Of a stretch of DNA of 64,000 nt, positions 1 through 64,000 are shown piece after piece. The DNA is from Brachybacterium saurashtrense. Its GTDB lineage: Bacteria > Actinomycetota > Actinomycetes > Actinomycetales > Dermabacteraceae. Within the stretch, counting starts at the first letter, position 1, and each line of letters begins with the position of its first letter. The translations under genes were made by a program, and so were the position numbers. The DNA lies in NCBI RefSeq assembly GCF_003355475.1, contig NZ_CP031356.1, forward strand, positions 1,240,001-1,304,000, in the 5' to 3' direction. The notes under the pieces are model-generated. The model was given only the letters and a program-made list of their open reading frames with translations, made no database searches and was not told the DNA's origin.

Positions 1-491
1 ATCAGGGCCAGCGCCTGGGCGAGCCCGAAGAGGATGCCGTCGCGCACGGTGAGCTCGTGGAGCTCCTTGCGATGGGGCGCGATCCTGTCCGCGAGGCCCA
101 GCAGCAGGCCGAACAGGATCAGCATCGTCGCCGTGATGTAGAGGTTGCGCAGGCTGTGGTCGATCTGCTCCTCGAACAGCAGGCCCAGCACGCCGATCGG
201 GATCGAGCCGAGGATCACCAGCCAGCCCATGCGGACGTCCGGATCGGAGTGCGGGAGCTTCCCGGCCAGCGCCCGGAACCAGCGGCCGATGATGCGGGTG
301 ATGTCGTCCCAGAAGTACAGCAGCACCGCCGTCTCGGTGCCCAGCTGGATGATCGCGGTGAACGCCGCGCCCGGATCCTGCCCGGGATTCATGAGCTCCC
401 CGACCACGCGCACGTGCGCGCTGGAGGAGATGGGGAGGAACTCGGTCAGCCCCTGGACGAGACCCAGGACGACCGCCTCGATGAACGACAT
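1..491 (-). CDS. uppP: Undecaprenyl-diphosphatase UppP (BacA), 3' end cut by window edge
   Basis: Membrane phosphatase that recycles undecaprenyl diphosphate to the monophosphate carrier for peptidoglycan synthesis; overproduction is known to give bacitracin tolerance. The start is the ATG at 491, giving [20 protein letters not shown], followed by the PISSSAH signature. Both hallmark regions of the family are visible: the Glu-rich QGLTE motif and the Pro-Ile-Ser-Ser-Ser-Ala-His loop at about residues 20-26. Hydrophobic helices follow. About 163 residues are present of the usual 270-280; the frame is open to base 1, so the gene is truncated by the window and not broken. It is the last visible gene of a minus-strand run. 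Identification is by motif and is firm. Confidence 0.93.
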
Positions 492-561
492 GGACTCTCC
501 TCGACGGGTGCGGCACCTCGGGGCCGCCGCCGTGCGGGGCCACCGGACCCGCACAGAGTAC

Positions 562-590
562 GCGGCGCCGGGCCCGGGGCCCGGCGCCGC
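562..590. terminator. GC-only inverted repeat between uppP and the Asp-rich gene
   Basis: The arms at 562-575 and 577-590 are perfectly complementary and consist only of G and C. In RNA this would be an 11-bp stem with a 7-nt loop. It lies downstream of the Asp-rich gene and before uppP on the minus strand. No T-tract follows, so a terminator role is an inference; an attenuator or a chance GC palindrome is possible. Confidence 0.4.
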
Positions 591-621
591 GCAGCGGAGC
601 AGTGGTGAAGAGTACGTGGAG

Positions 622-648
622 GTCCCGGGCGCGTGGAGGGCCCGGGAC
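622..648 (-). terminator. Hairpin terminator after the Asp-rich gene
   Basis: A 9-bp perfect stem (622-630 pairs with 640-648) with a 9-nt loop begins 12 nt after the stop of the minus-strand gene ending at 660. There is no T-run, as is common in GC-rich actinobacteria. Confidence 0.5.
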
Positions 649-659
649 GGCGCCGGGGC

Positions 660-974
660 TCAGTCCCGGTCGTCCTCCTCGTAGTCGTCGTCCTCGTCCT
701 CGTAGTCGTCGTCCTCGTCGTCGTCGAAGTCGTCGAGATCGTCGAAGTCGTCGTCCTCGTCCTCGTCGTCGTCCGCGTCGAAGACGATCAGCGGGGTGGC
801 GACGTCGTAGGCGTCGAAGAGGGCGTCGTCGTAGGCGTCGAAGGCGGTCGAGAGCTGCTCGGTGGCGGCGTCGAGAGCCGGGTCGTCGTCGCCGCGCGAG
901 GCCGCGGCGGCTTCGTAGTGGCGTTCGAGGGCGGCGATCAGCGCAGCGAGAGCGGAGCGAGGATCCGTGTTCAT
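660..974 (-). CDS. Small protein with helical body and extreme Asp/Glu tail
   Basis: A 104-aa protein. The first ~70 residues (MNTDPRSALAALIAALERHY onward) look helical and contain the FDAYDDALFDAYDVATPLIV segment typical of an actinobacterial family often labelled 'primosomal protein' in databases, a label with no evidence I can see here. The last ~35 residues are almost entirely Asp, Glu and Tyr with a few Phe (runs such as DDDEDEDDDFDDLDDFDDDE). The start at 974 is chosen because the conserved body begins there; a longer reading to 1004 adds only a Cys/Arg stretch. The acidic tail could bind basic proteins, metal, or mimic DNA; that is inference. The function is unknown. Confidence 0.75.
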   Translation of the reverse strand: MNTDPRSALAALIAALERHYEAAAASRGDDDPALDAATEQLSTAFDAYDDALFDAYDVATPLIVFDADDDEDEDDDFDDLDDFDDDEDDDYEDEDDDYEEDDRD

Positions 975-1072
975 GAGTGGACCGTACCGCGAACAGCGGC
1001 ACAATGGACAGAGCGCGGCGCGACTCGGATCGGGGCACGCCGTGGCAGGTCACCGAGCTCAGGAGGACACCC

Positions 1073-1351
1073 GTGATCCGACCCCGCACCGCACTCGTCG
1101 CCGGCGTGCAGCACGTCACCGATCCGCGGTCGTTCCGGGACCTCCCGGTGGAGCGGGGACGGCGCGCGGAGGACTACGAGTACCAGATCCTCACGGTGCC
1201 GCGGGGCGCCACGGTGGCGCAGGTCCGCGCCGAGCTGGCCGAGCAGGCCGAGTACGGGCGCTGGGAGCACGCCCGCACCCGGCTGTACCTCGGCGGCGGC
1301 AAGAAGGTGTGGATGCGCCGGCGGATCATCCGGGTGCAGTCCACGCTCTGA
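1073..1351 (+). CDS. DUF5703 family protein
   Basis: Small actinobacterial protein of unknown function, 92 aa from a GTG start at 1073. This start was chosen because AGGAGG lies at 1061-1066, six bases upstream; an in-frame ATG at 1004 has no ribosome site. The diagnostic region is the C-terminal half, DYEYQILTVPRGATVAQVRA then AEYGRWEHARTRLYLGGGKK and an Arg-rich tail WMRRRIIRV, which matches what I know of DUF5703. No membrane segment or signal peptide is present. It is divergent from the Asp-rich gene (start 974), so the ~100 bp between the two starts should hold both promoters. No reaction can be assigned. Confidence 0.8.
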   Translation: MIRPRTALVAGVQHVTDPRSFRDLPVERGRRAEDYEYQILTVPRGATVAQVRAELAEQAEYGRWEHARTRLYLGGGKKVWMRRRIIRVQSTL

Positions 1352-1414
1352 GGGGCCGTCCACAGCCGGGCGCCGCGCCGCTCGCGCCGCCCGCGGATCT
1401 GGTGCAATGGGGGC

Positions 1415-1918
1415 GTGCCCGAGATCCCCGTCGCCCTGCTCGCGGTGCTGCTGCTGGGCTACCTGCCGCCGGCGATGGTGCTGGCCTGGGTGGACGGGCG
1501 CGAGCACCGGCTGCCGAACCGCTGGGTGGGCATCCTCACGGCGGTGGTGGTGCTGGCCCTGGGGCTGCTCGCCCTCGCCCGCCCGGCGCTGCGGGAGGAC
1601 CTGCGCACCGCCGCGGTGCTCGCCCTGGTGCTGGGTGCCGGCGCGATCCTGCTCGCGCTGCTCTCCCCGGCCCTGCTCGGAATGGGCGATGCGAAGACCC
1701 TCCCGGTGGTGGTGCTGATGGCGACCGCGCTCGGCGGCGAGGTGCTGATCGCCGCCCTGCTGGGAATCGCCCTGCTGGGCGGGGTGCTGGGTGCGGTCGT
1801 GATGGCGGTGACGCGGCGTCCCGGGGTGCGCTTCGCCGTGGGGCCCGTGCTGCTGGCCGGCCCGTTCCTCGGGCTGCTGGGCGCGCCGCTGGTCGCGGGC
1901 GCGCTGGGGACCGGCTGA
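1415..1918 (+). CDS. Small A24-type prepilin peptidase-like membrane protein
   Basis: A 167-aa polytopic membrane protein, GTG start at 1415. It carries both aspartates of the type IV prepilin peptidase (A24) catalytic core: Asp27 in WVDGREHRLPNR and Asp92 in GMGDAK (the GxGD motif). The N-terminal methylase/zinc domain of PilD is absent, so it corresponds to the short archaeal/CpaA-like form. Such enzymes cleave the leader of pilin-like proteins (Tad/Flp or competence pseudopilins) at the membrane. No pilin or pilus ATPase gene is in this window, so the substrate must be encoded elsewhere. It converges on the methyltransferase gene ending at 1926, with only 7 nt between stops. Confidence 0.78.
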   Translation: MPEIPVALLAVLLLGYLPPAMVLAWVDGREHRLPNRWVGILTAVVVLALGLLALARPALREDLRTAAVLALVLGAGAILLALLSPALLGMGDAKTLPVVVLMATALGGEVLIAALLGIALLGGVLGAVVMAVTRRPGVRFAVGPVLLAGPFLGLLGAPLVAGALGTG

Positions 1919-1925
1919 CCCTGCG

Positions 1926-2771
1926 TCAGGACCGCGCGGCACCCCGCTGGCGCCGTGCCTCGTAGAGTGCGATCGACCCGGCCACCGCCGCGTTGAGGGA
2001 GGAGGCGGTGCCGGTCATGGGGATCTCGGCGATCACGTCGCAGGCCTCGCGCCAGGCGGCGCTCATCCCGGCGGTCTCGTTGCCGACCACCACCAGCGTG
2101 GGCCCGGTGAGGTCCACCTGCGCGAGCTCGTGCCCGCCGGCCTCGTCCAGGCCCAGCACCGTCCACGCCTCGCCCTGCGCGCGCTGGCGCCCCACCCACT
2201 CCGCCACGTCGCGGGGCGAGGGCACGCGCAGCACGGGCAGCGCGAAGAGGGAGCCGGTGCTGGCGCGGATCGCGGCGGGATCCCAGGCATCCGCGCTGTG
2301 CCCGGTGAGCAGCAGGGCGTCGGCGCCCAGGGCGTCGGCGGTGCGGGCCAGCGAGCCGACGTTGCCCGGCGAGCCGGGACGGTCGAACGCCACCACGAGC
2401 CGTGGCGAGACCTCGTCGAGGCGGGACAGCGAGTCCGAGGGCACGGCGGCCAGGGCCAGCAGCTCCGGCGGCCCGTCCTCGCGCTCCCCCAGCTCGGCCA
2501 TCAGCTCCGGCGCGAGCATGACCACCGGACAGGGCGCCGTGCGCAGCAGATCCTGCGCCCACCGGGACGGCTGGTCCCGGCCGTCGCTCAGCAGGGCGCG
2601 GAGCTCGATGCCGTGCGCGACCGCCTGCGTGAGGGGGCGCACGCCCTGGATCAGCATCTCCCCGCTGCGGGTGCGCTTGGAGCGGTTGGTCAGCAGCGCC
2701 TGCCACTGCTGGAAGAGGGCGTTGCGCCGCTCCAGCCGGGACGGCAGCGGGCGCGGCCCGCGGCCGCTCAT
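1926..2771 (-). CDS. TrmH/SpoU family RNA 2'-O-methyltransferase
   Basis: Predicted AdoMet-dependent 2'-O-ribose methyltransferase of rRNA or tRNA, 281 aa. The N-terminal ~115 residues form the SpoU substrate-binding type domain (GEMLIQGVRPLTQAVAHG). The SPOUT catalytic domain shows motif 1 at 130-149 (DRPGSPGNVGSLARTADALG, with Asn137 and Arg143), motif 2 VVVGNETAGMS near 227-237 and motif 3 PMTGTASSLNAAVAGSIALY at 251-270. The start at 2771 is supported by a 4-nt ATGA overlap with the stop of the upstream trmL, implying translational coupling. The position methylated cannot be told from sequence; 23S rRNA (TsnR/RlmB-like) is most likely. Confidence 0.88.
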   Translation of the reverse strand: MSGRGPRPLPSRLERRNALFQQWQALLTNRSKRTRSGEMLIQGVRPLTQAVAHGIELRALLSDGRDQPSRWAQDLLRTAPCPVVMLAPELMAELGEREDGPPELLALAAVPSDSLSRLDEVSPRLVVAFDRPGSPGNVGSLARTADALGADALLLTGHSADAWDPAAIRASTGSLFALPVLRVPSPRDVAEWVGRQRAQGEAWTVLGLDEAGGHELAQVDLTGPTLVVVGNETAGMSAAWREACDVIAEIPMTGTASSLNAAVAGSIALYEARRQRGAARS

Positions 2772-3235
2772 GCGCCCGCCCCGTCGTACCCGAGCTGGCG
2801 CCACGCCTCGTACACCGCGATCGCGACGGCGTTGGAGAGGTTCAGCGACCGACGGGCCGGGCGCATCGGGATCCTCACCCGCTCGGTGATCCGCGGATGG
2901 GCGAGGACCTCCTCGGGCAGGCCGGTGGGCTCCGTGCCGAACAGCAGCACGTCCTCCCGGGCGTAGTCGACCTCCCCGAAGCCCACCTCGGTGTGCGCGG
3001 TGAAGGCCAGCACCCGCGCCCGGGGCACGGCGGCGAGGGCCTCGTCGAGGTCGCGATGGATGCTCACGTCGGCGAGGTCGTGGTAGTCCAGGCCGGCGCG
3101 GCGCAGCTTCGCGTCCTCGAGGTCGAAGCCGAGGGGCTCGATGAGGTGGAGGTGGGCGCCGGTGACGGCCGCGAGCCGGATCGCGTTGCCGGTGTTCCCG
3201 GCGATCGCCGGCTCGTGCAGGAAGACGTGGACCAT
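2768..3235 (-). CDS. trmL: tRNA (cytidine/uridine-34-2'-O)-methyltransferase TrmL
   Basis: Minimal SPOUT methyltransferase of 155 aa that 2'-O-methylates the wobble nucleotide of tRNA-Leu isoacceptors in E. coli. Family features visible: N-terminal HEPAIAGNTGNAIRLAAVTG, then LHLIEPLGF and LRRAGLDYHD, the AdoMet knot LLFGTEPTGLPEEVL and the C-terminal RIPMRPARRSLNLSNAVAIA. The length matches the family (about 155). It overlaps the next methyltransferase gene by 4 nt. A tRNA-Leu gene is encoded just upstream on the same strand; this is suggestive given the enzyme's substrate but may be chance. Confidence 0.92.
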   Translation of the reverse strand: MVHVFLHEPAIAGNTGNAIRLAAVTGAHLHLIEPLGFDLEDAKLRRAGLDYHDLADVSIHRDLDEALAAVPRARVLAFTAHTEVGFGEVDYAREDVLLFGTEPTGLPEEVLAHPRITERVRIPMRPARRSLNLSNAVAIAVYEAWRQLGYDGAGA

Positions 3236-3301
3236 GCCTCGGATTCTCCCACGGGCCGGCGGCGCGGCCCGGCCCTGCGCCGTACGGCCGGGGATGACGA
3301 A

Positions 3302-3331
3302 GAACCCCGATCCAGTGCTGGATCGGGGTTC
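3302..3331 (-). terminator. Strong hairpin terminator after tRNA-Leu
   Basis: A perfect 14-bp inverted repeat, 3302-3315 with 3318-3331, containing GAACCCCGATCCAG and its complement. It starts 9 nt after the tRNA-Leu discriminator base on the minus strand. Confidence 0.8.
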
Positions 3332-3339
3332 CCCTGCGG

Positions 3340-3425
3340 TGTCCGAGGGGGGACTTGAACCCCCACGCCCTTAAGCGGGCACTAGCACCTCAAGCTAGCG
3401 CGTCTACCAATTCCGCCACCCGGAC
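3340..3425 (-). tRNA. tRNA-Leu(GAG)
   Basis: A class II tRNA read on the minus strand. The acceptor stem GTCCGGG pairs with CTCGGAC (one G-T pair). The anticodon stem CTAGC/GCTAG encloses the loop TTGAGGT, so the anticodon is GAG (Leu, CUC/CUU codons). A long variable arm and GGTTCAAGTCC in the T arm fit tRNA-Leu. The discriminator is A at 3340; the 3' CCA is not encoded (CCG follows). Confidence 0.95.
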
Positions 3426-3518
3426 AGGTGATCGCCTCTGCGACGAGTAGAACAGTAGCACGTCCTGGACGGCGCACCGGCAGCGAATGCGCCCCTGCCA
3501 GCGGAAACGTGAACACAA

Positions 3519-3887
3519 TCACGCGGTGGCGTCGATCCGGCCCGCCATCATCCCGTGCAGCACGTCCAGCACCTCGTGCACGCCGACGGCGAGGCCCTCG
3601 GCGCCCGGCTCCCCCAGTCGCTCGGCGAGGTCCTGCAGTGCGGCGGCGGCGAGCACGATCATGGTGGGATCGGGGTCGTCCGCGCCCGCCTCGCCCCACC
3701 CCTCCATCTCGGCGAGCAGTGCCGTGAGCTCCGCCGTGGCGGGACGGTGGTGCGGGCTCAGCAGCTCCACACGGGCACGGGTGGCGAGGGCGGTGCAGCG
3801 TCGCAGCATCGCGGTCGCGCTCTCCGGCTGCGGCCGCACAGGGCGGGGCGCGACGAGTGTGGGCCGACTCTCCCGTACCAGGTCCAT
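3519..3887 (-). CDS. Hypothetical protein, 122 aa, soluble
   Basis: I do not recognise this protein. The start at 3887 (MDLVRESRPTLVAPRPVRPQ) is chosen because GAGGAA sits six bases upstream; an earlier ATG at 3929 has nothing comparable. The sequence is Ala/Leu/Glu-rich and probably all-helical, with segments ESATAMLRRCTALATRARVE and PTMIVLAAAALQDLAERLG. It ends with HEVLDVLHGMMAGRIDATA. No signal peptide or membrane helix is evident. It stands between aroE and tRNA-Leu, with about 95 nt to the aroE stop. Third-position GC matches its neighbours, so it looks like a resident gene and not a recent import. Confidence 0.6.
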   Translation of the reverse strand: MDLVRESRPTLVAPRPVRPQPESATAMLRRCTALATRARVELLSPHHRPATAELTALLAEMEGWGEAGADDPDPTMIVLAAAALQDLAERLGEPGAEGLAVGVHEVLDVLHGMMAGRIDATA

Positions 3888-3982
3888 GGTGGGTTCCTCG
3901 TGCTCGATGGTGGGGCCCCGAGGGCCCATGAGACACCGATCACTTTACTCACGCTTTACCCTTGCGGACAAGGGCGTGCGCC

Positions 3983-4843
3983 TCACTCGGCCGGGGACCC
4001 GGCGGCGCGTCCCAGGGAGAGCCGCGCCGCGGTGAGCATCTCCTCGACCGGCGCGGCCGGCACCGAGAGCATCGACCGCAGCTGCATGTCGGCCTGGTGC
4101 ACCAGCATCTCCAGGCCGTCGGCCACCTCTCCCCCGGCCTCCTGGACCACGGCCGCCACCGGCGCGGGCCAGGGGTCGTAGAGCACGTCCAGCAGCACGC
4201 CCGGGACGGGATGGCTGGACAGGGCGCGCCAGCGGCGTGCCACGTCGCCCGCTCCGGGCGCCGCCAGGGCGGTGATCACGGCCTCGGCCGCGAGCACGTC
4301 GTGCTCCTGCCCCCAGGGCACGCGCCGACTCTGCAGCCCGCGCGCCTCGGCGAGTCGCTCCAGCGGCGCCAGCTTCTCGGGGCTGCGGGCCGAGAGCAGC
4401 ACCGTGCGCGCACCGAGCTCGGCGGCCGCGGCGACCGCGCTGAGCGCCGTGGCGCCCGAGCCGAGCACGCCCACCGTGGAGGGCTCCCGCGCGCCGTGGT
4501 CGCGCAGCGCCGCGACGATGCCGTGCACGTCGTGGTTCTCGGCGCGCCAGCGACCGTCCTCCCGGCGCACCAGGGTGTTCGCGATCCCGAGCGCGCGACT
4601 GGTCTCGTCGGCCTCGGCGGCGAGGGCGAAGGCCTCGGGCTTCCCGGGCATCGTCACGCTCACGCCCTGCAGCGCGGCGCCGGGTCCCTCGGCGAGGAAC
4701 CCCGCGAGCTCGCCGGCGCGCACCTCGTGCCGGGTGTAGGCGGCGTCGGCCGCACCGAGCGCCGCATAGGCCGTGCGGTGGAGCAGCGGGGAGAGCGAAT
4801 GGGCGATGGGCGAACCCACCACGGCGAAGCGACGTGCGCTCAT
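3983..4843 (-). CDS. aroE: Shikimate dehydrogenase AroE
   Basis: NADP-dependent reduction of 3-dehydroshikimate to shikimate in aromatic amino acid synthesis, 286 aa. The N-terminal substrate domain shows VVGSPIAHSLSPLLHRTAYA and VSVTMPGKPEAF, whose Lys is the expected catalytic residue. The usual NTDG catalytic Asp motif appears as ENHDVHG, a variation on the canonical form. The nucleotide fold carries VGVLGSGATALSAVAAAAEL. The start at 4843 overlaps the mltG stop by 4 nt. Distal gene of the coupled alaS-ruvX-mltG-aroE run, an order common in actinobacteria. Weak conservation of the NADP loop makes a shikimate dehydrogenase-like paralog conceivable, but position favours AroE. Confidence 0.88.
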   Translation of the reverse strand: MSARRFAVVGSPIAHSLSPLLHRTAYAALGAADAAYTRHEVRAGELAGFLAEGPGAALQGVSVTMPGKPEAFALAAEADETSRALGIANTLVRREDGRWRAENHDVHGIVAALRDHGAREPSTVGVLGSGATALSAVAAAAELGARTVLLSARSPEKLAPLERLAEARGLQSRRVPWGQEHDVLAAEAVITALAAPGAGDVARRWRALSSHPVPGVLLDVLYDPWPAPVAAVVQEAGGEVADGLEMLVHQADMQLRSMLSVPAAPVEEMLTAARLSLGRAAGSPAE

Positions 4844-6009
4844 CCCTGCGACCGCTCCCATTCCTGCCACTCCTCGACGTTCTTCTCGTGCTCGGCGAAG
4901 GTCTCGGCGAACTTGGTCTCGCCGGTGTCGGTGTTGACGCTCACGAAGTACAGCCAGTCCCCCTCCGGCGGATCCACAGCGGCGTCGAGCGCCGGCTCGC
5001 CCGGCGCGGCGATCGGCCCCGGCGGCAGTCCCTCGTAGCGGTAGGTGTTGTACGGGCTGTCGGTGTTGCGCTCCTCGTCCGAGGTGGCGACGCTGCCGGA
5101 CTTCCCGCTGGCGTAGTGCACGGTGGAATCGAACTGGAGCTTCATGGGGTCGCCGTCGGCCGCGCCGGCGCCCTCGAGGCGGTTGCGGATGGTGCGCACC
5201 ACCTTCCCGTAGTCCTCGGGCAGGCGCACCTCCATCTCCGCCAGCGAGGCGATGGTGAGGGTCTCGTGCCACTGGTCCCGGGGGATGTCCCGGGCCACGA
5301 GCTGCTCCTCCATCGGCTCCCACATCATCGCGATGACGTCCTCGGCGGTGGCGTCCTCGTAGATGTCGTAGCGGCCGGGCCACAGGTAGCCCTCGAGCGA
5401 CTCCGCCTCGTTCTCGGGGATGCCGTAGGAGGTGTAGTCCTCCGCGGCGTCCTCGAACTCCTCCACCTCGATGCCGGTCTCCTCCGAGAGCTGCGCCCAG
5501 ATCTCGGTGAGCCGCTTGCCCTCGGGGATGATCACCCGGTGCCCGGTGAGGTTCGAGGAGTCCAGCAGGGCGTTCAGCGCGTCCGCGGAGGTCATCTCGA
5601 GGCGCAGGCTGTAGATCCCCGGCTCGATCGACGAGGCGTCCGGCGTGCTGCTGAAGATGTTCACGAACGGGCCGGTGCTCTTGATGACGCCCTGGTCCAC
5701 GAGCGTGGCGGCGATGTCGGTGCCGGTGTCCCCCTGGGCCACCTCCACCACGGCCTCGCCGTGGCCGGGGCCCTCGAAGTCCGCGGCCTCGCTCTCCACG
5801 CTGATGTTGTCGGTGATCCAGCGGTACCCCTGCACCCCGCCCACGCCGAGGCCGCCCAGCACCAGCAGCACCAGCAGCACCGGCAGCACGCGGCGGGTGA
5901 ATCCTCCGCGGCGGGGGGCGCGACGGCGCCCCCGCTTCCCGCGGCGGTGCGGGCCCGGCTCGTCCTGCAGGTCGGCGAGCTCGTCGAAGGAGACGTCCTC
6001 GTCGCTCAT
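4840..6009 (-). CDS. mltG: Endolytic murein transglycosylase MltG (YceG-like)
   Basis: Membrane-bound lytic transglycosylase that cleaves nascent glycan strands and is thought to set peptidoglycan chain length. It has 389 aa from the ATG at 6009: a basic cytoplasmic N-terminus (about 1-38, Arg-rich), one membrane helix at about 40-60 (VLPVLLVLLVLGGLGVGGV), then an extracytoplasmic YceG domain. In the latter, LTIASLAEMEVRLPEDYGKV carries the expected catalytic Glu region, followed by RTIRNRLE and YNTYRYEGLPPGPIAAPGEP, a family hallmark. The start overlaps the ruvX stop by 4 nt and the stop overlaps aroE by 4 nt, so the genes are likely translated together. Confidence 0.92.
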   Translation of the reverse strand: MSDEDVSFDELADLQDEPGPHRRGKRGRRRAPRRGGFTRRVLPVLLVLLVLGGLGVGGVQGYRWITDNISVESEAADFEGPGHGEAVVEVAQGDTGTDIAATLVDQGVIKSTGPFVNIFSSTPDASSIEPGIYSLRLEMTSADALNALLDSSNLTGHRVIIPEGKRLTEIWAQLSEETGIEVEEFEDAAEDYTSYGIPENEAESLEGYLWPGRYDIYEDATAEDVIAMMWEPMEEQLVARDIPRDQWHETLTIASLAEMEVRLPEDYGKVVRTIRNRLEGAGAADGDPMKLQFDSTVHYASGKSGSVATSDEERNTDSPYNTYRYEGLPPGPIAAPGEPALDAAVDPPEGDWLYFVSVNTDTGETKFAETFAEHEKNVEEWQEWERSQG

Positions 6010-6554
6010 CGCGGCTCCTCCTTCGTCGGGTCCTCGGGCTGCGGCGGTGCGTCGGGGCGCTCCACGCGCTCGCCCGCCCTGGCGCCGGTGGCCCGCTCGG
6101 CATCGAGCGCCTGCTGCAGGATCATCACCGCGGCGACCTGGTCCACCACGGCCCGGTGCTTGCGGCCCTTCCGGCCGGAGCGGTGCAGCGCCTGGTGCGC
6201 GGTCACCGTGGAGAGACGTTCGTCGATCATCCGCACCTCGACGACCTCGTCGGCGTCCGCCAGCGCCGTCGCCAGCTCGCCCGCGAAGGCTCTCGCCTTC
6301 TGCGCGGCGGCCCCTTCGGAGCCGTCCAGCGAGCGCGGCAGCCCGACCATGATGACACGGGCCTCGAGCTCGCGCGCCTCGGCGACGACGCGGGCGAGGG
6401 CCGTGCCGCGCTCGAGCGTCTCGACCGGGGTGGCGATCATCCCGTCCAGATCGCTGCGGGCGAGCCCCACGCGGACATCGCCCACGTCCACCCCGAGGCG
6501 GGCGCCCCGGGGCAGGCCGGGCGTCTCCGGGGCGCCGTCGTCGACGGGGCTCAT
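6006..6554 (-). CDS. ruvX: Putative pre-16S rRNA nuclease / Holliday junction resolvase YqgF (RuvX)
   Basis: RNase H-fold nuclease, 182 aa, implicated in 5' maturation of 16S rRNA and historically called a Holliday junction resolvase. Acidic active-site motifs are intact: GVDVGDVRVGLARSD near residue 20, MIDERLSTVTAHQAL near 108 and VVDQVAAVMILQQAL near 135. An extra ~30-residue Pro/Glu/Arg-rich tail follows the domain and has no known role. The gene overlaps alaS upstream and mltG downstream by 4 nt each. The alaS-yqgF-mltG linkage is conserved in many Gram-positive bacteria, which supports the call. Confidence 0.92.
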   Translation of the reverse strand: MSPVDDGAPETPGLPRGARLGVDVGDVRVGLARSDLDGMIATPVETLERGTALARVVAEARELEARVIMVGLPRSLDGSEGAAAQKARAFAGELATALADADEVVEVRMIDERLSTVTAHQALHRSGRKGRKHRAVVDQVAAVMILQQALDAERATGARAGERVERPDAPPQPEDPTKEEPR

Positions 6555-9259
6555 GCGGTGGGCGTCCCCGCCAGGGCCTCCCGCACCGCGCCCAGCGCCG
6601 CCGGGATCTCGGCGGGGGTGCCGCCGCCGCCCTGGGCGAGGTCGGGCTTGCCGCCGCCGCGACCGCCCATCGCGGCCGCGGCGCCCTTAAGGATCGCCCC
6701 GGCCGCATGACCGCGCTCGCGGGCCGCGGCATTGGTCGCGATCACCAGCGCGGCGCGGCCGTCCTCGTGGCCGGCCACGGCCACCACCACGGGCGCGTCC
6801 TCGCCGAGGCGGGTGCGCAGGTCGAGGGCGAGGGTGCGCAGGTCGCCGGCGGCGATGCCCTCGCCGGCGTCGTGGGCCAGCAGGCGCACGCCCGCCACGT
6901 CGGCAGCGGTCTCCACCAGCGCGCCGGCCTGGGCCTGGAGCTGCTGGCCGCGCAGCGCGGCCACTTGCTTCTCCATGTCCTTCAGTCGCTGGGTGAGCGA
7001 GCGCACCCGCTCCGGGAGCTCCTCCGGGCCGCCCACCTTCAGCATCTCGGAGAGCTGGGAGACCAGCGCGTGGGAGGTGGCCTGGTGGCGGTACGCCGAG
7101 AGCCCGACGAGCGCGTCGACGCGGCGCACCCCGCTGCCGATCGAGGCCTCGCCCATCAGCTGCACGGTGCCGAGCGCGCCGGTGGTCGCCACGTGGGTGC
7201 CGCCGCACAGCTCGCGGGACCAGTCCCCGCCGATGGAGACCACGCGCACGATGTCGCCGTACTTCTCCCCGAACAGGGCCTGCGCGCCGAGGGCCCGCGC
7301 CTCGTCGATCGGCATCTGCTGATCGGTGACGGTCAGCTCCTCCTGGAGGAGGGTGTTCACCCGGCCCTCGACCTGCTCGAGCACCGTCTTCGGCACCGCC
7401 TGGCCGTAGCGGAAGTCGAAGCGCATGCGGCCCGGCGAGTTCTCGGAGCCGGCCTGGGTGGCGCTGTCCCCCAGCTCCTCGCGGAGGGACTCGTGGACCA
7501 TGTGGGTGGCGGTGTGGGCGCGGGCGATCGCGCCGCGACGGTCGCGGTCGATGGAGGCGATCGCGGAGACGCCCTGGGCGAGCTCTCCCTCGACCAGGCG
7601 GCCGCGGTGCACGATCAGCCCCCTCACCGGCTTCTGCACGTCGTCGACCTCGACGAGTCCGCCGCCGGTCAGCGCGATGCTGCCCTGGTCGGCGAGCTGG
7701 CCGCCGGACTCCGCGTAGAACGGGGTGGAGGCGAGCACCACCTCCACCTGCGCGGGCGCCTGGACGGCGTTGACCAGCGCACCGTCCACGAGTACCGACT
7801 CGACGGTGGTGGCGACGGTGTCCTCCGTGTAGCCCAGGAAGGGCACCTCGCCGCCGCGCTCGGTGAGCAGGCGGTTGTACACGGCAGTGTCGGTGTGACC
7901 GGTCTTCTTCGCGGCCGCGTCCGCACGGGCGCGCTCGCGCTGCTCCTGCATCGCCGCGCGGAACGCGTCGGCGTCCACCTGCAGGCCCACCTCGGCCGCC
8001 ATCTCCATCGTGAGGTCGATCGGGAAGCCGTAGGTGTCGTGGAGCTTGAACGCCTCGTCGCCGGGGAGCACCCGGCCGCCGCCCTCGGTGGCGGAGCGCG
8101 CGACCTGGTCGAAGAGCGCGGTGCCGGTCTCGAGGGTGCGGCGGAACGCGTCCTCCTCGGCGCAGACCACCTCGGTGATGCGCTCCGCGTGCGCCTCCAG
8201 CTCCGGGTAGGACTCCGCCATCAGGCGCAGGGAGATCGGCAGCAGGTGCGGCATCGAGGGATCGGTGTGCCCCAGCAGGCGCATCGAGCGCACCGCGCGG
8301 CGGATCAGGCGGCGCAGCACGTAGCCGCGACCCTCGTTGCCCGGGCGCACGCCGTCGCCCACCAGCATCAGGGCGCTGCGCACGTGGTCGCCCACGATCC
8401 GCAGGCGCACGTCGTCCTCCTCGTCGGCGCCGTACCGGCGCCCGGAGAGCTCCTGCGCCTTCTCGATCACCGGGAAGATCTGGTCGATCTCGTACATGTT
8501 CTGCTTGCCCTGCAGCAGGTAGGCCAGGCGCTCCACGCCCAGGCCCGTGTCGATCGCCTTCTGGTCCAGCTCGCCGAGGAGCTGGTAGTCCTTGCCCTTG
8601 CCGGGGCCGCGCAGGAACTGGTCGAACACCAGGTTCCAGATCTCGAGGTAGCGGTCCTCGGCGCGCTCGTCGCCGGGCCACTGCGGGAGGGTCCCGGTGG
8701 GCGCGTCGGGGCCGTACTCGGGGCCGCGGTCGTAGTACCACTCGCCGGTGGAGCCGGCCGGGCCGGGCTGGCCCGTGTCCCAGCAACTCTCCTCCCAGGG
8801 CAGGCGCACGATGCGGGAGGGGTCCAGGCCGATCACCTCGGTGAGGTGGTCGTAGGACTCCTGGTCCTCCTCCCACAGGGTGATCCACAGCCGCTCGGGA
8901 TCGAGCCCGTAGCCGCCCTCGTCCACCGAGGAGGTGAGCAGCTCCCAGGAGAAGTCGATCGCGCCGGCCTTGAAGTAGTCGCCGAAGGAGAAGTTCCCCG
9001 CCATCTGGAAGAAGGTGCCGTGGCGGGTGGTGCGGCCCACGTTCTCGATGTCGTTGGTGCGGATGCACTTCTGCACGCTCACCGCACGGTCGTAGGGCGC
9101 CTTCTCGCTGCCCACGATGTACGGGATGAAGGGGACCATGCCCGCGATCGTGAACAGGATCGACGGATCGTTCGAGACCAGGGAGGCACTGGGCACGACC
9201 TCGTGCGCCTTCTTCTCGAAGTGGGCGAGGAAGCGCCGATGGATCTCGGAGGTGCGCAT
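6551..9259 (-). CDS. alaS: Alanyl-tRNA synthetase AlaS
   Basis: Charges tRNA-Ala and hydrolyses mischarged Ser/Gly-tRNA. At 902 aa it is full length. The class II catalytic domain begins EIHRRFLAHFEKKAHEVVPS with RTNDIENVGRTTRHGTFFQM. The editing domain has the zinc-binding HTATHMVHESLREELG and CGGTHVATTGALG motifs, and the C-terminal DHHA1 oligomerisation part ends in the Gly-rich GGRGGGKPDLAQGGG motif. It begins at the ATG at 9259 with AGGAAGGA about 12 nt upstream, a little far for a ribosome site. First gene of the ATGA-coupled run to aroE. Confidence 0.97.
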   Translation of the reverse strand: MRTSEIHRRFLAHFEKKAHEVVPSASLVSNDPSILFTIAGMVPFIPYIVGSEKAPYDRAVSVQKCIRTNDIENVGRTTRHGTFFQMAGNFSFGDYFKAGAIDFSWELLTSSVDEGGYGLDPERLWITLWEEDQESYDHLTEVIGLDPSRIVRLPWEESCWDTGQPGPAGSTGEWYYDRGPEYGPDAPTGTLPQWPGDERAEDRYLEIWNLVFDQFLRGPGKGKDYQLLGELDQKAIDTGLGVERLAYLLQGKQNMYEIDQIFPVIEKAQELSGRRYGADEEDDVRLRIVGDHVRSALMLVGDGVRPGNEGRGYVLRRLIRRAVRSMRLLGHTDPSMPHLLPISLRLMAESYPELEAHAERITEVVCAEEDAFRRTLETGTALFDQVARSATEGGGRVLPGDEAFKLHDTYGFPIDLTMEMAAEVGLQVDADAFRAAMQEQRERARADAAAKKTGHTDTAVYNRLLTERGGEVPFLGYTEDTVATTVESVLVDGALVNAVQAPAQVEVVLASTPFYAESGGQLADQGSIALTGGGLVEVDDVQKPVRGLIVHRGRLVEGELAQGVSAIASIDRDRRGAIARAHTATHMVHESLREELGDSATQAGSENSPGRMRFDFRYGQAVPKTVLEQVEGRVNTLLQEELTVTDQQMPIDEARALGAQALFGEKYGDIVRVVSIGGDWSRELCGGTHVATTGALGTVQLMGEASIGSGVRRVDALVGLSAYRHQATSHALVSQLSEMLKVGGPEELPERVRSLTQRLKDMEKQVAALRGQQLQAQAGALVETAADVAGVRLLAHDAGEGIAAGDLRTLALDLRTRLGEDAPVVVAVAGHEDGRAALVIATNAAARERGHAAGAILKGAAAAMGGRGGGKPDLAQGGGGTPAEIPAALGAVREALAGTPTA

Positions 9260-9353
9260 GGGAGCGTGATGTCCTTCCTGGGGCTGCGCGGACCGGGCGC
9301 AGCGGGGGTGCGTGGGGCGGACGGTCGATGGCCGACGGGAAGTGCTGACACGA

Positions 9354-9393
9354 AGGCCCCGGTCAGGGTACCGGAGTACACCCGCCGGGGCCT
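9354..9393 (-). terminator. Terminator-like hairpin after rpsD
   Basis: AGGCCCCGG (9354-9362) is complementary to CCGGGGCCT (9385-9393), with 22 nt between. It lies 22 nt after the rpsD stop and ends before alaS. The large loop holds a second small palindrome (CCGGTACC-like), so a branched structure is possible. Confidence 0.55.
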
Positions 9394-9415
9394 GTCGCGC
9401 CGCGGAGAGGAGAGG

Positions 9416-10042
9416 TCAGCGCGCGTAGTACTCGACGACCATCTGGACGTCGACCGTGACGGGGACCTCGGCGCGCTTGGGGCGCGCGACGAGCTGGGCC
9501 TTCAGCTCGGGCAGCTCGACGGAGAGGTACGAGGGGACCGACGCGAGGACGTCGGAGTTCCCGCCCTCGGCGGCGACCTGGAACGGCTCCATTGCCTGGG
9601 ACTTGGGCTTGATCTGGATGGTCTGGCCCGGCTTCACGCGGAAGGACGGACGGTCCACCAGCTTGCCGTCGACCAGCACGTGGCGGTGCACGACGGCCTG
9701 ACGGGCCTGGAGGGTGGTGCGGGCGAACCCGGCGCGCAGCACGAGCGCGTCCAGACGCATCTCCAGCAGCTCGACCATGCTCTCGCCGGTCAGGCCCGGC
9801 TCCTTCTTGGCGTCCAGGTAGGCGCGGTGGAGCTGCTTCTCGCGCAGGCCGTACTGGGCGCGCAGACGCTGCTTCTCCTTGAGGCGCACGGCGTAGTCGG
9901 ACTCGGTGCGCCGACGGGCGCGACCGTGCTCGCCCGGGGGGTACGGGCGCTTCTCGAAGTACTTGACCGACTTCGGGGTGAGCGGGAGCCCGAGGGCTCG
10001 GGACAGACGCGCCTGGCGGCGCGCACGGGTGACGTTGGTCAC
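9416..10042 (-). CDS. rpsD: 30S ribosomal protein S4
   Basis: Primary 16S rRNA-binding protein of the small subunit body, 208 aa, GTG start at 10042. Features: YFEKRPYPPGEHGRARRR, GLREKQLHRAYLDAKKEPGL, and the S4 RNA-binding domain (MRLDALVLRAGFARTTLQAR, then VHRHVLVDGKLVDRPSFRV). The N-terminal zinc-binding cysteines of the zinc form are missing, so this is the zinc-independent C-minus type. It stands alone, not in the alpha operon, as is usual in many actinobacteria. The Shine-Dalgarno lies inside a small palindrome (10043-10054), which may allow feedback by S4. Confidence 0.97.
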   Translation of the reverse strand: MTNVTRARRQARLSRALGLPLTPKSVKYFEKRPYPPGEHGRARRRTESDYAVRLKEKQRLRAQYGLREKQLHRAYLDAKKEPGLTGESMVELLEMRLDALVLRAGFARTTLQARQAVVHRHVLVDGKLVDRPSFRVKPGQTIQIKPKSQAMEPFQVAAEGGNSDVLASVPSYLSVELPELKAQLVARPKRAEVPVTVDVQMVVEYYAR

Positions 10043-10054
10043 GAGGTATACCTC
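10043..10054 (-). promoter_or_regulatory. Palindrome sequestering the rpsD Shine-Dalgarno
   Basis: GAGGTATACCTC is a perfect 12-bp palindrome immediately before the GTG start of rpsD. As RNA, GAGG would pair with CCUC around a UAUA loop and mask the AGAGG ribosome site. Ribosomal protein autoregulation by leader structures is established for S4 in other bacteria, but this site is only an inference. Confidence 0.35.
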
Positions 10055-10195
10055 TTGTTCGCGTGTGGTGAATCCAGTCTTGCAGCCGCGGATTCAGCGA
10101 CCGAGCATACCGCAGGCCCTCCCCCGGGTCCACGACCGACGGCGCTGGTCACACCCGACCTCCTGTGGGGTCGCTCACGCGCTCGACGGCCGTGC

Positions 10196-11578
10196 TCAGC
10201 GGCCCGTGCCGCCGTCGCCGGAGCGCAGGATGCGGCGCAGCGCCTCCACCCGCCGGGAGGCGGTCTCCTCGTGGCCGTGGGTGGTGGGTCGGTAGTAGTC
10301 CACGCCCACCAGGTCGTCCGGCGGGTACTGCTGGGCGACCACCCCGTGCGGGGCGTCGTGCGCGTAGAGGTAGTCGGTGCCGTGGCCCAGCGCCGACGCC
10401 CCGGCGTAGTGGGCGTCGCGCAAGTGCGCGGGCACGCCCTGCCCCTTCCCGGCGCGCACGTCCGCGAGGGCCGCGTCCAGGGCGCGGTAGGAGGCGTTGG
10501 ACTTCGGCGCGGTGGCGATGTGCACCACCGCCTGGGCCAGCGGGATCCGCCCCTCGGGCATGCCCAGCATCTGCACGGCCTGCATCGCGGCGACCGCTAC
10601 CTGCAGCGCGGCGGGGTCCGCCATGCCCACCTCCTCGCCCGCGGCGATCACCACGCGCCGGGCGATGAAGCGCGGGTCCTCCCCCGCCTCGATCATACGG
10701 GCCAGGTAGTGCAGCGCCGCATCCACGTCGCTGCCCCGCATCGACTTGATGAATGCGCTGGTGACGTCGTAGTGCTGATCGCCGGCCCGGTCGTAGCGCA
10801 CCGCCGCGCGGTTCACGGCCTGCGAGAGCACGGCGGCGTCCACCTCGCTCGTGCCCCGCATCAGCGCGGCGGCGGCGGCCGCCTCGAGGGAGGTGAGGAT
10901 CTTGCGGGCGTCCCCGCCGCCCAGGCGCAGCAGCGCCTCGCGGGCGTCCTCGGTGAGGGTGACGGCGCCGTCGAGTCCGCGCTCCTCCACGAGGGCGCGG
11001 TCCACCAGGCGGTCGAGGTCCGCGCGCTCGAGCGACTCGAGGGTGAGCACGATGGAGCGGGACAGCAGCGGGGAGATCACCGAGAAGTAGGGGTTCTCCG
11101 TGGTGGCGGCCACGAGGGTCACCCAGCGGTTCTCGACGCTGGGCAGCAGGGCGTCCTGCTGGGACTTCGAGAAGCGGTGCACCTCGTCCACGAACAGCAC
11201 GGTCTCGCGCCCCACGGTGCGCAGTCGGGAGCGGGCCTGGTCCACCACCTCGCGGATGTCCTTGACCCCGGCGAGCACCGCGGAGATCTCCACGAACTCG
11301 CGGTCCCCGGACTGCGCGACCACGTAGGCGAGGGTGGTCTTGCCGGTGCCGGGCGGTCCCCACAGGATCACCGAGGCCGGGGCGGTGCGGGAGTCGTCCC
11401 CGGAGACCAGCCGGCGCAGCGGGCTGCCGGCCTCGAGCGCCGAGTGCTGGCCCACCACCTCGTCGAGCGAGCGGGGCCGCATCCGCACCGCGAGCGGAGC
11501 GCGGTGGTCCCGGTTGCGGTCCGACAGCGTGCGCGGGGCGGGCGCGTCGCCGCTGAGGGAGAAGAGGTCCTCGTCCAT
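10196..11578 (-). CDS. rarA: Replication-associated recombination protein A (RarA/MgsA, WRNIP1 family)
   Basis: AAA+ clamp-loader-like ATPase acting at stalled replication forks, 460 aa. Walker [11 protein letters not shown] at about 73-82, Walker [11 protein letters not shown] at 127-136, and sensor 1 [20 protein letters not shown]. The C-terminal tetramerisation region contains [20 protein letters not shown] and [20 protein letters not shown], diagnostic of RarA as opposed to RuvB or DnaX. It is encoded upstream of rpsD and alaS on the same strand, an order seen in many actinobacteria. The start ATG at 11578 is directly before the conserved [10 protein letters not shown]. Confidence 0.94.
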
Positions 11579-11591
11579 CCCTCCAGGCTAG

Positions 11592-11625
11592 CCCGGCGGC
11601 GGGCGGGCCGACGCCCGCCGCCGGG
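11592..11625 (-). terminator. Hairpin terminator between pyrD and rarA
   Basis: A perfect 14-bp stem, 11592-11605 with 11612-11625, and a 6-nt loop, 24 nt after the pyrD stop on the minus strand. It is built only of G and C. It would separate pyrD from rarA transcription. Confidence 0.65.
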
Positions 11626-11648
11626 CGGCGCGGGGCGCGGGGCGCCGC

Positions 11649-12752
11649 TCAGTCCCGGGCGAGCTCGCGCGCGATCCGCCCGGGCCAGGAGGGCCCCTCG
11701 TAGATCATCGCGGTGTAGCCCTGCACGAGGTCCGCGCCGTCGGCGAGGCGGCGGCGCACGTCCTGGGCGGTGGTGATCCCGCCGCAGCTGATGATCACCG
11801 AGTCCGCCGGCAGCGAGGCGCGCAGCAGGCGCAGGACCTCGCGGGAGCGCTCGGCCAGCACCGGACCGGAGAGCCCGCCGGCGCCGATGCGGTCGATCAC
11901 GGTGCGCTCTGTCGCGAGCTCCTCCGGGCGGGAGATGGTGGTGTTGGCGGCGATCACGCCCGCCAGGCCCACCTCGGCCACCAAGGAGGCGACGGCGAGC
12001 ACGTCCTGGTCGTGGAGATCCGGGGCGATCTTGACCAGCACGGGGATCTCACGACGCAGCCGCCGACGAGCACTGGCCGCCTCCTCGACCACGGCCTCGA
12101 GGATCGGCCGGAGCATCTCCACGCTCTGCAGGTCCCGCAGCCCCGGGGTGTTGGGGCTGGAGACGTTGATGGCGAGGTAGTCGGCGTAGGGCGCGAGCAG
12201 CCGCGCCGAGAAGCGGTAGTCCTCGGCGGCGTCCTCGAGCGCGGTCACCTTGGACTTGCCGATGTTCACGCCGATCACGGCCCGCTGGCCGCGTTCGGTG
12301 CGGCGGGCGCGGGCCAGGCGCTTGGCGAGCGCGGCGGCGCCGTGATTGTTGAAGCCCATCCGGTTGATCAGGGCCCGATCGGCGACCAGGCGGAAGGACC
12401 GGGGGCGCGGATTGCCGGGCTGGGCCGTGGCGGTCACCGTCCCCACCTCGACGTGGCCGAAGCCGAGGTCCAGCAGCGCGAGCGGCACCTCGCCGTCCTT
12501 GTCGAAGCCGGCGGCGAGACCCAGGGGACTGCGGTGCGTGCGGCCCAGCACCTCGCGGGCGCCGTGCTCGTCCCGCCTCGGGGCGGCGGTGCGGAAGAGG
12601 GCGCGCAGCACCGCGGGCCCTCCCGGGAGGGCGTGCGCGGCGGCGAGGGCACGCACGGTGAGGCGGTGCGCCTGCTCCGGATCCAGCCGGCTGAGCGCGT
12701 GCCGGAACAGCACGGGATAGAGGCCGTGGCGCGGGTCGTCGATGGTGGTCAC
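11649..12752 (-). CDS. pyrD: Dihydroorotate dehydrogenase (quinone), class 2
   Basis: FMN enzyme of pyrimidine synthesis that oxidises dihydroorotate to orotate and passes electrons to quinone at the membrane; 367 aa. The N-terminal helical extension (HGLYPVLFRHALSRLDPEQA) typical of class 2 enzymes is present, then LGLAAGFDKDGEVPLALLDL, NRMGFNNHGAAAL, and INVSSPNTPGLRDL with the catalytic Ser. The GTG at 12752 is chosen because it precedes the conserved helix; the open frame runs further into the neighbouring gene. The ribosome site is weak. It is not clustered with other pyr genes. Confidence 0.93.
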   Translation of the reverse strand: MTTIDDPRHGLYPVLFRHALSRLDPEQAHRLTVRALAAAHALPGGPAVLRALFRTAAPRRDEHGAREVLGRTHRSPLGLAAGFDKDGEVPLALLDLGFGHVEVGTVTATAQPGNPRPRSFRLVADRALINRMGFNNHGAAALAKRLARARRTERGQRAVIGVNIGKSKVTALEDAAEDYRFSARLLAPYADYLAINVSSPNTPGLRDLQSVEMLRPILEAVVEEAASARRRLRREIPVLVKIAPDLHDQDVLAVASLVAEVGLAGVIAANTTISRPEELATERTVIDRIGAGGLSGPVLAERSREVLRLLRASLPADSVIISCGGITTAQDVRRRLADGADLVQGYTAMIYEGPSWPGRIARELARD

Positions 12753-12784
12753 GGTGCTACGGTACGCGGTCGCAGCGGCCCGGT

Positions 12785-13216
12785 TCAGGCCGGAGGTCCG
12801 GCGCGTCGCATCGTCAGCAGCGCGATCACGGGCAGCAGCAGGGGCACGAAGCCGTACCCGCTCCCGAAACCGCTCCACACCGTCGCGTCCGGGAACAGCG
12901 CCGGATCCACGAGCGTGAGCGTCCCCACCACCAGCACGCCCACCAGCTCGACGGTGCACAGCGCCCGTGCGGTGTGCGAGCGGCGACCGCCGCGCACCAG
13001 CGCCACGGTGACGGCGATGTAGGTGAGCGCCGCGAGCAGGGAGAGCGCGTAGGCGACCGGGGCGAAGGAGAAGTCGCGCAGCATCTGCACCAGGCTGCGC
13101 GCGGTGGCCGAGAGCGCGAACACCGCGTAGGCCGCGATCAGCACCACCTCGACGCCGCGACTGCGGCGCCCGGTGGGCGTCGGCCGGGCATCGGTGGTGG
13201 GGCGCGGGGCGCTCAT
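12785..13216 (-). CDS. Four-helix membrane protein of unknown function
   Basis: A 143-aa protein with an N-terminal hydrophilic Pro/Thr/Arg stretch (about 1-22) and four predicted membrane helices: VEVVLIAAYAVFALSATARS, VAYALSLLAALTYIAVTVAL, a third around LVGVLVVGTLTLVDPALFPD, and the last at FVPLLLPVIALLTMR. The loop ATVWSGFGSGYGFVP is the most conserved-looking part. The start at 13216 overlaps the stop of the upstream membrane gene by 4 nt, so the two are a pair. No catalytic motif is seen. Similar small integral membrane pairs occur in actinobacteria without known function. Confidence 0.72.
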   Translation of the reverse strand: MSAPRPTTDARPTPTGRRSRGVEVVLIAAYAVFALSATARSLVQMLRDFSFAPVAYALSLLAALTYIAVTVALVRGGRRSHTARALCTVELVGVLVVGTLTLVDPALFPDATVWSGFGSGYGFVPLLLPVIALLTMRRAGPPA

Positions 13217-13575
13217 GCGAAGCCTCCCGGCCAGATCTGGTGCAGCCGCATCAGGAGCACGATCGTGACCAGGGCGGTGAGGCCCACCACCAGGCTCCCC
13301 CAGCGGCTCCGCTCGAACAGGCCCGCCCAGCCGCCGCCCACGGCGAGCATCAGCGCGGTGAGCAGATAGCCGTAGAGGGTGATCCGGTCCGGGGGTGTGG
13401 CGCCGGCGAGGTCCCGCAGCCCCAGTGCGACCCCCAGCACGACCCAGGACAGCGCCAGGAGCGCGGCGCCGCCCAGCAGCACGAGGTCGGCGTTCAGCTC
13501 CCGGAGCGCGTAGTAGCCGCCGAGCGCGGCCGTGAGCCCGGCCAGCACCGCCACCACGATGCTCAGCGCCGTCAT
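13213..13575 (-). CDS. Small four-helix membrane protein, partner of the next gene
   Basis: A 120-aa protein that is almost wholly hydrophobic, with four helices: ALSIVVAVLAGLTAALGGYY, LVLLGGAALLALSWVVLGVA, LYGYLLTALMLAVGGGWAGL and SLVVGLTALVTIVLLMRLHQ. It begins at the ATG at 13575 and overlaps the following membrane gene by 4 nt (ATGA), so the two products probably act together. It is divergent from pepA, whose leaderless start lies 60 bp away. No family function can be named. Confidence 0.72.
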   Translation of the reverse strand: MTALSIVVAVLAGLTAALGGYYALRELNADLVLLGGAALLALSWVVLGVALGLRDLAGATPPDRITLYGYLLTALMLAVGGGWAGLFERSRWGSLVVGLTALVTIVLLMRLHQIWPGGFA

Positions 13576-13623
13576 GAGTGCTCCGTCCTCCTCGCAGGGC
13601 GAACACCGTGTCCGGCCCGCCCC

Positions 13624-13629
13624 TACGAT
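13624..13629 (+). promoter_or_regulatory. -10 box of leaderless pepA
   Basis: TACGAT is followed by exactly six bases and the ATG of pepA at 13636, the geometry of a leaderless transcript. No good -35 is seen. Confidence 0.5.
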
Positions 13630-13635
13630 AGGGCC

Positions 13636-15120
<1,485 letters not shown>

Positions 15121-15189
15121 GCGTGATGCTCGCCGCGTTCCGCCCCGACTGATCAGCGCGGTCGGGCCGCCCGGCGCCGCCTGGTGCCC

Positions 15190-15195
15190 TAGCAT
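15190..15195 (+). promoter_or_regulatory. Candidate -10 box for lpd
   Basis: TAGCAT, 79 nt before the lpd start, is the best -10 match in the pepA-lpd gap. No clear -35 was found. Confidence 0.35.
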
Positions 15196-15273
15196 GGGAC
15201 ACGCAGGCGGCGCCGTCGGCCATCCAGGTCCGGGCGGGCCGCGGAGTACACGTTTACACCGAGGAGCACACAG

Positions 15274-16677
15274 GTGGCGGAGACAACCACTGACCAGTTC
15301 GACGTCGTGATCCTGGGCGGTGGCAGCGGCGGCTATGCGGCCGCGCTGCGCGGGGCCCAGCTCGGCCAGAAGATCGCGCTCGTGGAGAAGGACAAGCTCG
15401 GTGGCACCTGCCTGCACCGCGGCTGCGTCCCCACCAAGGCGCTGCTGCACGTGGGCGAGCTCGCCGACGCGCCGTCCGAGGCGAGCGCCGCCGGCGTGGA
15501 CCTCACCCTGAACGGCATCGACGCCACGAAGGTGCTGGGCTTCAAGGACAAGATCATCGGCCGCCTGTACAAGGGCCTGCAGGGTCTGGTGAAGTCCCGC
15601 AAGGTCGAGTACGTGGAGGGCTTCGGGAAGCTCACCGGCGCGAACACCGTCACGGTCGAGACCGAGTCCGGCACCCGCACGCTCACCGGCAAGAACGTCA
15701 TCCTCGCCTCGGGCTCCTTCTCGAAGACCCTGCCGGGCATCGACCTGGGCGGCCGCTTCCTGGACTCCGAGGCCGCCCTGCAGCTCGCCGAGGTCCCGAA
15801 GAACCCGATCATCCTGGGCGGCGGTGTGATCGGCGTCGAGTTCGCCTCGATCTGGAAGTCGCTGGGCGCGGAGTCGGTGACCATCGTCGAGGGCCTGCCC
15901 CATCTGGTGGCGAACGAGGACGAGGCGCTGTCCAAGGCGCTCGAGCGCGCGTACAAGAAGCGCGGGATCGCCGTCTCGCTGGGCGTGTTCACCGAGAAGG
16001 CCGAGCAGACCGAGGACGGCGTGAAGGTCACCCTGGCCGACGGCACGGTCTTCGAGGGCGACTACCTGCTGGTCGCCGTGGGCCGTGGCCCGAACACCTC
16101 CGGCATGGGCTACGAGGAGCAGGGCATCGAGATGGATCGCGGCTTCGTGCTCGCGCACGAGGAGACCCTCGAGACCAACGTGCCCGGCGTGTACGCCGTG
16201 GGCGACATCGTCCCCGGCCTGCAGCTCGCCCACCGCGGCTTCGCCCAGGGCATCTTCGTGGCCGAGCGGATCGCCGGGCTGAACCCCGCGCCGATCGTCG
16301 AGTCCGGCATCGAGCGCATCACCTACTGCGAGCCGGAGCTCGGTTCGGTGGGCCTCACCGAGAAGCAGGCCAAGGAGCAGCTGGGCGAGGACGCCGTGGA
16401 GGCCTACGAGTACAACCTCGGCGGCAACGGCAAGTCCCAGATCCTCGGCACCACCGGCTTCATCAAGCTGGTGCGCGAGAAGGACGGCCCGATCATCGGC
16501 GTCCACATGATCGGCACGCGCACCTCGGAGCTGATGGGCGAGGCCCTGCTCATCGTCAACTGGGAGGCCTACCCCGAGGACGTCGCCTCCCTCATCCACG
16601 GCCACCCCTCGCAGCACGAGGCCATGGGCGAGGCCGCCCTCGCTCTCGCCGGCAAGCCGCTGCACGCCCACGCCTGA
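15274..16677 (+). CDS. lpdA: Dihydrolipoyl dehydrogenase (E3)
   Basis: FAD disulfide oxidoreductase regenerating lipoamide for pyruvate and 2-oxoglutarate dehydrogenases (and possibly glycine cleavage), 467 aa. FAD site VVILGGGSGGYAAALRGAQL near the N-terminus; redox disulfide GGTCLHRGCVPTK; NAD site IILGGGVIGVEFASIWKSLG; second FAD motif VYAVGDIVPGLQLAHRGFAQ; and C-terminal HGHPSQHEAMGEAAL with the catalytic His-Glu dyad. GTG start with GAGGAG seven bases upstream. The E2 gene follows after 22 nt, so the two form an operon. A mycothione reductase is excluded by length and the lipoamide-type C-terminus. Confidence 0.96.
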   Translation: MAETTTDQFDVVILGGGSGGYAAALRGAQLGQKIALVEKDKLGGTCLHRGCVPTKALLHVGELADAPSEASAAGVDLTLNGIDATKVLGFKDKIIGRLYKGLQGLVKSRKVEYVEGFGKLTGANTVTVETESGTRTLTGKNVILASGSFSKTLPGIDLGGRFLDSEAALQLAEVPKNPIILGGGVIGVEFASIWKSLGAESVTIVEGLPHLVANEDEALSKALERAYKKRGIAVSLGVFTEKAEQTEDGVKVTLADGTVFEGDYLLVAVGRGPNTSGMGYEEQGIEMDRGFVLAHEETLETNVPGVYAVGDIVPGLQLAHRGFAQGIFVAERIAGLNPAPIVESGIERITYCEPELGSVGLTEKQAKEQLGEDAVEAYEYNLGGNGKSQILGTTGFIKLVREKDGPIIGVHMIGTRTSELMGEALLIVNWEAYPEDVASLIHGHPSQHEAMGEAALALAGKPLHAHA

Positions 16678-16699
16678 GCCTTCCCAGGAGGAGAACCCC

Positions 16700-18487
16700 A
16701 TGTCTGAAACCGTGAAGATGCCAGCTCTCGGTGAATCGGTCACCGAGGGCACCGTGACCCGCTGGCTCAAGGGCGTCGGCGACACCGTCGAGGTGGACGA
16801 GCCGCTGCTCGAGGTGTCGACCGACAAGGTCGACACCGAGATCCCCTCCCCCGTGGCCGGGACGATCGAGAAGATCCTGGTCGAGGAGGACGAGGACGCC
16901 GAGGTGGGCGCCGATCTCGTCGTCATCGGCGACGGCTCCGGTGCCGAGGGCTCCGGCGCTGACGACTCCGGTGCCGAGGAGCCGGCCGAGGCCGACGAGC
17001 CCGCCGAGGAGACGGAGGATCTCGCGTCCGACGAGACCACCGCCCCCTCCACCGAGGAGCCCGCGCAGTCCCAGCAGTCCTCCGGGAGCGAGGCCTCCTC
17101 CTCCGGCGAGGCGGCCTCCGGCGAGGACGTCACGATGCCGGCGCTCGGCGAGTCCGTCACCGAGGGCACCGTGACCCGCTGGCTCAAGGGCGTCGGCGAC
17201 ACCGTCGAGGTGGACGAGCCGCTGCTCGAGGTCTCGACCGACAAGGTCGACACCGAGATCCCCTCCCCCGTGGCCGGGACCCTGCTCGAGATCCGCGTCC
17301 AGGAGGACGAGGACGCCGAGGTCGGCTCCGTGCTCGCCGTGATCGGCTCGGGCGAGGCCGCGGCCGCGCCCGCCGAGGAGCCGGCCGCTCCCGCGCCGAA
17401 GGCCGAGGAGAAGCCCGCCGCGCAGGAGGCGCCGAAGCAGGAGGCACCGAAGCAGGAGGCACCGGCGGAAAAGCTCGCGGCCGCTGCCCCCGCGAAGGCC
17501 GAGTCCGCTCCGGCGGCCGCGCCTGCGCCGAAGGCCGCCGATGCGGTCTCCGGGGCGGAGTCCTCCGGCTACGTGACCCCGCTGGTGCGCAAGATGGCCG
17601 CGGACGCCGGGGTGGATCTCTCCTCCGTGTCCGGGTCCGGCCTGGGCGGCCGTATCCGCAAGCAGGACGTGCAGAAGGCGATCGAGGCGCAGAAGTCCGC
17701 GGCCTCGGCGCCGGCCGCCGCTCCTGCCGCGGCCTCCGCTCCGGCCGCGCCCGCGGTCGAGGTCTCCTCGAAGCGCGGCACCGAGGAGAAGATGCCGCGC
17801 ATCCGCAAGGTGATCGGCCAGCGCATGATGGAGTCGCTCCATGAGATGGCGCAGCTGACCACCGCGGTGGAGGTCGACGTGACCCGCATCGCGAAGCTGC
17901 GTGCCCGCACGAAGGACGAGTTCGCCGCCCGTGAAGGCGCCAAGCTCACGTTCCTGCCGTTCCTGATGATGGCCGCGATCGAGGGTCTGAAGACCTACCC
18001 GCAGCTGAACTCCACCATCGACGGCGACAAGATCGTCTACCACGGCTCCGAGAACATCGGCATGGCCGCGGACACCGAGCGCGGCCTGGTCGTGCCGGTG
18101 ATCAAGAACGCCGGGGACCTGAACCTGGCGGGTCTGGCCCGCCAGATCGGCGATCTCGGGTCCCGCGCCAAGGGCAACAAGCTCGTGCCGGACGATCTGC
18201 AGGGCGCCACCTTCACGATCACGAACACCGGTTCGGGCGGCGCCCTCTGGGACACTCCGATCGTGCCCGCGCCCCAGGTGGGCATCCTGGGCACCGGCAC
18301 CATCACGAAGCGTCCCGCCGTGGTGCAGAACGCCGAGGGCGACGACAGCATCGCGATCCGCTCGATGATGTACCTGTTCCTCTCCTACGACCACCGGATG
18401 GTCGACGGGGGCGACGCCGCCCGCTTCCTCACCTTCATGAAGAAGCGGCTCGAGGAAGGTGCCTTCGAGGGCGAGCTGGGTCTGTGA
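16700..18487 (+). CDS. sucB: Dihydrolipoamide acyltransferase (E2) with two lipoyl domains
   Basis: Core acyltransferase of 2-oxoacid dehydrogenase complexes, 595 aa. Two lipoyl domains (about 4-76 and 143-215) carry lipoylation sites Lys43 and Lys182 in STDKVDTEI. Acid- and Ala/Pro-rich linkers follow, then a peripheral subunit-binding domain at about 291-324 (YVTPLVRKMAADAGVDLSSV) and the catalytic domain ending in SYDHRMVDGGDAARF with His565. In actinobacteria this SucB-named type usually serves as the pyruvate dehydrogenase E2 (AceF/DlaT). Close lpd, lipB, lipA and the later aceE agree with that, so aceF would also be a fair name. The linker and lipoyl repeats show near-identical DNA (see repeat). 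Confidence 0.93.
   Translation: MSETVKMPALGESVTEGTVTRWLKGVGDTVEVDEPLLEVSTDKVDTEIPSPVAGTIEKILVEEDEDAEVGADLVVIGDGSGAEGSGADDSGAEEPAEADEPAEETEDLASDETTAPSTEEPAQSQQSSGSEASSSGEAASGEDVTMPALGESVTEGTVTRWLKGVGDTVEVDEPLLEVSTDKVDTEIPSPVAGTLLEIRVQEDEDAEVGSVLAVIGSGEAAAAPAEEPAAPAPKAEEKPAAQEAPKQEAPKQEAPAEKLAAAAPAKAESAPAAAPAPKAADAVSGAESSGYVTPLVRKMAADAGVDLSSVSGSGLGGRIRKQDVQKAIEAQKSAASAPAAAPAAASAPAAPAVEVSSKRGTEEKMPRIRKVIGQRMMESLHEMAQLTTAVEVDVTRIAKLRARTKDEFAAREGAKLTFLPFLMMAAIEGLKTYPQLNSTIDGDKIVYHGSENIGMAADTERGLVVPVIKNAGDLNLAGLARQIGDLGSRAKGNKLVPDDLQGATFTITNTGSGGALWDTPIVPAPQVGILGTGTITKRPAVVQNAEGDDSIAIRSMMYLFLSYDHRMVDGGDAARFLTFMKKRLEEGAFEGELGL
16739..17280 (+). repeat. Duplicated 125-bp block coding the two lipoyl domains
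   Basis: Bases 16739-16863 and 17156-17280 are identical except for one silent G/C difference, and sit 417 bp (139 codons) apart in frame. Sequence on either side of each block diverges quickly, both at DNA and protein level, which suggests gene conversion between the domains and not just an ancient duplication. Confidence 0.9.
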
Positions 18488-18524
18488 CCTGCTGACCCGC
18501 TGACCCGGCGCGCACCGGATCCAC

Positions 18525-18565
18525 CGATCCCCGCCTCCTCCCCGCACCGGGAGGGGGCGGGGATC
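18525..18565. terminator. Bidirectional terminator between E2 gene and pseudokinase gene
   Basis: CGATCCCCGCC on the left is complementary to GGCGGGGATCG on the right, extended inward by TCCC/GGGA with small bulges and a short loop. It lies between convergent genes ending at 18487 and 18598. Confidence 0.65.
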
Positions 18566-18597
18566 GTCGTTCTCCTCGCGGTGCCCGACGGGGCGGC

Positions 18598-20055
18598 TCA
18601 GCCCGTCCCCGCCTCCTCGCCCACCTCGCGCACCTGCCAGGTGCTCCCCGACCAGACCAGGTGCAGCACCACGGCCTCCGGCGCGGAGGCGGGGATCGTG
18701 GTCACCGTGCCGTCGGCGCTCTCAGTCTCGTGCTCGGCGACGGAGCTCACCACACGCAGCGACGCCGTGCCCTCCTCGGCGGACTGCGAGAGCAGCTCCG
18801 CCTCGTGCACCACGGGACCACCGCCCCGCACCGTCACGCCCGCGTACGCCGCGCGGACGCGGTTCGACTCCTCCCGCGCAGTGCTGCCGGCCACGGAGGC
18901 CGCCACCGGCGAGGTGCCGGTGAGATAGGCGTGCCGGGTACCGGCGAGCTCGGCCGCCAGCTCCCAGGGCTCGGTGATCTCGGGCGCCGCGGCGTGTTCC
19001 TCGGCCGCGGGCGACGGCGCCGCCCGCTCGTCCTCGCCGACCGGCATCGCCCAGTGCGCCCCGAGCAGCACGAGCGCTCCGCCCAGCAGCACCGCCGTCC
19101 CGCTCAGAAGCGCGATCCGGCGCAGCCGGGGCCGTCGCAGCACCTCCGCCGTGGCCTGCAGCGCACATGCCGCGCCGCGACGCCCGCGTGCGGCGGCCGC
19201 GGTCGCCGCGCCGCCGACGGGTCCGCCGCGCGCCCGGTAGGGATCCCGCCGCGGTGCCGCCTCCTCCTCCGCCTCCTGGGCGATCCGAACGTCGTCGATG
19301 CGTCGACGGAGTCGTCGCGGCTGCGGAAGCGGTGGCGGATCGGCCACCGAGGGCTCGGCGGGCACCGGCGCGGCGAGCGGCACATCGAGGGCCGACGGCT
19401 CGGCGGGCGTCGTCGCCGCGGTGGGCGAGGAGCGCCGCAGCGTCCGGTCCTGGTCGGCGAGCACCGAGTCCGCCCAGAGCCGGTCCTCCCGGCGCGCCGC
19501 GAGCGTCTCGTCCTGGCGCAGGCCCTCCAGGTCCAGCACCACCACGGAGCCGTCGGCGCGCCTGCCCAGTCCTCCTCCTCGGCCGGCACCCAGCACCCAG
19601 CCGCGCTCGTGGAGGGCGTCGAGCAGCACGTCGAGCTGCTCCCGGGCGCGGGCCGTGGCCTCCCGCTCGCCCGTCGGCGGGGTGAGCGGCTCCGCGGACC
19701 GTCGGCCGGTGCACCGGGCCATCAGGGCTGTCGTCTCGCGGAGGTAGCCCTGCTCCTCCACCTCGAGCACGGCGGGCGCCGCCTCGACGCCGTCCACCTC
19801 GAGGGCGGCGAGCAGCTGCGCCTCCTGCCGCAGTCGCGTCCGCTCGGCGATGTCGAGACCGCGCAGCCGCAGCGCCCGGGGCCGCGCCTCGGGACCCAGC
19901 AGCTGTTCCTCCCGCGCGCCGCGCACCCGGGCCTCCCCCGCCTCCTGGCCGGCGGGCGACGGCGGCCGGGCGTGCTCCGCCCGCCGGGCCGGGTACAGGG
20001 CGCCGCAGGTGAACCTCTCCTCCTCGAACTCCTCCATGTCGGCAGTGAACCGCAT
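18598..20055 (-). CDS. Membrane protein with degenerate Ser/Thr kinase-like domain
   Basis: 485 aa. Residues ~60-205 resemble a bacterial Ser/Thr kinase: RLRQEAQLLAALE fits helix C, LLDALHERGWVLG occupies the 'ALHxxGVVHRD' position and ADGSVVVLDLEGL the 'DGxVxLxDFG' position. However, HRD reads VLG, the catalytic-loop Asn is absent and DFG reads DLE, so phosphotransfer is not expected. A Pro-rich, then Arg-rich linker (~210-312) leads to one membrane helix at ~314-338 and an extracytoplasmic domain of ~145 residues ending VVLHLVWSGSTWQVREVG. The layout is like PknB-type receptors. I infer a pseudokinase; a non-kinase membrane protein is the alternative. Alternative start: Met7. Confidence 0.6.
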   Translation of the reverse strand: MRFTADMEEFEEERFTCGALYPARRAEHARPPSPAGQEAGEARVRGAREEQLLGPEARPRALRLRGLDIAERTRLRQEAQLLAALEVDGVEAAPAVLEVEEQGYLRETTALMARCTGRRSAEPLTPPTGEREATARAREQLDVLLDALHERGWVLGAGRGGGLGRRADGSVVVLDLEGLRQDETLAARREDRLWADSVLADQDRTLRRSSPTAATTPAEPSALDVPLAAPVPAEPSVADPPPLPQPRRLRRRIDDVRIAQEAEEEAAPRRDPYRARGGPVGGAATAAAARGRRGAACALQATAEVLRRPRLRRIALLSGTAVLLGGALVLLGAHWAMPVGEDERAAPSPAAEEHAAAPEITEPWELAAELAGTRHAYLTGTSPVAASVAGSTAREESNRVRAAYAGVTVRGGGPVVHEAELLSQSAEEGTASLRVVSSVAEHETESADGTVTTIPASAPEAVVLHLVWSGSTWQVREVGEEAGTG

Positions 20056-20106
20056 CCCACCCAGGCGACCCCGCGGCTATCCACAACGCGCAGGTCGTCG
20101 CCGGAG

Positions 20107-20112
20107 TAGCCT
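20107..20112 (+). promoter_or_regulatory. -10 box of leaderless lipB
   Basis: TAGCCT is followed by six bases and the ATG of lipB at 20119; no Shine-Dalgarno is present, so a leaderless mRNA is likely. The divergent gene starts at 20055. Confidence 0.5.
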
Positions 20113-20118
20113 GAGCAG

Positions 20119-20817
20119 ATGCTCGATGTGATCCGCCTCGGTTTCAGCGAGCCGGTGCCCGGAGGGGACCGGCACGAGGAGTTCGGCCTGCCCCCGGGGC
20201 CGGTGGACTACCGCGCGGCCTGGGCCCTGCAGCGCGAGCTCCACGCCGAGGTGGTCGCCGGGCAGCGTCCCGACACCCTGCTGCTGCTGGAGCATCTGCC
20301 GGTGTACACCGCGGGCAAGCTCACCGAGGAGCACGAGCGGCCGCGGGACGGCGCCGAGGTGGTGGACATCGACCGCGGCGGCAAGATCACCTGGCACGGG
20401 CCGCAGCAGCTGGTGGGCTACCCGCTGGTCAAGCTGCCCGTCCCGATCGACGTGGTGGGCTTCGTCCGTGCGCTCGAGCACACCCTGATCGACGTCTGCG
20501 CCCAGGTGGGGGTGCCGACGACGCCCGTGGAGGGACGCAGCGGCGTGTGGGTGGCGCCGGAGGGCGAGGAGGCGCGGAAGGTGTGCGCCATCGGGATGCG
20601 CGTCTCCAAGCGCGCCACCATGCACGGCTTCGCCCTGAACTGCGCGAACGAGCTCTCCTGGGCCCAGAACGTGATCCCCTGCGGGATCGACGACGCCGGG
20701 GTGACGAGCCTGAGCCGGGAGGCCGGCCGCCGGATCGCGGTGGCGGACGTGGTCGACATCGCGGCGGAGGCGATGACCGCTCTCGTGGCGCACCGCACCT
20801 CGCCCCGGCCCGTCTGA
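20119..20817 (+). CDS. lipB: Octanoyl-ACP:protein N-octanoyltransferase LipB
   Basis: Transfers octanoyl from acyl carrier protein to lipoyl domains, the first step of lipoate synthesis; 232 aa. Signature [20 protein letters not shown] at ~86-105, catalytic Lys154 in [14 protein letters not shown], and catalytic Cys188 in [15 protein letters not shown]. The His-Gly motif MHGFALN follows the Lys. lipA begins 62 nt downstream. The E2 substrate is encoded upstream (16700-18487) and octanoyl-ACP would come from the FAS-II genes at 43-47 kb. Confidence 0.96.
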
Positions 20818-20842
20818 GCCGTCCCCGCCCGCGCCGGGTCGA

Positions 20843-20848
20843 TAGACT
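20843..20848 (+). promoter_or_regulatory. Candidate -10 box for lipA
   Basis: TAGACT in the lipB-lipA gap, 31 nt before the lipA GTG, would allow transcription of lipA apart from lipB. Confidence 0.4.
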
Positions 20849-20879
20849 CGGCAGAACGTCGATATGAGGAGGCATCAGG

Positions 20880-21902
20880 GTGACACTCGCCCCCGAAGGC
20901 CGTCGCATGCTGCGCGTCGAGGCGCGGAACGCCGAAGTCCCGATCGAGCGCAAGCCGGAGTGGATCAAGACCCGCGCCGTGATGGGGCCGGAGTACACCG
21001 CGATGAAGAAGCGCGTGCACGGGCAGGGCCTGCACACCGTCTGCGAGGAAGCGGGCTGCCCGAACATCTTCGAATGCTGGGAGGATCGCGAGGCGACCTT
21101 CCTCATCGGCGGTGACACCTGCACCCGCCGCTGCGACTTCTGCAACATCGCCACCGGCAAGCCGCTGCCGGTCGATCCCATGGAACCGTTCAAGGTCGCG
21201 ACCTCCGTGAAGGAGATGGGCCTGCGCTACTCCACCATCACGGGCGTGGCCCGCGATGATCTGGCCGACGGCGCGGCGGGCCTGTTCGCCCGCACCTGCG
21301 AGCAGATCCACGCGATGAACCCCGGCACCGGGGTGGAGCTGCTGATCGATGACATCAAGGGCCGCGGCGAGCATCTCCAGCAGGTGTTCGAGTCGAAGCC
21401 CGAGGTGTTCGCGCACAACCTGGAGACCGTGCCGCGGATCTTCAAGCAGATCCGCCCCGCCTTCCGCTACGAGCGCTCCCTGGACGTGATCTCGATGGGC
21501 AAGGACGCCGGGATGATCACGAAGTCCAACCTCATCCTCGGGATGGGAGAGACGGACGACGAGATCCTCGAGTCGATGCAGCGTCTGCACGACGCCGGCT
21601 GCGACATCCTCACCATCACCCAGTACATGCGGCCCTCGAAGCTGCACCACCCCATCGACCGCTGGGTCAAGCCCCAGCAGTTCGTGGACCTGTCCCGGGC
21701 CGCGGAGGAGATGGGCTTCCTCGCAGTGATGGCCGGGCCGATGGTCCGCTCCTCCTACCGCGCCGGGAAGCTCTGGGCGCAGGCGATGAGGAAGCTCGGC
21801 CGGGAGATCCCCGAGAACCTCCTGCATCTCGATTCGAACCAGCCCGCCCGTCAGGAAGCGGCGAGCGTCGTCGCCCGCACCCAGCAGGCCGCAGCCAGCT
21901 GA
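20880..21902 (+). CDS. lipA: Lipoyl synthase LipA
   Basis: Radical-SAM enzyme inserting two sulfurs into protein-bound octanoyl, 340 aa, GTG start with GAGGAGG about eight bases upstream. Both iron-sulfur clusters are complete: the auxiliary cluster Cys55, Cys60 and Cys66 in [14 protein letters not shown], and the radical-SAM CxxxCxxC Cys81, Cys85, Cys88 in [15 protein letters not shown]. Further motifs: [20 protein letters not shown] and [13 protein letters not shown]. The C-terminus contains [17 protein letters not shown] with the RSSY serine that ligates the auxiliary cluster. DUF4191 follows, as is usual in actinobacteria. Confidence 0.97.
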
Positions 21903-21934
21903 CGCCCGCCCGGCCCCGAGAGGACCCACCGCCC

Positions 21935-22681
21935 ATGGCTCGCACGTCCGAGACCGCGCCCGAGAAGCGCTCCAAGAAGAAGAACGCCGACGGCACGAAG
22001 AAGCCCGGCCGCCTCAAGCAGATGGTCGAGGTGTACAAGTACACCCAGGAGGTGGACCGCACCACCCTGCCCTGGATGCTCGGCGCCGTCGCCGCCTCCG
22101 TGGCGGTGGGCGTGCTGCTCACGCTGCTGATCTTCTCCAGCCCCTGGTACGGCATCTTCATGGGCCTCGCCGTGGGCCTGCTGATCGCGATGATGATCCT
22201 CGCCCGCAAGGCCGAGCGCGCCGCCTTCGGGCGCATCAAGGGCCAGCCCGGCGCAGCCCTCGCCGCCATGCAGTCCATCCGTCGCGGATGGAACGTGGAC
22301 GACGAGCCGGTGCAGATCGACCCCCGCAGCCAGAAGATGCTGTTCCGCGCCACCGGCCGGGCCGGGATCGCCGTGGTCGCCGAGGACTCCTCCTCCGTCT
22401 CGATGAAGCTGCTGGAGAAGGAGCGCCGCAGCATCCGCCGCGTGCTCCAGCACGACAACGTGCCGGTGCATCAGATCGTGGTGGGCGACGGCGACGGCGA
22501 GGTGCCGCTGCACAAGCTGCCCACCTACATGCAGCGGATGAAGAAGCAGCTCACCAAGGACGAGGCCGCCCAGGTGAGCAAGCGGCTGAACGCGCTGCGG
22601 CGCTCCCTGCGCCAGTCGATCCCCAAGGGCGTGGACCCGATGCGGGCCCGCCCGAACCGCAAGGCGATGCGGGGTCGCTGA
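21935..22681 (+). CDS. DUF4191 family membrane protein
   Basis: 248 aa. A Lys-rich cytoplasmic N-terminus (~1-45) precedes two adjacent membrane helices (~46-68 LPWMLGAVAASVAVGVLLTL and ~72-92 YGIFMGLAVGLLIAMMILAR). A soluble basic C-terminal domain follows, with GRAGIAVVAEDSSSVSMKLL and VHQIVVGDGDGEVPLHKLPT. The family is actinobacterial and regularly sits just after lipA; its function is unknown. A role in envelope or lipoate handling would be guilt by association only. A strong hairpin follows the stop by 25 nt, closing the lipB-lipA-DUF4191 unit. Confidence 0.88.
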   Translation: MARTSETAPEKRSKKKNADGTKKPGRLKQMVEVYKYTQEVDRTTLPWMLGAVAASVAVGVLLTLLIFSSPWYGIFMGLAVGLLIAMMILARKAERAAFGRIKGQPGAALAAMQSIRRGWNVDDEPVQIDPRSQKMLFRATGRAGIAVVAEDSSSVSMKLLEKERRSIRRVLQHDNVPVHQIVVGDGDGEVPLHKLPTYMQRMKKQLTKDEAAQVSKRLNALRRSLRQSIPKGVDPMRARPNRKAMRGR

Positions 22682-22706
22682 GCCCGCGACCCACGGACGT
22701 CGATCC

Positions 22707-22737
22707 GGCCCCCTCCCGCACGGCGCGGGAGGGGGCC
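22707..22737 (+). terminator. Terminator after DUF4191 gene
   Basis: A 13-bp stem, 22707-22719 (GGCCCCCTCCCGC) with 22725-22737, and a 5-nt loop. Confidence 0.75.
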
Positions 22738-22814
22738 GCGTCGCGTCCGGGAAGGCCCTGCAACGGCGCACAGGCGCCGCTCCCGCGCAGGCCGCCAGAC
22801 CTCCGGAGCGCGCC

Positions 22815-22850
22815 GTGACCTTCCCGTGACCTTCGTGATCTTTTCGTGAC
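22815..22850 (+). promoter_or_regulatory. Array of four GTGAC-type direct repeats in the DUF4191-RDD gap
   Basis: GTGAC starts at 22815 and 22826, GTGAT at 22835, GTGAC at 22846; start-to-start spacings are 11, 9 and 11 bp. Pairs of GTnAC-like boxes with 11-bp spacing are bound by OmpR-family regulators (GlnR, MtrA, PhoP) in actinobacteria. The 308-bp gap (22682-22989) lies between convergent genes and otherwise contains only the terminator; I found no convincing ORF in it. The array may therefore serve an undetected RNA gene or act architecturally. Confidence 0.4.
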
Positions 22851-22989
22851 ATTCTGCGTCGCCCCAGGTCAGGGCCAGATCAGGAGGGTCTTCCGGGAGG
22901 GCGGCGGCACCCGTGCACCGGCGCGCGGGAGCCTCTTCGCGGCCGCTCGCGGCGGCGTCGCGCCGGAGCGGGAGGCGGCGCCGGAGGGC

Positions 22990-23424
22990 TCAGGCGGTGA
23001 CCGTGGCGGTACCGGCGACCACGTCGTGCAGCGGCTGGCGGTCGCGGTTCCACACCACCGCCGGCAGCAGCAGGAGCATGAGCGCGGTGCGCACCAGAGC
23101 CCGCAGCACCATCGGCGAACGGCCCCGCACGGGCAGCACCCGAACGCGCACCGCGAACTGGCCCGGCGTGGCCCCGAAAAGGCTCAGGAACAGCACGTTC
23201 ATCACCACGAAGAGGGCGAGGTTCGCCAGCGCGTCGCCGGAGAACAGCAGTGCGGAGACCAGCAGGCACAGGCCCCAGTCGGCGAGCAGGGAGAGGGGTC
23301 GGCGCCAGAACGGCGCCACGGCGCCGCGGCCCGTCGCGGGCAGGCCGAGGGCCGAGCCCTTCACGTAGCCCTCCTCCGCGGGAGAGCCGTCCATCCACGA
23401 GCCGAGGTCCTTGCGATCGATCAC
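22990..23424 (-). CDS. RDD family membrane protein
   Basis: 144 aa. The RDD domain is recognised by three hydrophobic helices (RPLSLLADWGLCLLVSALLF, ALANLALFVVMNVLFLSLFG, ALVRTALMLLLLPAVVW). Other family hallmarks are GATPGQFAVRVRVLP and the closing DRQPLHDVVAGTATV. The first Asp of the name motif appears as ADWG in place of ARAxD. It starts at a GTG (23424) with a -10 box seven bases upstream, so it is probably leaderless. RDD proteins are of mixed or unknown function (some are Na+/H+ antiporters). It is divergent from glnA. Confidence 0.85.
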   Translation of the reverse strand: MIDRKDLGSWMDGSPAEEGYVKGSALGLPATGRGAVAPFWRRPLSLLADWGLCLLVSALLFSGDALANLALFVVMNVLFLSLFGATPGQFAVRVRVLPVRGRSPMVLRALVRTALMLLLLPAVVWNRDRQPLHDVVAGTATVTA

Positions 23425-23430
23425 TCTCCG

Positions 23431-23436
23431 ACCTTA
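23431..23436 (-). promoter_or_regulatory. -10 box of leaderless RDD gene
   Basis: TAAGGT on the minus strand ends 7 nt before the GTG start at 23424. Confidence 0.4.
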
Positions 23437-23602
23437 GTGGGCGCGCCGGGGATCCGGCGCGACGCCCCGGGGTGCCGCGCACCACAGGGCCTAAGCTGTG
23501 AGCACCCGAGTTCGTGCCCCGTGCGGGTCGCACCGAACTCGTCCGGTGACGCCCCCCGGGGCCACACAGCACTACGCGCCGCACGGCGCGGATGGAGGAG
23601 AC

Positions 23603-25033
<1,431 letters not shown>

Positions 25034-25053
25034 GCCGCACAGCTCGAGTCGAC

Positions 25054-25095
25054 GACGGCCCGTCCCCGCCCTGCCAAGGGTGGGGGCGGGCCGTC
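25054..25095 (+). terminator. Terminator after glnA
   Basis: Two 19-nt arms (25054-25072 and 25077-25095) pair with two imperfect positions around a GCCA loop. It starts 21 nt after the glnA stop and may also stop the convergent gene ending at 25119. Confidence 0.75.
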
Positions 25096-25118
25096 CGCCG
25101 TGCGGGATGGACCGGAGC

Positions 25119-25460
25119 TCAGCTCTCGGGGTCGTCCATGAACACCCGCACCTCCTGTGCGCAGCGGCAGGCCACGGCGGTCCTCCGCGCCCATTCGAGG
25201 GCCTCCTCGCGGGTCTCGAGCTCGAGCACCGAGTAGCCGCCCTCGATGTGGCGCGTCTGCTCGTAGGTGGTCTCGAGCACGCTGCCGGAGCCGGTGACCA
25301 TCACCGGCGGCACGGACTCGTCGATCCCGCCGCCGAAGACCCACACGCCGGCCGCCTTCGCCTCCCGCACCACGGCGTGGGCGTCGCGGGCCGCGTCGGC
25401 GAGCTCCTCACCGGTGAGGTTCATCGCGCTGCTGGGGAAGGAGATCAGGTACTTCGCCAT
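25119..25460 (-). CDS. YciI/DGPF-domain family protein
   Basis: 113-aa ferredoxin-like-fold protein of the YCII-related family. The start at 25460 (MAKYLISFPSSAM) is supported by GAGAGGA seven bases upstream; a longer reading to 25529 is not. Family traits: MAKYLISF strand, DAHAVVREAKAAGVWVFGGG, TYEQTRHIEGGYSVLELETR with the His/Glu pair of the fold, then REEALEWARRTAVACRC. Related proteins are often encoded beside ECF sigma factors (sigma-adjacent 'DGPF' proteins), but none is found here. The biochemical role is unknown. Confidence 0.8.
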   Translation of the reverse strand: MAKYLISFPSSAMNLTGEELADAARDAHAVVREAKAAGVWVFGGGIDESVPPVMVTGSGSVLETTYEQTRHIEGGYSVLELETREEALEWARRTAVACRCAQEVRVFMDDPES

Positions 25461-25563
25461 GGTGGGTCCTCTCGTCGGGGCACAGCGGTGTGCCCCGGAA
25501 GTCTCCTCCACGTCGAGGCGCCGCGCCACCCGGACGCCGCAGGCTGGCGCTCACCGAGCGGGC

Positions 25564-26481
25564 TCAGCTCAGCGCGTCGATCCCGCCCTTGCTGCGCAGC
25601 AGCGACAGCAGCAGGTCCTTGGGGCCGGAGGCGGGATCGAGGGCGCACTCGTCGGGTTCGAAGGACCACGCCGCGCGCAGCGCCCGGAACACCTCGAACT
25701 CGGCGTCGCCGGTGCGCAGCGGCACCGCCTGGTAGCCGCCCGCCTCGGGCAGATGGATGATGAACGCGCCGGTGAGCTCGGGCATCTCCCGGGTGGCTCC
25801 GTCGCCGTCCAGCAGCAGCTCGGCCCGGCACACCGCCACCCCCTGCAGGGCGTAGTCGCCGCGCACCTTCTTCGAGGTCTTGATGTCCGCGCTGAGGACG
25901 GTGTTGCCGATCCGCACGATCGCATCGGTGGTGCCGGCGTAGCCCACGGTGTGGTTCACGACCGTCTGCTCCACCTCGAGGAACTCGGGCTGGTAGTCCT
26001 CGAGGAACCGGCCGTAGCCCTCCAGGCGCACCTCCGCGCGGGCGATGAGCGCGCGGGGATCCTTCTCCCCGGCGAAGGCGCCCTGCTCGCTGCGCATCTG
26101 CTCGGCGACGGCACCGATGTGCGCGGCATCGGGCCGCGTGCCGCTGGTGCCCCACTCCTCGCACACGGCGTGCACCAGGGTGCCGAAGTCCGCGGCGGCG
26201 CGGGTGTGCTCGGGCGCGGCGGCGGCGATCCGCTTCTGGGTGCCCCAGCGGTCGCGGGAGACGCGGGAGATCTCCGCGGCGGCCCGCTCCGGGTTGCGGT
26301 CCAGCCAGGCGTACATCTCCAGCGCCCGCTTCGAGGCCATGGTGGCGTACCAGCCCTGCAGGAAGTCCTTCGCGCGCATCCCGGCCACGGTGGTGATCGA
26401 GGGGTACATCAGGGGACCGTCGGGCTCGAGACGGTACATGCGGCCGCGGGGCGTGTCGGCGCTCAGGCTGGGCGTGGTCAT
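25564..26481 (-). CDS. PD-(D/E)XK-type nuclease-like protein
   Basis: 305 aa, ATG at 26481. The likely core is ARAEVRLEGYGRFLEDYQPE then EFLEVEQTVVNHTVGYAGTT, DAIVRIGNTVLSADIKTSKK and YALQGVAVCRAELLL. This fits the Cas4/RecB-like exonuclease fold: a Glu in VEQ, Asp in TTDAI, the D-x-K of ADIKTSK and the Gln-Gly motif IV. The N-terminus (RMYRLEPDGPLMYPSITTVA) resembles phage-type 'PD-(D/E)XK' proteins with a helical bridge including TLVHAVCEEWG. No phage or CRISPR context is present. It lies downstream of glnE, about 100 nt away. Family is by motif; substrate unknown. Confidence 0.7.
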   Translation of the reverse strand: MTTPSLSADTPRGRMYRLEPDGPLMYPSITTVAGMRAKDFLQGWYATMASKRALEMYAWLDRNPERAAAEISRVSRDRWGTQKRIAAAAPEHTRAAADFGTLVHAVCEEWGTSGTRPDAAHIGAVAEQMRSEQGAFAGEKDPRALIARAEVRLEGYGRFLEDYQPEFLEVEQTVVNHTVGYAGTTDAIVRIGNTVLSADIKTSKKVRGDYALQGVAVCRAELLLDGDGATREMPELTGAFIIHLPEAGGYQAVPLRTGDAEFEVFRALRAAWSFEPDECALDPASGPKDLLLSLLRSKGGIDALS

Positions 26482-26587
26482 GGATCCTCGGGGACGACGG
26501 GCGGGACAGGGACGGCGACCACGGTACGCCGAGACGCCGCGGTGCGGCGACGGGCGCCGGCAGGACGCGCCGGGTGCGGCATGGGGA

Positions 26588-29500
26588 TCACATCTCGGCG
26601 GGCCCGAAGATGATCTCCTCGGCGATGCTCCGCGCCCGGCGCGTCAGGCGCAGGTAGCGCTCCTCCAGCTCGGAGGCGGAGCCGTCGTCCCCGTCGATCA
26701 GCAGGGCGAGGGCGCGCAGGTCGTGGCGGTCGGTGGGGAGCACGTCCCCCTCCCTGCCCTTCCACAGGAACAGGCTGCGTCGCACCAGCCACGCCAGCGA
26801 CCAGGCCTCGGCCAGCTCGCGCACGTCCCGCACGGGCAGCAGCTCGACCTCCCCCGCCGCCTCCAGCAGATCCAGGGTGTGCTCGGTGCGCAGCGCCTCG
26901 ACCTCGTGGCCGTGCTCCAGGGCGAGCAGCTGCATGCACCACTCCACGTCTGTCATGCCGCCGCGGCCCAGCTTCACGTGCCGGGACGGATCCGCGTTGC
27001 GCGGCAGCCGCTCGGACTCCACCCGTGCCTTCATGCGGGTGATCTCGCGCCGCGCGGAGGCGTCGATCCCCCCGGCCGGGTAGCGGTGACGGTCCATCTC
27101 CTCGCGCAGACGGGCGGCGACCGCCTCCGAGGCCACCACCGGCCGTGCCCGCAGCAGGGCCTGCTTCTCCCAGGTCTCCGCATCCCGGCGGTAGTAGTCG
27201 CTCCAGGAGTCCAGGCTGCGGGCCAGCGGTCCCACCCGTCCCTCGGGGCGCAGGTCCGCGCTCACGCGCATGTCCGCGCGGGCGGTGGGGGCGTTGAGGA
27301 TGTGCTGGGTGCGGGTGGCGACCGCGATCGCGATCTCCACCGTCTGTGCCCCCGCGCCGCGATCGAGCACCACGAACTGCACGTCGGCGTCGGAGGAGTA
27401 GCCCATCTCGCGGGCGCCGAAGCTGCCCAGCGCGAGGATCGCCATCTCGATGCCGAGCGCCCGGGCGGGATCGGAGCGGCGCTCGCGCAGGCGCAGCGCG
27501 GTCTCCACGTCCACCTCCGGGGCGCTGTCGAGGGTCTCGCCGTCCTCCCCGATCGCCTTCCGCTCCCGCGCCACCACGTGCAGCGCCACCAGCATGCCCG
27601 CCTCCAGCACCGCCTCGGCGAGGTCCGTCAGCGCCCTCGCCACCTCCTCGGCAGTGGCCACCCCGGTGAGGTGGGCGAGCGCGATGCGCAGCAGCTCCCG
27701 GTTGCGGGTGCGGCGCAGCACGTCCTGCGCCACCTCGATCGTGTCCACGCGGGAGATGACGGCGAGGAACTCGCGGCCCAGCACGTCCCGGGCCAGCGGC
27801 CGCAGCTGCTCGTCGCGGGCCAGCCAGCGCACCGCCTCGGGGATCTGCTCGAGCTGCTCGCCCACGTAGCGCCCGGCGGCGAGCACCCGGGTGAGGCGCT
27901 TGGCGGCGAGCCCCGAGTCGCGCAGCAGGCCCAGGTACCAGTGGGCGGAGCCGATGGTGTCCGAGAGGCGGCGGAAGCCCAGCAGCCCCAGATCCGGATC
28001 CACGCCGTCCGCGAACCACTCCAGCATCGCCGGCAGCAGATGGCGCTGGATCTTGGCGCGGCGGGAGATGCCCTCGGTGAGCGCGGTGATGTGCCCGAGG
28101 GCCCGCTCCGGGTCGCGGTACCCGATCGCCTCCAGCCGGGCGGCGGCGCTCTCGCGGCTCAGGCGGATCTCGCCGTCGCTGAGCTGAGAGGCGGTGAGCA
28201 GCAGCGGCCGGTAGAAGATCTCCTCGTGCAGCTGCCGCACCCGCCGGCGGGTGCGCTGGTAGCGCTGGTGGAACCCGTCGGTCCCCTCCCCCAGGCTGCG
28301 CGCCAGGCGGCGCAGGTCCGAGGCGGCGGTGGGCAGCACCTGGGTGCGGCGCAGGCGGTGCAGCTGCAGGCGATGCTCCACGCAGCGCAGGAAGCGGTAG
28401 GCCTCGTCCATCTCCGCCACATGGGTGCGGGAGATGTACCCGCCCTCGCCCAGGCGTGCGAGCGCCTCGAGGGTGGAGCGTCCCTGCAGCGCCTCGTCGG
28501 TGCGGCCGTGCACCATCTGCAGCAGCTGCACGGTGAACTCGACGTCGCGCAGCCCGCCGGGGCCGAGCTTGAGGTTCCGCTCCACCTCCGCGCGCGGGAT
28601 GTGCGCGACCACGCGCCGGCGCATCGCCCGGGCGTCCTCCACGAAGCCCTCCCGGGTGGAGGCCTTCCACACCCACGGCTCCACCATCTCCTCGTACTCG
28701 GCGCCGAGCTCCCGGTCCCCGGCCGCGGCACGTGCCTTCAGCAGCGCCTGGAACTCCCAGGACTTCGCCCATTCGGTGTAGTAGCGGCGGTAGGAGGCCA
28801 GGGTGCGCACCAGCGGGCCGTCCTTGCCCTCGGGGCGGAGGTTCGCATCGACCTGCCACAGCGACCCCTCGCCGGTGCGCTCCGAGCAGGCGCGGGCCAG
28901 CTCGCGCGCGAGCGCGGCCCCCACCCGCAGCACGTGCTCCTCGTGCTCCGCCGCGAGCTCGCCGTCCTCGTCGCACAGGTGCGCGGCCGGGGCCACCACG
29001 TGCATCACGTCCACGTCGGAGATGTAGTTGAGCTCGCGCGCGCCCGTCTTGCCCAGGGCGATCACCGCCCAGCGCACCGCCTCGTGGCCCTCCACGGTGG
29101 CGCGGGCGATGGCAGAGGCCGCCTCCAGCGCCGCATCGGCGAGGTCGCTGATCGCGGCGGAGACCTGCGGCTGGAGGGCGGTGGGGTCCTCGGCGCCCAC
29201 GTCCGCGGCGGCGATCTGGGCGAGCCTCCCGTGATAGGCGACGCGCAGGGCGTCGCGCACCTCGCGGCCGCCGTCGGCCGCGACCGGGACCTCCGCCGCC
29301 GGGTCCGCGCCCACGGCCTCGAGAAGGCGGCTCCGCACCGCCTGCGCCTCGAGCGCGAGATCGTCGTCCCCCTCCCGCAGCAGCTCCAGCAGCTCCGGGT
29401 GGCGCGCGAGCACGTCCCCCAGCGCGACCGAACTGCCCAGCAGGGTGATCAGGCGCTGTCCGCCCGAGCCCTCCTGCCCGATGCTGCCAAGGAACTCGGC

Positions 29501-29716
29501 GCACAGCCGTCCCTGACCGGCCTCCTGGGCCGACTCCGCCAGGCGCAGCAGCCCCAGCACCGCGTCGTCGCCGTCCGCGGTGCGGCCCAGCGCGGCCACG
29601 GCACGGTCGCCGAGCCCCGCGAGGACGGGCTCGGCGAGGAAGCGCCGCGCCCGGTCGGTGCTGCTGAAGCCCAGGCGGGCGAGGGCCCCGGTGGTGGTGG
29701 CGGGTTCGCGGGTCAC
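26588..29716 (-). CDS. glnE: Bifunctional glutamine synthetase adenylyltransferase/deadenylyltransferase GlnE
   Basis: Controls GlnA1 by adding or removing AMP at its tyrosine according to nitrogen state; 1042 aa. Two nucleotidyltransferase domains are present: N-terminal ALGKTGARELNYISDVDVMH (~215-235, deadenylylating half) and C-terminal ALGSFGAREMGYSSDADVQF (~755-775, adenylylating half). Both keep the G-x-x-x-x-E/M...SDxD aspartates, each followed by LRPEGR/K-G-PLxRxL and GxGGxxDVEW-type repeats. GTG start at 29716, only 11 nt after glnA2, so the two are co-transcribed. This arrangement is usual for actinobacteria. Confidence 0.97.
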   Translation of the reverse strand: MTREPATTTGALARLGFSSTDRARRFLAEPVLAGLGDRAVAALGRTADGDDAVLGLLRLAESAQEAGQGRLCAEFLGSIGQEGSGGQRLITLLGSSVALGDVLARHPELLELLREGDDDLALEAQAVRSRLLEAVGADPAAEVPVAADGGREVRDALRVAYHGRLAQIAAADVGAEDPTALQPQVSAAISDLADAALEAASAIARATVEGHEAVRWAVIALGKTGARELNYISDVDVMHVVAPAAHLCDEDGELAAEHEEHVLRVGAALARELARACSERTGEGSLWQVDANLRPEGKDGPLVRTLASYRRYYTEWAKSWEFQALLKARAAAGDRELGAEYEEMVEPWVWKASTREGFVEDARAMRRRVVAHIPRAEVERNLKLGPGGLRDVEFTVQLLQMVHGRTDEALQGRSTLEALARLGEGGYISRTHVAEMDEAYRFLRCVEHRLQLHRLRRTQVLPTAASDLRRLARSLGEGTDGFHQRYQRTRRRVRQLHEEIFYRPLLLTASQLSDGEIRLSRESAAARLEAIGYRDPERALGHITALTEGISRRAKIQRHLLPAMLEWFADGVDPDLGLLGFRRLSDTIGSAHWYLGLLRDSGLAAKRLTRVLAAGRYVGEQLEQIPEAVRWLARDEQLRPLARDVLGREFLAVISRVDTIEVAQDVLRRTRNRELLRIALAHLTGVATAEEVARALTDLAEAVLEAGMLVALHVVARERKAIGEDGETLDSAPEVDVETALRLRERRSDPARALGIEMAILALGSFGAREMGYSSDADVQFVVLDRGAGAQTVEIAIAVATRTQHILNAPTARADMRVSADLRPEGRVGPLARSLDSWSDYYRRDAETWEKQALLRARPVVASEAVAARLREEMDRHRYPAGGIDASARREITRMKARVESERLPRNADPSRHVKLGRGGMTDVEWCMQLLALEHGHEVEALRTEHTLDLLEAAGEVELLPVRDVRELAEAWSLAWLVRRSLFLWKGREGDVLPTDRHDLRALALLIDGDDGSASELEERYLRLTRRARSIAEEIIFGPAEM

Positions 29717-29727
29717 GGCGCGCGCCC

Positions 29728-31065
29728 TCACACCCGGCTGAAGGTGGAGTGGAGCTCGTAGGCGGTGACCTGTTCGCGGTAGCGCTCCCACTCCTGGCGC
29801 TTGTCGCGCAGGAAGAACTCGAACACCTGCTCGCCGAGGGTGGCGGCCATCAGCTCCGAGTCCTGGAATCCCTCGAGCGCGCGGAACATGTCCGTGGGCA
29901 GCGGCTCGATGCCCATCGCGCGGCGCTCCCGCTCGGTGAGGTCCCAGACGGCGTCCTCCGCCCCTTCGGGCAGCTCGTACTCGCCCTCGATGCCGGCCAT
30001 CCCGGCGGCCAGCAGCACGGAGAAGGCCAGGTACGGGTTCGCGCTGGAGTCCAAGCCGCGGAACTCCACCCGCGAGCTGGTGCCCTTGGTGGGCTTGTGG
30101 AAGGGGACGCGCACCAGGGCGGAGCGGTTGTTGTGGCCCCAGCAGATGTAGCTCGGTGCCTCCTGCGCGCCCCAGAGCCGCTTGTAGGAGTTCACCCACT
30201 GGTTCGTGACCGCGCTGTACTCGGGCGCGTGGCGCAGCAGGCCGGCGATGAACTGCCGCCCCACCTTGGACAGGCCGAACTCCGCGCCCGGCTCGTGGAA
30301 GGCGTTCTTCCCGCCCTGGAAGAGGGAGAGGTGGGTGTGCATGCCGGAGCCGGGCTGGTCGATCATGGGCTTGGGCATGAAGGTGGCCACCTGCCCCATC
30401 GACAGCGCCACCTCCTTCACCACCGTGCGCAGGGTGAGGATGTTGTCGGCGGTGGTGAGCGCGTCCGCGTAGCGCAGGTCGATCTCGTTCTGGCCGGGCC
30501 CGTTCTCGTGGTGGGAGAACTCCACCTGGATGTTCATCGCCTCCAGGTGCTGGATCGCGGTGCGGCGGAAGTCCTGGCCCTGCCCGCGGTGCACGTGGTC
30601 GAAGTAGCCGGCGCCGTCGATCGGGCGCAGCGGCTCGCCCACCGTGTACGGCTCCTCGAAGAGGTAGAACTCGATCTCGGGATGGGTGTAGAACTCCAGC
30701 CCCTTCTCCTCCGCACGGGCCAGCGCATCGCGCAGCACGCGGCGCGGATCGGAGGCGGCCGGTTCGCCGTCCGGGGTGAGCACGTCGCACATCATGCGGC
30801 CGGTCGCGTTGGTCTCGCCGCGCCAGGCCAGCAGCTCGAAGGTGGCCGGGTCGGGGCGCAGGATCATGTCCGATTCGTAGCTGCGGGTGAGGCCCTCGAT
30901 CGTGGAGCCGTCGATCCCGATGCCCTCGCTGAAGGCGGTCTCGAGGTCGGAGGGGGAGATCGCGATCGACTTCAGGGTGCCGGCGATGTCGCAGAACCAC
31001 AGCCGGATGAAGCGCACGTCGCGATCGGAGACCGTGCGGATGACGTCGTCGTGGAGATGTCCCAT
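29728..31065 (-). CDS. glnA2: Glutamine synthetase family protein GlnA2 (non-adenylylated type)
   Basis: 445 aa, ATG at 31065. Glutamine synthetase fold complete: IDGSTIEGLTRSYESDMILR, metal-binding HPEIEFYLF, VEFSHHENGPGQNEIDLRYA, the loop KPMIDQPGSGMHTHLSLFQG and NNRSALVRVP. Where GlnA1 has DLYELPPEE, this protein has WDLTERERRAMGIEPLP, so the adenylylation tyrosine is missing and GlnE should not regulate it that way. In Mycobacterium and Streptomyces GlnA2 is a distinct enzyme not essential for glutamine supply; some paralogs act on polyamines, so the substrate is less certain. It forms an operon with glnE. Confidence 0.92.
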   Translation of the reverse strand: MGHLHDDVIRTVSDRDVRFIRLWFCDIAGTLKSIAISPSDLETAFSEGIGIDGSTIEGLTRSYESDMILRPDPATFELLAWRGETNATGRMMCDVLTPDGEPAASDPRRVLRDALARAEEKGLEFYTHPEIEFYLFEEPYTVGEPLRPIDGAGYFDHVHRGQGQDFRRTAIQHLEAMNIQVEFSHHENGPGQNEIDLRYADALTTADNILTLRTVVKEVALSMGQVATFMPKPMIDQPGSGMHTHLSLFQGGKNAFHEPGAEFGLSKVGRQFIAGLLRHAPEYSAVTNQWVNSYKRLWGAQEAPSYICWGHNNRSALVRVPFHKPTKGTSSRVEFRGLDSSANPYLAFSVLLAAGMAGIEGEYELPEGAEDAVWDLTERERRAMGIEPLPTDMFRALEGFQDSELMAATLGEQVFEFFLRDKRQEWERYREQVTAYELHSTFSRV

Positions 31066-31100
31066 GCACCCAGTCTGCCCCAGGGAGGGGCCGGACGCGG

Positions 31101-31136
31101 AGCGCCCCGGCCTCCCTCAGAGGAGGCCGGGGCGCT
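31101..31136 (-). terminator. Terminator between lipoprotein gene and glnA2
   Basis: A perfect 15-bp stem (31101-31115 with 31122-31136) and a 6-nt loop, 19 nt after the lipoprotein stop. It should insulate glnA2-glnE, which must then have its own promoter between it and 31065. Confidence 0.8.
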
Positions 31137-31155
31137 CACGACGCGGCAGGGCCGC

Positions 31156-31803
31156 TCAGAGGTACTGGCTGCCGTCGATGTACCACTGGCCGTCCTCGCC
31201 CTGGACGAAGACGACGCCGCCGTCCTCGCCCAGCAGCTCGATGCCCGCGGTGCCGTCGCCGTTGTCCACGCCCTCGATCATCGAGCGGTCGATCGCATCC
31301 ATCATCGAGGGATCGATCGGCTGCTCCCCGGCCTCGCTCTCGAAGCCCTCGATGCATCCGGCGAGCTCCGGCCCGGAAAGCGGCTCCCCGGTGGTGGGAT
31401 GGGAGACCAGGCCGCAGGCGGCCTCGCCGTCGGCGTTCGCGGCGGCCTCGAGGAACTCGTAGAACCGGTCGCCCACCGCCGTGAGGTCGTCCTCGCTGAG
31501 CGCCTCGCCGGAGGCGGCGTCGTCGGAGTCGCCGTCGGAGGCGTCCTCGTCCATGCCCTCGTCGTCCGAGGAGCCCTCGTCCTCGGAAGCGGCGCCGTCG
31601 CCGGTCCCGGCGTCCTGCTCGGCCATGTCGTCGTCGGCGTCCTCCTCGGCGTCGGAGGGGGACTCCTCTTCGGTGGTGGTCCCGCCGTCGCCGTCCTCGT
31701 TCCCGCCCAGGAGGCCGCCGCACGCCGCCGTCCCGGTGACGATGGCCAGCGCGCCCAAGGTCGCCGCCGAAGCTCGAACAGTCCTGCGCATGATCGCGGT
31801 CAT
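31156..31803 (-). CDS. Secreted lipoprotein with long acidic linker
   Basis: 215 aa from the ATG at 31803 (GAGGGGA seven bases upstream). Signal peptide MTAIMRRTVRASAATLGALA with lipobox GTAAC giving Cys28 for lipidation. Residues ~35-105 are a low-complexity linker of Glu, Asp, Ser, Gly and Thr. The C-terminal domain (~108-215) begins LTAVGDRFYEFLEAAANADG and contains two Cys (AACGLV, LAGCIE) that could form a disulfide, and ends GEDGGVVFVQGEDGQWYIDG, reminiscent of NTF2-like or DUF4878-type lipoprotein domains. I cannot name the family with certainty. The acidic linker may span the wall or bind cations. Confidence 0.8.
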   Translation of the reverse strand: MTAIMRRTVRASAATLGALAIVTGTAACGGLLGGNEDGDGGTTTEEESPSDAEEDADDDMAEQDAGTGDGAASEDEGSSDDEGMDEDASDGDSDDAASGEALSEDDLTAVGDRFYEFLEAAANADGEAACGLVSHPTTGEPLSGPELAGCIEGFESEAGEQPIDPSMMDAIDRSMIEGVDNGDGTAGIELLGEDGGVVFVQGEDGQWYIDGSQYL

Positions 31804-31942
31804 GATGGGTCCCCTCACTCGTCCAGTCCGGCACCCGGTGGCGCCGTGTGCTCCACCCTGGCACAGCAGGGCCCAGCAGCGGGATGGGGAGAACTCCCCA
31901 CTCGCCGCCGACCGCCGGGGACCCGGCCCGCGGGCCCGGGAC

Positions 31943-31948
31943 TAGGCT
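31943..31948 (+). promoter_or_regulatory. Candidate -10 box for panB
   Basis: TAGGCT, 40 nt before the GTG of panB; the same hexamer is used before aceE. Confidence 0.4.
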
Positions 31949-31988
31949 TGCCCTGCAGTCCGTCCCCTCTCCCGTCCAGGAGCATCCC

Positions 31989-32807
31989 GTGAGCACTCAG
32001 TCCAGCAACGGCCCGGCGAAGATCCGCCTGCGGCACCTGCAGCAGGCGAAGGCCGACGGGCGCCCGTTCTCGATGCTCACCGCCTACGACCAGTTCGCCG
32101 CCCGCGCCTTCGAGGCCGCCGGGGTGGAGACCCTGCTGGTGGGCGACTCGGTGGGGACCACCGTGCTGGGCCACTCCTCCACCACCGCCACCACGCACCA
32201 GGACATGCTCACGTTCACCGGGGCGGTGGCGCGCAGCGTCACGCGCCCGCTGGTGGTCGCGGATCTCGCCTTCGGCACCTACGAGGCCGGTCCCGCCGAC
32301 GCGCTGCGCCACGGCGTCGAACTCGTGCGCGCCGGCGCGGAGGCGGTCAAACTCGAGGGCGGTGCGGAGGTCGCGCCCCAGGTGCGCGCCCTGGTGCAGG
32401 CCGGGATCCCGGTGTTGGGCCATCTGGGGTTCACGCCGCAGTCGGTGAACTCGCTCTCCGGGCACCGGGTGCAGGGCCGGGACGAGGAGGGCGCGCGGCG
32501 CCTGCACGCCGATGCGCTCGCGCTGCAGGAGGCGGGGGTGAGCGCGATCGTGCTGGAGCTGGTGCCGGCCGCGCTCGCCGCCGAGGTCACCGCGGCGGTG
32601 GCCGTGCCCACCATCGGGATCGGCGCCGGGCCGCAGTGCGACGGTCAGGTGCTGGTGTGGCAGGACATGGCGGGCCTGTCCGGCTTCCAGGGGAAGTTCG
32701 TCAAGGCGTTCGCGGATCTGCGCGGGGAGCTGCAGCGCGCGGCCGCGCAGTACCGGGCCGAGGTGGGCGAGCGCGCCTACCCCGGGCCCGAGCACTCCTT
32801 CGAGTGA
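31989..32807 (+). CDS. panB: 3-methyl-2-oxobutanoate hydroxymethyltransferase PanB
   Basis: First committed step of pantothenate synthesis: adds a hydroxymethyl group from methylene-tetrahydrofolate to 2-oxoisovalerate. It has 272 aa from the GTG at 31989 (AGGAG seven bases upstream). Family motifs: MLTAYDQFAARAFEAAGVET, VGDSVGTTVLGHSSTTATTH with metal-binding Asp, VVADLAFGTYEAGP, EAVKLEGGAE, VLGHLGFTPQSVN and IGIGAGPQCDGQVLVWQDM. It is complete and decameric by family. No panC or panD gene lies nearby. It converges on the 69-aa gene with a 10-nt gap. Confidence 0.95.
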   Translation: MSTQSSNGPAKIRLRHLQQAKADGRPFSMLTAYDQFAARAFEAAGVETLLVGDSVGTTVLGHSSTTATTHQDMLTFTGAVARSVTRPLVVADLAFGTYEAGPADALRHGVELVRAGAEAVKLEGGAEVAPQVRALVQAGIPVLGHLGFTPQSVNSLSGHRVQGRDEEGARRLHADALALQEAGVSAIVLELVPAALAAEVTAAVAVPTIGIGAGPQCDGQVLVWQDMAGLSGFQGKFVKAFADLRGELQRAAAQYRAEVGERAYPGPEHSFE

Positions 32808-32817
32808 CGCCGCGCAC

Positions 32818-33027
32818 TCAGGCGGTCGGCGCGGACCCGTCGCCGTAGTCGTCCCAGTCCTGGTTCTCCTCGTCCCACGCCTTGTTGCGCTCGGCGGCGG
32901 TGGACAGGGCCCGCGCCGCCTCCTCGCGCGTCGCGTACGGGCCCATCCGCTCGGAGGCCGGGGACTGCGGCCCCTCCTCGACCTGGCCGGTGCTGAGGTT
33001 GTAGTAGAACTGCGTGCCGTCGGTCAC
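32818..33027 (-). CDS. Small acidic protein of the actinobacterial 'SPOR-domain-containing' type
   Basis: 69 aa, GTG start at 33027 with AGGAGA six bases upstream. The sequence VTDGTQFYYNLSTGQVEEGP then ERMGPYATREEAARALSTAA, AERNKAWDEENQDWDDYGDG matches a small family found next to map in actinobacteria: a short beta hairpin (FYYNLSTGQVEEG) plus the helix REEAARAL. Database entries often call it SPOR-domain-containing, but true peptidoglycan binding has not been shown to my knowledge. The start is only 37 bp from that of the divergent map gene, so the two must share a very compact promoter region. Confidence 0.78.
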   Translation of the reverse strand: MTDGTQFYYNLSTGQVEEGPQSPASERMGPYATREEAARALSTAAERNKAWDEENQDWDDYGDGSAPTA

Positions 33028-33064
33028 GTCGGTCTCCTTTGCGGTCGGTGAGAGACTGGTGCTC

Positions 33065-33952
33065 ATGACTGTAGAGCAGGAATGGATCCGTCCAGAAGGG
33101 CGCGAGGAGCTGGTGCCGGGCGTCATCGGCCCGCGGCGCAGCGTGCCGGCAGCGATCGAGCGCCCCGAGTACGTGGGCAAGGACGAGGCGGTCTCCGACA
33201 CCGGCCCGTTCATCCAGAACGCCGACGTGATCGCTCGGGTCCGCGAGGCGTCGAGGATCGCGGCGCTGGCCCTGCAGGCCGCCGGGGAGGCGGCACGGCC
33301 GGGCGTGACCACCGATCACATCGACGAGGTGGTCCACGGGGTGCTGCTCGAGAACGGCGCCTACCCCTCCACGCTGGGCTACCTGGGCTTCGAGAAGTCC
33401 TGCTGCACCAGCCTCAACGAGGTGATCTGCCACGGCATCCCGGATTCCACCGTGATGCAGGCCGGGGACATCCTCAACGTGGACGTCACCGCGTACGTCC
33501 ACGGCGTGCACGGCGACTGCAACGCCACCTTCACGGTGGGCGAGGTGCATCCGCGCGCGCAGGACCTCGTCGACACCGCCCACGCCGCCATGATGCGCGG
33601 CGTGAAGGTGGCCCGGCCCGGCCGCGAGGTGAACGTCATCGGGCGCGTGATCGAGAAGTTCGCCGCCCGCCACGGGATGGAGTCGGTGCACGACTACACC
33701 GGCCACGGCGTGGCGGAGGGCTTCCACAACGGCCTGGTGATCCCCCACTACGATTCGGCGCCGATGTTCGACGACGTGATCGAGGAGAACATGACCTTCA
33801 CGATCGAGCCGATGCTCACCCTCGGCTCCCAGGCCTGGGAGCAGTGGGACGACGGCTGGACCGTGGTCACCCGCGACCGCTCCTTCTCCGCCCAGTTCGA
33901 GCACACCATGCTCATCACGGCCGACGGCCCGGAGCTGCTCACCGTGGTGTGA
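33065..33952 (+). CDS. map: Methionine aminopeptidase type I
   Basis: Removes N-terminal Met from nascent proteins after deformylation (Def is encoded at 47.5 kb). 295 aa from the ATG at 33065. The ~45-residue N-terminal extension ([20 protein letters not shown] onward) marks the MetAP1c subtype with a PxxP linker. Metal ligands of the pita-bread fold are present: [19 protein letters not shown] (two Asp), the His in [11 protein letters not shown], the Glu in TFTIEPML and a final Glu in [18 protein letters not shown] seven bases upstream could be a -10 box of a leaderless transcript; no ribosome site is visible. Confidence 0.95.
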
Positions 33953-34056
33953 GCCCGGCCTGTGCCCTGCCGCCGACCCGTCGGCCCGCCGGGTGCGGCC
34001 GGGCCGCCCGCGGCTTCCGCCCCGTGGTCGGCCCGGAGCGGCCCGGACGGGATGGG

Positions 34057-34062
34057 TATCCT
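34057..34062 (+). promoter_or_regulatory. Candidate -10 box for ppgK
   Basis: TATCCT, giving a leader of about 75 nt before the ppgK ATG. Confidence 0.35.
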
Positions 34063-34143
34063 GTGCGTCCGTGAGCACCGTCGCCGGCGGTGCATCGACC
34101 TGCAGGGCGTTCTCTCGCCCGCCCACCGCGCACAGGAGACGGC

Positions 34144-34944
34144 ATGAGCAAGAAGGCCTTCGGGATCGACATCGGCGGAAGCGGCATCAAGGGCGCACCG
34201 GTGGATCTCGCCACCGGTGAGCTCGCCGCGGACAGGCTCCGCATCCCCACTCCGCAGCCCTCGGTGCCGGAGGCGGTGGCGGACACCGTCGCCGAGCTCA
34301 TCGACTCCTTCGACGTGGCGCCGGACATGCCCGTGGGCGTCACCTTCCCCGCGGTGATCTCCGCCGGGGTGGCGAAGACCGCGGCGAACGTGGACAAGTC
34401 CTGGATCGGCACCGATGTGGACGCGCTCCTCACCGAGCGCACCGGCCACGACGTGTTCGTGGTCAACGACGCCGACGCCGCCGGCATCGCCGAGATGACC
34501 TACGGCGCCGGGCGCAAGAGCTCGGGCGTGGTGCTCGTGATCACGCTGGGCACCGGCGTGGGCAGCGCGATGTTCGTGGACGGCACGCTGGTGCCGAACG
34601 CCGAGCTCGGTCACCTGCTGCTGCACGGGGATGACGCCGAGAAGTACATGGCCAGCTCGGTCCGCGAGCGGGAGGAGCTGGACTGGGACGTGTGGGCCGG
34701 GCGCCTGCAGGAGTACTTCTCCCACGTCGAGTTCCTGTTCAGCCCCACGCGGATCATCGTCGGCGGCGGCGTCTCCAAGAAGTACAAGAAGTTCCTGCCG
34801 CCGCTGGACCTCGAGACCGAGATCGTGCCGGCGGGGCTGCGCAACGAGGCCGGGATCGTGGGCGCCGCGGTGCTCGCGCACCGCGAGGAGAAGGCGCTGA
34901 AGAAGGCCGCGAAGAAGGCGGAGAAGAAGGCCGAGAAGAAGTAG
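34144..34944 (+). CDS. ppgK: Polyphosphate glucokinase PpgK
   Basis: ROK-family kinase that phosphorylates glucose with polyphosphate (or ATP), typical of actinobacteria; 266 aa, AGGAGA six bases before the ATG. Phosphate 1 motif [20 protein letters not shown]; catalytic Asp in [38 protein letters not shown] and [11 protein letters not shown]. The zinc-type ROK cysteine motif is absent, as in PpgK. The C-terminus is a Lys/Ala/Glu repeat ([18 protein letters not shown]), a positively charged tail that could help bind polyphosphate; this is inference. It converges on rnpB. Confidence 0.94.
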
Positions 34945-34970
34945 CGCGCGGCCGGGCGGCGCCGCGGGGT

Positions 34971-35333
34971 GGACCAGCCGGCCTGTAAGCCGGGTTCTGT
35001 GAGCGGCAGCCATCCTTCTCGGATCGTCGTTGCCGACGACCTCCAGCGGTCTACCCGGGAACTCGGGCCGGCGCCCTCGAACATTCCCTGTCTGACCTTG
35101 CTCCCGGTGGGGTTTGCCGTGCCGACCTCGTCACCGAGGCCGCGGTGGTCTCTTACACCACCCTTTCACCCTTACCGCCGTGCCCGTGGGCGCGGCGGCG
35201 GTCTGCTCTCTGTGGCACTGTCCCGCGGATCGCTCCGGGTGGGCGTTACCCACCACCGTGCCGGGTGGAGCCCGGACTTTCCTCGGCCCCGGGGCGCGAG
35301 CCCCGAGGACGCGGCTGCCCGGCCGACTGGTCC
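34971..35333 (-). ncRNA. rnpB: RNase P RNA (class A)
   Basis: Catalytic RNA that matures tRNA 5' ends, about 363 nt on the minus strand. The 5' conserved block GAGGAAAGTCCGGGCTCC is at ~35271-35288 and the 3' universal block (AGACAGGGAATG-like, then ACAGAACCCGGCTTACAGG) is near 34980-35098. Helix P1 closes the molecule: GGACCAGTCGG (35333-35323) pairs with CCGGCTGGTCC (34981-34971) with one G-U. The characteristic GGTAAGGGTGAAAGGGTG segment (the J11/12-region type) and CAGAACCCGGC tRNA-CCA-binding region (GGTAACC-like) are present. Ends are set by P1 and may be off by a few bases. Long open frames here on both strands are chance. Confidence 0.93.
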
Positions 35334-35456
35334 GTCCCCAGTCTACGTCGCGCCGGCCCGTCGGCCGCGCCCGCCCGGCCCGGCCCGTGGCCCACGTGCC
35401 CAAGGTCTCGCCGTGGCGCACCGGGGTGTGCCGGGCAGGGGCCCGAGAATGGACGG

Positions 35457-36236
35457 ATGCTGATCCTGCTGCCGCCCTCGGAGACGAAGACCCGCCCCTC
35501 GGAGGTGGGGACCGCGAGACTCGATCTCGACGGGATGTCGCTGCCGGCGCTGCACGAGAGCCGGGAGACCATGCTGCGCGCGGCGCGCCGCACCGCCGCC
35601 GGGGCCGACGCCGCCGCCCGGCTGGGCGTGCCCGCCTCCGCGCCGGAACTGGTAGGCCGCATGCTGCACCTGGACGAGGAGCCCGCAGGCGCCCCGCTCG
35701 CCGTCTACTCGGGCGTGCTGTACGACCAGCTCGATCCGGCCGCCTCCCTCCCCGAGGACCGCCGCGTGCTGGTGCAGAGCGCCCTGTTCGGGCTGGTGGA
35801 CGCCGCGCAGGACGCGATCCCCGCCTACCGGCTCTCCGCCGGGTCGTCCCTGTCGCGGCTGGGCAAGGCGGGAACCTGGTGGCGGCCGCGGCTGCGGCCG
35901 ATCGCCCAGGAGCTCCTCGCCGAGCAGGCCCGCAGCGCCTCGCCGCTGGTGATCGACTGCCGCTCCGGCGGGTACCGGTCGATGATGGCGATGCGCGGCG
36001 ACGAGACGGTGCGGGTGCTGGAGGTGGCCCCGGTGCAGGAGCGCGACGGGGTGCGCAGCGTGATCTCCCATGACGCGAAGCGCTATCGGGGCCTGGTCAC
36101 CCGGGTGCTGCTCGAGGCCGCGCAGGCCCCTGCCACCGCGCAGGAGGCGCGTGAGCTGCTCGCCGAGGGGCTGGGCGCCGGCCTAGCCGTCGAGCTCGAC
36201 GGCGACCGTCTGGTGGTCGTGGACCGCGTGCGCTGA
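35457..36236 (+). CDS. yaaA: YaaA family peroxide-stress protein (DUF328)
   Basis: 259 aa, ATG at 35457 (MLILLPPSETKTRPSEVG). The family start LxLLPPSETK is intact, followed by AVYSGVLYDQLDPAASL, QSALFGLVDAAQDAIPAYRL, GTWWRPRLRPIAQELL, VIDCRSGGYRSMM and VISHDAKRYRGLVTRVLLEA. In E. coli YaaA lowers free intracellular iron during H2O2 stress and binds DNA by a helix-hairpin-helix-like fold. The role here is inferred from family. Its upstream neighbour is rnpB on the opposite strand, so the 120-bp gap holds both promoters. Confidence 0.88.
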   Translation: MLILLPPSETKTRPSEVGTARLDLDGMSLPALHESRETMLRAARRTAAGADAAARLGVPASAPELVGRMLHLDEEPAGAPLAVYSGVLYDQLDPAASLPEDRRVLVQSALFGLVDAAQDAIPAYRLSAGSSLSRLGKAGTWWRPRLRPIAQELLAEQARSASPLVIDCRSGGYRSMMAMRGDETVRVLEVAPVQERDGVRSVISHDAKRYRGLVTRVLLEAAQAPATAQEARELLAEGLGAGLAVELDGDRLVVVDRVR

Positions 36237-36273
36237 GCGGCCCGGGCGACGGAGCGGGCCGAGCGTGCGGGGC

Positions 36274-37131
36274 TCAGCCCGCCCTGCCGCTCCAGGGATC
36301 GGTGGTGTGCGCGGTGCGCCGCACCTCCAGCCCGGGCAGGGCCTCGGCCAGCAGCTCCTCCGCCAGCGGCAGCCACAGCGCCTCGCTCGCCGCGTGGGGG
36401 ACGTCGATCAGCGCCGGCACCTCGGCCGGGTCCGCGGCGGTCTCGAGGTGCTCCAGCGCCGGGTGGTGGCGCAGGTCCGAGGTGAGGTACACGTCCGCCC
36501 CGGAGCCGGCGGCGGCGTCGAGGAAGGAGTCCCCCGCCCCCGGGCACACCGCCACCGTGCGCACCGGGCGCTGCGCGTCCCCGGTGTGGAGGATGCCGCG
36601 GGCGGTGGCGGGCACCAGCGCGGCGACGGTCTCGGTGAGCTCCCCCACCGTGGTGGGTGCGGGCAGCTCTCCCACCACGCCCAGGCCGAAGCGCACCGAG
36701 CCGTGGCCGGCCTCCGCCTGCTCCTCCCCGGGCAGCAGCGGGCGCGGGGACTGCAGCGCGAGCGCGCGCAGCCAGGCGCCGACGGTGCCGCGGGTGGAGC
36801 GGTCCACGTTGGTGTGCCCGCACCACAGCGCCGTGCCGGCCCGCAGCAGGGAGGTGACCACCGCGCCCTTGCCGTCGTCGGCCGGCAGGAAGCTCGCCCC
36901 GCGCAGCAGCAGCGGGTGGTGGGTGATCAGCAGCTGCGCGCCGTGCTGCACCGCCTCGCGGGCCACCGCGACGGTCGGATCCACCGCGAGCAGCACACGC
37001 TCCACGGGCGCGTCCCGCTCCCCCAGCACCAGCCCGGCACGGTCCCAGCTCTCGGCCCAGTGCAGGGGGTAGGCGGACTCGAGCACCTCGAGGACGTCCT
37101 GCACGGTGCGGGCGCCGGTCGCGGCGCTCAT
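36274..37131 (-). CDS. Nif3-like dinuclear metal-centre protein
   Basis: 285-aa member of the NIF3/YbgI family, hexameric with a two-metal site. Metal-binding parts: TVQDVLEVLESAYPLHWAES, WDRAGLVLGE, LLITHHPLLLRG (the HH pair), GHTNVDRSTRGTVGAWL and a C-terminal SDLRHHPALEHLETA then DVPHAASEALWLPLAEELL with the last His/Glu. Some members are called GTP cyclohydrolase I type 2, but that activity is not settled. It starts at 37131 with a 4-nt overlap with sufU, so it is translated with the iron-sulfur genes; an accessory role in metal handling is inference. Confidence 0.88.
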   Translation of the reverse strand: MSAATGARTVQDVLEVLESAYPLHWAESWDRAGLVLGERDAPVERVLLAVDPTVAVAREAVQHGAQLLITHHPLLLRGASFLPADDGKGAVVTSLLRAGTALWCGHTNVDRSTRGTVGAWLRALALQSPRPLLPGEEQAEAGHGSVRFGLGVVGELPAPTTVGELTETVAALVPATARGILHTGDAQRPVRTVAVCPGAGDSFLDAAAGSGADVYLTSDLRHHPALEHLETAADPAEVPALIDVPHAASEALWLPLAEELLAEALPGLEVRRTAHTTDPWSGRAG

Positions 37132-37585
37132 GCCCCGAGCGCCCGGGTCTCGACCAGGGCGGCCTGGTAGGCCTTCCACGGCATCAGCACGCACTTCACG
37201 CGGGCGGGGAACTTCGCCGCGCCCAGCAGGGCGATGCCGTCCCCGATCAGCTCCTCGTCCCCGTCGAGGCGGCCGCGGGAGCGCATCACCTCCTCGAAGT
37301 GCTCGCGCACCGGCTCCATCTCGACGACCGTCCGGCCGATCAGGAGGTCCGCCATGATCGAGGCGGAGGCACGGCTCATCGCGCAGCCCACGGCGTCGTA
37401 GGAGACGTCCTCGATGCGCTCGGCGGCGCCGTCGGCCAGGTGGAGGCGCAGCGTGATCTCGTCCCCGCAGGTGGGGTTCACGTGATGGACCTCGGCGCCG
37501 AACGGCTCGCGCAGGCCGGCGTGGAGGGGGCGCTTGTCGTGCTCGACGACCAGCCCGGTGTACAGGGCGGAGAGGTGGCTGCTCA

Positions 37586-37586
<1 letters not shown>
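37128..37586 (-). CDS. sufU: Fe-S assembly sulfur-transfer protein SufU
   Basis: Zinc-dependent sulfur acceptor from SufS in Gram-positive SUF systems, 152 aa. The three cysteines are present: NPTCGDEITLR, VGCAMSRASASIM and ARVKCVLMPWKAYQ, with the Asp of the zinc site (CGD). The SufU-specific insertion (EMEPVREHFEEVMRSRGRLD) separates it from IscU. Its ATG overlaps the sufS stop by one base (TGATG). No sufBCD genes are in view, so the scaffold must be encoded elsewhere. Confidence 0.94.
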
Positions 37587-39957
<2,371 letters not shown>

Positions 39958-40117
39958 GAAAGGACTCCTCACAAGCGAGATCAAGCGGTCGTGCGCCGGG
40001 AGGACGCCCGTGGGCCCCTCCATCCTGTGGCGCGCCCCGCAGTCTATGTCACCCGCCACCCGCGCGCACCACGGGACGGTGGTCCCGCCCACGGCCGACG
40101 GGCCGCGGGATGTCCTG

Positions 40118-40132
40118 CGCATCACAGATGCG
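40118..40132. promoter_or_regulatory. Candidate operator upstream of aceE
   Basis: CGCATCACAGATGCG is a 6-3-6 inverted repeat, 38 nt before the aceE -10 box. It lies in the 307-bp divergent gap 39958-40264, which shows no other structure apart from the -10 box. Its placement suits a repressor or activator of pyruvate dehydrogenase; which protein binds is unknown. Confidence 0.4.
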
Positions 40133-40169
40133 GAGGGAGTGTGAAGGTCCCGCACGGGCACGGCGACGG

Positions 40170-40175
40170 TAGGCT
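40170..40175 (+). promoter_or_regulatory. -10 box for aceE
   Basis: TAGGCT, about 90 nt before the aceE GTG. No -35 consensus, which would fit an activator-dependent promoter. Confidence 0.4.
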
Positions 40176-40264
40176 TGCCTGCACCGAGGCCGAAGGAGCC
40201 GGGCCCACCGGCGAACCTCAGCTCCCACGGCCGGTCCATCGCCTCCCGTAGAGAGAAGGACAGT

Positions 40265-43012
<2,748 letters not shown>

Positions 43013-43019
43013 GCATCCC

Positions 43020-43055
43020 GCCGGGCCGTCCGTCCTCCGCGACGGACGGCCCGGC
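43020..43055 (+). terminator. Terminator after aceE
   Basis: A perfect 15-bp stem (43020-43034 with 43041-43055) and a 6-nt loop, 7 nt past the aceE stop. Confidence 0.8.
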
Positions 43056-43129
43056 GGCCGCCCCACACCCCGTCGGCCCGTCTCGACCCCGAGCGGGCCT
43101 TTCCTGTTCCCACTCCCCTGGAGGTTCCC

Positions 43130-44071
43130 GTGCTCGCGATCGTCTGTCCCGGACAAGGGGCGCAGAAGCCCGGATTCCTGAGCCCCTGGCTCGAGCTCCC
43201 CGGCGTCGAGGACGCGCTCTCGGCGCTCTCCGAGGCGGGCGGCGTCGACCTGCTGCGCCACGGCACCGAGTCCGATGCGGACACGATCCGCGACACCGCG
43301 GTGGCGCAGCCGCTGCTGGTCGCCGCCGGCATCCTCGCCGCCGCCGGCCTCTACCAGGAGCAGGCCCTCCCCGCGCCGGACATGGTCGCCGGCCACAGCG
43401 TGGGAGAGCTCACCGCCGCCGCGCTCGGCGGCGTGCTCAGCAACGGCGACGCGATGCGCCTGGTCGCCGCCCGCTCGCAGGCGATGGCGACCGCCGCCGC
43501 GGCCGAGCCCACCTCCATGGCCGCGGTGGTGGGCGGCACCCGCGAGGACGTGCTGGCCGCCATCGAGCGCCACGGACTGCACCCCGCGAACCTCAACTCC
43601 GCCGCGCAGGTGGTCGCCGCCGGCGCGAGCGAGAGGATCGCCGCCCTGGCCGAGGACGGCCCCGCCAAGGCCCGCGTGATCCCGCTGCAGGTGGCCGGCG
43701 CGTTCCACACCCCCTACATGGCCTCGGCCCGCTCGGCGCTCGCAGAGTTCGCGCCCACCCTCACCCCCACAGATCCCGCCGTCCCGCTGCTGTCCAACGC
43801 CGGCGGCGAGGTGGTCACCTCCGGAGGCCGCTACCTCGAGCTGATCGTCGAGCAGGTGGCCTCCCCGGTGGACTGGGAGTCGTGCATGGCCGGGATGCGC
43901 GAGCGCGGCGTCACGGCGATGCTCGAGGTGGCGCCCGCCGGCACCCTCACCGGGCTCGCCAAGCGCGAGCTGAAGGGCATCTCCCTGGCGAACCTCAACA
44001 CCCCCGACGACCTCGAGCAGGCGCGCGCCCTGGTGCGCGAGCACGCCGGCCGCACGGACCAGGAGAACTGA
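43130..44071 (+). CDS. fabD: Malonyl-CoA:ACP transacylase FabD
   Basis: Loads malonyl onto acyl carrier protein for FAS-II, 313 aa. GTG start with GGAGG five bases upstream. IVCPGQGAQKPGF (oxyanion motif), catalytic Ser in VAGHSVGELTAAALGG, Arg in AARSQAMATAA, catalytic His in VAGAFHTPYMAS. It is first of the fabD-fabH-acpP-fabF cluster. In Streptomyces a PucR-type activator (FasR) gene precedes fabD; here only a terminator and about 75 bp separate it from aceE, so no such regulator is adjacent. Confidence 0.96.
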   Translation: MLAIVCPGQGAQKPGFLSPWLELPGVEDALSALSEAGGVDLLRHGTESDADTIRDTAVAQPLLVAAGILAAAGLYQEQALPAPDMVAGHSVGELTAAALGGVLSNGDAMRLVAARSQAMATAAAAEPTSMAAVVGGTREDVLAAIERHGLHPANLNSAAQVVAAGASERIAALAEDGPAKARVIPLQVAGAFHTPYMASARSALAEFAPTLTPTDPAVPLLSNAGGEVVTSGGRYLELIVEQVASPVDWESCMAGMRERGVTAMLEVAPAGTLTGLAKRELKGISLANLNTPDDLEQARALVREHAGRTDQEN

Positions 44072-44072
44072 C

Positions 44073-45074
44073 ATGGCACCGACGCTCACCGCCCGCCCCA
44101 CGGTCCCGGGGGCGCAGGTGCTCGCCTACGGCGCGGCGCGCGGCGACCTCGTGGTCCCCAACGACGACCTCGTCGGTCCCATCGACTCCTCCGACGAGTG
44201 GATCCGGCAGCGCACCGGGATCGTCACCCGACGGCGCGCCAGCGCCGCCGTCGGCGTCGAGGACCTCTCCCTCACCGCCGCGCAGGAGGCGCTCGAGCGC
44301 TCCGGCATCGCGCTGGACACGCTCGACGCGATCATCGTCTCCACCATCTCCTTCCCCTACGCGACCCCGTCGCTCGCCACCCGGCTCGCCGGGAAGCTGG
44401 GCCGGCCGGACGTCATCGCCTACGACATCTCCGCCGCCTGCGCCGGCTTCGCCTACGGGATCGGCCAGGCCGATGCGCTGATCCGCTCCGGCGCGGCCCG
44501 GCACGTGCTCGTGATCGGGGCGGAGAAGCTCTCCGACTTCGTCTCCCCCACCGACCGCTCCATCTCCTTCCTGCTGGGCGACGGGGCGGGCGCCGCCGTG
44601 GTGGGCCCCAGCGACACGCCGAGGATCGGCCCCACCGTGTGGGGCAGCGACGGCGACAACTGGCACACCATCCGGATGACCGGCTCGATGATCGACTTCC
44701 GCGACGGCACCGCCGAGTGGCCCACCCTCGAGCAGGACGGCCGCACCGTGTTCCGCTGGGCCGTGTGGCACACCGCCGCGAAGATCCGCGAGATGCTCGA
44801 GGCCTCCGGCCTGGGCGTGGAGGACATCGACGTGTTCGTGCCGCACCAGGCCAACATGCGGATCATCGACGAGCTGGTGAAGCAGCTGGGCCTGGGCGAG
44901 GACGTGGTGGTGGGCCGGGACATCGCCGAGACCGGCAACACCTCCGCCGCCTCGATCCCGCTGGCCACCCACCGCCTGCTCGAGGAGGGCGCCGCCCGCA
45001 GCGGCGACGTACTGGTGCAGTTCGGCTTCGGCGCCGGCCTCGCCTACGCCGGCCAGGTGCTGATCCTGCCCTGA
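44073..45074 (+). CDS. fabH: 3-oxoacyl-ACP synthase III FabH
   Basis: Initiates fatty acid synthesis by condensing acyl-CoA with malonyl-ACP and, in actinobacteria, selects branched primers; 333 aa. Catalytic triad visible: Cys in DISAACAGFAYGIGQA, His in VFVPHQANMRIID, Asn in ETGNTSAASIPLATHRL. GDGAGAAVVG and the C-terminal VQFGFGAGLAYAGQVL complete the thiolase fold. Its ATG is one base after the fabD stop, so they are co-translated. Confidence 0.96.
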   Translation: MAPTLTARPTVPGAQVLAYGAARGDLVVPNDDLVGPIDSSDEWIRQRTGIVTRRRASAAVGVEDLSLTAAQEALERSGIALDTLDAIIVSTISFPYATPSLATRLAGKLGRPDVIAYDISAACAGFAYGIGQADALIRSGAARHVLVIGAEKLSDFVSPTDRSISFLLGDGAGAAVVGPSDTPRIGPTVWGSDGDNWHTIRMTGSMIDFRDGTAEWPTLEQDGRTVFRWAVWHTAAKIREMLEASGLGVEDIDVFVPHQANMRIIDELVKQLGLGEDVVVGRDIAETGNTSAASIPLATHRLLEEGAARSGDVLVQFGFGAGLAYAGQVLILP

Positions 45075-45156
45075 GCCCCTCCTGACGGGGATGTCGCCCG
45101 CGTCACGCCGCGACGTGACATCCTCCCTGCTGCCCGGTAACAACCATTCGCCCGGG

Positions 45157-45162
45157 TAGTCT
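45157..45162 (+). promoter_or_regulatory. Candidate internal -10 box before acpP
   Basis: TAGTCT, 39 nt before the acpP ATG. Extra transcription of acpP is plausible because the carrier protein is needed in large amounts. Confidence 0.35.
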
Positions 45163-45200
45163 GTGACCGCCACTCAATCCGCACACCCGAAGGAGCACCC

Positions 45201-45449
45201 ATGGCACACACCGAGAACGAGATCCTCGCCGGACTCGCCGAGATCGTGAACGAGGAGACCGGTGTCGCCACCGAGGACGTCAAGCTGGAGAAGTCCTTCA
45301 CCGACGACCTCGACATCGACTCCATCTCCATGATGACCATCGTGGTCAACGCCGAGGAGAAGTTCGACGTGCGCATCCCCGACGAAGAGGTCAAGAACCT
45401 CGCCACGGTCGGCGACGCCGTCAAGTACATCGAGGGCGCTCAGAACTGA
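45201..45449 (+). CDS. acpP: Acyl carrier protein AcpP
   Basis: 82 aa, carries growing acyl chains on a phosphopantetheine arm; AAGGAG six bases before the ATG. The attachment serine lies in DDLDIDSISMMTIVVNAEEK (DSI variant of DSL). The acidic helix II, FDVRIPDEEVKNLATVGDAV and final YIEGAQN are typical. It is also the likely donor of octanoyl to LipB. The order fabH-acpP-fabF is conserved. Confidence 0.97.
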   Translation: MAHTENEILAGLAEIVNEETGVATEDVKLEKSFTDDLDIDSISMMTIVVNAEEKFDVRIPDEEVKNLATVGDAVKYIEGAQN

Positions 45450-45458
45450 GCCCCGCCT

Positions 45459-45488
45459 GACGCCCGGGACGCACCCGTCCCGGGCGTC
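45459..45488 (+). terminator. Hairpin between acpP and fabF
   Basis: A perfect 12-bp stem GACGCCCGGGAC (45459-45470) with 45477-45488 and a 6-nt loop. Inside an operon it may be a partial terminator or 3' stabiliser that raises acpP over fabF levels. Confidence 0.6.
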
Positions 45489-45523
45489 GCCGTTCCGTCT
45501 GCCGCCCCGACCCGGAGGTCCGC

Positions 45524-46765
45524 ATGTCCTCTTCCCGTTCCCGTGTCGCCGTGACCGGCCTCGGCACCGTCAACCCGCTCGGCGGTGACGTGACCTCCAC
45601 CTGGGAGGCAGCCCTGGCCGGGACCTCCACCGCGCGCACCTTCGACAACGACTGGAAGGAGTCCTACGGCCTGTCCGTGGACTTCGGCTGCCAACTGGTG
45701 CCCGGGGCGCTGGACTCCCTGTCCCGCCCGGAGTCGAAGAAGCTGGACCCCTCGGGTCAGTACGCGATGGTCGCGGCCCGCGAGGCCTGGGCGGACGCCG
45801 GCACCCCCGACGTGGAGCCGACGCGCCTGGGCGTGGTGGTGGGCACCGGCATCGGCGGCATCTGGACCACGCTGGACCAGTGGGACGTGGTGCGCGAGCG
45901 CGGCGCCCGCCGGGTCAACCCGTTCACCGTCCCGATGCTGATGGCGAACTCGTCCGCCGCGAACATCTCGATGGAGCTCGGGGCGAAGGCGGGGGCGCAC
46001 ACCCCCGTCTCCGCCTGCGCCTCCGGCGCGGAGGCCGTGTCCCTGGGCATGAGCATGATCCGCGACGGCCGCGCCGACGTGGTCGTCGTGGGCGGCACCG
46101 AGGCCTCCATCCACCCGATGACCATCGCCGCCTTCGCGAACATCCGCGCGCTCTCGCCGCGGGTGGACGATCCTGAGCACGCCTCGCGTCCCTACGACGT
46201 GGACCGCGACGGCTTCGTGCTCGGCGAGGGCGCGGCCATCCTGATCCTGGAGAGCGAGGAGCACGCCGCCGCCCGCGGTGCTCGTGTGTACGCCTACGCC
46301 TCCGGCCGCGGCATGGCCTCCGACGCGCACCACATCTCCGCCCCCTCCGCGGAGGGCCAGGCGCAGGCGGTGCGCGAGGCGGTCACCGATGCCGGCGTCG
46401 CCGCGGCGGACGTCGTGCACGTCAACGCCCACGGCACCTCCACCCCGCTGGGCGACATCGGCGAGCTGCGTGCCGTCTCCGCCGCCCTGGACGGGCAGAC
46501 CGATCAGATCGTGGTCACCTCCACCAAGTCGATGACGGGCCATCTGCTGGGCGGCGCGGGGGCGCTCGAGTCCCTCTTCTCGGTGCTCGCCTCGCACCAC
46601 CGGGTCTCCCCGCCCACGATCAACATCGAGACGCTCGACCCCGAGACCCCGATGCGGATCGCGCAGAACGCCCCGGCCGAGCTGCCGGGAGGGGACATCG
46701 CCGTGCTGAACAACGCCTTCGGCTTCGGCGGCCACGACATCGCGGTGGTGTTCACCAGCGCCTGA
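45524..46765 (+). CDS. fabF: 3-oxoacyl-ACP synthase II FabF
   Basis: Elongating beta-ketoacyl-ACP synthase, 413 aa. Catalytic Cys in TPVSACASGAEAVSLGM, His in VNAHGTSTPLGDIGELR and His in STKSMTGHLLGGAGALESLF; GVVVGTGIGGIWTTLDQW is the usual N-terminal signature. The C-terminus NNAFGFGGHDIAVVF carries the gatekeeper GFGG loop (GFGGH in place of GFGGQN). Start ATG with GGAGG six bases upstream. Last gene of the FAS-II cluster. Confidence 0.96.
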   Translation: MSSSRSRVAVTGLGTVNPLGGDVTSTWEAALAGTSTARTFDNDWKESYGLSVDFGCQLVPGALDSLSRPESKKLDPSGQYAMVAAREAWADAGTPDVEPTRLGVVVGTGIGGIWTTLDQWDVVRERGARRVNPFTVPMLMANSSAANISMELGAKAGAHTPVSACASGAEAVSLGMSMIRDGRADVVVVGGTEASIHPMTIAAFANIRALSPRVDDPEHASRPYDVDRDGFVLGEGAAILILESEEHAAARGARVYAYASGRGMASDAHHISAPSAEGQAQAVREAVTDAGVAAADVVHVNAHGTSTPLGDIGELRAVSAALDGQTDQIVVTSTKSMTGHLLGGAGALESLFSVLASHHRVSPPTINIETLDPETPMRIAQNAPAELPGGDIAVLNNAFGFGGHDIAVVFTSA

Positions 46766-46807
46766 GCACGGGCACGGGGCGCCTCCTCACCGCACTCGAG
46801 GACGACG

Positions 46808-46842
46808 TTCGGACCAGTATCCTTCGCGGATACTGGTCCGAA
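46808..46842. terminator. Perfect hairpin between fabF and DUF3145
   Basis: TTCGGACCAGTATCC (46808-46822) pairs perfectly with 46828-46842 around a TTCGC loop. Its AT content is higher than that of other hairpins here. It sits between convergent genes and is probably bidirectional. The rest of the 182-bp gap shows nothing. Confidence 0.7.
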
Positions 46843-46947
46843 TGCCGTCATGGGTGGGGGCGGCGGGCCGGCCGCGGGCGCGGTGCCGGAGCGCGCACGT
46901 CGTGCGGACCCGCGAGGCGGCGCAGGGCACCGGGCGCTGCGGTCGCC

Positions 46948-47439
46948 TCAGCTCACCCGGTGCAGCCAGCGCATCGGGACGCCCTCGCCGGCGTGGCGGT
47001 AGATCTCGAGGTCCTCGTCCCACGGCTCCCCGAGGGCGATCGAGAGCTCGCGGCGCAGCGCCACCGGGTCGTTCCCGGCGCGCTCCATGCAGCCGCGCAC
47101 GTGGTCCTCGGTGAGCACGGTGTTTCCGGCGTGATCCGTGGCGGCGTGGTGGATGCCGAGCTCCGGCGTGCAGCTCCAGCGGGCGCCGTCGACGGCCGCG
47201 GTGGCCTCCTGGGTCACCTCGAAGCGCACCTCATGCATGCCGCGCAGGGCGCTGACCAGCCGGGCGCCGGTGTCCTCGCGGCCGCGCCAGCCCATCTCGG
47301 CACGCTGGAGGCCCCGGCCCACCGGCTGCTCCTCCCACCGGATCCGCGCAGGCGTGCCGAGAACTCCGCTGGCGGCCCAGTCGATGTGCGGCGTGAGGGC
47401 CCGCGGAGCGGAGTGAACATACAGAACGCCCTGGGTCAT
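46948..47439 (-). CDS. DUF3145 family protein
   Basis: 163 aa, MTQGVLYVHSAPRALTPHID start. Family-typical stretches: DWAASGVLGTPARIRWEEQP, RAEMGWRGREDTGARLVSAL, RGMHEVRFEVTQEATAAVDG, RWSCTPELGIHHAATDHAGN and REL...GEPWDEDLEIYRHAGE with a final WLHRVS. DUF3145 is restricted to actinobacteria and usually encoded just after fabF, as here. It is soluble with no membrane helix or signal. The function is not known; the location hints at lipid metabolism, by association only. Confidence 0.88.
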   Translation of the reverse strand: MTQGVLYVHSAPRALTPHIDWAASGVLGTPARIRWEEQPVGRGLQRAEMGWRGREDTGARLVSALRGMHEVRFEVTQEATAAVDGARWSCTPELGIHHAATDHAGNTVLTEDHVRGCMERAGNDPVALRRELSIALGEPWDEDLEIYRHAGEGVPMRWLHRVS

Positions 47440-47527
47440 CTCGTCCCTTTCGGTCTCCGATGCGTCTTCCCCAACGAATCGGTACCGCGAGAGGGCGTGC
47501 TGACAGTGCGTTCCTGCTGTGAGGAGC

Positions 47528-48019
47528 TTAGAGGGTCTCCCTGATCTGGCGCAACGCCCGCTTCTTCACGGAGCGCTCAAGGCCGTCGATGTACAGGGCG
47601 CCGTCGAGGTGCCCCACCTCGTGCTGGATGAGCCGTGCCACGATCCCCTCGCCGGCCAGCTCGATCTCCTCGCCCTCCACGTTCATGCCCACGCAGCGGG
47701 CGTACGCGGAGCGGGTGCGCGGGAAGAACAGCCCCGGCACGGAGAGGCAGCCCTCGTCGTCGTGCTGCAGCTCCTCGGAGAGCTCCACGATGACGGGGTT
47801 GAGGATGCAGCCCAGGCCGCCCTCCTTGCCCAGGTTCCAGGAGAAGGCCCGCAGGCTCACGCCGATCTGGTTCGCGGCCACGCCAGCGCGGCCGTCGTCG
47901 TCCACCGTGTCGAGGAGGTCCTGCACGAGGGTGCGGGTGCCGTCGGTGATGGTGCGCACGGGGTCGCAGGGGGTGCGCAGCACGGGATCGCCGACGATCC
48001 GGATGGGGCGGACGGTCAT
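47528..48019 (-). CDS. def: Peptide deformylase
   Basis: Removes formyl from the initiator Met before MetAP (map, 33 kb) acts; 163 aa. Motif 1 GVAANQIGVSL, motif 2 EGCLSVPGLFFPRTR with the metal-binding Cys, and motif 3 QHEVGHLDGALYIDGL with the HExxH zinc/iron ligands. Motif 3 has Gly where most enzymes have Asp or Asn (HEVDHL/HEYDHL). It overlaps the OsmC-like gene by 4 nt. Length is near the family norm. Confidence 0.94.
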   Translation of the reverse strand: MTVRPIRIVGDPVLRTPCDPVRTITDGTRTLVQDLLDTVDDDGRAGVAANQIGVSLRAFSWNLGKEGGLGCILNPVIVELSEELQHDDEGCLSVPGLFFPRTRSAYARCVGMNVEGEEIELAGEGIVARLIQHEVGHLDGALYIDGLERSVKKRALRQIRETL

Positions 48020-48525
48020 GCGGAGGTCTCCTCGCCGTGCTGCTCTGTCGCCGCGGCGTCCGCCGCGGAGTTCTCGTCGGCGCCGAGCACGCGATGCGTC
48101 ACCTCGACGCCGGGCACCACGCTGCGCTCCACGGTGCAGCCCGCGGCGACGGCCCGCCCGAACACCTTCGTGACTGTCTGGATCTCGGCCTCGGTGAGCC
48201 CCTCGAGCGGGAGCTGCACCTCCTCGGCGATCGAGAGGTAGCGGTTCTGCTCCTCATCGGAGAGGCCGTGCGCCCACAGACGCATGTCGAAGTCCTCGCC
48301 GAGACGCCGCGAGAGGTTCACGTCGCTGCTCATCCCGGCGCAGCCGATCAGTGCGAGCTTCAGCAGCTCCCCCGGAGAGATCTCGCCCTCGCCCTTGCCG
48401 ATCGGGATCTCCACGCCGCGCTGGTTGCGGCCCACGAGGGTGCGATGGCCGGTGCGGTCCGCCCAGACGCTGCCGGGACCTGCGTTCTCCGGGAGCGGGA
48501 AGCGATCATCGGGGAGGGAGGTCAA
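48016..48525 (-). CDS. OsmC/Ohr-family peroxiredoxin-like protein
   Basis: 169 aa. The two redox cysteines of the OsmC fold are in LIGCAGMSSDVNLSRRLG and RAVAAGCTVERSVVPGVEV. The N-terminal VWADRTGHRTLVGRNQRGVE is the beta-rich swap region and GELLKLALIGC precedes the first Cys. Such proteins reduce organic hydroperoxides with lipoylated or thiol donors. It is coupled to def by ATGA. The Ala/Glu/Asp-rich last 20 residues appear disordered. The subfamily (OsmC, Ohr or YhfA) cannot be set. Confidence 0.87.
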   Translation of the reverse strand: MTSLPDDRFPLPENAGPGSVWADRTGHRTLVGRNQRGVEIPIGKGEGEISPGELLKLALIGCAGMSSDVNLSRRLGEDFDMRLWAHGLSDEEQNRYLSIAEEVQLPLEGLTEAEIQTVTKVFGRAVAAGCTVERSVVPGVEVTHRVLGADENSAADAAATEQHGEETSA

Positions 48526-48562
48526 CGCCCTGCTCCTTCGTGGGTGACGGCCGTGGACATGA

Positions 48563-48590
48563 CACAGCCCCGGAGTTCTCCGGGGCTGTG
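48563..48590 (-). terminator. Terminator after tRNA-Asn
   Basis: A perfect 13-bp stem (48563-48575 with 48578-48590; 11 bp with a larger loop), 12 nt downstream of tRNA-Asn. Confidence 0.8.
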
Positions 48591-48602
48591 CTCTGCGATG
48601 GG

Positions 48603-48675
48603 CTCCCGCAGTTGGATTCGAACCAACAACCCTTCGATTAACAGTCGAATGCTCTGCCGTTGAGCTATGCGGGAT
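48603..48675 (-). tRNA. tRNA-Asn(GTT)
   Basis: Acceptor TCCCGCA with TGCGGGA; D arm TAGCTCAACGGCAGAGC; anticodon stem TTCGA/TCGAA enclosing CTGTTAA, anticodon GTT; T arm GTTGGTTCGAATCCAAC. Discriminator G at 48603; CCA not encoded. Confidence 0.95.
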
Positions 48676-48753
48676 CGACCTGGACGACTGTAGCAGGGTC
48701 CGGGGCCGGCGCGCATCCCGGAACCTGCCTCCGACCGGGGACTATGACGAAGG

Positions 48754-49854
48754 TTACGCCGGCGTGCCGCCGCGTCCCGACCACGGCTCCGGGGCCTGCG
48801 CCGTGGAGTCGCGCACGATCAGGGACGGCTCGATCACCCGCGCCTCCTGGGAGGTCCCGCGCGGGGCGTCCGCTGCGGCGACCACCTCGAGGAGGCGGTT
48901 CGCGGCCACCCTCCCGTACTCGATCGCCGAGCGGCCGATCGCCGTGATCGGCGGGCGGTGGGTGAGGGTGAGGGCGGAGTCCTCGTAGCTCGCCACGGCG
49001 ACGTCCTGCGGGATCCGGCGGCCCGACTCCTCGAGCACGTGACAGCCGGCCAGCGCCATCTCGTCGCTGTCGAAGATGAGCGCGGTGGGCGCGTCCTCGC
49101 GCGCCAGCAGCGCGGCGGTGGCCACCTCCGCGCCGTGGGCGCCGAAGCCGGCGTTCTGCACCACCGGCGCCACGCCCAGCTCCTCGCAGCGGGAGGTGAA
49201 CGCGCGGTCGCGCAGCAGGATGTGCAGGAAGTCCTCGTTGCCGGCCACGCGTGCGATGCGGCGATGGCCGCGCTCGGCGAGATGATCGACGAGCAGCCGG
49301 GTGGCGTGCGCGTCGTCCACGTACACCGACGGCAGGGAGCCGTGATGACCCGGCCCGCCGACCACCAGGGCGGGCAGAGCGAGGTCCTCCAGGGCGGGGA
49401 TGCGCGGATCGTCCTGGCGCAGGTCCACCACGATCACGCCGTCCACGCGGCGCTGGGCGAGCCAGCGGCGGTAGGTGGCGATCTCGGCCTCGGTGGAGTC
49501 GACGATCTTCATCTGCAGGGAGTAGTCGTGCCGGCTGAGCACCTCCTGCAGTCCCGCCACGAACGCGCCGAAGAACGCCTCGGTGCCCAGCACCTCGGCG
49601 GGCCGGGCCAGCACCATGCCCACGGTGAGCACTGGCGCCCCGGCCAGCGCGCGGGCCGCCGGGGATGGCTCCCACTGCAGCTCCCGGGCGATGTCCATGA
49701 TGCGGGCCCTGGTCGCGTCCGAGACGCCGGGGCGGCCGTTGACCGCGAGAGAGACCGCCGCCGAGGTGACCCCGGCGCGCTCGGCGATGTCCGCGATGGT
49801 GACGCGGCGCCCTCGGCCGCTCCCCCGCGGGCGTGACTGCGTGCTGGCGGCCAT
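48754..49854 (-). CDS. LacI family transcriptional regulator
   Basis: 366 aa, ATG at 49854 with GGAGGGG six bases upstream. N-terminal helix-turn-helix and hinge VTIADIAERAGVTSAAVSLA then NGRPGVSDATRARIMDIARE (~19-60), followed by a periplasmic-binding-protein-like domain (VLTVGMVLARPAEVLGTEAF, VDGVIVVDLRQDDPRIPALE, VYVDDAHATRLLVDHLAERG, PTALIFDSDEMALAGCHVLE). The ligand is presumably a sugar but no transport or catabolic genes are nearby, so the targets are unclear. A core AGCGCT, the centre of many LacI-type operators, lies upstream (about 49957-49962). Confidence 0.9.
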   Translation of the reverse strand: MAASTQSRPRGSGRGRRVTIADIAERAGVTSAAVSLAVNGRPGVSDATRARIMDIARELQWEPSPAARALAGAPVLTVGMVLARPAEVLGTEAFFGAFVAGLQEVLSRHDYSLQMKIVDSTEAEIATYRRWLAQRRVDGVIVVDLRQDDPRIPALEDLALPALVVGGPGHHGSLPSVYVDDAHATRLLVDHLAERGHRRIARVAGNEDFLHILLRDRAFTSRCEELGVAPVVQNAGFGAHGAEVATAALLAREDAPTALIFDSDEMALAGCHVLEESGRRIPQDVAVASYEDSALTLTHRPPITAIGRSAIEYGRVAANRLLEVVAAADAPRGTSQEARVIEPSLIVRDSTAQAPEPWSGRGGTPA

Positions 49855-50084
49855 CGTCCACCCCTCCGGGGCCCCGCCCGGAGCGCCCCCAATCGACTGA
49901 ACCGCTACAGTATCCGGTTGCCGGTGGTCACGCGAGTGGTGTGCGAGGTGCGGGAAGCGCTCTGATGCCCCCACGACCGGCGCACGGGGACACACCCCGG
50001 GACGGCGCGCGGAGCACCCACGACGAGCCGTCTCGTCCTCCCGCATCACGGCAGGTCACGGGGTCTGTTCGTGATAGATTCTCA

Positions 50085-50090
50085 CGGCCC
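50085..50090 (+). promoter_or_regulatory. -10 box for tRNA-Met
   Basis: TAGATT, 14 nt before the mature tRNA 5' end, in the 249-bp gap that also holds the divergent LacI promoter. Confidence 0.4.
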
Positions 50091-50103
50091 GCCCCGCGGG
50101 CAC

Positions 50104-50177
50104 GGCCCAGTAGCTCAGCCGGTCAGAGCAGCGGACTCATAATCCGTCGGTCGCGGGTTCAAGCCCCGCCTGGGCTA
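50104..50177 (+). tRNA. tRNA-Met(CAT), elongator type
   Basis: Acceptor GGCCCAG with CTGGGCT (G1-U72 wobble); D arm TAGCTCAGCCGGTCAGAGC; anticodon loop CTCATAA, anticodon CAT; T arm GCGGGTTCAAGCCCCGC. It lacks the three G-C pairs of the initiator anticodon stem, so it is an elongator Met or, less likely, a lysidine-modified tRNA-Ile2. Discriminator A; CCA not encoded. Confidence 0.85.
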
Positions 50178-50242
50178 CCGTCGCCGTGGCGCATCGCCGT
50201 ATCGCGCCGCATGCCACCACCGTCCCGTCGGCCGCCGGCCTG

Positions 50243-52213
50243 TCAGTCCACGCTCGAGCGCAGCGCACGCCGCCGTCCCTGCACCTGGGCCAGCCGCGCC
50301 ATGATCTCCTGGTAGCGCTCGGCGTCGGCGGGATCGGTGCGCTGGAGGCGCTGCTTGAGCACCGAGTACTCCCGGGTGATCGAGAGCTCCGTGAGCCGGT
50401 CCAGCAGGGAGTGCGCGAGCGTCCGCAGCCGTTCCTCGTCGCGGGCAGGAAGGTCCAGGTTCGCGATCTCCACGATGAGCGGGCGCACGGTCTCCCCCGC
50501 GATCTCGAGGACCTGCTCGAGGTAGCGGGCCGGGTGGAGGCTCCCCTCCACCGCGTCCAGCAGGGTGCCGGCGGCGAGCATCACGTCCCACACACCCTGC
50601 AGGGCGGGCACGTGGAACGCGTCGTCCGGCAGGGAGCCCACCTTCTCCGCGTCCAGCAGCTGCGGGGACTGCAGCATCACCGCGAGGGACTGCGTCTCCA
50701 CCTGGCCCACCGGGTCGCGGGGGCTGACCACGTCGGCGAGGCGCGGCGCGGCGATCAGCGGCGGCTCCTCCGCCGTGCCGCCCTGCCCTGCCGCGTCGGC
50801 GCCCGGGCGTGCGGGCTCCGGCCGCGGCCCGGGCCGGCCCTCGCTGCGGGCGGCGTCGTGCACCGCGCGCAGCACCGTGGACTCGTCCATCCCCAGCCAG
50901 CCGGAGAGTCGTCGCGCGTACTCGGGGCGCATCGCCCGGTCGCGGATCCGTGCGACCACGGGCGCGGCCATGCGCAGGGCCGTGACCTGGCCTTCGACGG
51001 TGTCGAGGTCCACCTGGGAGATGGCGGTGCGGATCGCGAACTCGAACAGCGGCCGGCGCGTCTCGATGAGGTCCCGCACGGCCTGGTCCCCCTGGCTGAT
51101 GCGCAGCTCGCAGGGGTCCATCCCGTGGGGCTCCACGGCCACGTAGGTCTGGGCGACGAAGCGCTGGTCCTCCTCGAAGGCGCGCAGGGCGGCCTTCTGC
51201 CCGGCGGCGTCGCCGTCGAAGGTGAACACCACCTCGCCGGCGAGGCCGCGGCCGTCGGTGTTCAGGCGCAGCCCTGCGGAGGGGTTCGAGTCCCCCATCA
51301 CGCGGCGCACGATCTTCACGTGCTCGGCCCCGAAGGCGGTGCCGCAGGAGGCGACGGCGGTGGTGACCCCGGCCAGGTGGGCGGCCATCACGTCGGTGTA
51401 GCCCTCGACCACCACCACCCGGTGCTCGGAGGAGATGGCCTTGCGGGCGATGTCCAGGCCGTACAGCACGCTGGACTTGTGGTAGATCGCGGTCTCGGGG
51501 GTGTTGAGGTACTTGGGGCCCTGATCGGACTCCAGCAGCTTGCGGGCGCCGAAGCCGATGGTGTTGCCGGTGATGTCGCGGATCGGCCACACCAGCCGGC
51601 CGCGGAAGCGGTCGTAGACCCCGCGCCTCCCCTCGGAGACGAGGCCGCTGGCGGTGAGCTCCTCCTCGGTGAAGCCGCGCCCGCGCAGCACGGAGGTGAG
51701 GGAGTCCCAGCCCTCGGGGGCGAAGCCCACGCCGAAGTGGGCGGCCGCCTCCTTGTCGAAGCCGCGCTCGGTGAGGAAGCGTCGCCCCACCTCCGCGGCG
51801 GGGGTGTCGAGCTGCTCGCGGTAGTACTCCTCCGCGATCGCGTGGGCGTCCAGCAGGCGCCGCCGGGTGCCGAAGTCCGGACGGTCGCCGCGGCCCTCCC
51901 CCGCGTCCTCGTACTGCAGCTGGATGCCGTAGCGGCCGGCCAGCAGCTCCACCGCCTCGACGAAGCTGAGGTGGTTGATCTTCTGGACGAAGGAGATCAC
52001 GTCCCCGCCCTCGCCGCAGCCGAAGCAGTGCCAGTGGCCCAGCTGGGGGCGGATGTTGAACGACGGGGTCTTCTCGTCGTGGAACGGGCACAGCCCCTTC
52101 ATCGATCCGATGCCGGCGGTGCGCAGGGTGACGTGCTCGGAGACCACCTCGTCCAGGCGCGCGCGCTCGCGCACCAGGTCCACGTCGGCCCGACGGATCA
52201 GCCCTCTCGCCAC
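50243..52213 (-). CDS. dnaG: DNA primase DnaG
   Basis: Synthesises RNA primers at the fork, 656 aa. N-terminal CHC2 zinc finger GLCPFHDEKTPSFNIRPQLG with HWHCFGCGEGGDVISF; RNA polymerase core with ERGFDKEAAAHFGVGFAPEG and FRGRLVWPIRDITGNTIGFG; Toprim acid motifs VVVVEGYTDVMAAHLAG and VFTFDGDAAGQKAALRAF. The linker at ~445-500 is Pro/Glu/Ala rich; the C-terminal helicase-binding domain follows (QSLAVMLQSPQLLDAEKVG). It lies 4 nt after dgt, in the dusB-dgt-dnaG order typical of actinobacteria. Confidence 0.97.
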   Translation of the reverse strand: MARGLIRRADVDLVRERARLDEVVSEHVTLRTAGIGSMKGLCPFHDEKTPSFNIRPQLGHWHCFGCGEGGDVISFVQKINHLSFVEAVELLAGRYGIQLQYEDAGEGRGDRPDFGTRRRLLDAHAIAEEYYREQLDTPAAEVGRRFLTERGFDKEAAAHFGVGFAPEGWDSLTSVLRGRGFTEEELTASGLVSEGRRGVYDRFRGRLVWPIRDITGNTIGFGARKLLESDQGPKYLNTPETAIYHKSSVLYGLDIARKAISSEHRVVVVEGYTDVMAAHLAGVTTAVASCGTAFGAEHVKIVRRVMGDSNPSAGLRLNTDGRGLAGEVVFTFDGDAAGQKAALRAFEEDQRFVAQTYVAVEPHGMDPCELRISQGDQAVRDLIETRRPLFEFAIRTAISQVDLDTVEGQVTALRMAAPVVARIRDRAMRPEYARRLSGWLGMDESTVLRAVHDAARSEGRPGPRPEPARPGADAAGQGGTAEEPPLIAAPRLADVVSPRDPVGQVETQSLAVMLQSPQLLDAEKVGSLPDDAFHVPALQGVWDVMLAAGTLLDAVEGSLHPARYLEQVLEIAGETVRPLIVEIANLDLPARDEERLRTLAHSLLDRLTELSITREYSVLKQRLQRTDPADAERYQEIMARLAQVQGRRRALRSSVD

Positions 52214-52217
52214 GCGC

Positions 52218-53537
52218 TCAGAGCTCCGAGCCGAGGCCGGGCAGGGGCGTGTCCGCGGCGGTGACGTGCGTGAGGGCGCGATCGAACAGCACCTCGTGCA
52301 GGCGCCGCGCGGTGACGTCGGTGTAGGAGGCGATCTGGTCGATCACCACGCGGCGGCGGCCGTCGTCGTCCCTCGCGCCGTGCCAGAGCTCTGCGAACTG
52401 GGGACTGAGGTACTGGGTGCCGGTGTGCCACAGCCGCGAGTAGAGGTCGCGCAGGATCTCCTCCTGCGCCTCATACACCGGCTGCTGGGAGGCGGAGCTC
52501 ATCACGTACGCGGCGGCGAGACCCTTGAGCACCGCGATCTCGAGGTGCGTCTGCTCGGGCACCACCACGTCCCCGCCGTACCGGGAGATCGGCCCGTCCC
52601 CGTGCGCGGCGCGGGTGGCGGCGATCGCGGAGCGGGTGAAACGGCCGATCAGCTGGCTGGCCATGTCCTTCAGCGCGGCGGCGGAGCGCATGGTGCCGGT
52701 GAAGGAGAGCAGCCAGCTGGGCTCGGCCTCGAGCCGGGCGAGGGCGGCGTCGAGCTCCTCGAGGGACTCGCCGGGCATGTACCAGTCCTGCACCACGTAC
52801 AGCGCGGCGGCGCGCTCCATCGGGTCCTGGAGCTTCCTGAGGTCCAGGGTGAGGCCGGTGATCGCGTCCTCGATGTCGTGGACGGAGTAGGCGATGTCGT
52901 CGGCGAGGTCCATCACCTGCGCCTCGAAGCACTTCCGTCCCGGCACGGCGCCCTCGCGCGCCCACGTGTACACCGCGAGGTCGTCGGCGTAGGCCCCGAA
53001 CTTGGGCGAGGCGGGATCGGGGCCGGCGCCTCGGGTCCAGGGGTACTTGATCGCCGCGTCCACGCAGGCGCGGGTGAGGTTCAGGCCGTAGGGGCGCTGC
53101 TCCCCCACCACCTTCGGCTCCAGCCGGGTGAGCAGGCGCAGGGTCTGGGCGTTGCCCTCGAAGCCGCCGAAGTCCGCCGCGAGATCGTCCAGCACCTTCT
53201 CGCCGTTGTGGCCGAACGGCGGATGGCCGAGATCGTGGGAGAGGCAGGCGGCGTCGACCACGTCCGGGTCGCAGCCGAGCTCCGCACCGATGTCGCGGCC
53301 CACCTGCGCCACCTCGAGCGAGTGGGTGAGCCGGGTGCGCACGAAGTCGTTCGCGCCCGCGCCGAGCACCTGGGTCTTCGCCCCCAGGCGGCGCAGGGCG
53401 GAGGAGTGCAGCACGCGGGCGCGGTCGCGCTGGAACGGGGTGCGGGCCTGGGACTTCGGCGGCTCCGGCACCCAGCGTTCGAGGTCGTGGTCGCTGTACC
53501 CCACAGGCGGCGCGGCGGGCTGGAGGGACGAGGTCAT
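52218..53537 (-). CDS. dgt: Deoxyguanosinetriphosphate triphosphohydrolase-like protein
   Basis: HD-domain hydrolase that cleaves dNTPs to nucleosides and tripolyphosphate; 439 aa. Motifs: FQRDRARVLHSSALRRLGAK, TRLTHSLEVAQVGRDI (His), CLSHDLGHPPFGHNGE (the HD pair and catalytic HGxxG region), and VMDLADDIAYSVHDIEDAI with the last Asp. The N-terminal YSDHDLERWVPEPPKSQART is the family start. It lies between dusB and dnaG with gaps of 3 and 4 nt, so it belongs to one operon with a replication gene. Confidence 0.95.
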   Translation of the reverse strand: MTSSLQPAAPPVGYSDHDLERWVPEPPKSQARTPFQRDRARVLHSSALRRLGAKTQVLGAGANDFVRTRLTHSLEVAQVGRDIGAELGCDPDVVDAACLSHDLGHPPFGHNGEKVLDDLAADFGGFEGNAQTLRLLTRLEPKVVGEQRPYGLNLTRACVDAAIKYPWTRGAGPDPASPKFGAYADDLAVYTWAREGAVPGRKCFEAQVMDLADDIAYSVHDIEDAITGLTLDLRKLQDPMERAAALYVVQDWYMPGESLEELDAALARLEAEPSWLLSFTGTMRSAAALKDMASQLIGRFTRSAIAATRAAHGDGPISRYGGDVVVPEQTHLEIAVLKGLAAAYVMSSASQQPVYEAQEEILRDLYSRLWHTGTQYLSPQFAELWHGARDDDGRRRVVIDQIASYTDVTARRLHEVLFDRALTHVTAADTPLPGLGSEL

Positions 53538-53540
53538 CGC

Positions 53541-54770
53541 TCAGCCCCCCGAGATGTCGAGCTCGGCCTCGTGCAGCCGTTCACGGTGCTCGTCGGTGAG
53601 GGCGCGGGAGTCCATCCAGCCCGTGGGGACGGTGGCGTTGCGCGGGTGGCCGCTGCGCCCGCGAGGACCCTCGACCCCGGCGCCCGGGTAGGGCGCCTCG
53701 AGGTCGAGCTCGGCGAGCTTCGCGTCGAGATCGGCGAGGGACTCCATGGTGGCGAGGCGGCGACGCATCTCCCCTCCCACGGGGTAGCCCTTGAAGTACC
53801 AGGCCACGTGCTTGCGGAGGTCCTTCACGCCGCGGTCCTCGCTCTCGTAGAACTCGGTGAGCAGCTCGGCGTGGCGGCGCAGGATCCGGGCCACGTCCCC
53901 GAGTCCCGGGCGCACGCGCTCGGCGCTGCCGGAGAAGGCGGCGGCGAGATCCGCGAACAGCCAGGGCCGGCCCTGGCAGCCGCGGCCGACGACCACGCCG
54001 TCGGCCCCGGTCTCGTCCATCATCCGCACCGCGTCCTCGGCGCTCCAGATGTCGCCGTTGCCGAGCACGGGGATGTCGGTGACGGTCTGCTTGAGATCGG
54101 CGATGGAGGTCCAGTCGGCGGTGCCGGAGTACTGCTCCTTCACGGTGCGGCCGTGCAGGGAGATGGCCGCGGCGCCCACCTCCTGCGCGATGAGGCCCGC
54201 GTCGCGGTAGGTGAGGTGGTCGTCGTCGACGCCCTTGCGGGTCTTGAGCGTGACGGGCACGTCCCCGGCGGCCTCCACCGCCGCCCGGAGGATGCGCGTG
54301 AACAGCTCGTCCTTCCAGGGCAGCACGCCGCCGCCCCCGCGACGGGTCACCTTGGGGACGGGGCAGCCGAAGTTGAGGTCGAGGTGGTCGGCGCCGTCGC
54401 GCTCCAGGATCATCTCCACCGAACGGCGCACCACCGCGGGATCCACGCCGTACAGCTGCACCGAGCGGGGACGCTCGCGCTCCGCCATCCGCAGCAGGCG
54501 CCACGACTCTCGGTGGTCCTCGAGCAGGGCGCGCGTGGTGACCATCTCGGTGGGGAACAGCCCGCCGTCGTCCGCGCTGTGCAGCGCGCCGAACTCGCGG
54601 CACAGCACCCGGAAGGCCATGTTGGTCACGCCCGCCATCGGGGCGAGCATCACCGGGGTGTCCACGGTGAGGTTCCCGATGGTGAGGGGTCGCCGAGGCA
54701 CCTCCGTGCCGTGACCGGGGGCGGAGGTCGGGGCGGGGGCACCGGGCGGGGCGTCGTTCAGAAGGGTCAT
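53541..54770 (-). CDS. dusB: tRNA-dihydrouridine synthase DusB (NifR3 family)
   Basis: FMN enzyme that reduces uridines in tRNA D loops, 409 aa. Core motifs: VMLAPMAGVTNMAFRVLCRE, VQLYGVDPAVVRRSVEMILE, DLNFGCPVPKVTRRGGGG with the catalytic Cys, VTLKTRKGVDDDHLTY, ISLHGRTVKEQYSG, VLGNGDIWSAEDAVRMM and VVVGRGCQGRPWLFADL. The C-terminal ~70 residues form the helical tRNA-binding part with a basic RGRSGHPRNA stretch. First gene of dusB-dgt-dnaG. The 233-bp gap upstream (54771-55003) contains only GC-rich repeats, no gene that I can support. Confidence 0.95.
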   Translation of the reverse strand: MTLLNDAPPGAPAPTSAPGHGTEVPRRPLTIGNLTVDTPVMLAPMAGVTNMAFRVLCREFGALHSADDGGLFPTEMVTTRALLEDHRESWRLLRMAERERPRSVQLYGVDPAVVRRSVEMILERDGADHLDLNFGCPVPKVTRRGGGGVLPWKDELFTRILRAAVEAAGDVPVTLKTRKGVDDDHLTYRDAGLIAQEVGAAAISLHGRTVKEQYSGTADWTSIADLKQTVTDIPVLGNGDIWSAEDAVRMMDETGADGVVVGRGCQGRPWLFADLAAAFSGSAERVRPGLGDVARILRRHAELLTEFYESEDRGVKDLRKHVAWYFKGYPVGGEMRRRLATMESLADLDAKLAELDLEAPYPGAGVEGPRGRSGHPRNATVPTGWMDSRALTDEHRERLHEAELDISGG

Positions 54771-55003
54771 CGTCCTCGGATTGTCCCATCACCGGCGCCG
54801 CCATGGGAGGAGGCGGGGTGGTGATGTGCGTCGGCCGGGGTGGGGAGGAGCGGTGCGGTGCCATGGGGCGGAGCACCGCGGCGCCGCGGCACCGGCGGGT
54901 GCGGGCGCTTGGTCCCTGCGTCGCGCGCCGTGCGCGCGGGAGAATGGGGCATCGGCGCACAGTCCGCCCCGCGCCGACCGGCATCGCCTGAAGGAGGCGT
55001 GAG

Positions 55004-56044
55004 ATGACCGCACCAGCACCCGCCACCCGGACGGCGCCCCGGATCGGCGTCGTCGCCCAGGTGGAGTACGCGGGCCTCGACGACGGCCGCGCGCTGTTCC
55101 TCACCGCGGAGGAGCTCGGCTACGACGTCGGCTACGTCCGCGTGCGGCACCTGCAGAACTCCCTCGCCTCCCCGCTGCTGTTCCTGGCCGCGCTGGGCCG
55201 GGACACCTCGCGGATCCAGCTGGGCACCGCCGTGATCCCGCTGCGCTTCGAGAACGCGGGCCGGCTCGCGGAGGACCTCGCCACGGCGGATCTCCTCACC
55301 GGCGGCAGGCTTCGGCCCGGACTCGGCTCCGGCTATTCCGCGCACGACGCGATCTACGCCCGCGCCTTCGGCGCACTGCCCGGGGACCGCGCCGAGCACG
55401 TGGACCGGGTGCTGCACGATCTGCTCTCCTTCCTGGACGGCGAGATCGTCGCGGGCGCGGATCGCCACATCGAGGAGGTCGACCCCGGCAGCCCGCTGCG
55501 GATCCAGCCGCAGGCCCCCGGGCTGCGGGAGCGTCTCGCCTACGGCGCCGCCAGCCCGGTGCGGGCGGCGATGGCCGGCCACGCCGGCCTGGGCCTGCAG
55601 CTGGCGACCATGGCGCCCGACGACGGCTCGGGCCGCTCCTTCGAGCAGCTGCAGCTGGAGGCGCTGGAGGCGTACCGGGAGGCGTCCCGGGCCGCGGGCC
55701 ACGGAGAAGGGCACGTGATGGTCTCCCGCCAGATGCTGCCCGTACGCACCGAGGAGGAGCTCGAGCGGTACGTCACCCTCATCCCGCGCGAGCGCACCGC
55801 CGAGCCAGGGCTCGGCGACGAGCACCGCGCACCGGAGATCGCCGGGCACGATGCGGTCTACTCCCGGGTGGTGATCGACGACCCGGGCACCGTGGCCCAG
55901 GCGCTGCTGGCCGACGCCGTGGTGCAGGCGGCCGACGAGATCGCCCTGGTACTCCCGTTCGGCGCCCCGGCCGCGGACCAGCGGGAGATGCTGGGCACCT
56001 TCGCGGACCTGGTCGTCCCGCACCTGCTCACCGGGATCGTGTGA
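55004..56044 (+). CDS. LLM-class (luciferase-like) flavin-dependent oxidoreductase
   Basis: 346 aa, ATG with AAGGAGG seven bases upstream. TIM-barrel of the bacterial luciferase superfamily: YDVGYVRVRHLQNSLASPLL, ALGRDTSRIQLGTAVIPLRF, NAGRLAEDLATADLLTGGRL, RPGLGSGYSAHDAIYARAFG, and the ending FGAPAADQREMLGTFADLVV (upstream of a typical C-terminal helix). Flavin (FMN or F420) and substrate cannot be settled. The distinctive QVEYAGLDDGRALFLTAEEL start fits the CE1758-type subfamily found in actinobacteria. It is followed by the XRE regulator on the same strand. Confidence 0.87.
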   Translation: MTAPAPATRTAPRIGVVAQVEYAGLDDGRALFLTAEELGYDVGYVRVRHLQNSLASPLLFLAALGRDTSRIQLGTAVIPLRFENAGRLAEDLATADLLTGGRLRPGLGSGYSAHDAIYARAFGALPGDRAEHVDRVLHDLLSFLDGEIVAGADRHIEEVDPGSPLRIQPQAPGLRERLAYGAASPVRAAMAGHAGLGLQLATMAPDDGSGRSFEQLQLEALEAYREASRAAGHGEGHVMVSRQMLPVRTEEELERYVTLIPRERTAEPGLGDEHRAPEIAGHDAVYSRVVIDDPGTVAQALLADAVVQAADEIALVLPFGAPAADQREMLGTFADLVVPHLLTGIV

Positions 56045-56077
56045 CCGCGTGCCGCCGGTGCGACGGACTGCCTCGGT

Positions 56078-56092
56078 TCCGCCCAGAGCGGA
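56078..56092 (+). promoter_or_regulatory. Candidate ClgR/PopR-type box upstream of the XRE gene
   Basis: TCCGC-N5-GCGGA is a perfect inverted repeat, preceded by GT, 41 nt before the regulator's ATG. It resembles the GTTCGC-N5-GCG pattern I recall for ClgR sites in Streptomyces, with one inserted C. Such half-sites are frequent in GC-rich DNA, so confidence is low. Confidence 0.25.
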
Positions 56093-56132
56093 GGCGCGGG
56101 CGGTCCCCGGCGGGGCGGCGTAGGTTCGGGCC

Positions 56133-56627
56133 ATGGAGAGCCACGACACCCGGGACCGGACATCCCGCCCGCTCGGTGCGCCGTCGCGGAGCGCGGGCCC
56201 GAGCGTCGCACCGCTGCTGCGGGAGCTGCTCGGCGACCGTCTGCGCCGCGAGCGCCGACGGCAGGGCCGCACCCTCGCCGAGGTGGCGCGCCGGGCCGGG
56301 ATGAGCATGCAGCACCTCTCGGACGTGGAGCGGGGACGCAAGGATCCCTCCTCCGAGCTGCTGGCCGCGGTGCTCGGCGCCCTCGGGGTCGCCCTGCCCG
56401 ATCTGCTGGGGCAGGTCGCCGCACAGGGGTCGGCCGCGCACAGACCCGCGGCCGACGGCGCTCTCCACTCGGGCCGAGGCCGGGTGCTGGACCTCACGGC
56501 GCCGCGCCGCAGCGCCCCGCCCCCGGGGACCGACCGTCGCGGGCCGGGGCAGGGCGGCGCGAGCGCCCCCGCACCCGCCCGCTCCCCCGGCCCGCACGGC
56601 ACGGTCAGGCTGCTCGCGGCCGCCTGA
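56133..56627 (+). CDS. XRE-family regulator resembling PopR/ClgR, with ssrA-like C-terminus
   Basis: 164 aa. One Cro/C1-type helix-turn-helix at ~31-90: LGDRLRRERRRQGRTLAEVA, RRAGMSMQHLSDVERGRKDP and SSELLAAVLGALGVALPDLL. This is the conserved part of ClgR/PopR, the activators of clp genes in Streptomyces and Corynebacterium. The remainder is a disordered Pro/Ala/Gly/Arg tail ending GTVRLLAAA. A terminal Leu-Ala-Ala is the degron of ssrA tags, and PopR and ClgR of Streptomyces are known ClpP substrates through C-terminal alanines. The gene converges on the clpP pair and overlaps the last 23 bp of the neighbouring clpP (56605-56627). Confidence 0.85.
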   Translation: MESHDTRDRTSRPLGAPSRSAGPSVAPLLRELLGDRLRRERRRQGRTLAEVARRAGMSMQHLSDVERGRKDPSSELLAAVLGALGVALPDLLGQVAAQGSAAHRPAADGALHSGRGRVLDLTAPRRSAPPPGTDRRGPGQGGASAPAPARSPGPHGTVRLLAAA

Positions 56628-57207
56628 GCAGCACCTCGTCGGCGATCCCGTAGTCGACGGCCGCCTGCGCGTCCAGCACCCGTTCGCGCTCCAGGTCTCC
56701 CCGCACGGCGTGCCGGTCCTGCCCGGTGTGCTCGGCGAGCAGGCCCTCCACGGTGCCGCGCAGCCGCTCCACCTCCTCGGTGGCGAGGATCAGATCCGGC
56801 ACCGCACCGCGTCCCTGCGCCTGGAGCGGATGCAGCACCACCCTCGTGTGCGGCAGCACCCAGCGCATCCCCGGCGTGCCCGCGGCGAGCAGCAGCACGG
56901 GCGCGGCGACGACCTGCCCGATGCAGGTGACCGCCACCCGGCTGCGGACGAAGGCGAGGGTGTCGTAGAGGGCCAGCACCTCCTGCACGTCCCCGCCCGG
57001 GGAGTTGAGGTAGAGATGGATCGGCGCGTCGGCGGCGTCGTTCTCCAGGTGCAGGATCTGGGCGATCGCCGTGTTCGCGACGCCGTCGTCGATCGGCGTG
57101 CCCACGTAGACGATCCGGTCGCTGAGCAGCCGGGAGAAGACGTCCGCGCTGCGCTCCGCGCCGGTGCGGGTGCGCTCGATGACCGAGGGGATGGTGTAGC
57201 CGCTCAT
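56605..57207 (-). CDS. clpP: ClpP-family subunit lacking the catalytic serine
   Basis: 200 aa, full-length ClpP fold: LLSDRIVYVGTPIDDGVANT, HLENDAADAPIHLYLNSPGG, LALYDTLAFVRSRVAVTCIG, YGIADEVLLR. The catalytic region reads IGQVVAAPVLLLAAG where active enzymes have GQAASMGA, so the nucleophile Ser is Ala101. His126 is kept (TRVVLHPL), while the third triad residue in ERER is Glu175, not Asp. The Met after the Ser is also lost. It should therefore be a non-catalytic ring subunit, comparable to plastid ClpR. It overlaps the active clpP by 4 nt, so the two are co-translated and may form mixed rings. Confidence 0.9.
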   Translation of the reverse strand: MSGYTIPSVIERTRTGAERSADVFSRLLSDRIVYVGTPIDDGVANTAIAQILHLENDAADAPIHLYLNSPGGDVQEVLALYDTLAFVRSRVAVTCIGQVVAAPVLLLAAGTPGMRWVLPHTRVVLHPLQAQGRGAVPDLILATEEVERLRGTVEGLLAEHTGQDRHAVRGDLERERVLDAQAAVDYGIADEVLLRRPRAA

Positions 57208-57869
57208 CGCGTGCCCCCGACCCCCGCGGGCCGGCCGCGCTCGCCGTACAGGCCCAGCGGGAGCACATCCCGCAGATCGGCCAGCACATGATCGGCGAAG
57301 CCGTACGCCACCGCGGCCGGGGCGTCCCAGATCCGGTCCCGCTCGGATTCCCGCGCGATGGTCTCCACGCTCTGCCCGGTGCGCTCGGCGGTGAGGCGGA
57401 TGAGCAGGTCACGGTTCCTGCGCAGGTCCGCCGCCTGCAGCTCGATGTCCGCGGCGCTGCCGCCGAACCCGGCCGAGCCCTGGTGCATCAGCACCTGGCC
57501 GTGCGGGAGCACGTACCGCTTCCCGGGCGTGCCCTGGGTGAGCAGGTACTGCCCGGCGCTGTAGGCCATGCCGAGCCCGACCGTGCGCACATCGCAGGGT
57601 ACGAGGTCCATGAGGTCCCCGATCGCGAGCATCGCGGGGACCAGCCCGCCCGGGGAGTTGATCAGGAGCGTGATGTCGGCGGCAGGGTCCTCGGAGGCGA
57701 GCAGGAGCAGCTGGGCGGCCAGGCCCGCGCCGTTGTCCTGAGCCAGTTCGCGGTCCAGCAGCAGCACCCTCTGGTGCAGCAGCCGCGCGGCGGTGAGGGA
57801 GGCCAGGGTGGGCGCGGAGGGTGCGTCCTGAGCGTCGAGTCGAGGGGGTGCGGCGAGGTGCGGTGTCAT
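57204..57869 (-). CDS. clpP: ATP-dependent Clp protease proteolytic subunit (active paralog)
   Basis: 221 aa with an intact triad: Ser104 in LGMAYSAGQYLL, His129 in GQVLMHQGSAGFGG and Asp178 in ESERDRIWDAPAAVAYGFAD. Other ClpP landmarks are LLLDRELAQDNGAGLAAQLL and ITLLINSPGGLVPAMLAIGD. The C-terminal ~25 residues (LYGERGRPAGVGGTR) extend past the usual end. The pair with a PopR-like regulator parallels the Streptomyces clpP3-clpP4 locus; orthology is inferred from layout. It is first of a two-gene operon whose second product is predicted inactive. Confidence 0.93.
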   Translation of the reverse strand: MTPHLAAPPRLDAQDAPSAPTLASLTAARLLHQRVLLLDRELAQDNGAGLAAQLLLLASEDPAADITLLINSPGGLVPAMLAIGDLMDLVPCDVRTVGLGMAYSAGQYLLTQGTPGKRYVLPHGQVLMHQGSAGFGGSAADIELQAADLRRNRDLLIRLTAERTGQSVETIARESERDRIWDAPAAVAYGFADHVLADLRDVLPLGLYGERGRPAGVGGTR

Positions 57870-57917
57870 GGCCTCAGCATGCGTCGGCCCCGGCCGCGGG
57901 GCGCGGTTCTCCGTCCA

Positions 57918-57931
57918 GCGCTGATCAGCGC
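57918..57931. promoter_or_regulatory. Palindrome upstream of the clpP pair
   Basis: GCGCTGATCAGCGC is a perfect 14-bp palindrome, 48 bp before the first clpP start and 24 bp past the DUF4037 stop. It could be an operator for the nearby regulator or the terminator stem of the DUF4037 gene. Confidence 0.4.
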
Positions 57932-57954
57932 GGAGCGGAGCGGGCCGGGAGGCC

Positions 57955-58998
57955 TCAGCCGCCGACGAGCCGGCGCCGCAGCACCGGATCGACCAGCACG
58001 CTCACGTGGTCGCTGATCTGCTCGGCCGTGCCGATCCCGGGCGTCAGCGCCCGGACCTCGGGATCGGTGATCCCCTCGGCGAGCAGCTCCGGGAGGCCGC
58101 GCAGCCCCAGATGCGGTCGGTCGAAGAAGGGCTCCACGGCGGGCTCGAGGGTGGGCAGGCCCACCCGTCCCTGGGCTGCGGCGGCTCGTGCGATCGCCGT
58201 GCCGAGGGCGCGCTGGCGGGTGCGCCAGTCCCGGGCCCGCAGCACCGCGAGGGCGGCCTCGCGCAGCCCCTGCCCGCCCGGCAGTGCGGCGGCGGAGCGT
58301 GCGAGCCACTTCCCGTAGGGTGCCCATCGTCGGTGCAGGAGATGCGCCAGGTGCAGGAGCGTGCGCACGTGGCGCGCCGCGATCACCGCGGAGCCGTCCT
58401 CGTCGCCGCGCAGTCCGGCGCGCCCCACGTCCGGGAGCTCCTGGCCGATCCGGGTCCAGTCGGCGCCGAGCGCGTAGCGCCTCACGTCCTCCGGGTACTG
58501 CGCGAGCCGCGCCCGGATCGCGGTGAGTGCGCCGGTGCCGTCGTGGAACACGGGACCGGCGGTGACCTCGAGCGCCGCCTGCCCGGTCAGCTGCAGCCAG
58601 TCCGCGAGGTCCAGCGGCGCGTCGGCGGCGAGGCGCCCCGGCGCGATCCCGACCCGCGAGGCGGCGAAGTCCGCCGCGCGGGCGACCTCGACGCGCTGGC
58701 GGACCACCGGCTCCCAGGTGGTCGCGAAGCGCGTGGGCAGTCCGCGCCAGCTCGCCGGGAGCTCCCGCTCGAGCAGCGCGTCGACCTCGTCGGCCGCGCC
58801 CTCCTCCTCGACGAGCAGGGTGAGCCGCAGTCCCCAGTCGTGGTCGCGGGACTGGGCGTCGTCGAACCCGAGCACGTCGGAGCCCGAGCCCAGCCGCGCC
58901 GCCGCGTGCGGGAGGCCGGGCAGCCGACGCTCCAGCAGGGGCGCCACCACCTCGCTGTGATAGTCGGCGGACAGCTCGAGGCCGGAGGCGCTGGTCAT
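57955..58998 (-). CDS. DUF4037 domain protein (nucleotidyltransferase-like)
   Basis: 347 aa from the ATG at 58998 (a start at 59019 is also possible; neither has a good ribosome site). N-terminal nucleotidyltransferase-like core: LELSADYHSEVVAPLLERRL, then AARLGSGSDVLGFDDAQSRD with GS...D and the HDW motif, giving the acidic pair of the Pol-beta fold. The C-terminal DUF4037 helical half includes IRARLAQYPEDVRRYALGAD, LHLAHLLHRRWAPYGKWLAR and LPTLEPAVEPFFD. Some family members are found with aminoglycoside-modifying-like enzymes, but the substrate is unknown. It stands upstream of the clpP pair on the same strand. Confidence 0.82.
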   Translation of the reverse strand: MTSASGLELSADYHSEVVAPLLERRLPGLPHAAARLGSGSDVLGFDDAQSRDHDWGLRLTLLVEEEGAADEVDALLERELPASWRGLPTRFATTWEPVVRQRVEVARAADFAASRVGIAPGRLAADAPLDLADWLQLTGQAALEVTAGPVFHDGTGALTAIRARLAQYPEDVRRYALGADWTRIGQELPDVGRAGLRGDEDGSAVIAARHVRTLLHLAHLLHRRWAPYGKWLARSAAALPGGQGLREAALAVLRARDWRTRQRALGTAIARAAAAQGRVGLPTLEPAVEPFFDRPHLGLRGLPELLAEGITDPEVRALTPGIGTAEQISDHVSVLVDPVLRRRLVGG

Positions 58999-59048
58999 GG
59001 GAGCACTGTGCCATCCCACCAGGCGCCCCGTGGCGCGAACGGGCCGAT

Positions 59049-59086
59049 GGCGGCACGAGGTGGCGATATCGCCGCCTCGTGCCGCC
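59049..59086. promoter_or_regulatory. 38-bp near-perfect palindrome upstream of the DUF4037 gene
   Basis: GGCGGCACGAGG (59049-59060) pairs with CCTCGTGCCGCC (59075-59086); the centre GGCGATATCGCC (59062-59073) is itself a palindrome, and only the pair 59061/59074 mismatches (T/G, a possible wobble). It lies 51-88 bp before the 58998 start and about 100 bp past the glyS stop, separate from the glyS terminator. It fits a large dimeric or tetrameric operator. Confidence 0.5.
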
Positions 59087-59133
59087 CCGCGCCCGGCGAC
59101 GACGCCGGACAGACCGTCGCCGGACGGACGACG

Positions 59134-59168
59134 ACGGGGCCGACGGAGCGCCGCCCCGTCGGCCCCGT
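59134..59168 (-). terminator. Terminator after glyS
   Basis: A perfect 13-bp stem (59134-59146 with 59156-59168) and a 9-nt loop, beginning 18 nt past the glyS stop. Confidence 0.75.
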
Positions 59169-59185
59169 CGGCCGTGGTGTGTCGC

Positions 59186-60577
<1,392 letters not shown>

Positions 60578-60615
60578 GGGGAGACTCCTGGTGACGAGGT
60601 GGTCGGAACCCGCCC

Positions 60616-60621
60616 AGTCTA
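60616..60621 (-). promoter_or_regulatory. -10 box for glyS
   Basis: TAGACT on the minus strand, 38 nt before the glyS GTG; divergent from the znu promoter 60 bp away. Confidence 0.4.
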
Positions 60622-60678
60622 GCCATCGCCGCGTGTGTGAGGGCGCCCACCCCCGGACCCTCGATCGCCGCCCCGAGC

Positions 60679-60715
60679 TTGCCCACTCGGAGCCCTGTGG
60701 TGAGAATGATTGTCA
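60679..60715 (+). promoter_or_regulatory. znuA promoter with overlapping Zur box
   Basis: TTGCCC (60679-60684) and GAGAAT (60702-60707) are 17 bp apart and place the transcript start close to 60715, the A of the znuA ATG, so the mRNA is probably leaderless. TGAGAATGATTGTCA (60701-60715) is a 7-1-7 inverted repeat with one mismatch. It closely matches the actinobacterial Zur consensus TGAAAATGATTTTCA, and covers the -10 box and start. Binding of Zur there would block transcription when zinc is plentiful. Confidence 0.75.
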
Positions 60716-61689
60716 TGACGTTGATGCTCCGTCCCACCCGACGCTCCTTGCTCACCGCCGCCGGCCTCGGCACCGGCGCCGCGCTGCTCGCCGCCTGCGG
60801 CGGGTCCGGCGGGTCGAGCGGCGCCGGCCGGGGCGGGCTGGCCGTCGTGACCTCGGCCTATCCGCTGGGCTACCTGGTCTCCAGGGTGGGCGGGGAGCAC
60901 GTGACCCTCACCGACCTCTCCTCCCCCGGCGTCGACGCCCACGGCCTCGAGCTCTCGGTGAAGCAGGTGATGGCGGTCCAGGAGGCGGACCTCGTGCTCC
61001 AGGTGCCCGGCTTCCAGGCCTCGTTGGACGACGCGATCTCCTCCCACGGGGACGAGAACGTGCTGGACGTCTCCTCGGTGGTGTCGCTGCTGCCCACCGA
61101 CGCCGCCGACGAGCACGACCACGACGAGCACGCCGCCGAGGAGGGCGAGGACGCGCACGAGGGCCACGACCACGGCGCGTTCGACCCCCACTTCTGGCAC
61201 GACCCCTCCCTGATGGCGGATCTCGCCGACGCGCTCGCCGAGCGCCTGGCCGAGCTCGCCCCCGAGCAGGCGGAGACGTTCACCGCGGCCGCCGAGGACC
61301 TGCGCACCGAGCTCGAGGAGCTCGATGCCGAGCTCGCGGACTCCTTCGGCGCGGTGGACGGCGAGAAGGCGTTCATCACCAGCCACGCCGCCTACGTGTA
61401 CCTCGCCGAACGCTACGACCTGCACCAGATCGGCATCGCCGGCATCGACCCGGAGTCCGAGCCCTCCCCGCAGCGCCTGCTCGCGCTGGAGGACGTGGTC
61501 GAGGAGGAGGGCGTCACCACGATCTTCTTCGAGACCTCCGCCTCCCCGAAGGTGGCCCAGACCCTCGCCTCCAACCTCGGCATCGAGACCGAGGAGCTCG
61601 ACAACCTCGCCACGCAGCTGCACGAGGATGCCGACTATCCTCAGGTCATGCGCGAGAACTGCGAGAAGCTGCTGGCGAGCTGGACGTGA
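60715..61689 (+). CDS. znuA: Zinc ABC transporter substrate-binding lipoprotein ZnuA
   Basis: 324 aa from the ATG at 60715. Signal peptide with a twin-arginine-like motif TRRSLLTAAG and lipobox LAAC, so probably a Tat-exported lipoprotein. Cluster 9 (A-1) metal-binding fold: AVVTSAYPLGYLVSRVGGEH, DAHGLELSVKQVMAVQEADL with ligand His, a His/Asp/Glu-rich loop (DEHDHDEHAAEEGEDAHEGH, ~130-155), then FDPHFWHDPSLMADLADALA, ITSHAAYVYLAERYDL and FFETSASPKVAQTLA. The His-rich loop and Zur box favour zinc over manganese. Its stop overlaps znuC by 4 nt. Confidence 0.9.
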   Translation: MTLMLRPTRRSLLTAAGLGTGAALLAACGGSGGSSGAGRGGLAVVTSAYPLGYLVSRVGGEHVTLTDLSSPGVDAHGLELSVKQVMAVQEADLVLQVPGFQASLDDAISSHGDENVLDVSSVVSLLPTDAADEHDHDEHAAEEGEDAHEGHDHGAFDPHFWHDPSLMADLADALAERLAELAPEQAETFTAAAEDLRTELEELDAELADSFGAVDGEKAFITSHAAYVYLAERYDLHQIGIAGIDPESEPSPQRLLALEDVVEEEGVTTIFFETSASPKVAQTLASNLGIETEELDNLATQLHEDADYPQVMRENCEKLLASWT

Positions 61690-62450
61690 CCGCCCGGCCC
61701 GCACCCGTCGTCGAGATCACCGGCGCCTCCGTCTCCCGCGGCGGGCAGCGGGTGCTGCACGACGTGGACCTCCGTATCGCGCCCGGCGAGCTGGTGGCGC
61801 TGCTGGGCGCCAACGGCTCGGGGAAGTCCACCCTGCTGCGCGCCGCGGTGGGGGTGCTCCCCCTGGAGGCGGGCACGGCGAGGCTGTTCGGCCGCCCGGT
61901 GCGGCAGGGTCTCGCGCACACCGGGCTCGGCTACGTCCCCCAGGACTCGACCGAGGCCGGTTCCATCCCCGCCACCGCCCGGGAGACGGTGGCCAGCGGC
62001 CTGCTCTCGGCGCGCTCCTGGCGACCCCGCGCCCGTGACGTTCGGGTGACGCAGGCGCTCGAGGCGGTGGGGATGGCGGATCTCGCCGGCCGGCCCATCA
62101 CCCGCATGTCCGGCGGGCAGCGGCGGCGGGTGATGATCGCCCGCGCCCTGGTGCGCTCCCCCGAGCTGCTGGTGCTCGACGAGCCGTTCTCCGGCGTGGA
62201 CCTGCCCACCCAGGAGCTGATCGCGGGCCTGTTCCGCGAGCTCTCCGCCGCCGGCACCACCATCCTGGTGGTCCTGCACGAGACCGGCCCGCTCGCCGAG
62301 GACATCCGGCGCGCCGTCGTGCTCGACCACGGCCGCATCGTCCACGACGGCGCCGAGGGCGAGCGTCCCCGCCTCGACCCCGGCCACGACCACCCCGAGG
62401 ACTCCGCCCCGCGGGACGCCTGCCTCGGTCAGGAGATCCATCCCCTATGA
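61686..62450 (+). CDS. znuC: Zinc ABC transporter ATP-binding protein ZnuC
   Basis: 254 aa, GTG start at 61686 overlapping the znuA stop (GTGA). Walker A LLGANGSGKSTLLRAAVGVL, Q loop YVPQDSTEAGSIPATARETV, signature MSGGQRRRVMIARALV, Walker B LLVLDEPFSGVDLPTQEL, H loop VVLHETGPLAEDI. The Gln after VP matches cluster-9 metal importers. The last ~20 residues (DPGHDHPEDSAPRDACLGQE) contain His and Cys. It overlaps znuB by 4 nt. Confidence 0.93.
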   Translation: MTARPAPVVEITGASVSRGGQRVLHDVDLRIAPGELVALLGANGSGKSTLLRAAVGVLPLEAGTARLFGRPVRQGLAHTGLGYVPQDSTEAGSIPATARETVASGLLSARSWRPRARDVRVTQALEAVGMADLAGRPITRMSGGQRRRVMIARALVRSPELLVLDEPFSGVDLPTQELIAGLFRELSAAGTTILVVLHETGPLAEDIRRAVVLDHGRIVHDGAEGERPRLDPGHDHPEDSAPRDACLGQEIHPL

Positions 62451-63373
62451 GCACGCCGCTGGACATCCTCACCTCCGATCTGCTGCGCTACCCGCTGCTG
62501 ATCGCGGTGCTGATCGGGCTCACCGCCCCCGTCGTCGGCACCTACCTGGTGCAGAAGCGCCTCTCGCTGCTCGGCGACGGGCTGGGGCACGTGGCACTCA
62601 CGGGCGTGGCCGCGGGCTGGCTGGTCGGTGCCTGGCTCTCCGTGACGCCGATGGACCTGCTGGCGATCCCCGGGGCGCTGGCCGCCTCCGTGATCGGGGC
62701 GCTGCTCATCGAGTACGTGCGCGAGGTGAGCCACACCAGCCGTGACGTGGCCCTGGCGATCCTGTTCTACGGCGGCATCGCGGGCGGCGTGGTGATCATC
62801 CAGCTCGCCGGCGGCACCTCCCAGAACCTCATGGCCTACCTGTTCGGCTCGCTCTCCACCGTCACCGGACCCGATGCCGCGATCTCCACCGTGCTGGCCG
62901 TGGTGGTGCTGCTGATCGGCGTGGGGCTCTCGGGCCTGCTCGCCGCCGTCACGGCGGACGAGGAGTTCGCGCGCGCCTCGGGGCTCCCGGTGCGGACGGT
63001 GAACGTGCTGATCGCCGTGATGGCGGCGCTGACGGTCACGCTGTCGATGCGGATCGTGGGCGCGCTGATGGTCTCCGCGCTGATGATCGTGCCGGTCGCC
63101 GCGGCCCAGCACCTGGTGGTCGGGTTCGCCCGCACCATGCGCACGGCGATGGCGATCGCGGTGGTGTGCGCGCTGGGCGGACTGCTGCTCACCGTGTACG
63201 TGGACCTGCCGCCCGGCGGCGTGATCGTGCTGATGACGATCGGCGTCTACGTCCTGGGCCTGCTGGTGCGCGCGCTGCGCCCAGCCCGGCCCGTCCCCGC
63301 CGTGGGCGGGCCGGGGCCCGGCCGCACCCCCGCCCCGGCCGCGGGCACACGTGCGACGCCCCACGACGGATAG
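62447..63373 (+). CDS. znuB: Zinc ABC transporter permease ZnuB
   Basis: 308 aa, ABC-3 family permease with about eight to nine membrane helices. Features: YPLLIAVLIGLTAPVVGTYL, LVQKRLSLLGDGLGHVALTG (the ABC-3 EAA-like loop), EYVREVSHTSRDVALAILFY, and SMRIVGALMVSALMIVPVAA near the substrate path. The final ~35 residues are a Pro/Gly/Arg-rich cytoplasmic tail. The ATG overlaps the znuC stop. The zinc regulator gene follows after 32 nt. Confidence 0.93.
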   Translation: MSTPLDILTSDLLRYPLLIAVLIGLTAPVVGTYLVQKRLSLLGDGLGHVALTGVAAGWLVGAWLSVTPMDLLAIPGALAASVIGALLIEYVREVSHTSRDVALAILFYGGIAGGVVIIQLAGGTSQNLMAYLFGSLSTVTGPDAAISTVLAVVVLLIGVGLSGLLAAVTADEEFARASGLPVRTVNVLIAVMAALTVTLSMRIVGALMVSALMIVPVAAAQHLVVGFARTMRTAMAIAVVCALGGLLLTVYVDLPPGGVIVLMTIGVYVLGLLVRALRPARPVPAVGGPGPGRTPAPAAGTRATPHDG

Positions 63374-63405
63374 AAGTCCCGCTCCCCCTGGGGGAGAATG
63401 AGCTC

Positions 63406-63858
63406 ATGCAACGGAACACCCGCCAGCGCGCCGCGATCCTCGAGACGCTCTCCCGGCAGGACGACTTCCGCAGCGCCCAGCAGATCCACGAGCAGATGCG
63501 GGCCGACGGCGAGACCGTGGGCCTGGCCACCGTGTACCGCAACCTCCAGGCGCTGTCGCGCTCCGGCCGTCTGGACGTGCTCGTGGCCGGCGACGGCGAA
63601 TCGCTGTACCGGCAGTGCGAGGACACCGGACACCATCACCACCTGGTGTGCCGGCAGTGCGGCCGCACCGTCGAGTTCCTCGCCCCCCGCCTGGAGGCGT
63701 CGATGACCGCGATCGCGCACGAGCACGGCTTCACCGACGTGGACCACACCCTCGAGGTGTTCGGGCTGTGCGAGAACCATGACGCCTCCGGCACCGCGGA
63801 CGACGAGGACGGGCCCGCACCGCACGAGGACGGAGCGGGCGGGGCCGAGACCCGATGA
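63406..63858 (+). CDS. zur: Fur-family zinc uptake regulator Zur
   Basis: 150 aa, ATG at 63406 with GGGGGAGA upstream. N-terminal winged helix TRQRAAILETLSRQDDFRSA, HEQMRADGETVGLATVYRNL; the metal site HHHHLVCRQCGRTVEF provides His residues and one CxxC pair. The second structural pair, usually CxxC, reads FGLCENHDASG, so Cys-x-x-His here. The tail is Asp/Glu/Gly-rich. Encoded directly after znuACB, it most likely represses that operon through the box at 60701-60715. Family firm; zinc specificity from context. Confidence 0.88.
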   Translation: MQRNTRQRAAILETLSRQDDFRSAQQIHEQMRADGETVGLATVYRNLQALSRSGRLDVLVAGDGESLYRQCEDTGHHHHLVCRQCGRTVEFLAPRLEASMTAIAHEHGFTDVDHTLEVFGLCENHDASGTADDEDGPAPHEDGAGGAETR

Positions 63859-64000
63859 TGCAGTGGGTCCAGGAGCTGCCGCTGGTGCCGGCGGTGGCGT
63901 TCCTGTACGTGGTGATCTGGTGCCGCGCGGGCGCGACGTACCTGGTGGGTCGCGGGGCGCGCCGCGCCGCGAACCGCGGCCGCGTCGCCGCGTTCCTCAC
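63855..64000 (+). CDS. Membrane protein, 5' part only (possible DedA/VTT family)
   Basis: Starts at the ATG at 63855, overlapping the zur stop by 4 nt, or at the next codon, and is cut by the window end. The 48 visible residues are MMQWVQELPLVPAVAFLYVV, IWCRAGATYLVGRGARRAAN and RGRVAAFL. The hydrophobic helix followed by R-A-x-A-T-Y-x-x-G-R resembles the N-terminus of short actinobacterial VTT/DedA membrane proteins. The part seen is too short for a firm call. Confidence 0.5.
   Translation, partial: MMQWVQELPLVPAVAFLYVVIWCRAGATYLVGRGARRAANRGRVAAFL

Follow-up and report, generated by a model that had tools for sequence, protein, structure and literature searches.

Recurrent loss of catalytic triad residues in ClpP4-type subunits of Actinomycetes, as seen from a PopR-clpP3clpP4-like operon in Brachybacterium

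Based on alignments of the two subunit families, the ClpP4-type subunits of Actinomycetes have lost residues of the catalytic triad recurrently, while the partner ClpP3-type subunits kept theirs. One such pair is encoded in the genome of Brachybacterium saurashtrense, where the ClpP4-type protein has neither the nucleophile Ser nor the acid Asp. We think it likely that such a pair forms an asymmetric core, with ClpP3 as the cutting subunit and ClpP4, a ClpP2-type subunit that no longer catalyzes, as the docking site for ClpX/ClpC, and that it is encoded by a backup operon of the PopR type. The recurrence of the catalytic loss suggests a division into a cutting ring and a ring that receives the feeding motor.

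The pair lies in the window, by which we mean the whole stretch of 64,000 nucleotides that was analyzed. The features of the locus, in window positions, are:

56133..56627, plus strand: gene for a PopR-like XRE/ClgR-family regulator; C-terminus RLLAAA, a candidate Clp degron; matches HTH_31 and HTH_3, and NF041677 (ClgR) at 77.7 bits, below the cut-off of 170
56605..57207, minus strand: clpP4-type gene, 200 aa; nucleophile-less, with Ala101, His126 and Glu175; axial-loop motif YTIPSVIERT kept; E. coli docking positions 62 and 82 occupied by Tyr66 and Phe86
56683..56685, minus strand: codon of Glu175 (acid Asp position) in the clpP4-type gene
56905..56907, minus strand: codon GCC for Ala101 (nucleophile Ser position) in the clpP4-type gene
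57204..57207, minus strand: ATGA stop/start overlap of 4 bp, coupling the clpP3-type and clpP4-type genes
57204..57869, minus strand: clpP3-type gene, 221 aa; catalytic subunit with intact triad Ser104/His129/Asp178; canonical axial-loop motif absent; E. coli docking positions 62 and 82 occupied by Leu69 and Leu89
57907..57926, minus strand: PopR-box-like operator GATCAGCGCTGGACGGAGAA upstream of clpP3, likened to the S. lividans box in the available part of PMC9775585
57918..57931, no strand: perfect palindrome GCGCTGATCAGCGC, overlapping the PopR-like box

The regulator gene is convergent with the operon, tail to tail, and shares 23 bp with the 3' end of clpP4. The next gene upstream of clpP3, also on the minus strand, encodes a DUF4037 protein (57955-59019), and the box and the palindrome fall in the gap of approximately 85 bp between the two genes. 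The genome (3.72 Mb, a single contig) encodes four clpP genes: the window pair and, distinct from it, the housekeeping clpP1clpP2 at 442.8-444.1 kb. Two genes of the genome with Clp_N domains are candidate ClpC/ClpB-type partners. Among the 80 best loci listed, the closest named loci to the window pair are from Brachybacterium.

Both window proteins match the CLP_protease domain (PF00574; 170.1 and 178.1 bits), which rules out a chance resemblance to ClpP. Alignment to the E. coli triad S97/H122/D171 places Ser104/His129/Asp178 in the clpP3-type protein and Ala101/His126/Glu175 in the clpP4-type protein, which retains SPGG and the catalytic His. An AlphaFold2 model of the latter, made with 35 aligned window and named-locus proteins, reached a mean pLDDT of 87.6 and a pTM of 0.81, and its nine nearest solved chains all come from M. 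tuberculosis ClpP1P2 entries (40-41% identity). By model and alignment, the protein thus has a ClpP fold without a full catalytic triad, as a ClpR does, with the His kept. The sequence-only reading of this DNA had described a coupled pair of one canonical and one nucleophile-less ClpP beside a regulator; the triads, the ATGA overlap and the regulator gene were all confirmed by alignment and open reading frames, and with them the observation of such a pair.

The same reading had asked whether A101 and E175 are fixed, and in the genus orthologs examined they are. We examined 20 Brachybacterium orthologs, 19 from a search of 36 genomes of the genus (own genome included) and one (G160/L045) from the search of the order. 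Every one of them carries Ala in place of Ser and Glu in place of Asp, which rules out a strain-specific mutation or a sequencing error in the window. The catalytic His is kept in 17 of the 20 and replaced by Arg in three (L020, L021 and L045), and the clpP4 reading frame is open in every one. Across 171 pairs from 19 genomes, the Nei-Gojobori dN/dS of the dead clpP4 has a median of 0.253 (range 0.034-0.423), compared to 0.298 for clpP3 in the genus; the dead gene is under purifying selection. The operon is patchy in Brachybacterium, being present in 19 of the 36 genomes and absent in 17, some of which are incomplete assemblies. At one locus of Brachybacterium halotolerans (L017, the same as L055), the clpP3 frame is cut after the His and the adjoining dead clpP4 is open.

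The wider survey drew on two kinds of search. A ClpP4-type profile search covered 396 genomes of the order (123 matched), 394 of the class (149 matched) and 198 of the phylum (113 matched); a contig-wide profile search, from which the best 80 loci for the ClpP4 query were retained, gave a biased sample. Of the 338 loci collected, 337 yielded ClpPs, and collapsing identical proteins left 309 ClpP3-type and 312 ClpP4-type rows. Removing 16 unique ClpP2-like rows (six housekeeping, ten low-scoring) from the latter left 296. Since these 16 were chosen partly by an intact triad and a low score, the altered share is slightly raised by their removal (193/312 with them back). Four retained intact rows (L315, L321, L323 and L324; 300-313 bits) may also be ClpP2-like, an effect in the opposite direction, and L324 is also the ClpP2 match of its own genome in the housekeeping search. 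For the class, 111 of the 149 matching genomes were counted (approximately 300 bits or more), the lower-scoring ones being set aside after about eight had been inspected, all intact. Matches in the phylum were mostly below 300 bits, and the counts include only four from outside the class, two of which (L259 and L336, both S/H/A) are among the altered proteins.

The triad is altered in 193 of the 296 unique ClpP4-type proteins (hereafter dead) and intact in 103. Ser is lost in 140 (139 if one Thr counts as a nucleophile), His in 69 and Ser or His in 183; Asp is changed in 57, and only ten of the 193 differ solely at the acid. In the evenly drawn samples, ClpP4 is altered in 70 of the 123 matching genomes of the order and in 72 of the 111 genomes counted for the class (149 matched). 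By contrast, the ClpP3-type triad is S/H/D in 293 of 294 proteins, the sole exception being the cut frame of L017. The replacements in ClpP4 vary with the lineage. Ala replaces Ser in all 13 named Nocardia loci, Gly replaces Ser in Agromyces (3/3) and Gordonia (2/2), and all 25 named Streptomyces ClpP4s of the set, which does not include S. lividans, are likewise dead, with Gly at the catalytic His. Brachybacterium differs from Streptomyces in having lost Ser and Asp and not, or not first, the His. Nocardioides is mixed, with 9 of 16 named loci intact. Housekeeping triads, unlike that of the window ClpP4-type protein, are intact: S/H/D was found in 30 of 30 ClpP2s and 28 of 30 ClpP1s. These controls are not an even draw; 68 of 79 genomes had a match, and the 30 loci closest to the own ClpP2 were taken. 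The other two ClpP1s (of L344-L373) carry Glu for the catalytic Asp (S/H/E).

A tree of 103 ClpP4 representatives was built with the catalytic positions and four neighbors on each side removed. At least 12 changes between dead and intact are needed on this tree, compared to 32.4 with shuffled labels, so that the label is clustered on the tree; five of the changes are forced by the starred branches. When loss is treated as irreversible, the best tree requires 30 losses, falling to 17, 10 and 5 after branches below support 80, 90 and 95 are collapsed, all counted on a quick tree with 31 of 100 forks open and with horizontal transfer of the operon lumped together with descent. When dead ClpP4s are compared to intact ones, conservation is relaxed most at the three triad positions and next at columns 71, 66, 96, 8, 125 and 69. 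Intact ClpP4s have 63 conserved columns; 53 of these remain conserved in the dead ones, and the ten relaxed columns include the triad.

The combination of an active and an inactive ClpP paralog in one proteolytic core is known from cyanobacterial and plastid ClpP/ClpR (available parts of PMC7966870 and PMC4673316), and a similar one is proposed for the window pair. Dead and intact ClpP4s interleave in one actinobacterial tree, which held no ClpR, and for this reason the resemblance to ClpR probably reflects how the proteins work and not a shared descent. Unlike ClpR, the dead ClpP4s apparently arose separately, inside actinobacterial ClpP4, with close relatives still intact; on the same tree, we consider descent from ClpR unlikely. 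In the model search, the window protein matched NF009204, a ClpR-type model, at 119.6 bits against a cut-off of 263.

Features for docking are distributed reciprocally to those for catalysis. We scored mature E. coli positions 62 (F/Y/W) and 82 (F/Y/W/H) and found both kept in 192 of the 193 dead ClpP4s (146 when His at position 82 is excluded) and in all 103 intact ones, but in only six of 294 ClpP3s, four of which are partners of L315, L321, L323 and L324. The axial-loop motif follows the same division, being present in 192/193 dead ClpP4s, 92/103 intact ClpP4s and 20/294 ClpP3s, and in 6/6 housekeeping ClpP2s versus 0/6 ClpP1s. ClpP3 has no aromatic at position 82 in 193 of 194 pairs with an altered ClpP4 and in 78 of 101 pairs with an intact one, counts that ignore kinship. 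The two aromatics are insufficient for docking: in 25 of 30 housekeeping loci ClpP1 carries F/Y/W at both sites, yet this subunit does not dock in Streptomyces. The wider ClpP4 pocket is itself altered, with His at position 49 in 92% and Thr at position 90 in 64% of dead ClpP4s. Of 11 pocket positions, more are hydrophobic on average in ClpP3 (9.92) than in ClpP4 (7.97), and this score did not separate docking from non-docking subunits, whereas positions 62 and 82 did.

This division resembles that of the housekeeping actinobacterial ClpP1P2, in which one subunit cuts and the other docks the ATPases, although for ClpP3P4 it is proposed here from sequence. In S. hawaiiensis, according to the part of PMC9765437 available, all three ATPases need the residues that correspond to three pocket residues of E. 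coli (precursor Y74, Y76 and F96) in ClpP2 and not in ClpP1; activity is full with ClpP2 S131A and is abolished by mutations in the ClpP2 pocket. M. tuberculosis particles in which ClpP1 is active and ClpP2 is inactive achieve full processing (PMC4416901, available in part). Mixed particles with a single kind of active subunit are plausible.

By the features that can be tested in sequence, the window locus is a member of the known PopR-clpP3clpP4 group. The sequence-only reading knew of no described actinobacterial operon of two clpP genes with a regulator of its own, but such a system, clpP3clpP4-PopR of S. lividans, has been described (PMC9765437 and PMC12607617, each available in part), and the window matches it in gene content, in regulator type and C-terminus, and in operator. 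Both have a two-gene clpP operon apart from clpP1clpP2, a ClgR-family regulator with an Ala-Ala end (RLLAAA in the window) and, in degenerate form in the window, a PopR-type box upstream of clpP3. A convergent downstream regulator is present at 170 of 193 dead loci and 86 of 103 intact loci but at none of the ten low-scoring ClpP2-like loci, and it ends in Ala-Ala at 154 of the 170 and 78 of the 86. The window regulator scores 58.6-76.9 bits against 24 Streptomyces regulators of the clpP3clpP4 locus and 55.1 bits against the ClgR-like protein of its own genome, and it belongs to the ClgR family, being related to ClgR at the level of the family only. That it is ClgR itself is thought unlikely, as a better ClgR-model match lies elsewhere in the genome (110.4 bits, likewise below the cut-off of 170).

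The box pattern, a degenerate version of the PopR box of S. lividans (PMC9775585, in its available part) that was composed after inspecting 32 upstream regions, was found upstream of clpP3 at 140 of 291 loci, compared to none in reversed and one in coding controls; 151 of the 291 do not have the box as written. A tighter pattern has two matches in the own genome, one of them at the clpP3clpP4-type operon. The second (G000:C1:193668-193687, L342) is either another target or a chance match.

The ClpP1P2 of S. lividans degrades PopR, and once it fails, clpP3clpP4 is expressed (PMC9765437, PMC12607617); viability needs at least one of clpP1clpP2 and clpP3clpP4 (PMC9765437; available parts in each case). 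By analogy, the window operon would encode a backup protease of this kind, an actinobacterial PopR-type Clp core, ClpP3P4. Its PopR-like activator with the Ala-Ala end would be destroyed by housekeeping ClpP1P2, so that the operon would be turned on when ClpP1P2 fails or is blocked. ClpP3 would be the cutting subunit, and ClpP4, a ClpP2-type subunit with catalysis lost, would form the ring for ClpX/ClpC docking and substrate entry, the two rings being separate and stacked. With the docking aromatics gone from ClpP3, any working particle would have to include ClpP4, whose own active sites would be redundant and would decay along different routes in different lineages.

An arrangement as in cyanobacterial ClpP3/R, with ClpP3 and dead ClpP4 alternating in one ring and diluting the active sites to tune activity, is unlikely. 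It has a precedent in rings of three ClpP3 and four ClpR (PMC4673316, available part), and the ATGA overlap of the two genes would suit it. However, the nearest structural matches of ClpP4 are M. tuberculosis ClpP1P2 chains, each homolog commonly forms its own heptamer in two-isoform systems (PMC8182300, available part), and separate rings fit better with docking and catalysis being lost reciprocally. We give still less credence to ClpP4 as a decoy that enters housekeeping ClpP1P2 or displaces its subunits and so inhibits it, as ClpP-ADEP does to ClpP1. A ClpP homolog that disrupts ClpP1 complexes does exist (PMC12607617, available part), but a decoy would need neither an intact clpP3 upstream nor an intact triad of its own, and at 190 of the 193 dead loci the gene immediately upstream is of the clpP3 type (intact in 193 of 194 pairs) and 103 ClpP4s in the same operon type have an intact triad. 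Nothing found lends support to dominant-negative control of ClpP1P2, which the sequence-only reading had raised.

That the altered ClpP4 retains activity, by way of an unusual site or one induced in the complex, is very improbable. Asn172 of Listeria ClpP1, which has Asn for Asp, does align into an active triad when complexed with ClpP2 (PMC9765437, available part), and the ten acid-only ClpP4s could be read in this way, but the window protein and the other Ser-less ClpP4s are missing the nucleophile itself. Least probable of all is that ClpP4 is an eroding relic, for although triad positions are variable in dead lineages and the pair is absent from many Brachybacterium genomes, some of them incomplete assemblies, its dN/dS is below that of clpP3, its docking and axial-loop residues are near invariant and its frame is open throughout the genus orthologs examined.

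For the asymmetric core, the order of the losses can be pictured as a ratchet, a proposal to which we give slightly less than an even chance. Loss of docking by ClpP3 would have come first, and the working particle would then have to contain ClpP4, as one ClpP3 ring and one ClpP4 ring, since ClpP3 has lost the docking aromatics. Once ClpP4 was obligatory, its active sites would be redundant and would therefore decay, many times independently and in Streptomyces as well, leaving a class of Clp protease with one cutting-only and one docking-only ring. Redundancy alone does not predict this decay, since our controls show none in housekeeping ClpP2, which can likewise dispense with catalysis in vitro. 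E. coli BL21(DE3) has a ClpP of its own, a caveat to the evidence against the asymmetric core that comes from this host, in which a Streptomyces cattleya protein named ClpP4, with ClpX, shortened the half-life of RelB (PMC4989188, available part); the numbering of that paper differs, its ClpP4 and ClpP5 being the neighbors.

The suggestion that the system is undescribed therefore stands in part: the anatomy of PopR-clpP3clpP4 is known, but the catalytic death of ClpP4 and the reciprocal loss of docking by ClpP3 were not found in print. Neither appears in the available parts of PMC9765437, PMC12607617, PMC9775585, PMC8182300, PMC4989188, PMC4416901, PMC3258218, PMC7966870 and PMC4673316. A statement that ClpP4 is catalytically dead was not found in open papers, and the first descriptions of clpP3clpP4 (Viala; Gominet, 2000-2002), which lie outside this scope, may hold one.

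ClpP is an antibiotic target. If the ClpP3P4 core does consist of one catalytic and one docking-only ring, active-site inhibitors and pocket binders should strike different subunits. ClpP3P4 is reported to be insensitive to ADEP (PMC12607617, available part), and the altered residues of the ClpP4 pocket would then be a lead for this insensitivity. The losses in ClpP4 offer natural replicates of a question usually approached by mutation, namely how a two-subunit enzyme comes to need both of its parts.
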